Origin: Candidatus Methanophaga sp. AG-394-G06
GTDB taxonomy: Archaea > Halobacteriota > Syntropharchaeia > Alkanophagales > Methanospirareceae
Assembly: GCA_009903405.1 (NCBI GenBank)
Contig: PRCZ01000013.1
Coordinates: 1 to 33,691 of the forward strand
Direction: 5' to 3'
Length of the DNA stretch: 33,691 bases
This document shows positions 1-33,691 of this stretch, piece by piece (the first letter of the stretch is position 1; each line of letters begins with the position of its first letter). The notes beneath the pieces were generated by a model. That model was not told where the DNA came from. It ran no database searches and saw only the letters and a program-made list of their open reading frames with translations. The position numbers and the translations under genes are program-made.

Positions 1-41
1 GTTGAGGTTTCCGATTTAACGAGTACTATAAAATAAACAAT

Positions 42-692
42 ATGAGAAGCAATGTAGAATCCCAAATACAAGCTGCAATAGCCATAATAAAACGCGGTGG
101 CACTATTGTCTACCCGACAGAGACGGTATACGGCTTAGGCGCTGATGCGTTATCAGAAGACTCAGTACGGGAAGTATATAGAATAAAACGTAGAGATGTT
201 TCACAGCCCATCTCCGTCGCGGTTTCATCATTCGAGATGCTGCACAAAGTCGCCTATACAGATCCCGGAATATCAGAAATCCTTTCCGCACTGCTACCAG
301 GACCGGTTACGGTATTGGTGAAGAACAAAGAAATTGGACCCGCACTTTTAACTGCAGAATCAGATGTTCTTGGCGTCCGATTCCCGGATAATGAAATTGC
401 AACCCGGATAATAGAGGAGACAGGCCCCATAACCGCAACAAGTGCGAATGTATCCGGTAGAACTCCACCGACATGCGTAGAAGAAGTGGAAATACAATTT
501 TTGGTAGATATTATTATACATGGTAGTAAGTGTAAGTATAGTATGCCGTCTACCGTGGTGGACATGACGACGGCGAATGAAGGAAAGGCGAAGATAAAAA
601 TAAAAAGGAGAGGCGCATGTTATGATAGAGTATTGCACGTCCTGCGGAGTAAAATTACAGGAGAAGGGATTTACAGTTTTCCCCTGCCCTAA
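42..692 (+). CDS. tsaC: L-threonylcarbamoyladenylate synthase (TsaC/YrdC family)
   Basis: Makes threonylcarbamoyl-AMP from Thr, bicarbonate and ATP, the first step of t6A37 tRNA modification in the cytoplasm. The YrdC fold is recognisable: PTETVYGLG near residue 27, the KRR stretch near residue 49, LLPGPVT near residue 85, GVRFPD near residue 110, TSANVSG near residue 132 and PSTVVD near residue 167. At 216 aa it has only the YrdC domain and lacks the extra C-terminal domain of long Sua5. The family usually ends near the IKIKRRGA stretch; the last 24 residues run 71 nt into the next gene and may be an unselected extension. It heads a + strand run of translation and maintenance genes. Family assignment is firm; the exact C-terminus is less certain. 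Confidence 0.93.
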
Positions 693-783
693 ATGTGGAA
701 AAGTAGAGATAGGAAGATGTGCTAAGTGTAGGAAGCAAAGTAATTTATATACGTGTGAAGAATGTGGTTTTGTAGGACCGTAG
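622..783 (+). CDS. Small archaeal Zn-ribbon protein (putative RNA-binding, 53 aa)
   Basis: Read directly from the sequence as a 53-residue protein with four CxxC-type knuckles: CTSC, CPKC, CAKC and CEEC, ending GFVGP. This four-knuckle pattern matches the small archaeal zinc-ribbon family annotated as putative Zn-ribbon RNA-binding protein, which often sits with translation genes. The start ATG at 622 lies inside the 3' end of the upstream synthase gene in another frame, preceded by GGAGAGGCGC. The stop is 3 nt before the S8e start, suggesting translational coupling. Function beyond zinc binding is not established from the sequence. Confidence 0.85.
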
Positions 784-786
784 AAA

Positions 787-1161
787 ATGAGATGGCAAGG
801 AAAATCAAGACGGAAATGTTCGGGCGGTAAACTTCACCGTCACCGTAAAAAGCGAGCGTATGAGGCTGGCCGGCCGCCAGCAGATACTACTATCGGCGAG
901 ACACGAAGAAGGAAGATCGTAGCAAGAGGCGGCAGCGTGAAAATGCGGTTGCTCAGATGTGAATTTGCAAATGTTACAGACCTGAAAAGCGGAACCACAA
1001 AAGAGGCTAAGATAATATCGGTGAAGAGGAATCTTGCAAATCCGTTCTTCGCAAGGCGAAATATAACCACAAAAGGGGCCGTTATAGAGACAGAACTTGG
1101 TGATGCGGTAGTTACTAATAGACCCGGTCAGGACGGGATAGTGAATGCGAAGTTGATTTGA
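787..1161 (+). CDS. rps8e: 30S ribosomal protein S8e
   Basis: A 124-residue basic protein with the S8e hallmarks: the N-terminal MRWQGKSRRKCSGG stretch, a run of Arg/Lys, then RPPADTTIGETRR, and the C-terminal NRPGQDGIVNA motif. It is an archaeal/eukaryotic small-subunit protein absent from bacteria, so it supports archaeal origin. Length is normal for archaeal S8e. It starts 3 nt after the Zn-ribbon stop and probably shares its transcript. Confidence 0.96.
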   Translation: MRWQGKSRRKCSGGKLHRHRKKRAYEAGRPPADTTIGETRRRKIVARGGSVKMRLLRCEFANVTDLKSGTTKEAKIISVKRNLANPFFARRNITTKGAVIETELGDAVVTNRPGQDGIVNAKLI

Positions 1162-1193
1162 TAAGTGAAGAGATTAAATGACAGGAAGGTCCG

Positions 1194-1340
1194 ATGGAGA
1201 AATCCATTATTTTAAAAAGGCAACTTTATACGCCCGTAAGTAAGATAGATAAGATAAGATATACCGTGCGACTAACTAGTGGCGATAGAGGTCAAGTAGC
1301 TAAAGTGGAGGACGGTCATATAGTTATTGAGCGGAAATAG
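1194..1340 (+). CDS. Small hypothetical protein (48 aa)
   Basis: An open frame starting at ATG 1194 behind a GGAAGGT ribosome-binding-like sequence, encoding 48 residues starting MEKSIILKRQLYT and ending HIVIERK. It fills the gap between S8e and HerA and reads as a small beta-rich, charged domain. I do not recognise the family. Its stop at 1338-1340 lies before the preferred HerA ATG at 1354, which supports that later HerA start. Evidence is limited to the RBS, the tight fit between neighbours and a plausible composition. Confidence 0.45.
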   Translation: MEKSIILKRQLYTPVSKIDKIRYTVRLTSGDRGQVAKVEDGHIVIERK

Positions 1341-1353
1341 TATCAGACATAAG

Positions 1354-2841
1354 ATGTATAAAGTAGTAGGTACAATCTCAGGCGAAGTGGGTCTGCATAA
1401 ATTCGATTTTATCGTTACTGGCGATGTGAGGCGAAACGAGTACATAAAAATCTGGAGCGAATTGGACGGGTGGATACTGGGGCGAGTGCTGTCAATAGTG
1501 GATGCAGATAAGAAGGTGGCAACTGCGGAGATTCTAGGCTATAAAGACGATAGAGGGTTTTTAAAGCAGCCGAAGAGCACTTTAGCACGCGATGTGAAGG
1601 TCTTCACGGCAGATCAAACGTTCATCATGGACTCACTGGGACTGAAATCGGGTGGAATCCATTTGGGTGCGCTAGAGGGGCGCAATATACCGGTGTATCT
1701 GAGAAAGGAGGAACTTATCCAGAAACATTGCAGCATATTGGCGAAGACAGGCAGTGGTAAATCATACACTTCGGGCGTGCTGATAGAGGAGCTCCTTGAA
1801 AAGAACGTGCCCTTACTTATCATCGACCCTCATGGCGAATATTTATCGCTGAAATACGAGAACAGAAATGAAGATGAGCGGAAACAGTTGGAAAAGTTGG
1901 GTATCTCACCTAAAGGATACGCCTCTAAAGTCGTTGTTTATACACCCGCGAATTTCTCTATAAATCCCGAAGCTGATAAGTTATTCCGTATAGATGGGAT
2001 AAATCTAAGCGTGAGTGAGTTATATGACTTGTTCCCACTATCGGATGCCCAACTGGGTGTTTTATACCAGTGTATAAATGATATAAAGGCGAAGAAGGAG
2101 TTTTATACTATTGAGGACATTATAAGGAAGGTGACGGAGAGCAAAAGCAGTGCTAAGTGGAGAATGGTCCACTACCTGGAAAGGATCCGCGAGACAGGTA
2201 TACTGTCCGACAGCCCCACGCGTATAGAAGACTTAGTAAAGGTGGGTCAAGCAGCAATAGTAGACATGAAAGGTGCAGATCCGAAATTACAGCAGTTGAT
2301 CGTTTATCGTATCTGCAAAGAGGTATTCGAAGGGCGGAAGATGGATAAGATACCACCTTTTATGCTCGTTGTCGAGGAGGCACATAACTTCTGTCCTGAG
2401 CGCGGATTTGAAAAAGCAGTCAGCTCAAATATTATGCGTACTATCGCATCGGAAGGCCGGAAATTCGGGCTCGGCATGATGGTCATCTCGCAAAGACCTG
2501 CTCGTGTGGATAAAAACGTCATTTCACAGTGTAATACGCAGATTATACTCCGTGTTACAAATGCCAATGACATCCGAGCGTTGAGTAGAGGCCTGGAATT
2601 CATGAGCAGTGAGATGGAAGAGGAAATTAAGCGAGTACCTCTAGGTGTTGCACTGCTTTCTAGTCCGAGCATAGAGATGCCCATTCTTGTTGATGTGCGG
2701 CCGAGAAGAAGCGAGCACGGCGGTAGAGCTGTGGAGATGGTGACAAGCGAGAAGATAAAAACGGTATTACCGAGGGAAGAGCAAAACGCAGAGGAAAAAG
2801 AGGAAAAGAAGAGCATGCTTGCTAGGTTGTTGTTCGAATGA
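1354..2841 (+). CDS. herA: HerA-type bipolar DNA helicase/translocase
   Basis: A hexameric FtsK/HerA-superfamily DNA translocase; in archaea HerA works with NurA nuclease and Mre11-Rad50 in DNA end resection. The N-terminal HAS-barrel starts at VVGTISGEVG, Walker A AKTGSGKS is near residue 130, IIDPHGEY follows, and Walker B LVVEEAHNF is near residue 339 followed by EGRKFGLGMMVISQRP. Length of 495 aa is normal. A TTG start at 1327 would add nine residues and overlap the small upstream ORF; ATG 1354 places the HAS-barrel at the N-terminus and is preferred. No nurA, mre11 or rad50 lies nearby, so this could be a HerA paralogue rather than the repair HerA. Confidence 0.88.
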   Translation: MYKVVGTISGEVGLHKFDFIVTGDVRRNEYIKIWSELDGWILGRVLSIVDADKKVATAEILGYKDDRGFLKQPKSTLARDVKVFTADQTFIMDSLGLKSGGIHLGALEGRNIPVYLRKEELIQKHCSILAKTGSGKSYTSGVLIEELLEKNVPLLIIDPHGEYLSLKYENRNEDERKQLEKLGISPKGYASKVVVYTPANFSINPEADKLFRIDGINLSVSELYDLFPLSDAQLGVLYQCINDIKAKKEFYTIEDIIRKVTESKSSAKWRMVHYLERIRETGILSDSPTRIEDLVKVGQAAIVDMKGADPKLQQLIVYRICKEVFEGRKMDKIPPFMLVVEEAHNFCPERGFEKAVSSNIMRTIASEGRKFGLGMMVISQRPARVDKNVISQCNTQIILRVTNANDIRALSRGLEFMSSEMEEEIKRVPLGVALLSSPSIEMPILVDVRPRRSEHGGRAVEMVTSEKIKTVLPREEQNAEEKEEKKSMLARLLFE

Positions 2842-2901
2842 GTAGCAGTGAAGGGTGTTGAGAGAAATTAGAGACACTTAAATTCGTTCCCAGTCAGAGA
2901 G

Positions 2902-2910
2902 TTTTATAAA
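2902..2910 (+). promoter_or_regulatory. TATA box for aspS
   Basis: A TTTATAAAG-like element centred about 27 nt before ATG 2934, the usual distance from an archaeal box A to the transcription start. This predicts a leaderless or near-leaderless aspS mRNA and favours ATG 2934 over GTG 2928. Confidence 0.5.
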
Positions 2911-2933
2911 GATTAGTATATTATTTAGTGAAC

Positions 2934-4244
2934 ATGTTAGAGATACCAAACCGGAAGTATACAAATGAAATAACCGCAGCCAACGCGGGCGAGCGAGTAA
3001 GCGTAGCAGGCTGGGTGCATGAGAAACGGGATTTAGGTGGTGTCTTCTTCCTTATTGTGCGCGACCTAAGCGGTTTTGCTCAGATTACACTACCCAAGAA
3101 AAAAGTAGAGCCTGAGCTGTTTGAACAAGTGAAAAGAGTCCCCCGTGAATCAGTGGTGGTGGTAGAGGGCGAAGTAAAGAGCGAGAAGAAGGCGCCGAAT
3201 GGATATGAAATAATACCACAGCAGATGGATGTGCTAAGCGAGGCATCGCAGGTTTTACCTCTGGATACCACGGGAAAAGTGGGTGCCGAGCTAGATACCC
3301 GGTTGGATGCGAGATTCATGGACCTGAGAACCGAGCGAACAAAGCATATCTTTATGATTCGTAGTTTGACGCTTAAAGCGATAAGAGCTTTCTTTGATGA
3401 ACGAGGGCTTATAGAGATAAACACACCAAAGATAGTAAGTGCCGCGACAGAAGGCGGTACCGCACTATTCCCAATATCGTATTTTGAGCGCGAAGCGTTC
3501 TTAAATCAGAGCCCACAACTTTACAAACAGATACTCATGGCTTCCGGTTTTGACCGCGTATATGAAATAGCGCCGATATTCCGCGCTGAGGAGCATGACA
3601 CTACGAAGCACCTTAACGAAGCGACATCGGTGGATGTAGAACTCGCATTTGTGTCGGACAAGGAAGTAATGGCGCTATTAGAGGAGCTTATTGCGTTTGT
3701 ATATTCAAAGGTTGTAGATTATCCGGGCTTAGCTAAACTGAATGTGAACCTGGAAGTTCCGGCGATACCGTTCAGGCGTATAACATATGATGAAGCAATA
3801 GAACTACTTTCTGGAGAAGGGGAGCAGATAGAGTGGGGTGAAGACCTCGGCACTTCCGCTGAGCGTACCCTGGGCAAGATAATAGGCGAACTGTATTTCA
3901 TTACCGATTGGCCATGTGCGATAAAGCCGTTTTATGCACAGCCTGCTGATGTCGACGGAAAAAGGGGGGATATTTGCAATGCGTTTGACCTGATGCATGC
4001 GCGATTAGAGCTCTCTTCGGGCTCACAGCGTGTCCATTCATACGAGTTATTGAAGCGGCAGATAGAAACAAAAGGGCTGGGCGCGGATAGTTTCGAGTTT
4101 TATCTTGACGCTTTTCGTTATGGTATGCCGCCGCATGCCGGCTGGGGTCTTGGCGTTGAAAGATTGTTAATGAGCATGCTGGAAATAGATAACATAAGGG
4201 AAGTGGTGCTTTTTCCTCGCGATAGGAGGCGGCTGACGCCATAG
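2934..4244 (+). CDS. aspS: Aspartyl-tRNA synthetase, archaeal type, probably non-discriminating
   Basis: Class II synthetase charging tRNA-Asp. An N-terminal OB anticodon-binding domain ([13 protein letters not shown]) is followed by the catalytic core with motif 2 ([15 protein letters not shown]) and motif 3 ([14 protein letters not shown]), ending in the archaeal [10 protein letters not shown]. Length of 436 aa fits archaeal AspRS. Compared from memory with Thermococcus kodakarensis AspRS, the discriminating Trp26 is His (WVHEK, residue 29) and the discriminating Lys85 is Pro (KKAPNGYE, residue 88). His/Pro at these places is the signature of enzymes that also make Asp-tRNA-Asn for GatCAB amidation. 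No gat genes are in the window. Confidence 0.95.
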
Positions 4245-4245
4245 T

Positions 4246-4276
4246 CTGGGAATTAAGAATTACGAATTGGGGATTA
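4246..4276. repeat. Dispersed short repeat, copy 1
   Basis: An AT-rich stretch reading GGGAATTAAGAATTACGAA followed by TTGGGGATTA just after aspS. A closely similar sequence occurs inverted at 19769-19797. Both copies are intergenic, suggesting a small interspersed repeat family. Confidence 0.45.
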
Positions 4277-4345
4277 AGAAGGATTCGTTTGCATCTATGC
4301 CTTTGGCATTATGATATTACTCTACGGAAGGAAAAAACCAAAAAA

Positions 4346-4355
4346 TTTATATATA
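4346..4355 (+). promoter_or_regulatory. TATA box for the hdrA pair
   Basis: TTTATATATA, placed about 40 nt before the preferred HdrA start at 4392. A transcription start about 27 nt downstream leaves a short leader carrying the ribosome-binding sequence GAAAGAGGT just before ATG 4392. It lies inside the artificial upstream extension of the reading frame, which argues against the ATG at 4311. Confidence 0.55.
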
Positions 4356-4391
4356 GATTGTAACAGATTATTCAACAGGGGTGAAAGAGGT

Positions 4392-6065
4392 ATGGCAACT
4401 GAAGCTGAAACGGATGAAGAAGAAGTAAAAGAAGCAGAAGAAGAAGTAAAAGAAGCAGAAGAGGTAAAAGAAGCAGAGAAGGCTAAAGGTGAGCTGGGGA
4501 CGAAAAAGATAGAGGCGACCAGACACCTGATGGAATCAATAAAAGATACGGTTGAAAAATCGCTTTTAGAGAAGATAGAAGAGAAAGAGGTGGATGTGGT
4601 TCCGGAAGCGTTAGTGATAGGGGGCGGAATAGCAGGTATGTATGCCGCATTGGACATCGCAGATGCCGGGTTCAAGGTGCATCTAGTGGAAAGATTACCT
4701 TCCATTGGTGGACACATGGCACAGCTCGATAAGACGTTCCCAACACTCGATTGTTCCGCATGTATTTTAACGCCCAGACTGGTGGATGTTGGTGTTAATC
4801 CGAACATAAACCTGATGAGCTGTTCAGAGGTAATAGGCGTGGAAGGCTCTGTGGGCAATTTCAAAGTGAAGGTAAGGAAGAATGCGAAATACGTTGATGA
4901 AACGATATGCACCGGCTGCATGATGTGCGAAGAAGCTTGTAGATTGAAAGGTAGGTTTCCAAACGAATTTGATTTGGGATTAATGAAGAGAGGACCAATA
5001 TATAGACCCTTCCCTTTTGCAATTCCCGCTGCTTATAGCATTGATGGAGGGACTTGTTTGATGATAAAGAAGGGTAAATGTGGAAAGGCCACGCTTGAGA
5101 GCACGATAGAAGCAGTGAAAAAGCGAGAGAGAGGAGAAGAAATAACCAAAGATGAAGCTCCACCCTGTGTTCTGGCATGTGGTCCAAACTGTATACATCA
5201 TGATATGGAAGATGAGATAGTGGAGTTGAATGTTGGCGGGATTATAGTTGCAACTGGTTTTGATGTCATGGAGCCGGAGTGTATGCCGGAATACAAGTAT
5301 GGCGTGTATCCAAACGTAGTACACGGCCTAGAGTTCGAACGTTACTCCTCGGCAAGTGGACCCACAATGGGCAGGATGCAGATAGCTGGTATGCCAGAGC
5401 CAAAAGATGCAGTATTCTTGTCTTGTGTTGGTTCGAGGAACTCGCAGACGGGGTACGAATACTGCTCTCGTGTATGTTGCATGTATTTAGCGAAACAGGC
5501 ACATTTGCTACAAGAGAAAGTTCCGGATTGCAACATAACCGTTTTATATCAAGACGTGCGGGCATTTGGTAAAGGATTTGAGGAGTTTTATGACAGAGTG
5601 AAAGCTGAAGGACTCAGCTATCGCAGGGGACTTGCATCCGAGATATACAAGAAACCGGGCAGTGATAGGGTCATAGTGAGAGCGGAAGACACAATGCTTG
5701 GCGAGCCTTATGAGCTTGAAGCAGACCTCATAGTTCTTGGCATAGGATTGAAACCAAGTGAGGGCAGTGAGAAGTTATTGGAAATGCTTGGTGTCTCGCT
5801 GACGTCCGACAATTTTGCAAAGGAGGCACATCCAAAGCTCAGACCTGTGGATACAGAGGTAGAAGGAGTTTTTGTTACCGGATGCGCTCAGGGTCCAAAA
5901 GATATTCCTGACAGCGTTGCACAAGCAAAGGCAGCGGCTGGTGCTATTCTTGCTCTATTAGCCAGAGGAAAAGCGAAGATAAGACCTTCGGTAGCAGAGA
6001 TAGATGAAGAGATGTGCATAGGGAGTAACTCGTTAATAGAGATGGCGGAGAAGATAGGAGCATAA
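4392..6065 (+). CDS. HdrA-like iron-sulfur flavoprotein lacking terminal Fe-S domains
   Basis: Resembles heterodisulfide reductase subunit A, the FAD subunit of flavin-based electron bifurcation complexes. Residues 1-40 are a Glu/Lys/Ala-rich repeat (units like EEVKEAEE) in place of the usual HdrA N-terminal domain. The FAD motif VIGGGIAGMYAALDIA is near residue 75. The DCSACILTPRL cysteines are present. An inserted ferredoxin motif CTGCMMCEEAC follows, then a second cysteine group (CLMIKKGKC, later PCVLACGPNC). The C-terminus stops where the downstream paralogue begins its two 4Fe-4S motifs: MCIGSNS keeps one Cys and then ends. The start was chosen from the TATA box and RBS. It is 13 nt upstream of the full-length HdrA and probably pairs with it. 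No HdrB or HdrC is nearby. Confidence 0.88.
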   Translation: MATEAETDEEEVKEAEEEVKEAEEVKEAEKAKGELGTKKIEATRHLMESIKDTVEKSLLEKIEEKEVDVVPEALVIGGGIAGMYAALDIADAGFKVHLVERLPSIGGHMAQLDKTFPTLDCSACILTPRLVDVGVNPNINLMSCSEVIGVEGSVGNFKVKVRKNAKYVDETICTGCMMCEEACRLKGRFPNEFDLGLMKRGPIYRPFPFAIPAAYSIDGGTCLMIKKGKCGKATLESTIEAVKKRERGEEITKDEAPPCVLACGPNCIHHDMEDEIVELNVGGIIVATGFDVMEPECMPEYKYGVYPNVVHGLEFERYSSASGPTMGRMQIAGMPEPKDAVFLSCVGSRNSQTGYEYCSRVCCMYLAKQAHLLQEKVPDCNITVLYQDVRAFGKGFEEFYDRVKAEGLSYRRGLASEIYKKPGSDRVIVRAEDTMLGEPYELEADLIVLGIGLKPSEGSEKLLEMLGVSLTSDNFAKEAHPKLRPVDTEVEGVFVTGCAQGPKDIPDSVAQAKAAAGAILALLARGKAKIRPSVAEIDEEMCIGSNSLIEMAEKIGA

Positions 6066-6078
6066 AAGGAGATAAAAA

Positions 6079-8265
6079 ATGGCAGAAGAAGAATATGATT
6101 ATACAAAAATCCCGATGGAGGGATATGTAGAAGGTATCGCGGCTGGAGCACCAGAGGACGCACCCAGGATCGGCGTTTATGTTTGCCATTGTGGGATAAA
6201 CATAAAGATGGTATTGGATGTAACGAAAATAATGAAGTATGCAGCGGCGTTACCAAATGTTGTTCTTGCACGGCACTATATTTTTATGTGCTCGGACCCA
6301 GGACAAGATCTAATAAGAAAAGACATTGCAGCGGGTAGGGTCAACAGGGTGATAGTGGCTTCCTGTTCCCCGAGGATGCACGAGCCCACTTTCAGAAAGA
6401 CCTGTTCTGATTCAGGACTGAACCCTTTTTACTACGAAATGGCGAACATAAGGGAACATTGCAGTTGGCCAAATATGGACTATAGGGAACTAGCGTTGGA
6501 GAAGGCGAAGGAATTGGTAAGTAGCGCGGTTGCGCGAAGTGCCTTATTGGAGTCAATAGAGGAGCGGGAAGTGGAAGTAACACCGGAAACGCTGGTGATT
6601 GGCGGCGGCGTAACCGGGATGTACGCAGCATTGGATATTGCAAATGGAGGCTACAAGGTGCATCTAGTGGAGAAAGAGCCGTCTATTGGTGGACATGTAG
6701 CACAATTAAGCAGGTTTTTCCCTACTCTCGAGCGTGCGACTTCTCTTTTGACGCCGCGAATGATAGAAGTGGGTGCGCATCCGAACATAAATCTAATGGA
6801 TTATTCCGAGGTTGTAGAGATAGGTGGCTATATCGGGAATTTTGACGTAAAGGTAAAGAGGAAGCCGCGATACATAGATTCGGATAAATGCAAGGACTGC
6901 GCCCCCTGTATAGAGGCATGTCCGGTGAAGGATATACCAGATGAATTCAACGAGGGATTGAGTACGAGAAGCGCCATATACCTGCCTTTCCCGTTTGCGG
7001 TTCCGCCTACTTATACAATAGATGCGGAAAATTGCTTGCTGCTAAAAGAGGGTAAGTGTGGCGATGCAACGCTGGAAACTATAAAGGAAGGTAAAGCAGT
7101 ACCACCTTGCATGGCGGCATGTCCGGGCGCAATAGACTTCGAGCAGAAAGAGGAGCTCGAGGAGTTAACCGTTGGAACGGTTATAGTAGCAACGGGATAT
7201 GACCTCGTGGACCCGCGAGTATCAGCAGAATACAAGTATGGTGTGTATCCAAATGTGATTACGAGTTTAGAGTTTGAGCGGCTATTAGCTCCGGGTGGTC
7301 CTACGGGTGGCAAGATAGAGCTAAACGGAAAAGAGCCGAAGGACATTGTCTTTATAAGTTGTGTCGGGTCAAGGAATAAACAGGTAGGGAATGAATACTG
7401 CTCAAGGGTATGCTGCATGTACCTAGCGAAACAGGCGTACTTAGTAAAAGAGCAACTACCGGATACGAACGTAACAGTGACTTTCCAGGACATAAGAGCG
7501 TTTGGCAAAGGCTTTGAGGAGTTTTACGGCGATGTAAAGCAGAGTGGTGTTTTGTATATGAGAGGAATTCCTGGTGAGATATATAAGAAACCGGGCAGTG
7601 ACCGAGTGGTAGTGCGTGCTGAGAATACACTACTTGGCGAGCCGTATGAGCAAGAAGCAGACATGGTAGTGCTTGGTATGGGCCTGAAGCCCAACCAGGG
7701 CGTGGAGAGCATAATAGATATGCTAAAGTTATCTAAATCTGTTGATGGATTCTTGATGGAGGCACATCCAAAACTCAGACCGGTGGATACCGCAACAGAT
7801 GGTATTTTTATTGCGGGATGCTGTGCGAGTCCGAAAGATATAACAGATAGTATAGCACAGGGCAAAGCGACAGCTTCTGGTTCACTACTTTATTTGGTAC
7901 AATTGAAGGCGAAGATAGAACCAGCGATATCGCAGATAAACGAAGAGATTTGCATAGGGTGTGGGACTTGTGCAGAGGTCTGCCCGTACGGTGCACTCGA
8001 GCTTGACGAGGTGATGCAAGTGATGACGGTTAATGAAGCGGTTTGTAAGGGCTGTGGTGGCTGTAACTCCGTATGTCCTGCGGGAGCGGCGACGATGAAG
8101 CATTATCGTGACAGACAGGTATACGCACAGGTAGAAGCGTTGACAGAGCGAGGCCTGCAAATTGTTGAGCTTGGGAATGTTGTAGAGGCAGCAGAAGCAC
8201 CTGCTGGTGAGGCTCCTGAACCAGCAGAAGGCGCGAGTGTAGAAGCGGAACAGGTCACAGAGTGA
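6079..8265 (+). CDS. hdrA: HdrA, full-length heterodisulfide reductase subunit A-like
   Basis: A 728-residue FAD/Fe-S protein. The N-terminal HdrA domain has GVYVCHCGINI (Cys36 and Cys38), the FAD motif VIGGGVTGMYAALDIA is near residue 174, and the inserted ferredoxin motif is CKDCAPCIEACP. Two C-terminal 4Fe-4S motifs start at residues 625 (CIGCGTCAEVCP) and 656 (CKGCGGCNSVCP), and an acidic Ala/Glu tail follows. Unlike the upstream paralogue, the TLDCSAC position reads TLERATS, so those cysteines are missing here. A good RBS (AAAGGAGAT) precedes the ATG. A palindrome and T-runs end the unit at 8260-8300. The likely role is electron transfer or bifurcation with HdrBC-type or hydrogenase/formate partners encoded elsewhere. 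Confidence 0.93.
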   Translation: MAEEEYDYTKIPMEGYVEGIAAGAPEDAPRIGVYVCHCGINIKMVLDVTKIMKYAAALPNVVLARHYIFMCSDPGQDLIRKDIAAGRVNRVIVASCSPRMHEPTFRKTCSDSGLNPFYYEMANIREHCSWPNMDYRELALEKAKELVSSAVARSALLESIEEREVEVTPETLVIGGGVTGMYAALDIANGGYKVHLVEKEPSIGGHVAQLSRFFPTLERATSLLTPRMIEVGAHPNINLMDYSEVVEIGGYIGNFDVKVKRKPRYIDSDKCKDCAPCIEACPVKDIPDEFNEGLSTRSAIYLPFPFAVPPTYTIDAENCLLLKEGKCGDATLETIKEGKAVPPCMAACPGAIDFEQKEELEELTVGTVIVATGYDLVDPRVSAEYKYGVYPNVITSLEFERLLAPGGPTGGKIELNGKEPKDIVFISCVGSRNKQVGNEYCSRVCCMYLAKQAYLVKEQLPDTNVTVTFQDIRAFGKGFEEFYGDVKQSGVLYMRGIPGEIYKKPGSDRVVVRAENTLLGEPYEQEADMVVLGMGLKPNQGVESIIDMLKLSKSVDGFLMEAHPKLRPVDTATDGIFIAGCCASPKDITDSIAQGKATASGSLLYLVQLKAKIEPAISQINEEICIGCGTCAEVCPYGALELDEVMQVMTVNEAVCKGCGGCNSVCPAGAATMKHYRDRQVYAQVEALTERGLQIVELGNVVEAAEAPAGEAPEPAEGASVEAEQVTE

Positions 8266-8300
8266 AGTTTAAAACTTCACTCATTTTTCTTATTTTTTGT
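8260..8300 (+). terminator. Hairpin/T-rich terminator after hdrA
   Basis: A perfect inverted repeat with 11-bp arms (GAGTGAAGTTT at 8260-8270 and AAACTTCACTC at 8272-8282) around one base, overlapping the hdrA stop codon. Several T-runs follow at 8284-8304. It separates the hdr pair from the convergent PhoU gene. Confidence 0.6.
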
Positions 8301-8359
8301 TTTTATCCGCCTTTAACTAACCTATGACATAGCAAATCGAATTAATGTTGAAACTTAAA

Positions 8360-9394
8360 TTAAAGCCTCAATTCCCCGGCTACACTTACACCCATATTTA
8401 TTGTTACTTCTGCTATATCCTCACAATACTTCGCTATCCTGCCTAAACTCTCCAGTATAGAAAGAGCGTGTATTTTGTCGGTGACACACCATTCTTCTGC
8501 AAGTATTCGCTCATTTATCGCTTCAACTGCATCAGTCAGGATATTTGCATCATTTATCGCTTCATTTGCCTTTTCTATATCCAGATCAGATAGTGAAGCT
8601 AACGTCTTAATGAACAGATTTTTAGCGGAAATACCCACCTCTTTTATGCCGTCCAAGCAGTTAAATCCCGCAGGTAATGTTATCACCATAGAATTCTTTG
8701 CTATGTTCTCGACATGGTCTCCAATCCGCTCCATGCTCTTCACTATTATTCGGTGGCCCAGGCTATCGCGCTGTCTGCCCACGCCTATTTTCTTCGCAAG
8801 CTCGGAATCGTTCATCGCAGCCTTAAGCTGCCTCACAATCAGCAAATAAAATCGGTCTATCTCGTTATCTCGCTCTACGACATCAGCCGCAAGGTTCAGA
8901 TCGCGTTTATCAAGAGAAGTGATCGCATCTTCTTGCATTGACAATATTATCTTGGACATACTACGTATCGCATCGCGTAGTGTAAAGTCTTCGTATTTCA
9001 AGAAACTCTTGAGCACTATTTCCCCTGCTGATTCACCAACGACCTCCATACCTATAAGTCTCTTTCTCACTTCCTCCTTTATTCGCTTCCTTTCATCAGC
9101 GCCAAAACCGTCTGGGAACAAAAGCGTTACTATGTCATATCCAACGAGGTAATGGGCGATGATACACCTGAAGTTCCCCTCAAAGCTTTCTTGTTCTGAT
9201 AGAACGAGTTCAGCGCTTTTTATCTGCACTTTCTTATCTCTCACGGGAGTTACAATAAGCGAGTTGTCACTACGCTGAACCAAAGAGAGTTCATCACCTT
9301 GCTTTATACCTACTTCCTTTGCCCATTTTATAGGTAGCGAGACAGTAAAAGTCGAACCACCAGTAAGTTGTATCCTTCTCTTCTCTTCTTTCAT
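8360..9394 (-). CDS. AbrB-PhoU fusion regulator (phosphate uptake regulator family)
   Basis: A 344-residue protein typical of archaea. The N-terminal SpoVT/AbrB-like swapped-hairpin DNA-binding domain (RRIQLTGGSTFTVSLP, then WAKEVGIKQGDELSL) covers roughly residues 5-55. Two helical PhoU-like bundles follow, with the metal-binding-type pattern ERIGDHVENIAK near residue 221 and a partner SLGRIAKYCEDIAE near residue 316. PhoU proteins modulate phosphate transport; the archaeal fusion probably also binds DNA. It is transcribed divergently from the ATPase of the pupylation-like locus across a 179-nt AT-rich gap. No pst genes are in the window, so the phosphate link is by family only. Confidence 0.88.
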   Translation of the reverse strand: MKEEKRRIQLTGGSTFTVSLPIKWAKEVGIKQGDELSLVQRSDNSLIVTPVRDKKVQIKSAELVLSEQESFEGNFRCIIAHYLVGYDIVTLLFPDGFGADERKRIKEEVRKRLIGMEVVGESAGEIVLKSFLKYEDFTLRDAIRSMSKIILSMQEDAITSLDKRDLNLAADVVERDNEIDRFYLLIVRQLKAAMNDSELAKKIGVGRQRDSLGHRIIVKSMERIGDHVENIAKNSMVITLPAGFNCLDGIKEVGISAKNLFIKTLASLSDLDIEKANEAINDANILTDAVEAINERILAEEWCVTDKIHALSILESLGRIAKYCEDIAEVTINMGVSVAGELRL

Positions 9395-9463
9395 CTTATT
9401 ATATTATGTATGTCGATACGCTTTTGATTTGAGCCACGTATTTGCTACAAATTGCCATGCGTC

Positions 9464-9500
9464 AATAATATATATATAATGATAGATTATATAGCATTTT
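9464..9500. promoter_or_regulatory. AT-rich promoter region upstream of the ATPase locus
   Basis: The divergent gap between PhoU and the ATPase holds a (TA)n tract at 9468-9480 and a second TATA-like AGATTATATAG at 9484-9494. The latter predicts a + strand start near 9515 and a leader of about 60 nt before ATG 9574. The region may serve both directions. Confidence 0.4.
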
Positions 9501-9526
9501 AAAAAACCAATTTCTTTGGTGAAGCT

Positions 9527-9550
9527 TTCTCGTTTAACGAGAAGTTTTTT
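9527..9550 (+). promoter_or_regulatory. Hairpin plus T-run in the leader of the ATPase locus
   Basis: Perfect 8-bp arms, TTCTCGTT (9527-9534) and AACGAGAA (9536-9543), around one T, followed by GTTTTTT. It lies 30 nt before ATG 9574 with no + strand gene immediately upstream to terminate. It could be an operator for a dimeric repressor or a leader terminator/attenuator; the sequence cannot separate these. Confidence 0.4.
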
Positions 9551-9573
9551 ATCAAATCAAGTTATATCTTTTA

Positions 9574-11217
9574 ATGGAGATAAGTATGGAGACGGAGGAC
9601 TATATACCAAGATACGAGTATGAGCGGTTAGAGAGCGAGTATCGGAGATTAAGGCGTAAATATGAAGAGACAGAAGCGTATAAAGCGGATTTAGAGAAGC
9701 TCGTTTCAAAATCAAGGTCACCACCTTTAGACTGTGGGTTCGTAATTGAGAAACTCGAAGACAGCGCAATTGTGAATTTGAATGGCGCTTTAAAAGCTTT
9801 GCCCTACGGAACGCTTGCTGCGGAAGAGATAGAGGCGCTACAAGAGGGTGAATATGTATTCATCGGTCGCATCCCGGATAGAAATAACCCCAGTGGGTTT
9901 ACAATAGGCATCACAAAGGGGTATGACCGGCGGGTGGATTTAGAGGTTGGAGAGGTAGAAGAGCTGATAAAGGACGAAGATGACGAGGGCTGGGTAGCCG
10001 AAATATCAATAGGAAAGGGCCGCGGCAGGTTATATAAGCGGCTGGGCGAAGAAGAGAAGGGAAAGCTAAGAGAAGGTATGAAAGTAGGTCTTCTCCCTGG
10101 AACGTTTGATATAAGGCGGACTTATAGAGCAAAGGAGTATTCTCGCTATGAAGTCACGAAGAGTCCTGGCACGAGCTTTAATGATATTGGAGGTTTAAAA
10201 GAGGTAAAGCAGGAATTAATAAAGAGCATTATTCTTCCAATGGTAAATCCTGATGATTACACAAAATACGGTGAATCCGCCAGAAGGATACTGATGTATG
10301 GTCCGCCGGGATGTGGAAAGACGATGTGCGCAAAGGCGTTAGCATCGGCATTACCCAACTGTGAATTTGTAAAGGTAGGAGCAGGCGAGCTTTTCAGTAT
10401 GTGGCTCGGCGAGTCCGAGAAGAATGTGCGGCTGGTGTTTAAAGCGGCAAATGATAAATTAGTGGAGGGTGAGAATGACTATGGTGTGATCTTCTTTGAT
10501 GAGATAGACGCATTAGCACAGGAGAGGGGTATGTATTCTGGGTCCTCGGGTGCACCCGAAAGAGTTACGGGACAATTACTGGACATTTTAGATGGGTTTC
10601 ATGCCCTACATCCGCACCTCACGGTGATAGGCGCAACAAACAGGTTGCACCTTATTGATTCTGCATTCAGATCGAGATTTGACAAAATAATTGAAGTTTC
10701 ACAGCCTGATAGAGAAGCGGCACATTCCATCGCTTCCATTTATGCAAATACGCTCCCCCTCGATTACCATCTAGTAAAGGAGAAGGGCGGAGATGAGGAA
10801 ACAAGGTCATATCTGGTGAATGAGATTGTCGGATACATGTACAGTAATACTCTTGTTGAGACCGAGATAGGGCGGATAAAGCGAGCGGACACTGTAACCG
10901 GGCGGTTCATCGCGCAGATATTCGGCTATGCGCAAGATAATGCATTAGAGGAGCGAACAATGCTGATGTTGAAGAAAGGAACAATAAAAGATGAAGAGCT
11001 AAGGGCTATGTGGGATAAGGAAGGGCTTGAGTCGATATTAGATGCAGGAAGTAAGGCAGAAGAGTTACAGAAGAGATATAAACATGTAGAGGAGATAGGA
11101 GTGAGCATGCGACACTTAAAAGAAGGGTTTGATAAGTTCGTGCAGAGAAGGGCCGAAGAGATGATTGCGTCTGGCTATGAAGAGCTGCCAGAGGAAGAAA
11201 CAGGAATGCATTTTTAA
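9574..11217 (+). CDS. Mpa/ARC-like proteasomal AAA+ ATPase
   Basis: A 547-residue AAA+ unfoldase-type protein. A coiled coil (about residues 14-50, YEYERLESEYRRLRRKYEE) is followed by a region of about 120 residues fitting the tandem OB domains of bacterial Mpa/ARC, then the AAA core. Visible motifs are Walker A GPPGCGKT (243-250), a pore-loop equivalent MWLGESE with Trp as the aromatic, Walker B VIFFDEID (305-312), GATNRLHLID and SRFD. The C-terminal part contains GRFIAQIFGYAQDNAL, which lines up with SGAMIQNVVDRAKKNAI of Mycobacterium Mpa, a feature I associate with ARC rather than PAN. The last residues, GMHF, are not a canonical HbYX gate-opening tail. It ends 17 nt before the PafA-like gene. 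In Mpa the coiled coil binds Pup; the same role is inferred here. Confidence 0.85.
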   Translation: MEISMETEDYIPRYEYERLESEYRRLRRKYEETEAYKADLEKLVSKSRSPPLDCGFVIEKLEDSAIVNLNGALKALPYGTLAAEEIEALQEGEYVFIGRIPDRNNPSGFTIGITKGYDRRVDLEVGEVEELIKDEDDEGWVAEISIGKGRGRLYKRLGEEEKGKLREGMKVGLLPGTFDIRRTYRAKEYSRYEVTKSPGTSFNDIGGLKEVKQELIKSIILPMVNPDDYTKYGESARRILMYGPPGCGKTMCAKALASALPNCEFVKVGAGELFSMWLGESEKNVRLVFKAANDKLVEGENDYGVIFFDEIDALAQERGMYSGSSGAPERVTGQLLDILDGFHALHPHLTVIGATNRLHLIDSAFRSRFDKIIEVSQPDREAAHSIASIYANTLPLDYHLVKEKGGDEETRSYLVNEIVGYMYSNTLVETEIGRIKRADTVTGRFIAQIFGYAQDNALEERTMLMLKKGTIKDEELRAMWDKEGLESILDAGSKAEELQKRYKHVEEIGVSMRHLKEGFDKFVQRRAEEMIASGYEELPEEETGMHF

Positions 11218-11234
11218 TTCGAGCCCCCAAAAAA

Positions 11235-12989
11235 ATGGAACGGGTGGATTTGAACAGATGGCAGGGATTAGAGCATGAATTCAGAGTGGGAATAAGCTCG
11301 GAATCGCCTAATTTGTACAGATACGCAAGATTTTATCATGTAGATGAAGTGATCCATGCACTCGAGCATTATGCCTTTTTCGACGGCTCGAAAGCTATCT
11401 GCTCGAAGATGCGGAGGCGGAACGATGGTTTTTTGCGTAATGGCTCACGAATTTACATATGCACCGGCGGTCACTTAGAGATAGCTACGCCAGAATGTAG
11501 AAACGCATTTGAAGTGCTAAAATATGACAAAGCAGCGGAGTTGTACATGCAGATCGGAGTGGAGAAAGCGAACGAGAAATACATGGATAAGCGGAAGCAA
11601 AAAGTGAATTGTAGTTCATATATCCAATGCTGGAAAGCAAACGTGGAGATAGACAAGCGGTATAGCCGTGGCACACACGAATCATATATAGTAGAGCGGA
11701 AGAAATATGTGGGTAAAGAGAACCTGCTCATCCCGTTTTTAGTGCTTCGTAAGATATTCTTTGGCGCAGGCGGTTATGTAGCCGATAAAGAAACGATAAA
11801 ATATGTCGTATCGCCAAAAGCGATGGTCTCAAAGAGGGTACTTACCGAATCCCCTTCGCAATGGCCAATATTATCCCTGAGGGATGAGCCATTGAGCACA
11901 AAGGATAAATATCGTGTGCATGTAACATCAGGCGAAGGAGTTCGTTCTGAGGTCACAAGGCTGCTCAACAATGCTATTACATCATACGTAATAGATGCAA
12001 TAGAATCGGGGAAAATTACGCATGTGGAAGAGATCAGGAACCCACTACAAACCTTTAAAGATATTTCCGAGAACATACGTGGGGATTGGAGAATACAGCT
12101 AATGAATGGTCGGACGCAGTCAGTCACAGATTATATTATGAGTTATTATATTGCAGCGATAGAGGAGTTGTTTGAGGAGCGAGAAGTGTCTTATTGGGAT
12201 AAATACTGTTTGGACACGTTTAAGCGTATTTGTGCCAAGTTTGATCAGGGCTTGCTTGAGGACCCATATGTTCTTCGTCGTATAGAATGGGTGATGAAGT
12301 TATGGGTGATAAAGAATGAGTTGGGCGAGTTCGATTATAAACATATACCAAAGGGTAAATTCGATTACCGGAGCAAGTACACGATGGACGGTATGGATGA
12401 GAAAGAGATAGCGGCTTCTTTTGAGTTCACCAATCTCTGTGATTCTGACCTATACGAGTGTGTAGCGGATAAGATAGGAGTGGAACGAATACTGACGGAT
12501 GATGATATAGGGGAAGCAATGCTATTTCCACCGAAGGATTCAAGAGCTGAGCTAAGGGTGAAACTTGCAGCGGAATACAAGAATGCCGCACTGAGCTGGA
12601 ATAAGATAACGATAAATAACGAGCCAAATGTGACGATAGACGTTGGCCGACCGAGCAGAGATGAATATGCGCGGCTGTTTGAGCGGTATCCTGAACTGGC
12701 GAGGATGCCCAGTGCAGTAGTGGTCTTTTTCCAAGAGCAGGGTAGAGGTGAAGGAGCAAGACAGGTTCTTGTGCGACTACTTGCAGAAGAGGAAGACATA
12801 AGGGGCTGGGAGGAGGAGCTAAGTCGGGAAATAAGGAATAGAATCGTAAGAAACCCATACTTGGATTATTTGTTGTATTCTAACAACAAAACATATCGGT
12901 TTGATGAACTGGATGGCTGGGACGAGGAGTCAATAAGAAAGAAGATAGAAGAGATAAAGCAGGGCGAGAAGGGGGGCGATCAGATATAG
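11235..12989 (+). CDS. PafA-like (Pup ligase/deamidase fold) protein with Cys replacing the catalytic Asp
   Basis: A 584-residue member of the PafA/Dop branch of the glutamine-synthetase-like fold. Alignable blocks are GLEHEF (PafA GIETEFG, metal/ATP Glu), FLRNGSRIYICTGGHLEIA (PafA FLRNGARLYLDVGSHPEYA), GTHESYIVER (GCHENYLIVR), LSLRDEP (INTRDEP), KYRVHVTSGEG (YRRLHVIVGDS), AIESG and IEWVMK (IDWVIK). Spacing equals PafA without gaps through the active-site block. Tyr74 and Glu82 (metal ligands) are kept, but the catalytic Asp (Asp57 in M. tuberculosis PafA, from memory) is Cys76. The C-terminus is about 100 residues longer than PafA and carries a charged helical tail. It sits between the ATPase and the Dop-like gene. 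It could be a ligase with altered chemistry, a Cys-dependent isopeptidase or an inactive regulator. Confidence 0.82.
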   Translation: MERVDLNRWQGLEHEFRVGISSESPNLYRYARFYHVDEVIHALEHYAFFDGSKAICSKMRRRNDGFLRNGSRIYICTGGHLEIATPECRNAFEVLKYDKAAELYMQIGVEKANEKYMDKRKQKVNCSSYIQCWKANVEIDKRYSRGTHESYIVERKKYVGKENLLIPFLVLRKIFFGAGGYVADKETIKYVVSPKAMVSKRVLTESPSQWPILSLRDEPLSTKDKYRVHVTSGEGVRSEVTRLLNNAITSYVIDAIESGKITHVEEIRNPLQTFKDISENIRGDWRIQLMNGRTQSVTDYIMSYYIAAIEELFEEREVSYWDKYCLDTFKRICAKFDQGLLEDPYVLRRIEWVMKLWVIKNELGEFDYKHIPKGKFDYRSKYTMDGMDEKEIAASFEFTNLCDSDLYECVADKIGVERILTDDDIGEAMLFPPKDSRAELRVKLAAEYKNAALSWNKITINNEPNVTIDVGRPSRDEYARLFERYPELARMPSAVVVFFQEQGRGEGARQVLVRLLAEEEDIRGWEEELSREIRNRIVRNPYLDYLLYSNNKTYRFDELDGWDEESIRKKIEEIKQGEKGGDQI

Positions 12990-12990
12990 C

Positions 12991-13060
12991 GGAACTCCCA
13001 GTAAATAGTTTAAATCTGTGTTAATCAGCGTTAATCTGTGTCTTATTATTTGTGAGTTCC
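12991..13060. repeat. Short interspersed element with terminal inverted repeats
   Basis: GGAACTC at 12991-12997 and its complement GAGTTCC at 13054-13060 bound a 70-bp AT-rich unit. Inside, AATCTGTGT occurs twice, separated by TAATCAGCGTT. The unit lies in the gap between the two PafA/Dop-family genes, starting just after the first gene's stop. The structure is MITE-like or REP-like; whether other copies exist cannot be seen here. Confidence 0.45.
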
Positions 13061-13105
13061 CTAGAGGAAAAACTGTTATACGAACAGAATGCATATTAAA
13101 GATTA

Positions 13106-14692
13106 ATGAGTGAGCGGATGAAGGGCGCAGGTACAGAAAATAAGATAAGAGGCATAGAGCAGGAATATCCTGTGAGTGCAAAAGCGGGTTTAAATCCGTC
13201 CTTGCTCGTTAATGCAGCAATACAAGGAATAAAACGCGGGAAATTCTCTCGTGATGTCAAGTGGGACGTGGATATGGAGATCACGCAAGAAGTGCACGAA
13301 TCGCGAATATTGTCGTCATACGGTGAAAACGGCAGTCGTATTTATAACGATCTGGGCCATCTCGAAATAGCGACACCGTCATACAACAATCCTTTTGACG
13401 CTGTGGCATACGATAAGGCATCAGAGATATATGCCTATGTAGGCTCACGGGAGGCGAGTTTGGCGTTAAAGAAGGAGGTGCGCATCCATAAGAATAATGT
13501 CGCCAACTTCTTTAGTTCTGCTGGTAGGTGGAAGGAGAAAGGGAAGAAGAGAAGGATAAAGACCAATACGTACGCTACGCATGGCAATATAATAACCAAA
13601 AGGGAAGCGTGCAAAGATTGGAGTCGAGTAGAAAAGGCGTTAATACCTTGGATTATCACACGAATTTTGTTTGCCGGGTCAGGCGATGTTGTTTCCGGCG
13701 ACACGATTAGTAAGGGTAGCGTGAAGTTTGTAATTTCGCCGCGGGCGATGTTTGTAGTCCACAAATCTTCGCTTTCCACTACACGCGAGCGAGGCATATT
13801 GAACACGAGAGACCAGCCCCATGCTGCGCATCGGTACTGGCGACTGCATGACATCCATTACGAAGCACTTCGGTCGGAATATGCGATTTTCTTACGCGAC
13901 ATAGTACAAGCGCAGGTGATTTGCGCCTTTGAGTCCGGATTCTTAGACAATGCACCGGAGATAGAGGATCCAGTAAGAGCGTTTAAGAAACTGTCATTAG
14001 ATACACAGGAATGCAAGTGGCAGCTAAAATTGAAGAGCGGTGAGGTGACCGATGCAGTATCCATATTACAGTTCTATTTGGGTGCGATAGAGCAGATGCA
14101 GGAATTTAGTGGTGTGGAACCGGGGAAGTGGGATGAACTCGGGCTGAAAGGATTTAAGGAGCTGTTAGACGATTTAGAGGCTCGGCACATGGAGAAGTAT
14201 GTGGATGGCATAGACTGGGTAACGAAATTAGCGCTGCTTGTGAATTATGAACCCAAAAGCGCTTTGGAAGGAATAAGCATATGTAACCAGTATGCCTTAT
14301 TGGATGAAAGCGTGCTGGAATGCATAGAAGGCAAGAAGGGCAGTAGCGCCTGCCTTTTCAATCCCGCAGATTCAATGGCATTCGCAAAGAGCAAATTACC
14401 GCATGTGAATTGGTCTTCGCTTCCTGATAGGGTAAGATATGCAGTTAGTAATGCACCCGAGCAAACGCGCGATTTTTTTAAGACTGAAGTATTGAAACGA
14501 TATAGTTCGCAAGTGAGCAGTGTTAGCTGGTCAACATTGGTGCTTGACGAAGCGAAGATAACACTGGATGAACCGTTTATGCTGAACAAGGAAGAGATAG
14601 AGGTAGGGGGCGGAATAGGGGAGATTATATCAGCGGCGAAAAAGTTATATCCAGAGAAGGTTGAAACATTTCAATCTAAAACAGTTTCGTAA
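13106..14692 (+). CDS. Dop-like (Pup deamidase/depupylase family) protein
   Basis: A 528-residue PafA/Dop-family protein closer to Dop. IRGIEQEYPVS matches Dop IIGTEVEYGIS. KWDVDMEI (Trp53-Asp54) matches the Dop RWDYEVE stretch at the start of the Dop loop. NGSRIYNDLGHLEIATP keeps the catalytic-type Asp (Asp82), Tyr80 and Glu87 with the Dop spacing of five residues from Asp to Glu, not the PafA six. FDAVAYDKASE, HKNN, AGSGDVV, ILNTRDQPHA, RYWRLHDI, FESG and IDWVTKL also align. The stretch between WD and NG is shorter than in mycobacterial Dop. Since the candidate modifier already ends in Glu, deamidation would not be needed, so removal (depupylase-like) or ligation is more likely. It follows the first paralogue after 116 nt and precedes the small protein by 81 nt. 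Confidence 0.83.
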   Translation: MSERMKGAGTENKIRGIEQEYPVSAKAGLNPSLLVNAAIQGIKRGKFSRDVKWDVDMEITQEVHESRILSSYGENGSRIYNDLGHLEIATPSYNNPFDAVAYDKASEIYAYVGSREASLALKKEVRIHKNNVANFFSSAGRWKEKGKKRRIKTNTYATHGNIITKREACKDWSRVEKALIPWIITRILFAGSGDVVSGDTISKGSVKFVISPRAMFVVHKSSLSTTRERGILNTRDQPHAAHRYWRLHDIHYEALRSEYAIFLRDIVQAQVICAFESGFLDNAPEIEDPVRAFKKLSLDTQECKWQLKLKSGEVTDAVSILQFYLGAIEQMQEFSGVEPGKWDELGLKGFKELLDDLEARHMEKYVDGIDWVTKLALLVNYEPKSALEGISICNQYALLDESVLECIEGKKGSSACLFNPADSMAFAKSKLPHVNWSSLPDRVRYAVSNAPEQTRDFFKTEVLKRYSSQVSSVSWSTLVLDEAKITLDEPFMLNKEEIEVGGGIGEIISAAKKLYPEKVETFQSKTVS

Positions 14693-14734
14693 AAAGAAAA
14701 GCTTTACCAAAAGAAACTTTATCAAAGAGAAGGG

Positions 14735-14748
14735 ATATTTATTTACTA
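14735..14748 (+). promoter_or_regulatory. Possible TATA box for the Pup-like gene
   Basis: ATATTTATTTACTA lies about 26-39 nt before ATG 14774, a spacing compatible with leaderless or near-leaderless transcription. An own promoter would allow the small modifier to be made in excess of the enzymes. The match is weak and the surroundings are AT-rich. Confidence 0.35.
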
Positions 14749-14773
14749 TAGCGGGGCAGAAAGCGGGGTTAAA

Positions 14774-15019
14774 ATGGACGTGATTGAAGGCAGTATGGAA
14801 GAAGTGGAAGAGCTAGAAGAGGAAGAGGAAGAGCTATTAGAAGGTGAAGTAGAATACGGCGGAGAGGAGAAGGATAAAGAGATGGCAGGCATAATGGGGC
14901 GTTTGAAGAGACGGGAGAACAAGGAGAAAGCCGCTGATCTTGTAAGCAAATTAAAGGGTAAAAAGAAATCGAATAAGAAGATAATGCCTTATGAAATATA
15001 CGCAACCTCGGGGGAATGA
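14774..15019 (+). CDS. Pup-like small protein, 81 aa, C-terminal Gly-Glu
   Basis: A small charged protein: residues 1-37 are dominated by Glu, residues about 38-69 form a Lys/Arg-rich probable helix (MGRLKRRENKEKAADLVSKL), and the tail ends PYEIYATSGE. Pup ends in Gly-Gly-Gln/Glu, is small, mostly disordered and Glu-rich with a helix that binds the Mpa coiled coil, and is ligated through its C-terminal Glu side chain. This protein shares small size, acidity, a helix-prone segment, an aromatic residue near the end and the terminal Gly-Glu, but overall sequence similarity to Pup is low and one Gly is Ser. The case rests on position: last of four same-strand genes after an Mpa-like ATPase and two PafA/Dop-like enzymes. 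A terminal Glu would make deamidation unnecessary. The stop is 1 nt from the convergent neighbour's stop. Confidence 0.68.
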   Translation: MDVIEGSMEEVEELEEEEEELLEGEVEYGGEEKDKEMAGIMGRLKRRENKEKAADLVSKLKGKKKSNKKIMPYEIYATSGE

Positions 15020-15020
15020 T

Positions 15021-15905
15021 TTATAAATCTCCCGCTGGTTTCACTATACTCAGATAGAATCTGCTCCACCATATAACTATTAAAGGTTGAATAACGATAA
15101 CGGATACAACCACGCTTAAAAACGATCCGATATAAGGTATAAAGCTGAGAATAATGCTAACAACAATGCCTATAACAAGCGCGACAAGCCAGAGCAAAAA
15201 GACATCTAATTTATGTTTCCTGAATATGTTAAAACCTTTCTTAACTCCTTCTATCGCACCACGGTCATCTATAACAACCGAGTACCGCGGTAGAGCGAAC
15301 ATTATGCTTACTATTAGCGTGTAGATGCTCATTATCAATATTCCGATCATAAATATCGCAAATGCCGGCATGATTATCTCAGGTGTCGGTTCTGGAGACG
15401 TTGTTATAACTGGAAGAGCGTACACTATGCCGGGAATTAAGAAAACGAAACCTATAAGTGCGATTAAACCAACGATGATGTCGGCAAAGAGCAAACTAAT
15501 GAATTTCCGCTTACCGTACCCTTTCATGTCGGACAGATTGGTACTACCCGTTTCCGTCGCCTCTTTCGCCATGCCAATCGCACCGGCAGCGAAAAAGGCA
15601 CTTATCAGCAACCCTAAAATCATGGCGATGATGACGGCAACTATAACAATGCCTATGTTTTGAATTAATTGCGACATAAGCGGTAGAATAAGTTCGGGTG
15701 TGATTTTATCTGGTTGGGATAAGTGCGGTATCAAAGAGGGTAGCGAAGGAACCGCTGCCAGTATGGCACCGCCTATGATTATGAGTGCCACTATGGATGT
15801 TATTATCGAACTAAACAGAAAAGGGAGACTAATACACAAATTTGCCTTCCACGTATCGAACCCTTTTTTTATTACACTGCCAAGATCTTCTACCATGTTA
15901 CCCAT
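15021..15905 (-). CDS. Multi-spanning membrane protein (archaeal, unknown function)
   Basis: A 294-residue hydrophobic protein with about six membrane segments, starting MGNMVEDLGSVIKKGFDTW. The cytosolic start, the RGAIEGVKKGFNIFRKHKLD stretch before the last helices and the general layout recall a broad family of archaeal and bacterial membrane proteins related to the GPDPase membrane domain and DUF4013-like proteins; I cannot name the exact family. ATG at 15896 is an alternative start. It converges on the Pup-like gene with a one-base gap between stop codons. No functional link to that locus is evident. Confidence 0.72.
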   Translation of the reverse strand: MGNMVEDLGSVIKKGFDTWKANLCISLPFLFSSIITSIVALIIIGGAILAAVPSLPSLIPHLSQPDKITPELILPLMSQLIQNIGIVIVAVIIAMILGLLISAFFAAGAIGMAKEATETGSTNLSDMKGYGKRKFISLLFADIIVGLIALIGFVFLIPGIVYALPVITTSPEPTPEIIMPAFAIFMIGILIMSIYTLIVSIMFALPRYSVVIDDRGAIEGVKKGFNIFRKHKLDVFLLWLVALVIGIVVSIILSFIPYIGSFLSVVVSVIVIQPLIVIWWSRFYLSIVKPAGDL

Positions 15906-16047
15906 TACAAGACAGTAGAAATATAAAAACTTTTATAGATTGCAATACATGCTCTCTGACCCGGTATTCTCCATTCAGGGTCACAAGTTGTCTTGGATTG
16001 TGATCGAATCGCCTAGGGTACAGACCGCCCAACTTAGCGCCCCTCAC

Positions 16048-17013
16048 TTAACATAGCGGTTCTGAATGAGATAAATTTAGTTTCTTAGCATAGCCTCTTG
16101 CAACAACAGACGCACCCAGTAACGGAGCCAAGCCCTCAAGAGTACTGACCTTGATTTCCGGTACCGTCAAGTAATGCTCGATATTCTTCTTCAGATATGG
16201 CACTATGTAATTCTGGTTGTACTGGACCACAGCGCCATCCAATATAATGAGCTCCGGATTATAGGCTACAAGAACATTTGAAATGCCCCGTCCATTGATC
16301 TCCCCTAACGCCTCAATGAACAGCAACGCTAACGGGTCATGATTTTTCGCGGCTGCAAAGATGGACTCACTGGTACTACCGTCAAACGCAACGTCATTAT
16401 GAGCTTCTGATTCACACCATCGCTTAAAAAATCGTGGAATATTCTTTCCTGATGCGTAGCCCTCCCAGTGGCCATAATTGCCGCAGCCGCAGCGGATACC
16501 ATAGCGTGTATCAACACAGAAATGCCCGATTTCCGATGCGTTGCCGTCCCGACCAAGTAATAGCTTGCCGTTTATCACTGCACCGCCACCGATTCCTGTT
16601 GAGATTGTGATGTATACCACATTTTCACAGCCCTTTCCGGCACCAAAACGGGTCTCGCCCAGTACCCCGGCACGACAATCGTTGATCAGATATACCGGCA
16701 GACCCAGGGCTTCCCGGATTGGCTGTACCACAGGTACAGACGGAAAGCTAATGTTTGGTGGATTGAGTAATACGCCTTTGCGGAGGTCGATTGGGCCTGC
16801 ACTACTAATCCCAATACCCCGAATTTCCTTTAGCTCTTTTGGGCTCGTCAATTGCCGTATCTTTTCTGTGATGTCGTCAGCAATGAGAAGTGGAGAACTG
16901 CCCCCAATTTTTGTCTGGCCGACGATTTTTTTAATGATTTCTCCCGTAATTTCTGATACCAGCGCCACTCGGACATTCGTACCGCCTAAATCAACTGCAA
17001 TTACACGTTCCAT
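16048..17013 (-). CDS. ROK-family sugar kinase (glucokinase-like)
   Basis: A 321-residue cytoplasmic kinase. The N-terminal phosphate-binding loop is VDLGGTNVRVALV, the catalytic-Asp region is LINDCRAGVLGE, and the adenosine motif is ITISTGIGGGAVING. GNASEIGHFCVD and the zinc motif CGCGNYGHWEGYASG are the ROK signature. Substrate is probably glucose or a related hexose, but ROK specificity cannot be read from the sequence. The promoter region overlaps the short gap to 17101. Surrounding genes from here to 24398 look like accessory metabolism rather than core archaeal genes, so transfer is possible. Confidence 0.9.
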   Translation of the reverse strand: MERVIAVDLGGTNVRVALVSEITGEIIKKIVGQTKIGGSSPLLIADDITEKIRQLTSPKELKEIRGIGISSAGPIDLRKGVLLNPPNISFPSVPVVQPIREALGLPVYLINDCRAGVLGETRFGAGKGCENVVYITISTGIGGGAVINGKLLLGRDGNASEIGHFCVDTRYGIRCGCGNYGHWEGYASGKNIPRFFKRWCESEAHNDVAFDGSTSESIFAAAKNHDPLALLFIEALGEINGRGISNVLVAYNPELIILDGAVVQYNQNYIVPYLKKNIEHYLTVPEIKVSTLEGLAPLLGASVVARGYAKKLNLSHSEPLC

Positions 17014-17100
17014 AGCTTGTTGTATATAAGGTATAACTTCCAGCTATTTAATTAAGACGTGGATTTACACGGAAGATGATATTCTCACAATGGCCACTTT

Positions 17101-17733
17101 TCAAGTGTCGATTCTCTTTGTGTACCGAAACTGCGGATGTGCTAATAAAAGAGGAATCAAGAGGTATACACACGAAGACCACTGCGGTGTTATTACAGAT
17201 ACTCCCATCGCCATAAGAGCGACAATCGGAGTAACAACACCCCGTCTTTTCCATATTGCTATGAGTCGCGGGTCGAGGCTGCGATCTACCAAACGATAAC
17301 CTTTTGTGGCATAAACCCAATTCATGCTATTGAATATTCCCAATATGAACAAATTAAAATCAAAAAACTGTTTTGCTATCGTTTCATCAGGATAATCACC
17401 AATTAGCGAAGTGGAAAAAGGTACCAGAGCTACAAACATAAGACAAAAAATATTTAGCCAGAGAAGGTTTCGATCGGTTCGTTTGATAATATGAAATTGG
17501 TCGTGATGTATAATCCAGAAGATAGCCAGGAGGATAAAACTGAGTGCATAATTAAAAAATTTATGCGCTTGCCCAAACAGCGCGTCATGTAACTGTACTG
17601 CCTGGTTCGTCCCTACTTCCGGAAGCGCAAGGTTCAATACCAGCAGCGTCATTGCGATGGCGTAGATGCCATCCGTTAACGCCTCGATGCGATGGGTCGT
17701 CATACCAGGTTCCGAAGCATTGGATTTGGCCAT
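17101..17733 (-). CDS. TMEM175/DUF1211-family potassium channel-like protein
   Basis: A 210-residue integral membrane protein. The opening THRIEALTDGIYAIAMTLLVLNL is the TMEM175 signature, normally RxxxFSDG, with T replacing S here. A segment IFWIIHHDQFHIIKRTDRNLLWLN, typical of the family, follows near residue 91. About six membrane segments are present, fitting the single-repeat prokaryotic form that assembles as a tetramer with a hydrophobic filter. The function is probably passive K+ conductance. It precedes the ROK kinase on the same strand with an 87-nt gap, and no functional link is visible. Confidence 0.85.
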   Translation of the reverse strand: MAKSNASEPGMTTHRIEALTDGIYAIAMTLLVLNLALPEVGTNQAVQLHDALFGQAHKFFNYALSFILLAIFWIIHHDQFHIIKRTDRNLLWLNIFCLMFVALVPFSTSLIGDYPDETIAKQFFDFNLFILGIFNSMNWVYATKGYRLVDRSLDPRLIAIWKRRGVVTPIVALMAMGVSVITPQWSSCVYLLIPLLLAHPQFRYTKRIDT

Positions 17734-17879
17734 TTTAATTTTAATTTAATATCCCAACTTCCATAGGATTAATAGCGCTATCAGCACAACGGGAACCAAC
17801 AGATCAGTATACATGACACTACCCGCGTTGTAGAATCTTTTCCAATATGTTTTTAAACATTTAATTGCCCGCCTATTGT

Positions 17880-19304
17880 TTAACTTCCCTCACTACATAT
17901 TTCCGCAAAGGTCTTATCAAGCCAGTCGAAGATACGCTGGTCCGAAAGTGCGACTGCACCAAGTTGGCAGTGCTGCTCGGCGCACTCTTCAAACGTAAAG
18001 AGCATGTACTCCTTGGGACATGTTAGAGCATCGTACAACTTTTTAGGCTGCCCGGGGAAGTCAAAGTCTCCCTCGCCATTGCAAACCAGTGTTGGGCAGG
18101 TGATCTTGTCCGCTCTGCCTTTCATTGTGTAATTAGCGAACTTAAGCATCCACTCGCTCGGAGATGCCGCTCCGAACGTCCACATCCCTTGCTCCATAGC
18201 CCATTGCAACCCCGTATTCGACTTCGCCTTTTCTCTCATCTCAGCGTTATAAGCCGATGGATTATTGATTATATACTCTTTAAGTGCCTCGGGGGATTCA
18301 GGATATACCACGCCTTCAAAAGGATCGAAGATACCTCCGTTGGCAATGCAAGCTGCGAGGCGGTGCTCATACGCCGCAGCGCGGGGCGCAAGATAACCGC
18401 CTAAGCTCACGCCCATGAGCGCAATGCGATCGGGATCAATTTCAGGTCTTGTCAATGCGTAGTCCACAACGGGCGTAACTACATTCTCCCAGTCAGGTCG
18501 GAAATGTAGCTTCTGCTCGCGGATGACCCTGCCCTGCCCGGGACCTTCAAACGCCAGGCAGTTATAGCCTCGCCGCACAGCGGCGGCACAACCACCTAAG
18601 AAATAAAGTTCCTCCGCGGTCCCGTCAAAGCCGGTTTGTAGGATTAGCGTGGGACGAGGAGTGCCCGAATCGTCCACACGGAAAAAATACCCTGGCAGGG
18701 TTGTCCCCTCATAAGGTATCTCAACTACCTCAAACGGTGGCGAAAATAGCGGAGCCGCCTTGATGAAGCACTCCCTGCTTTTTCTCCATGTTTCCAGAAT
18801 ACTAGGGTCGCTCGGATCCCTATAAGCAAGGTAGAACTCAGCCGTGCGGTAGTAGTTTGAGGCGCGAAGATAGGCTTCCCGCGCGCTGACATTATGACCT
18901 TCGGCAAGGCACTTATCAGCGATTGCGCAGACCCGGTCAGCAGTCTTGAGCCACTCTTCGTACCAGCTCTCGCAATCTCCCTCCTTGATGCGACAGGCGG
19001 TGGACAGACACTCTTCGTAGTCAGCACCACCATAGTAAGAATATCCAATCGTTCTCTGAAATTGAAAGGCAAACGATGGGTCATGAAACACGACCTTCAT
19101 CCATGGCGTCTTTTCTACTGCTTCTTTGTCCAAATCTGTTTTCAAAGGAGGAGTAGGACTTGGGAATGGAGTTGGTGTTAGCGTCGGTGTTACTGTTACC
19201 GCAGATGCAGCTGTTTCTTCCCCAATGGAGCCTGTAAACATGCCAATTGTAACAATTGCACATACTACTACAATACCAATGCATATTCCTTGTTTCTTAT
19301 TCAT
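17880..19304 (-). CDS. Secreted or membrane-anchored alpha/beta hydrolase
   Basis: A 474-residue protein. An N-terminal hydrophobic segment (GICIGIVVVCAIVTIGMFTG) is followed by a Thr/Pro linker (TPTLTPTPFPSPTPP), indicating export with a flexible spacer. A helical region rich in Tyr and Cys covers about residues 70-190. The C-terminal alpha/beta hydrolase has the nucleophile elbow GVSLGGY near residue 298, an acid candidate in GEGDFDFPGQ and a His in EQHCQLGA. The layout resembles the FrsA and 2,6-dihydropseudooxynicotine hydrolase-like esterases that have a helical N-terminal domain. Substrate is unknown. It overlaps the preceding 2TM gene by 4 nt, so the two are translationally coupled. 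GC appears higher than in the core genes. Confidence 0.8.
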   Translation of the reverse strand: MNKKQGICIGIVVVCAIVTIGMFTGSIGEETAASAVTVTPTLTPTPFPSPTPPLKTDLDKEAVEKTPWMKVVFHDPSFAFQFQRTIGYSYYGGADYEECLSTACRIKEGDCESWYEEWLKTADRVCAIADKCLAEGHNVSAREAYLRASNYYRTAEFYLAYRDPSDPSILETWRKSRECFIKAAPLFSPPFEVVEIPYEGTTLPGYFFRVDDSGTPRPTLILQTGFDGTAEELYFLGGCAAAVRRGYNCLAFEGPGQGRVIREQKLHFRPDWENVVTPVVDYALTRPEIDPDRIALMGVSLGGYLAPRAAAYEHRLAACIANGGIFDPFEGVVYPESPEALKEYIINNPSAYNAEMREKAKSNTGLQWAMEQGMWTFGAASPSEWMLKFANYTMKGRADKITCPTLVCNGEGDFDFPGQPKKLYDALTCPKEYMLFTFEECAEQHCQLGAVALSDQRIFDWLDKTFAEICSEGS

Positions 19305-19579
19305 TTCCCTTTCTCCTTTTCCATAATCTTTTTTATCTTCTTATCTTCCCAGTTATTACCCAGTTTGCCCTGTTTGCCAAAGGTACTTATCGCATGCCAA
19401 ATAACTCCGATTCCCCAGAAAACGGTTACCCAGTAGAACCATAGTGCATCCGGGCTGGTAACGAGGTTAATAAAGACGAGCATTATATTCACTACGACAT
19501 AAGCGATTAAATGTTCGTAAAATCCCCTTAACTCACCCACTCTTTTTTTCGCCCTCTTATAGCTTTCTTCTTCAGCCAT
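19301..19579 (-). CDS. 2TM-domain small membrane protein
   Basis: A 92-residue protein with a charged N-terminus (EESYKRAKKRVGELRGFYEHL), two membrane helices (AYVVVNIMLVFINLV and FWGIGVIWHAIS) and a basic C-terminus. The RGFYEHL...W arrangement is characteristic of the 2TM domain family, often found attached to or beside sensor kinases and other enzymes. Here it is the upstream gene of a two-gene unit with the exported hydrolase, overlapping it by 4 nt. Function unknown. Confidence 0.8.
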   Translation of the reverse strand: MAEEESYKRAKKRVGELRGFYEHLIAYVVVNIMLVFINLVTSPDALWFYWVTVFWGIGVIWHAISTFGKQGKLGNNWEDKKIKKIMEKEKGK

Positions 19580-19658
19580 CTTTTGTTCTCCCTATGTGAT
19601 AATACTAGCTATCTACAAAACTTCTATTTTACAGTATATAAACTTTTCTATTTATTTA

Positions 19659-19748
19659 TCACTTTTGAAGATACTCCAGAAAGAAGGCAAGCAATTTCAC
19701 CCATGCCTCTGTGGCGGCTTTCACATTACCTTCTGGACTGAACACACA
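19659..19748 (-). pseudogene. 3' remnant of a dienelactone-hydrolase-like gene
   Basis: On the minus strand an open stretch without a start reads SPEGNVKAATEAWVKLLAFF and then LEYLQK before a stop codon. This matches the usual last helix of dienelactone hydrolase-type proteins (a Trp followed by LAFF or TLAFL near the end). Only about 30 codons survive, and the upstream side runs into a dispersed repeat. It suggests a deleted hydrolase gene next to the present hydrolase unit. Confidence 0.4.
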
Positions 19749-19768
19749 TGAGAATCAATTACAAATGG

Positions 19769-19797
19769 CCCCTAATTCGTAATTCATAATCCCCAGT
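19769..19797. repeat. Dispersed short repeat, copy 2 (inverted)
   Basis: CCCCTAATTCGTAATTCATA followed by ATCCCC is, on the opposite strand, nearly the same as the sequence at 4246-4276. It lies between the hydrolase remnant and the ABC permease gene. Confidence 0.45.
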
Positions 19798-19804
19798 CGA
19801 CAAC

Positions 19805-20566
19805 TCAGAGCCCCCGCATCAAATTCCGTTTATGCGTTCTATTCGCTAAATATACGAATGTCAGACTGAAAACAAATAGCGCTGCGAAATCGACAATTAG
19901 CGCGATATTCGATTGCCCTCTGAGACTGAAATTGAATATATCAACCATATAGGTGATAGGCGAGAAGTAACACAGCATTCTCCCGAGTCCATGCAGGTCC
20001 TCTAACGGTATGAAGATACCGCTAATGAATATCAGTGGGAAGCGGATAATACTGGAAAACATCATTACATATGACGGATTTTGAACGGACGGCGATGCCA
20101 GTGACACACCAAGAGAAGAGAAACAGAACGCACCCAACAACATACCCAGGCACAATATCATTATGTTCAAACAGTAATTTAAAGTTATCAGCCCCACCGC
20201 TAAGACAACAACATTTATCATAATACCAAAAATCATGCCCGCTGCACAGTCGCCCAGAATAATTGTAGTGATACTAACAGGAAAGGACAGCAATCGTTCA
20301 TAAGTACCTGCCTGTTTCTCCCAGGGCGTTATTAGTGGACCTACGGATGATGCGATAAAGAATAGGAACATAGCTAAAAGCCCGGGAAAGAAGACGTAAA
20401 AATCTATCTCCTTACCTAGATAAAAGGCCAGAAACATGAATAGTGGAAACAAGAAACCGAATATAATAACCGGCGGCTTAGTGTAATAAAGCCTGATATT
20501 CTTCTCTGTTACTACTGCGATCCCGCGAAAGAACGGGCGGTTAAAGTTCCTTAAGGGCATGATCAA
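19805..20566 (-). CDS. ABC-2 type transporter permease
   Basis: A 253-residue membrane protein with about six hydrophobic segments. It shows the ABC-2 pattern: a first helix IIFGFLFPLFMFLAFYLG, a mid-region with WEKQAGTYERLLSFPVS before a helix, and a later GIFIPLEDLHGLGRMLCYFSP motif before the last segments. It overlaps the upstream ATPase gene by 4 nt, forming a two-gene exporter. Relatives export drugs, polysaccharides or lipids, and the substrate cannot be told. No accessory gene is linked. Confidence 0.88.
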   Translation of the reverse strand: MIMPLRNFNRPFFRGIAVVTEKNIRLYYTKPPVIIFGFLFPLFMFLAFYLGKEIDFYVFFPGLLAMFLFFIASSVGPLITPWEKQAGTYERLLSFPVSITTIILGDCAAGMIFGIMINVVVLAVGLITLNYCLNIMILCLGMLLGAFCFSSLGVSLASPSVQNPSYVMMFSSIIRFPLIFISGIFIPLEDLHGLGRMLCYFSPITYMVDIFNFSLRGQSNIALIVDFAALFVFSLTFVYLANRTHKRNLMRGL

Positions 20567-21501
20567 TATTTATCCTCCGTTAATTTAACAAATGCGTCTT
20601 CCAAACTCGCACCACAGATCTCCATAGTGGTAAATATTAAGTTATGGTCCTGCGCGAATTGTGCCAAATATTTTACTAGTTTATCGGGATTGTCGGTATA
20701 TAATCGCCATTTATCGCCTAATTTCTCCTTCCGGATTACTAATCGGCTTTCTTCTATCTCACTGAGATCAACCGGCTTATCAAAAGAGATTTCTACTGAT
20801 TGCGTCTCTTCAAAAGTCCTCTTCAACCCTTCCGGCGTATCAATAGCCGCTATTTCACCATTATTTATTATCCCTACCCTATCGCAGAGCACATTCGCCT
20901 CTTCGATATTGTGCGTGGTCAAGAAGATGGTTGTGCCTCTTTGATTCATCTCCCGAATGATAGTTTTAATCATGCGTTGGCTTTGAACATCTAATCCCGC
21001 GGTCGGTTCATCAAGAAAGAGGAGTTCGGGACTATGAACAATAGCACTTGCGATATTAACCTGCTGTTTCATACCCTTTGAAAATGTCTTTACCGGATCA
21101 TCTGCCCTTTCCAAAAGCCCGAATTTGGCTAGAATCGCATCTGCTTTATTCCCCAGTTCGCCGCGGGCGATACCATAGAACTTGCCCGCTAAGATGATGT
21201 TCTGTTTCGCAGTTAGGTCAACATAGATATTACCCATCTCCGGGATGACCCCGATCTTCATCTTTGCTTTGATTGGGTTCTTCATTATATCTACGCCGTC
21301 TATGAGGACATCGCCCGAATCAGGCGTGATCAGTCCGGTCAGCATCCTGATTGTCGTTGTCTTTCCTGCTCCGTTAGGGCCAAGGAAGCCGAAGATTTCG
21401 CGCTTCGTAACGGCAAAAGAAATATGGTTGACTGCAGTAACATCACCGAACCTCTTTGTCAGTTCTCTGACTTCGATTACCTTAATGCTTTCATTTTTCA
21501 T
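20563..21501 (-). CDS. ABC transporter ATP-binding protein (DrrA/CcmA type)
   Basis: A 312-residue cytoplasmic ATPase. Walker A LGPNGAGKTTT is near residue 40, the signature is read as FSKGMKQQ near residue 142, Walker B LLFLDEPTAGLD is near residue 160 and the H-loop is TTHNIEEA. The C-terminal extension of about 90 residues after the NBD is typical of DrrA-type exporter ATPases. It partners the ABC-2 permease whose start overlaps its stop by 4 nt. Confidence 0.93.
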   Translation of the reverse strand: MKNESIKVIEVRELTKRFGDVTAVNHISFAVTKREIFGFLGPNGAGKTTTIRMLTGLITPDSGDVLIDGVDIMKNPIKAKMKIGVIPEMGNIYVDLTAKQNIILAGKFYGIARGELGNKADAILAKFGLLERADDPVKTFSKGMKQQVNIASAIVHSPELLFLDEPTAGLDVQSQRMIKTIIREMNQRGTTIFLTTHNIEEANVLCDRVGIINNGEIAAIDTPEGLKRTFEETQSVEISFDKPVDLSEIEESRLVIRKEKLGDKWRLYTDNPDKLVKYLAQFAQDHNLIFTTMEICGASLEDAFVKLTEDKY

Positions 21502-21561
21502 GGCGATGCACTATGGCTTCAAAAAATTAAATTAAATTGGATATTCAAAAACCTTATCGTC

Positions 21562-23679
21562 TTATACATTTGCAAGTGACTCGAGATGGTTTAGCACCGT
21601 TGCTGTTGATGGGTGATCTTCGCCCAGGGACTTCCGAAATATTTTCAGTGCCCGCTCGAAGTGCTCCTTTGCCCCTTTCAGGTCGCCCAGAGCTCGCAGG
21701 ACGCTGCCGAGGTTGTTGACGTCTCTGGCTACATTTGGATGGTCAGGGCCATATGCTTCTTCATCTATCTTCAGCGCCCGCACGATGTGCTCCTTTGCCC
21801 CTTTCAGGTCGCCCAGAGCTTTCAGGACGAGACCGAGATTGTTGACATCTGTGGCTACGTGGGGATGGTCCGGGCCATATGCTTCTTCATCTATCTTCAG
21901 CGCCCGCACGATGTGCTCCTTTGCCCCTTTCAGGTCGCCCAGAGCTTTCAGGACGAGACCGAGATTGTTGACATCTGTGGCTACGTGGGGATGGTCCGGG
22001 CCATATGCTTCTTCATCTATCTTCAGCGCCCGCACGATGTGCTCCTTTGCCCCTTTCAGGTCGCCCAGAGCTTTCAGGACGAGACCGAGATTGTTGACGA
22101 TTGCGGCTACCTCTGGATGGTCAGGGCCATATGCTTTTTCTGCAATAGGCAAAGCCCGTTCAAACAGAACTTTAGCCTCGGCGAACTCCGCGCGTTCGCG
22201 CAAATACACACCGGTTTGATTTAAAATATGCTGTCTTACTTCAGGAGCCGCCTCCAGTAACCCAGCATGAGCAGCCGCCTCCAGAGCGTGAGGCAAAAGA
22301 CGTGAGCTCTGATGCCACGTCCTTACGTCCTCGCTATCGAAGGGAAAGGCTGAACTCAAGAGACGTACAACTGTCTCTGTCCATCTCTTCCTGTCGTCTT
22401 CGCTCAAACGGTCACGCACCACAGCCTGAACCAGCCTGTGAACTGACAGACCTTCGCCGCTTGTATCGATCAGAGAATATTGCCTGAGAGCTTTTATGGC
22501 ACGATTCATCGCCAGGTTGTCGGTTGCTGTTGCTGTAAGTGGCTCAGGGAGATGTTCTGCTCCCCCACTCAAAAGCTCCAGGGAGATGTCGTCCGGAGCC
22601 AAAAAGGCGCACATATTCAGCAGATCCGCAGCATCTTGTGATACCTGACTGACTTGCTTCATAGCAAGGGACCATGTGGTAGCCACCGAATCGGGATAGT
22701 CCGGCGGGTGGGACTCGTCCACCCAGAGTTCCTTTCGCCGCGATAGGAATAGTTCTCGGTACTCGGTTAGCGCGATGCCAGTTGTTTCGATATATGCACC
22801 TGCCTGCTCCAACGCCAGAGGCAGGTCGCCTAGCTCGTCTGCGAGTGCATCTGCAGCTTTCTTGTCCTCCTGTCCCGTACGCTTGCAGAGGAATTCAATT
22901 GATTCCGCTCGATCAAATACCCGGGCTGGCAGCAGTTTGGCCACACCGCCCCAAAGGGGATTGCGAGATGTGATGATTACGTGACCATCGCCTCCCAGAG
23001 GTAAGTAGTTGCGAATCTCTCCGGGGTCCTGAGCGTTATCAAAGATGAGCAGCCAGCCGAGATTATGCTCTAGCCAGCGCTTCACTGCTCTGGCTATCTC
23101 TGTTTGATCTGTGGAGTCTTTCTCCGGCAAATTCAGATCAACGGCAAGGCTGGCGTAATCAGCAGCCATCGTCGCCAGTTCCTCAGACCGAACCCACCAG
23201 ATGACTCTGTATTCAGTCTTATGGCGGTAGATATACTCAACAGCAAGCTGAGTCTTGCCCACACCGCCCATGCCGGTTATAGCCTGTTTCCATGCGGCCG
23301 GCTCTTCTGAAATGAGAGCTAACCTGAGCGCTTTCAGTATACTTTCTCGACCTGTGAAGTTGGGGTTCCGGTGCTGTGAAATGTTCCAAATTGGCGGCAG
23401 CAATTTCCGGATCTCACCCAGTTTGGCGTCCTTTTGCTGCAATAGATCAGTTACGTTCTGTAGCTCTTCTGGTGTCATCTGCCTGCGCAGTTCGTCGTAC
23501 TCCTTCTGGTTATGGGTAAGGGATTCACGTTGGCGTTCGATCTCCCGGCGGTACCTCGCCAGATGGCGGGGGTCTGTCTCATATCGCTCTTTGTCCTCGT
23601 ACTCTTTGAGCATCTCCAGATCCTGACGGATGTTGTCTTCAAGATCGTTCAGACGTTTGCGATTAAAGTCCTCGTTCAT
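21562..23679 (-). CDS. STAND NTPase (NB-ARC) with C-terminal TPR repeats
   Basis: A 705-residue signal-transduction ATPase. Residues 1-90 are a charged coiled-coil module shared with the upstream gene product. The NB-ARC NTPase has the leading PNFTGRESIL, Walker A GMGGVGKT (136-143), Walker B GWLLIFDNA and HVIITSRN. A winged-helix/helical region follows, and TPR repeats of 42 residues (AYGPDHPHVATDVNNLG...) fill about residue 490 to the end. STAND proteins are latent switches that oligomerise upon ligand sensing by the repeats. Many act in bacterial conflict or phage defence, often through a separate effector recruited by the N-terminal module. Codon use looks GC-richer than core genes. Its start overlaps the upstream gene by 4 nt. 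Confidence 0.9.
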   Translation of the reverse strand: MNEDFNRKRLNDLEDNIRQDLEMLKEYEDKERYETDPRHLARYRREIERQRESLTHNQKEYDELRRQMTPEELQNVTDLLQQKDAKLGEIRKLLPPIWNISQHRNPNFTGRESILKALRLALISEEPAAWKQAITGMGGVGKTQLAVEYIYRHKTEYRVIWWVRSEELATMAADYASLAVDLNLPEKDSTDQTEIARAVKRWLEHNLGWLLIFDNAQDPGEIRNYLPLGGDGHVIITSRNPLWGGVAKLLPARVFDRAESIEFLCKRTGQEDKKAADALADELGDLPLALEQAGAYIETTGIALTEYRELFLSRRKELWVDESHPPDYPDSVATTWSLAMKQVSQVSQDAADLLNMCAFLAPDDISLELLSGGAEHLPEPLTATATDNLAMNRAIKALRQYSLIDTSGEGLSVHRLVQAVVRDRLSEDDRKRWTETVVRLLSSAFPFDSEDVRTWHQSSRLLPHALEAAAHAGLLEAAPEVRQHILNQTGVYLRERAEFAEAKVLFERALPIAEKAYGPDHPEVAAIVNNLGLVLKALGDLKGAKEHIVRALKIDEEAYGPDHPHVATDVNNLGLVLKALGDLKGAKEHIVRALKIDEEAYGPDHPHVATDVNNLGLVLKALGDLKGAKEHIVRALKIDEEAYGPDHPNVARDVNNLGSVLRALGDLKGAKEHFERALKIFRKSLGEDHPSTATVLNHLESLANV
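21668..22171. repeat. 126-bp tandem repeats encoding TPR units
   Basis: Four tandem units of exactly 126 bp (starting near 21668, 21794, 21920 and 22046) encode 42-residue kinesin-light-chain-type TPRs. Units two and three (21794-21919 and 21920-22045) are identical at every base as read by eye; the outer units differ at several positions. This indicates recent duplication or gene conversion in the sensor domain. Confidence 0.9.
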
Positions 23680-24398
23680 TGCTCACCACGCACCCAAGCT
23701 TTTAAGCGCTGCCAGGCGGCTTTTAGATTCAGTCCGCTCTTCAGTCCGACCTCGGTTTCATATGTCAGAATGAGCGGGATAATGGGAATCGAAACTTTGA
23801 GTTTATGATTCACATCGAGTTTCGGATCTTCAACCACATTAGACAGGCTTTTTGCTACGGTCATCAATTGTGAGTCATACAATCCTATTTCTGTCTGTCT
23901 AATCTCCAATAGAGCTTGTTGAATGGTGTTTAAAGTTTCTTGCAGCTCGTTTTCCGGAACACTATGGATTTCTATTTCATTCACAATACTCTGCACAATT
24001 TCTAATTGATTTAGATCGAGCCGCTGAACGATTGCAGAGATGATTACTTGCTCGCTGGCATCGAACCGAGCGAGTAGAGTTTTGCGTAAGTCCTTTAAAT
24101 CATCCTGCATAACTTTCTGATTTTTCAGGACATCGTCCAGTTTAGCGTCCATCTGTCGCAACAGATTTGCTGTGTCCTCCATCTCTGCGGACGGCACGCC
24201 GGTCACCTGCTTCTGCAGTTCGTCATACTCCTGCTGGTAGCTACTCAATGATTCACGCTGTCGTTCAATCTCTCGACGATACCCCGCCAGACGGCGGGGA
24301 TCTGTTTCGTAACGCAGTTCATCCTCGTACGCTTTAAGTAAGTTCAGATCCTGACGGATATTGTCTGCAAGATCTTGTAATCGCCGCTCAGTCAGCAT
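23676..24398 (-). CDS. Coiled-coil partner of the STAND NTPase
   Basis: A 240-residue protein without a recognised catalytic motif. Its first 90 residues (DLADNIRQDLNLLKAYEDEL, RYETDPRRLAGYRREIERQR) closely match the N-terminus of the adjacent NB-ARC protein. The middle is helical (LDDVLKNQKVMQDDLKDLRK), and the C-terminal part includes LKVSIPIIPLILTYETEVGL before a short basic end. It overlaps the STAND gene by 4 nt. The shared module suggests homotypic contact between the two proteins, as proposed for effector-associated domains in STAND systems. Whether this is the effector or an adaptor is unknown. Confidence 0.7.
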   Translation of the reverse strand: MLTERRLQDLADNIRQDLNLLKAYEDELRYETDPRRLAGYRREIERQRESLSSYQQEYDELQKQVTGVPSAEMEDTANLLRQMDAKLDDVLKNQKVMQDDLKDLRKTLLARFDASEQVIISAIVQRLDLNQLEIVQSIVNEIEIHSVPENELQETLNTIQQALLEIRQTEIGLYDSQLMTVAKSLSNVVEDPKLDVNHKLKVSIPIIPLILTYETEVGLKSGLNLKAAWQRLKAWVRGEQ

Positions 24399-24750
24399 TG
24401 GTTAACCTCCTGAGAACACCTGCCTCTCGCTCTGCCCAAGGCGCGTTCGACGTGGTCATAGCTAATGATAGTACATATGAATACTATTAAAAAGGCTCTT
24501 CATTATTTCGCATATAGTATTTGTATATTTGGGAGCTCAACTCTGTGGGTTTCTCTATTATTAAAAAGCTACCATTTTTACCATATCTAAGAAGTGCCCA
24601 CTTATTGACCGGCTGGAAAATGGTCGCAAAATGCTCAATATGAGGCGGAGAGGGGAGATATGAAAAAGTGGTGATAATTGGTCTAAGGGAGTTTAGAGAG
24701 TTTATAGGAGGATGCGCTAATAAAGGTGGTGATTAAAATGGGGTACTTTT
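24399..24750. other. 352-nt gap without a clear gene
   Basis: No gene with a start codon is evident. The minus strand is open for about 80 codons, ending at a TAA near 24490, and contains HFATIFQPVNKWALLRYG, but no start codon is found except a Met near the end. The plus strand holds a 22-codon frame at 24668-24736 reading VVIIGLREFREFIGG, which faintly recalls the start of small antitoxins. Either may be a remnant or chance. The sequence near 24470-24490 could serve as promoter for the minus strand STAND unit. Confidence 0.3.
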
Positions 24751-25125
24751 TTATTCCGCTATTTTAAATATCACTTCTGCAAACTCGGCAATTCGTTCCA
24801 GAGCTTCCTTTATTATTGCCATTTCGAGGTTGTTGTACTTATATACAACTGCATTTCTTATGCCGTTGAACTCTTTTAACAGCTCACCTTCTTTTAATGC
24901 GATTACATTTCCCTGTATTAATTTTTCTATGTTCGTGTAGTCATCTTCTACAACTAATCCGAGTTCTTTTATTTTCATCGCTATGATGTCCATTCCGGAC
25001 TCGATTCCGATCTGCAAAGAATAAAGTGCAGCTCGTTCTGTTACTTCACCCGTTATCTCGTGGCTGTTTATGTATTCCAGTTCCCTTTCCAGTATCTCAA
25101 TCTTCTTGAGGTATCTTTCGCTCAT
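24751..25125 (-). CDS. hepT: HepT-like (HEPN/DUF86) toxin with altered active site
   Basis: A 124-residue all-helical HEPN protein. HEPN ribonucleases of the HepT type carry RX4HXY; here the motif reads RNAVVYKY, so Arg and the terminal Tyr are kept but the catalytic His is Tyr. The rest fits: a central YSLQIGIESGMDIIAMKIKE helix and C-terminal LEMAIIKEALERI. In studied systems MntA adds AMP to the Tyr of this motif to silence HepT. Loss of His predicts weak or no RNase activity, or a divergent mechanism. The start overlaps the upstream nucleotidyltransferase gene by 29 nt. Confidence 0.78.
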   Translation of the reverse strand: MSERYLKKIEILERELEYINSHEITGEVTERAALYSLQIGIESGMDIIAMKIKELGLVVEDDYTNIEKLIQGNVIALKEGELLKEFNGIRNAVVYKYNNLEMAIIKEALERIAEFAEVIFKIAE

Positions 25126-25513
25126 TTTTTAGCCATGCCCGTCTCTGGTTTATCATTTCTCTTACACTTTTAAATTGGTTGCTCAAAATCCGATGTTCCA
25201 TATCTTTCCATTCCTTTCTGAACCGGTAAAAGTAGTAAGAGAGTTCTACTTCATCGCCTATGATGACTTGATGATTATTGATAATATCTATTTTTATGTG
25301 CAGCGGTAAATCCTCGAATATTTTCGTGTCGTATTTACCGCCAACTCGTTCAAATACCCTGAAAAGCACGCTCCTGGTGCTTGGCCTCACCAGCGCAATG
25401 TCTATGTCAGATCTCGTGGTTAGTTCGCCTTTCGCCACGGAGCCGAATAGGAGCACGCCTTCTACTTCGTCGCTTATAAATTCAAAATCACTTTTTATGT
25501 CTGAAAGCATCAT
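25097..25513 (-). CDS. mntA: MntA-like minimal nucleotidyltransferase antitoxin
   Basis: A 138-residue protein with the nucleotidyltransferase motif GSX10DXD, read as LFGSVAKGELTTRSDIDIA, plus a third acidic candidate in HIKIDIIN. In MntA/HepT systems the antitoxin AMPylates and neutralises the HEPN toxin. The gene order here, MntA first and HepT second with a 29-nt overlap, is the usual one. The C-terminal basic helix (REMINQRRAWLKNERK) is longer than in the shortest members. Catalytic residues appear intact. Confidence 0.85.
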   Translation of the reverse strand: MMLSDIKSDFEFISDEVEGVLLFGSVAKGELTTRSDIDIALVRPSTRSVLFRVFERVGGKYDTKIFEDLPLHIKIDIINNHQVIIGDEVELSYYFYRFRKEWKDMEHRILSNQFKSVREMINQRRAWLKNERKIPQED

Positions 25514-25646
25514 TGTTTTTATCGCATCATGCTTACATTAGGTATTTGCTTTTAGCCGAGCCCTCAAGTATTTTTTCTTCCTCTCTGTTTGTTAGATCTG
25601 CCACCACAGACACGATAAAATAACTTACGAACTCTTTAGTAGGTAA

Positions 25647-26537
25647 CTAACCTATCATCCCTTGCCCTTTCAGCACAGCTTTCAACTTCTCCTCGTTAGA
25701 GGCACTCAACGCGCCTAACGGAAGCCGAACGTGCCCGGCAGGCAACAACCCCATCATCTCCGCCGCTTTCTTTACTGGTATTGGATTTGTCTCCAGAAAC
25801 ATCGACTCAAACATAGGATATAAGCGTAGATTAATCTCTTTCGCCTTCTCTATCTCACCGTTCAACATCGCATCTACCATCTCACTCATCGGCTTCGGCG
25901 CGATATTCGCCGCCACGGAAATCACGCCCTTACCGCCCAGGCTCATTATGGGCAGCGTAAGGAAATCATCACCCGCAACAACCGTGAAGTCTAGACCCTG
26001 TTCTGCGGCCAACATTATAATCGTGCCTATCTGTTTCAAATCGCCAGAAGCTTCCTTCACTCCTTTTAGATTCTCTACTTCTGCCGCGAGCGCCACCATT
26101 GTCTCGGCATTTACATTTTGGCCCGTTCTCGAAGGTATATTATACGCAATCAAGGGTATATCCACAGCATCACCAACCAACTTAAAATGTTCCTTCAGCC
26201 CTTTCACATTCGGCTTGTTATAATAAGGCGTGATCACGAGGCAAGCGTCAGCGCCCACATCCTCTGCATATTTCGTTAGTACTATCGCCTCCTTTGTGTT
26301 ATTCGAGCCGGACCCTGCTATCACAGGTACCGTCGAGCAGTCCACTACCACATCTACCACACGCTTATGCTCATCATGAGAAAGTGTCGCTGATTCACCG
26401 GTCGTACCACACGGTACTATCCCCGCTACACCGCCCTCTATCGCGTATTCCACAAGCCGCCTTAAACCGTCCTCATCCACTTCGTCATCCTTTGTGAACG
26501 GCGTTATAAGCGCTGGATACACACCTTCTATATTCAC
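25647..26537 (-). CDS. dapA: 4-hydroxy-tetrahydrodipicolinate synthase
   Basis: A 296-residue TIM-barrel aldolase condensing pyruvate and aspartate semialdehyde for lysine biosynthesis. Visible motifs are YPALITPF at the start, GIVPCGTTGESATLS with the substrate-binding Thr pair, the catalytic Tyr in ITPYYNKP, PLIAYNIPSRTG and the Schiff-base Lys in LKGVKEASGD. Length is normal. Its start overlaps the S17e stop by 4 nt, a linkage seen in other euryarchaea. The same frame stays open for 37 codons past its TAG stop, which is noted as a finding. Confidence 0.95.
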   Translation of the reverse strand: MNIEGVYPALITPFTKDDEVDEDGLRRLVEYAIEGGVAGIVPCGTTGESATLSHDEHKRVVDVVVDCSTVPVIAGSGSNNTKEAIVLTKYAEDVGADACLVITPYYNKPNVKGLKEHFKLVGDAVDIPLIAYNIPSRTGQNVNAETMVALAAEVENLKGVKEASGDLKQIGTIIMLAAEQGLDFTVVAGDDFLTLPIMSLGGKGVISVAANIAPKPMSEMVDAMLNGEIEKAKEINLRLYPMFESMFLETNPIPVKKAAEMMGLLPAGHVRLPLGALSASNEEKLKAVLKGQGMIG

Positions 26538-26725
26538 TGTTTCGACTCTCGCCTCTTCTTGTGTGTTATGTATCCTGCTATTCTATTCTGTACCCCTTTG
26601 CCCTTTACGTTTGTATACTCCTTCACTATCTTCTTATTCATGTCAAAGTCATCAGAGACGTCCGGGACGTCCCTCAGTAATTGTTTCCCTAATCTCTTTA
26701 CATATGTAGGTTTAACTGCGCCCAC
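26534..26725 (-). CDS. rps17e: 30S ribosomal protein S17e
   Basis: A 63-residue protein starting from GTG, with the S17e core VKPTYVKRLGKQLL, then DFDMNKKIVKEYTNV and RIAGYITHKKR. An archaeal/eukaryotic ribosomal protein of normal archaeal length. It lies between a small membrane protein and dapA, overlapping dapA by 4 nt. Confidence 0.95.
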   Translation of the reverse strand: MGAVKPTYVKRLGKQLLRDVPDVSDDFDMNKKIVKEYTNVKGKGVQNRIAGYITHKKRRESKQ

Positions 26726-26727
26726 TG

Positions 26728-26982
26728 TTAATCCCCCTCACCTTTTTCACTTCCTTCACTTAGATCCTCTATCTCTTCTCCTTTATCTCTCACATCGCTC
26801 ACACCGATCATCAGAAATACCGCACCAACTAAGAGCACAATGATTGGAATAGCACCTAATATGACCCACTTTAACCCTACTCTAAAGAGATCTGTCTGCG
26901 GAATAACTAATATACCTATTCCCACTATTACTAATACTACCCCTGCCAATATCTCTCCAAATCCTTTCATTTTTTCATTCAC
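26728..26982 (-). CDS. Small two-helix membrane protein
   Basis: An 84-residue protein with two hydrophobic segments (EILAGVVLVIVGIGILVI and LKWVILGAIPIIVLLVGAVF) and an acidic C-terminal tail (EEIEDLSEGSEKGEGD). No family recognised. It is tightly packed between S15 and S17e on the same strand, 2 nt from the S17e start, so it is almost certainly expressed. Function unknown. Confidence 0.75.
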   Translation of the reverse strand: MNEKMKGFGEILAGVVLVIVGIGILVIPQTDLFRVGLKWVILGAIPIIVLLVGAVFLMIGVSDVRDKGEEIEDLSEGSEKGEGD

Positions 26983-26991
26983 ACCTCCTCT

Positions 26992-27462
26992 TTATTTCCT
27001 CATAATGAATTCGGCAATTTCCGGCTTATACTGCCATTCCTCTGGTAAGACCTTCTCCCTTCGGTAATACTTCACAAGCCGTCTTATCTTCGATTCGGTT
27101 AAGTGCAACGATCTTTTATTATGCACATCTTTCTTATTCCCCTCTACATGCTTTCGTATCCGAAGCGCTTTCCGCATCAAATTCAGTAGGTCTTCCGGTA
27201 TCTCACCCGCGATATTCTTGCCCTTTAGTATCGCCGTTATTTTCTCCCCTGTAACCAGTACAACACTCGGGACACCGTAGCGATCCCTTAGTACTGTTCC
27301 TATTTCACTTGTTGTAACCCCTCGCTCATATAGCTCAACTACCTTTCGCTCTACTTCTTCTGCGGTCATCTCTACCCATTCGGGCACTGTTTCCATAAGC
27401 CTGAAGCTAAACGGCCTCTTCGAGCCTGATCGTCCACGCCTCCTTGCATACATTCTTGCCAT
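26992..27462 (-). CDS. rps15: 30S ribosomal protein S15 (archaeal S15p/S13e)
   Basis: A 156-residue protein with the archaeal N-terminal extension ([18 protein letters not shown], then [12 protein letters not shown]) followed by the S15 core. The core includes [33 protein letters not shown] and [17 protein letters not shown]. It binds 16S rRNA. It is first in the run S15, membrane protein, S17e, dapA. Confidence 0.96.
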
Positions 27463-27524
27463 TATCTTCGTTCACCTAAAGCCTTCTATTCTATTCTATT
27501 TACCTTTGCCTGATTATCTTATCG

Positions 27525-28754
27525 TCACTTGGTATATAAATATTTTATGATGTTCTTCGCCATCAACTTGATAAGGCAGGGATTCTTTAAAAATTCATGA
27601 AATACAATAGAGGGGTAGTCAATATCACCCTTCTTCTGTATCTGTTGCAGTAGTGCCTCCTGTGACAACGTCTGGAAAATCGTATCGAAGTCATTGTCGC
27701 TAAGTATACACCTTAACCGGTGAACCTTCACCCCAAACGCAATTTCCTTGCCTATTTCCTTTTGCCATCGTCTTTCATACGCAGTCAGCATCTTCAGATC
27801 CCCTGTCAAGGACGCTTTTGCCGCTATCTCACCCGCCATCTTACCACATTTCATGCCGTAATACACACCGCCACCAGTGACTGGTTTTACCTGTGCCGCG
27901 GCATCACCAACCAATAATATCCCTTTATCCACCCGTACAGTTCGCCCTCGCTTTCGGACTCCTACAGGGATAGTCCCCGCGGTAAATTTTGAACGGGCGC
28001 CTTTGTATCGCTTCGCTATGATGGGGTGCTCAGCAAAATTTCTTTTTAAGTATAGCAAAGGGTTTGACTGTGCTGAAAACCGCTTGTCTATGCATAGCCC
28101 AATACGAGCGAGGTTTTCCGCTCCAAGCGGAATAGCCCAAGCGAAAAAGCCAGGGGCAATAGAGTTACCCACGAAGATCTCTGCAAAATCTGCAAAAGCA
28201 TCTTCGGTTTTATATACCCCTTCTACCTGCACGCAGTTCAGGAAGCTTTTTGCGACACTAAGCCCGGCCATTTTAGCCACTTTGCTCTTCACACCGTCGG
28301 CGCCAATAACTACTCTTGCGCTTATCTCTTCTTTACCGTTCGCCGTGCTTATCAGTAGCTTTGTCTCTCCTGCCCCCTTCGTCACACTTTTAACCCTACG
28401 CCTCAAAATAATCTCAGCACCTTCTTTCTGCGCCTCTTGTGCCAATACCCTATCAAAGATTTCGCGCTTAATAGCAAAAGCGCTCTTACCCGGTGATTCT
28501 ATCATTAATTCCTGGGACTGCGAACGAACAATAGCGCCTTTTATTTCGCAGTTTATGAATGATTTATCCTTTGTTTCGCTCTCTTCTATTGCTCTTTTAC
28601 TTATAAGTCCTGCACATTGAACGGGCTTACCTATTTCGGTATCCTCCTCAATAATAAGTGTAGAAGCCCCCATCTTTGCTGCATATTTCGCAGCCATGCA
28701 GCCTGCAGGCCCACCACCTACCACAACAACATCATATTCGAGCATAGTAGACAT
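27525..28754 (-). CDS. Geranylgeranyl reductase family flavoprotein
   Basis: A 409-residue FAD-dependent reductase. The dinucleotide motif [19 protein letters not shown] is at the N-terminus, [16 protein letters not shown] follows, [11 protein letters not shown] is the second FAD motif and [24 protein letters not shown] the third. The best-known archaeal role is saturating the double bonds of digeranylgeranylglycerophospholipids; archaea have several paralogues, so the substrate is not certain. It is followed on the opposite strand by L24 with a shared upstream gap of about 60 nt. Confidence 0.9.
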
Positions 28755-28817
28755 AACAAATCCTTTTTATTTGATAATGTTAATAAGAATTGTAGAGTAG
28801 AAGATAGCCAAGGATGG

Positions 28818-29186
28818 ATGATGAAAATGAAAGCTAAGATGTCTAAGCAACCGAGAAAACAAAGGAAAGCAAGGTATAATGCACCTTTGCATATACGACA
28901 TAAGTACATGAGTGCAGCTCTTTCACAGGATCTGCGAGGTAAATATGGGAAAAGGAGTTTTCCGCTGAGGAAAGGCGATACGGTAGTGGTAATGCGGGGC
29001 GATAGCAGAGGTAAAGAAGGCAAAGTGAGAACAGTAGACCTGAAGCGAGAGAAGATAACGGTGGAAGGCGTTGTTATTTCGAGGTCCGATTTATCCGAAG
29101 TGCCTCGACCAATGCATCCCTCGAATGTTATGATAACAAAGATAGAACTGAAGGATAAGCAAAGAGAAAGTGCATTGAGTAGGTAG
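28818..29186 (+). CDS. rpl24: 50S ribosomal protein L24 (archaeal)
   Basis: A 122-residue protein with the KOW motif [23 protein letters not shown] and the archaeal start [23 protein letters not shown]. Clustered ATGs at 28818, 28821, 28827 and 28839 make the exact start uncertain; AAGGATG ahead of 28818 can act as RBS. The upstream open frame from 28617 covers the divergent reductase gene and is not coding. L24 normally sits in the S10/spc ribosomal cluster, but here it is alone. Confidence 0.93.
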
Positions 29187-29228
29187 TGGGCTGAATACAG
29201 TTAGAGGTTTTTATATTATAGTATTAAC

Positions 29229-29765
29229 TTATACCTGCACGCTTAGCCCAGTTACTTCCTTATGTAGCGCAGCCATCCGCTTTATAGAGGGATGAGTTAC
29301 GCCTAATTTCGCCTTCAAATGTGCTATTTCGTGTTCTATGCTCGTTCTCCTTACCCCGTCAATCAGGTTATCAGCATGCGTAACTATCTTCTCTTCCATT
29401 GTTCTTGGCATGAGATCTACCTCTTGGGGCAGCCCATGCTCTTTTGCTTCGTCTGCGGTTATTCCAGCGCCTACATGCCGTTGTATTATTCTTACCACTC
29501 GCCCATCCAGCTTTAACGCTTTCGCTACTTCGCCACCAACAAAACCATGGTCTATACCCTGTGTACGACTCCTACCAATATCATGGAGCAAAGCCCCCCT
29601 GAAAATTAACTTTTCGTCTACACGACCATAATAATAACGACACGCGAACTCCAATGCGAGTTCGGAAACTGCAACAGAATGTCCGATAACCCTCTCCTCA
29701 CATCCGACATCACGCAGTAACTTTATGCACTCTTCTCTTATTACTCTCTTATCTTCTTCTTCCAC
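29229..29765 (-). CDS. HD-domain hydrolase (archaeal HDIG type)
   Basis: A 178-residue phosphohydrolase. The metal ligands are visible: His in VIGHSVAVSELAL, HD in GALLHDIGRS, the HGFVGGE and QRHVGAG histidines, and the late Asp in VTHADNLIDG. It belongs to the archaeal TIGR00295-type proteins; substrate unknown, with a nucleotide or phosphate ester likely. It starts 25 nt inside the TFE gene in another frame, so the two are coupled, an arrangement I have seen in other archaea. Confidence 0.88.
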   Translation of the reverse strand: MEEEDKRVIREECIKLLRDVGCEERVIGHSVAVSELALEFACRYYYGRVDEKLIFRGALLHDIGRSRTQGIDHGFVGGEVAKALKLDGRVVRIIQRHVGAGITADEAKEHGLPQEVDLMPRTMEEKIVTHADNLIDGVRRTSIEHEIAHLKAKLGVTHPSIKRMAALHKEVTGLSVQV

Positions 29766-30247
29766 TTCTCGATCTTAGCTATATCCGCCTCTAACTTTTT
29801 TATCAAATCGCCGTTATCAGAAAATTCGAAATTCGCATTACATTCATCACACCAAAAATCCTTCTCTAGTGCATCTTCAAACAAAACACGCTGACAATTA
29901 CACTGGTAAAATACTCCGCCACGCTCGGATTCCAATTTATTACGTAATTCCGCCAACTTTACTTCCGCTTCTTCTTCCATTATCTTCGTAACATTGTCCT
30001 GATTAAAGCACCAGAGATATGTGATCCAGCCGCTATTATCATCGCGTTCCGTCCGGTATTCCGCTATTCGGTTCTCATATAACCGGTACAGAACCTTTCT
30101 CACCGCAGTGAGCTTGGTGTCGCTCAGCTTTGCAATTTCCTCGTCTGTTATTTCAGCATCCGGAACATTCGCCATCATCTTCAGACCATCATCCCCTACC
30201 ATCTTCCGAAAATATTCCTTTACTAGGGGATTGTCTGAGTCCAACAT
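29741..30247 (-). CDS. tfe: Transcription factor E, alpha subunit
   Basis: A 168-residue homologue of TFIIE-alpha that helps open archaeal promoters with RNA polymerase. The N-terminal winged helix includes VVDAEI-like PDAEITDEEIAKLSDTKLTAVRKVLYRL. A linker helix follows, then the zinc ribbon and a Lys-rich C-terminal helix. The ribbon's first knuckle reads FYQCNCQRVLF, C-x-C and two residues shorter than the usual C-x2-C knuckle, while the second, WCDECN, is normal. The pattern was checked on the nucleotide sequence. Confidence 0.93.
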   Translation of the reverse strand: MLDSDNPLVKEYFRKMVGDDGLKMMANVPDAEITDEEIAKLSDTKLTAVRKVLYRLYENRIAEYRTERDDNSGWITYLWCFNQDNVTKIMEEEAEVKLAELRNKLESERGGVFYQCNCQRVLFEDALEKDFWCDECNANFEFSDNGDLIKKLEADIAKIEKWKKKIRE

Positions 30248-30261
30248 TTTCTACACCAAAT

Positions 30262-30275
30262 AATTATTATATGCT
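30262..30275 (-). promoter_or_regulatory. TATA box for tfe
   Basis: On the minus strand CATATAATA is centred about 22 nt before the TFE ATG at 30247, near the distance expected for a leaderless transcript. It lies in a 94-nt gap with no other feature. Confidence 0.35.
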
Positions 30276-30341
30276 TTTGTAAAGATAAACTTTTACCCGC
30301 TTTTCCAAGAAATTCGAAGACCTAAACGAACACGGCAAGTT

Positions 30342-31313
30342 TTAGGATGTAGCTGCTATTATCACCAAATATTCACCTTCCTCTAGCATAGCATCCGCCG
30401 CGAAATCAAGGATAAATCTACCATTTTGGTATAACGCAATCACCCTTTCATCCTCTCTCAGCGACATATCAGACAACTTCATCTTCGCCTCCACTTTTAT
30501 CTGTTTCAGGTCAAATCCTTCAACAGATGTCGTAGCATCCACAATGAAAGCCACAACCACTGGCTCTGTAACCGCATGAGCAAGTAAGCGGCCACTTATC
30601 TCGGCATAAGATATTATATGGTCTATTCCCGCCCCACGCATCATCTCCACGTGTTCCTGCGTCTCGCATGTCGCAATGATATTTATATTAGGATTCTGTT
30701 TCCGGGCTGCGAGCGCAACCATTATCGTCTCAGAATCGTCCTCCAGAGAAAGCATCAGCGTCTTCGCTTCTTTTATATTGCATCTATTCAGAGTCTCACT
30801 CTTTGTCGGATCGCCACTAATATGGTGTATCTCTTCGGCATTCAGCGCGGCATGATCCAATTCACTACCCACTACTAAGAACTCCTCGTCTGCGTGCCTT
30901 AGCTCTTTTATCGCCTCTTCTGCTTTGGCATTCCAGCCCACAATAATCGTATGTCGCTTCATCTTCACCGCTCCGGACCCAAATAATACCTTTATTTGAT
31001 TCTTAGTAGAAAAAGCTATGAATTGTTCGAATACATACGCAATAGTACCTATACCACCTAATGCAACCAGCACAAATATGATCCGGCCACCCAATGTTGT
31101 TGGTCTAATATCGCCATAGCCCACTGTCGTAATCGTCACGAGCACCCAATAAAGAGCATCACCCATGTTTAATTCCTCAATACTGCCTCTTTCAAAATAG
31201 TAAAACGCTATGGAGCCGAATACGAGCACACCAAGTAGTAGGACTAGAATCCTGAATTTATCTACGTGTCGCCTTAAAGCTCTTATCCTGTTTATCAGCC
31301 GTAGTAGTAGCAT
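30342..31313 (-). CDS. Two-helix potassium channel with RCK (TrkA) domain
   Basis: A 323-residue MthK-like channel. Helix one is near residues 22-38, the pore region DALYWVLVTITTVGYGDIRP carries the selectivity filter TVGYGD (63-68), and a second helix RIIFVLVALGGIGTIAYVF follows. The RCK_N domain starts KMKRHTIIVGW; as in MthK the classical GxGxxG is not kept (GWNAKAEEA). The C-terminal RCK_C domain ends EGEYLVIIA. A Met just before KRHTIIVGW could allow separate synthesis of the soluble gating ring, as known for MthK. Ligand (Ca2+ or other) unknown. It follows the spermidine-synthase-like gene by 1 nt. Confidence 0.92.
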   Translation of the reverse strand: MLLLRLINRIRALRRHVDKFRILVLLLGVLVFGSIAFYYFERGSIEELNMGDALYWVLVTITTVGYGDIRPTTLGGRIIFVLVALGGIGTIAYVFEQFIAFSTKNQIKVLFGSGAVKMKRHTIIVGWNAKAEEAIKELRHADEEFLVVGSELDHAALNAEEIHHISGDPTKSETLNRCNIKEAKTLMLSLEDDSETIMVALAARKQNPNINIIATCETQEHVEMMRGAGIDHIISYAEISGRLLAHAVTEPVVVAFIVDATTSVEGFDLKQIKVEAKMKLSDMSLREDERVIALYQNGRFILDFAADAMLEEGEYLVIIAATS

Positions 31314-31314
31314 T

Positions 31315-33009
31315 TTAATACTCCCTAATTATCACAGGTTTATCAATAGTATTTATAAGATGTGCATTCTCAATATCTTTTAGAAGCCAAGGTGGAAGCG
31401 CGAAGAGCGAAAAATGCGTCTCTTCACTGTATGTGTTTGTTTCAATATCCGCGATAACCGCCGCAATCTCAGTTTCCGTTAGTTGCAGTGGATCATAATG
31501 TTTGGATGCAATCGCGAACCCCCATTGACCGAAACTGGGGATATATTGCCTGTAGAGCCGAACAATCGGAAATCGTGACTGTCGCAATGTGCTTGCAATT
31601 ACCACGTATCCATCAGCGTCTAATGCCCAATCAGCCTGTGTTGCTTGCGTTGCCATTATACCCTCTTCGGCCAGCAAAGAATAAACATCATTATAGAGCT
31701 CCAGGGAATAGAAAGTTGCGAGCAGATCATTATTAGGGTCTGGCAGGTCTAGAATAACGAGGTCGTACTTTTTACTGTCCCTTAGCGCTTCCCCAATGTA
31801 TTTCCTCCCGTCCATCGCCACATACTTATATCTATGGTCTTGCCATGAATCATTATGTATGCTTACCAGATATTGCTTAGCGATTTCTATTACTTCCTGG
31901 TCTAAATCCACCTGTGTTATGTTCCCTATTTTATCATCAGGGAACCTAGTTAATACCTCTAATACGCCGAGGTCTCCACCGCCGATGATGAGGACATCAA
32001 GTTTATGTGCGTTATTCAGTAAAGTGACTGCGGCAGGAAATACCAGCGCCTCCGAGTATGGCTCGTCATCACTCTCTGAAATTTGCACTCGGCCATCCAG
32101 GAACAGAACACGTCCAAGAATATCATGGTCTATTACTGTTATCGACTGGTATCTGCTCTGTGTTCGCTCAAGGATGACCTGTCCACGATACAAATCACCT
32201 ACTGTTGTATATTCCAACTGCTCTGCCTTGTAGTAGCCCATGGCAAAGAGCGAGAGAAAAAAAACCAGTACGATTATAATTGCGGCAGGAAACACCCGAT
32301 TCTTTCGTGGGCGTTCGGTTTGTGTCGTTGCAGGGATTTCCGAATTCCGAAACAAGATCATGAACAGTGCTACACTCACGGCACCTATGGTATTCAGAAT
32401 TCCTCCAGTGTGGGCTGTCGTTATAGCGCCGAATAGCGGGATCATTATGAGCCCGGCAGAAATCGCCCCAATTATTCCGCCCAGGGTATCTAAGAAATAT
32501 GAATAGCCGGATACTTCACCGATGTTGCCTGTTTTTGTCTTTGATAATATGTTTATGGCTACCGGGAGTTCTCCACCCATCAACACAGCAGGGAGGAGCA
32601 AAATGCATGAACTATAAAATAGCAGGATATGCCATGATGTGGGTGTGAGCTTGATAAATTCAAATGCATATATTATTCCGTCTGTTAGCGTCCACGTATC
32701 GTAAAGTGCAAGTCGCCTCGTGACAGGTACGATAATAAGAGCAATAAGGGCAATGAGCATTTCTAATACGAATAGCAGAAGGAAAGGATTCTTCGTTCTA
32801 TCCGAGAGTTTACCGATGATGAGGCTTCCAATAGCGAGACCGCCCATTATCGACGCTAAAACGATCGAGCCGGAATAAAAAGAAGAGCCGAGGAGTAATG
32901 TAAATTCCCTTAAGAGCACGACTTCATAGATCATCGCTGCTGCCCCCGTAGAAAGCAGAGTTATTGTGATGACAATGAATACAGCGGTGTGATGTCTATC
33001 TGCGGTCAT
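31315..33009 (-). CDS. Membrane-anchored spermidine/spermine synthase-like protein
   Basis: A 564-residue fusion of an N-terminal membrane region of several helices (AVFIVITITLLSTGAAAMIYE onwards, MFS-like) and a C-terminal aminopropyltransferase-fold domain. The SAM-type loop is LIIGGGDLGVLEVL, the acidic strand is QVDLDQEV and the catalytic-region motif is LVILDLPDPNNDL. The tail GQWGFAIASK fits the family. Membrane versions are widespread, and their substrate is often not spermidine. Start ATG 33009 is chosen because the next upstream 58 codons lack membrane-family features and run into the carB remnant. Confidence 0.85.
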   Translation of the reverse strand: MTADRHHTAVFIVITITLLSTGAAAMIYEVVLLREFTLLLGSSFYSGSIVLASIMGGLAIGSLIIGKLSDRTKNPFLLLFVLEMLIALIALIIVPVTRRLALYDTWTLTDGIIYAFEFIKLTPTSWHILLFYSSCILLLPAVLMGGELPVAINILSKTKTGNIGEVSGYSYFLDTLGGIIGAISAGLIMIPLFGAITTAHTGGILNTIGAVSVALFMILFRNSEIPATTQTERPRKNRVFPAAIIIVLVFFLSLFAMGYYKAEQLEYTTVGDLYRGQVILERTQSRYQSITVIDHDILGRVLFLDGRVQISESDDEPYSEALVFPAAVTLLNNAHKLDVLIIGGGDLGVLEVLTRFPDDKIGNITQVDLDQEVIEIAKQYLVSIHNDSWQDHRYKYVAMDGRKYIGEALRDSKKYDLVILDLPDPNNDLLATFYSLELYNDVYSLLAEEGIMATQATQADWALDADGYVVIASTLRQSRFPIVRLYRQYIPSFGQWGFAIASKHYDPLQLTETEIAAVIADIETNTYSEETHFSLFALPPWLLKDIENAHLINTIDKPVIIREY

Positions 33010-33163
33010 AGCTTTATTTGCCGGATGATAATCTCTAAGATATAGAAGAACAAGAATAAGATAAGATACATTGAAAATAATAGGTCGTATTTGTATCTTA
33101 TCCTTTTCTTTATCTACAAATAAGACAAGCTTGCACTTATCATCTCGCCGATTAGTAGGATAA

Positions 33164-33507
33164 ATGCCAAAAGAAGAAGACATTAAAAGAGTACTGGTAA
33201 TAGGCTCTGAAACTATTATTATTGGTCAAACCTGCGAATTTGATTATTCCGGGACACAGGCGTGCAAAGCGCTAAAAGAGGAAGGCTATGTGTTGATTAC
33301 GTAGTCGTTAAATTCGCCCTCTATGAAGCATTGCGCAAATGTATGTCGGTTCATGAGGCCTTCGCATTACGAGAGGAGGGGCTTGACTCGGTAATGATCA
33401 ATTGCAACCCAGAAACGGTATCCACTGGTTACGACACTTCGGACAAACTTTATTTCGAGCCCCTAACTGTCGTGGACGTCTATATTGCCGCAGTAAGGGA
33501 CATATAG
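33164..33507 (+). pseudogene. carB: Degraded carbamoyl-phosphate synthase large subunit (carB) remnant
   Basis: An intact-looking CarB start (ATG 33164: [15 protein letters not shown], then [17 protein letters not shown]) runs to a TAG at 33302. In the next frame the sequence jumps to DYVVVKF (normally about residue 290 of CarB) and then to [40 protein letters not shown] (normally about residues 590-640). About 110 of some 1,070 residues survive, in the correct order but with large internal deletions and a frameshift. It is divergent from the spermidine-synthase-like gene. A functional carB must lie elsewhere if arginine and pyrimidine synthesis are intact. Confidence 0.85.
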
Positions 33508-33691
33508 AGCTTGTCAGAGTACACACGGGAGATAGCACATGCGTAATCCCACCGTGTAATAGTTCAAAAATCTGATCGGGCGCTAAAGTTGCACGAAGGT
33601 CGACCTAATATAACGGACGACATTTATTCGGGATTATCATAATGGAAGTAATATAATTAATTGCGTATTTTAAGTAGAATGGAAATAAGCC

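Follow-up and report, generated by a model that had tools for sequence, protein, structure and literature searches.

Can an archaeon tag its proteins in the manner of bacterial pupylation? The question is raised by four + strand open reading frames at 9574-15019 of the 33,691-nucleotide stretch of DNA analyzed here (the window). The initial annotation had taken them as four consecutive genes, the last encoding a protein with a Gly-Glu end, and the reading frames bear this out:

9574-11217, + strand: M, an AAA+ ATPase of 547 aa (PF00004)
11235-12989, + strand: A, a PafA/Dop-fold enzyme of 584 aa, predicted ligase
13106-14692, + strand: B, a PafA/Dop-family enzyme of 528 aa, predicted depupylase/deamidase-like partner (profile and PDB match to Dop)
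14774-15019, + strand: P, a candidate tag protein of 81 aa, ending ...YEIYATSGE, with an acidic N-terminal half and a basic C-terminal part

It is fairly probable, in our judgment, that the four genes form an archaeal protein-tagging pathway working like bacterial pupylation, and the reading given in the initial annotation is thereby supported. In such a pathway, A would be the ATP-dependent enzyme that joins P, through its C-terminal glutamate, to lysines on targets; B would take the tag off or shorten it; and M would pick out P-tagged proteins and feed them to the 20S proteasome. We infer all of these reactions, as well as which enzyme is ligase and which deconjugase, that M binds P, and that the targets end in the proteasome. 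Systems of this kind were found described only from bacteria in the literature searched. The annotation knew of no described archaeal system, and in open-licence PMC (without preprints; passing remarks may escape) no paper was found on archaeal pupylation, Pup, or PafA. The same collection held none joining pupylation or PafA with ANME-1, prokaryotic ubiquitin-like protein with Methanophagales, or, from 2022, PafA or pupylation with Bathyarchaeota. One paper (PMC7947786) places the emergence of the full pupylation pathway in Actinobacteria and names no phyla other than bacterial ones.

The block is flanked on both sides by − strand genes (8360-9394 and 15021-15905), and the window also encodes S15, L24/L26, TFE, and a geranylgeranyl-reductase-type protein, so that the archaeal surroundings claimed for it hold. 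PF03136 (Pup_ligase) is matched in 52/53 genomes from the archaeal order (the exception is G229) versus 0/339 other genomes sampled from the phylum. Given these neighbors and this presence in the order, bacterial contamination of the contig is rejected. P occurs in 36/38 genomes of the order versus 0/21 outside it. The four-gene synteny is conserved in related archaeal genomes, with the order M-A-B-P in all 28 loci where the four genes are complete. A cluster, a gene order, and a tag that recur across an archaeal order are more than chance. Among the names on the relatives' records, 25/49 are ANME-1/Methanophagales and 2/49 Alkanophagales. No P was detected next to the cluster at eight loci where M, A, and B are complete: two (L023 and L056) stop ∼100 bases or less past B, and the other six (L022, L038, L054, L057, L062, and L063) have further sequence after B. 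In Alkanophagales, P is located elsewhere, unlinked from the cluster.

Automatic database names already exist for such proteins (for example, "Pup--protein ligase [ANME-1 cluster archaeon GoMg1]"). One A-type match, P0087, among 120 listed of 274 matches, is labeled Desulfobacteria bacterium. The named sequences among the best 120 of 8000 scored PafA/Dop candidates are Actinobacteria. A scan of IMG/VR for bacterial PafA/Dop gave 40 pattern stretches with 0 confirmed, and the plasmid collection gave two records only (Nonomuraea and Tsukamurella).

The initial annotation had read M as an Mpa/ARC-like ATPase. Its AAA+ character stands (Pfam PF00004, 121 bits), and in a Foldseek search with the M model, mycobacterial Mpa takes all of ranks 1-12 (E values of 5e-19 to 6.5e-16), at a TM of only ∼0.3 and with a poor predicted structure (mean pLDDT 61, pTM 0.35); behind them come chains of the 26S proteasome (from 6e-14) and PAN 6he8 (1.7e-12). 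Between Mpa and PAN the sequence scores do not decide: against NCBIfam, M scores 158 bits with the Mpa model (TIGR03689) and 166 and 154 bits with two PAN models, in each case far below cut-offs of ∼500 bits (505 for TIGR03689). A tree of AAA domains, built with one Mpa and four of nine fetched PANs (the genome's own PAN locus is among the five without a row), rejects neither M with Mpa (dlnL 0.07, p 0.48) nor M with PAN (dlnL 6.3, p 0.098). Three segments of M are of interest:

9610..9711, + strand: N-terminal helix (residues 13-46), predicted tag-binding coiled coil (DSSP on the model)
9730..10092, + strand: two consecutive β-strand units (residues 53-120 and 124-173; model secondary structure)
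11200..11214, + strand: conserved C-terminal tail TGMHF, predicted 20S docking tail

By analogy with Mpa and Pup, the N-terminal helix may bind P; a profile built from the N-terminal region of M finds only weak matches among PDB sequences, to the coiled coil of PAN and the start of the PAN OB domain (E 0.0034 and worse). On the model, the β-strand units are read as putative tandem OB folds, as in Mpa. The end TGMH[FYL] is present in 38/38 aligned M proteins; the tails compared are NTGQYL in Nonomuraea Mpa and GVMFA, GMMFA, or GVMFV in four archaeal PANs. Genes for the 20S proteasome are present in 59/59 genomes examined; in the window's own assembly (75% complete) only a beta-sized subunit was seen, and the window holds no 20S gene. 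Canonical PAN scores over its cut-off in 32/38 genomes of the order, so that M is not their sole proteasomal ATPase; a replacement of PAN by M is rejected.

In the small protein P, the end is the predicted site of conjugation:

15011..15016, + strand: codons of the terminal Gly-Glu of P, conserved in copies

Gly-Glu ends 47 of 48 copies of P (some contigs are counted twice) and Gly-Gln one (L051); the 37 distinct sequences end in SGE (35), AGE (1), or SGQ (1). Over the last 18 codons, 36 distinct sequences vary at 17/18 third positions, 3/18 first positions, and 4/18 second positions. Such third-position-biased variation marks P as a selected protein; with this codon pattern and with conservation even when unlinked from the cluster, a chance ORF is rejected. 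The charge of P is −17 in the N-half and +7 in the last 48 residues, versus −12 in the last 48 residues of Nonomuraea Pup (the only Pup compared). P matches no Pfam family over cut-off, no NCBIfam family, and no Pup model (PF05639 included), and hhalign against Nonomuraea Pup gives a probability of 0.1, with no detectable kinship. The Gly-Glu end first noted is retained; homology to the Pup family is not detected. The computed tryptic remnant that P would leave on lysine is IMPYEIYATSGE (+1354.6115 Da).

A and B match PF03136 with 192 and 217 bits (Pfam cut-off 25 bits), and no third match is present in the whole of the same 75% complete assembly. They do not fall in another glutamine-synthetase-like ligase family, a concern voiced in the initial annotation: YbdK, glutamate–cysteine ligase, and glutamine synthetase match A far more weakly, in alignments that end at about residue 450 and fall short of the C-terminal part covered by PafA/Dop. 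ATP-site residues are kept in both A and B. Against NCBIfam, A scores 155 bits with PafA (TIGR03686) and 152 bits with Dop (TIGR03688), missing the curated PafA cut-off of 551 bits; B prefers Dop over PafA (187 versus 149 bits), missing the Dop cut-off of 492 bits, and its match among PDB sequences is Dop (E 2e-34).

Proteins of the LysW type are amino-group carriers, and Gly-Glu ends are also found on carrier proteins. P might be a carrier or scaffold whose C-terminal Glu is loaded by A and B with amino acids or small amines, and unloaded again, while M remodels the complex. Such a role would agree with the lack of a Pup family match in P and with the small-molecule γ-glutamyl ligases that share the fold superfamily of A. 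We regard it as very improbable nevertheless: no biosynthetic gene lies within the M-A-B-P block, the first gene of the cluster encodes an ATPase with Mpa as its best structural matches, and A aligns to PafA/Dop across residues 6-578, reaching into the C-terminal domain described as unique to PafA/Dop (PMC12053664).

Returning to a pupylation-like pathway, where did its two enzymes come from? In the tree, A and B share a group that excludes PafA and Dop; with a third Dop added and four long rows dropped, they form one side of a branch with support 100/100. The AU test rejects A with PafA (p 5e-5) and B with Dop (p 3e-5; p 5e-5 with the four long rows dropped and the third Dop added), for groups chosen after inspection of the first tree, with long branches and two or three Dops only. 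The outside rows of tree and alignment include P0268, P0279, P0334, P0344, P0346, P0294, and P0347, and the sampling is without any Nitrospirota or Planctomycetota row known by name. In the column of E234 of A, Glu occurs in 24/24 A, A2, and B rows versus Asp in 14/14 PafA, PafA-like, and Dop rows; two other outside rows carry Asp (P0294) and Glu (P0347), and a further archaeal group has Glu in 11/12 rows. The grouping of A with B and the AU rejections make it likely that the pair arose by a duplication of its own, not separately from PafA and Dop. The labels PafA-like and Dop-like are supported at the level of the family (PF03136); one-to-one assignments of A to PafA and of B to Dop are not, with the curated cut-offs missed and both pairings rejected. 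Ordinary pupylation, with ready-made mpa, pafA, dop, and pup acquired from bacteria and then diverged, would fit the bacterial counterpart in kind that every part has, the motif lengths that match A to PafA and B to Dop, and the scattered occurrence of PafA/Dop in bacterial phyla (PMC7947786). With the A+B branch, the AU rejections, and the Glu column against it, we consider this origin improbable; judged from the sequences, the gene set goes beyond a bacterial operon gained by transfer.

The two enzymes differ at the catalytic site:

11460..11462, + strand: Cys76 codon of A; the residue corresponds to PafA Asp64 (gapless alignment)
13349..13351, + strand: Asp82 codon of B, which retains the catalytic Asp; the loop around it (YNDLGH) is as long as in Dop

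In A, RIYICTGGHLE aligns without gaps with RLYLDVGSHPE of PafA, Cys76 facing Asp64. Cys is present there in 43/43 aligned A proteins and in 116/116 A-type database proteins that cover the site; Asp is present in 120/120 PafA matches listed (the best 120 of 8000 candidates). The catalytic Asp occurs in 8/8 B rows covering the site, the ninth (P0243) being partial. At the Cys76 site, Asp or His is found in some relatives (one is named Bathyarchaeia). With Cys in place of the catalytic Asp of PafA, the chemistry of A would differ. The thiol of Cys76 might act as a base, or as a nucleophile that forms a thioester with P and then passes P on to lysine; in the latter case ATP would activate the C-terminal glutamate of the tag, giving a γ-glutamyl thioester on Cys76 and then the bond to lysine. 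An archaeal pupylation branch in ANME-1 and Alkanophagales, with its own enzyme pair and a ligase with a catalytic cysteine, is put forward as tentative and rather doubtful.

Isopeptide hydrolysis is commonly achieved with a cysteine nucleophile, and the roles could be swapped: B would be the ligase and A a deubiquitinase-like cysteine deconjugase, its thioester with P resolved by water. The Asp kept in B, the invariant Cys of A, and the absence of a clear PafA preference in A would suit this exchange. We hold it unlikely: in its β3–β4 loop length and flanking letters (FLRNG..TPEC), A is PafA-like, B has the Dop loop length and prefers the Dop profile, and the Gln-ended P (L051) would call for deamidation by an enzyme of the Dop type, a role that B would most naturally fill. 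A is provisionally kept as the predicted ligase and B as its partner.

The gene set resembles the actinobacterial Pup–proteasome system in its two PafA/Dop-family enzymes, an AAA+ ATPase whose best structural matches, from a poor model, are Mpa, a small Gly-Glu (rarely Gly-Gln) protein, and 20S genes in the genome. It differs in the archaeal host, the ATPase-A-B-tag order without a 20S gene in the window, the clade formed by A and B, the Cys for the catalytic Asp in A, a P that is not detectably homologous to Pup and whose C-terminal part is basic, not acidic, and canonical PAN alongside in most genomes of the order. SAMPs are β-grasp proteins activated by an E1-like enzyme. The SAMP/UbaA system is alike in being archaeal protein tagging tied to proteasomes; P differs in having no ThiS/MoaD match in Pfam at E up to 1, and ThiS-family proteins coexist with the gene set in 28/38 genomes of the order. 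UBact is the name for the non-actinobacterial pupylation system. It is alike in lying outside Actinobacteria and unlike in being bacterial (Nitrospirota and others; distribution in PMC7947786), in a comparison set without any sequence known by name from that group.

ANME-1 are uncultured anaerobic methane oxidizers, and to our knowledge little is known of their protein turnover. With the pathway proposed here, archaea would have, in addition to SAMPs, another way of tagging proteins for the proteasome. The origin of pupylation would again become a question if an archaeal version, with a duplication of its own, runs through a whole order, and the relatives that carry Asp or His at the catalytic site would, if the reading is true, widen pupylation among archaea. 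The role of a cysteine at the catalytic position of a PafA-fold enzyme is a directly testable question; if true, a thioester on Cys76 would mean that chemistry like that of ubiquitin E2 and HECT enzymes evolved within the glutamine-synthetase fold.

The initial annotation had read positions 9574–15019 as four consecutive + strand genes in archaeal surroundings, encoding an ATPase, two PafA/Dop-family proteins and a small protein ending in Gly-Glu, and this reading holds. The block is directly flanked at both ends by − strand genes, its intergenic gaps are 17, 116 and 81 bases, and it runs in this order:

gene 1, + strand: AAA+ ATPase (M)
gene 2, + strand: PafA/Dop-family enzyme (A), PF03136 at 192 bits (cut-off 25 bits)
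gene 3, + strand: PafA/Dop-family enzyme (B), PF03136 at 217 bits
gene 4, + strand: protein of 81 residues (P), acidic in its N-terminal half and basic in its C-terminal part, ending in YEIYATSGE

The window is one entire contig of an assembly of 1.53 Mb (119 contigs, 75% complete) and also holds the archaeal genes for ribosomal S15 and L24/L26, TFE and a geranylgeranyl-reductase-type protein. Three other features occur in it:

4311–8265, + strand: two adjoining FAD/iron-sulfur proteins, resembling (by eye) HdrA/polyferredoxin paralogues
21562–23679, − strand: NB-ARC plus TPR protein with near-identical 42-residue repeats
23676–24398: 240-aa gene preceding the NB-ARC/TPR gene, with an N-terminus resembling that of the NB-ARC/TPR protein

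With B as query against GTDB contigs, 49 loci were found, labeled Methanophagales/ANME-1 (25), Alkanophagales (2), "Methanosarcinales archaeon" (13) or other (9; two of these, Nitrosotalea and Halobacteria, are taken for mislabels). On the strength of these labels, the host group of the set is ANME-1 in the wide sense. Among 59 relatives, including the source genome, PF03136 occurs in 38/38 members of the order of that genome versus 0/21 others. In a wider draw of 392 genomes of the phylum, it occurs in 52, every one inside the order, and is absent from one order member (G229, 92% complete) and from the 339 remaining genomes (320 non-matching genomes were counted as non-members on the basis of how the list was sorted). 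The profile of P matches 36 of the 38 order members, with no match in G002 and G004 or in the 21 genomes outside. The gene order is conserved in relatives: M-A-B-P lies on a single strand in all 28 loci with four complete genes, a count that, with loci gathered via B, measures synteny given that enzyme. Eight loci have a complete M-A-B without an adjoining P. In Alkanophagales (G036, G037), G020 and G035, P lies away from M-A-B, with its end NKKIMPYEIYATSGE unchanged.

The position of PafA Asp64 is an Asp in each of the best 120 PafA matches (114 by pattern, 6 by eye; the named organisms among them are Actinobacteria). At that position, in an alignment with PafA that is gapless around the site, A has a Cys in 43/43 aligned A proteins and, among the database matches listed, in 116/116 A-type proteins covering the site (114 by pattern, 2 by eye), the other 4 of 120 being fragments without it. 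B retains the Asp. In PafA and Dop, this residue is the proposed catalytic base and, in Dop, possibly the direct nucleophile (PMC3511204, section 7); the PafA–Pup crystal complex 4BJR was obtained with the D64N form (PMC8599861). Since the remainder of the site is conserved, we infer that A has probably altered its chemistry without losing activity. The named A-type proteins among those listed are archaeal, except P0087, from a metagenome assembly labeled Desulfobacteria bacterium, which is either a mislabeled bin or a transfer.

In a maximum-likelihood tree of 52 PafA/Dop-family rows, a branch (99/96) separates A, its kin and B from the bacterial PafA and Dop rows; the long row P0294 stands next to the A/B side. 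The groupings A + PafA (ΔlnL 68, p = 5e-5; first tree only) and B + Dop (ΔlnL 62, p = 3e-5) are rejected, the groups tested having been defined after that tree had been seen. With four long rows removed and a third Dop added, A + B is at 100/100, and B + Dop (p = 5e-5) and A + Dop (p = 9e-4) are rejected. The column of A E234 is Glu in 24/24 A, A2 and B rows versus Asp in 14/14 PafA, PafA-like and Dop rows (in outside rows, P0294 has Asp and P0347 Glu). On the other hand, in loop length and nearby letters A resembles PafA and B resembles Dop, which counts against a separate duplication. A separate duplication producing A and B appears well supported but not final, because of the long branches, the presence of two or three Dops only, seven outside rows without organism name and the lack of Nitrospirota or Planctomycetota among named rows.

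A further search gave 17 more distant ligase-fold proteins (P0244–P0251, P0253, P0254, P0256, P0257, P0259–P0263) of 451–472 residues, with one partial of 327; P0246 is named Candidatus Bathyarchaeia. The 12 of 17 entered in the tree are sister to the A clade, with Asp (5/12) or His (7/12) at position 64. Some ANME-1 genomes carry a stand-alone third paralogue of the PafA/Dop fold, A2, in which the Cys at position 64 is kept and the RDEP motif is gone; in the parts of L142, L143 and L144 that were read, it has no neighbouring M, B or P. The copies are:

L142, 2039–3523: A2
L143, 7918–9423: A2
L144, 4095–5672: A2
L145, L147, L152: partial or broken copies of A2

For the ATPase, a Foldseek search with a poor model (pLDDT 61, pTM 0.35) gives Mpa chains in the first 12 places (E 5e-19 to 6.5e-16, TM about 0.3), followed by 26S proteasome chains (6e-14) and PAN (1.7e-12). 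That model has an N-terminal helix, then two beta units and the AAA domain, which we take to be the Mpa layout. By profile, the PAN model scores slightly above the Mpa model, and a tree of the AAA domain places M firmly with neither. The C-terminal tail TGMH[FYL] is present in 38/38 M proteins; with TGQYL in Nonomuraea Mpa and GVMFA and similar in four archaeal PANs, the tail of M is by itself non-diagnostic.

No kinship between P and Pup was detectable by sequence comparison. P ends in Gly-Glu in 47/48 copies (37 distinct sequences, some contigs having been fetched twice) and in Gly-Gln in one (L051, 7111–7368), a single record and possibly a single-base matter. In bacteria, a Gly-Gln ending requires a deamidase. 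The C-terminal end is under purifying selection, and this, together with gene position, co-distribution with the enzymes and the ending, makes P a candidate tag.

Section 5 of PMC7947786 gives pupylation in bacterial phyla only, with a proposed emergence in Actinobacteria. In the open-licence PMC literature searched, no description of archaeal pupylation was found. Among the matches listed, some members of the set bear automatic names; single genes are thus already annotated, and it is an account of the whole system that was not found in that literature.

PF00227 has matches in 59/59 genomes, with two or more in 34/38 order members; the source assembly has one such protein, which matches a beta subunit in size and carries KKG-TTTIG close to the N-terminal end. 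Three genes from the proteasome beta gene of this genome lies a small JAMM-like gene (L153, C36, 4360–4791; family assigned by eye). PAN is above cut-off in 32/38 order members, the source genome among them, and ThiS/MoaD-type proteins occur in 28/38. Because the same order carries 20S, PAN and ThiS/MoaD-type genes, the four-gene set is an addition to the usual archaeal equipment.
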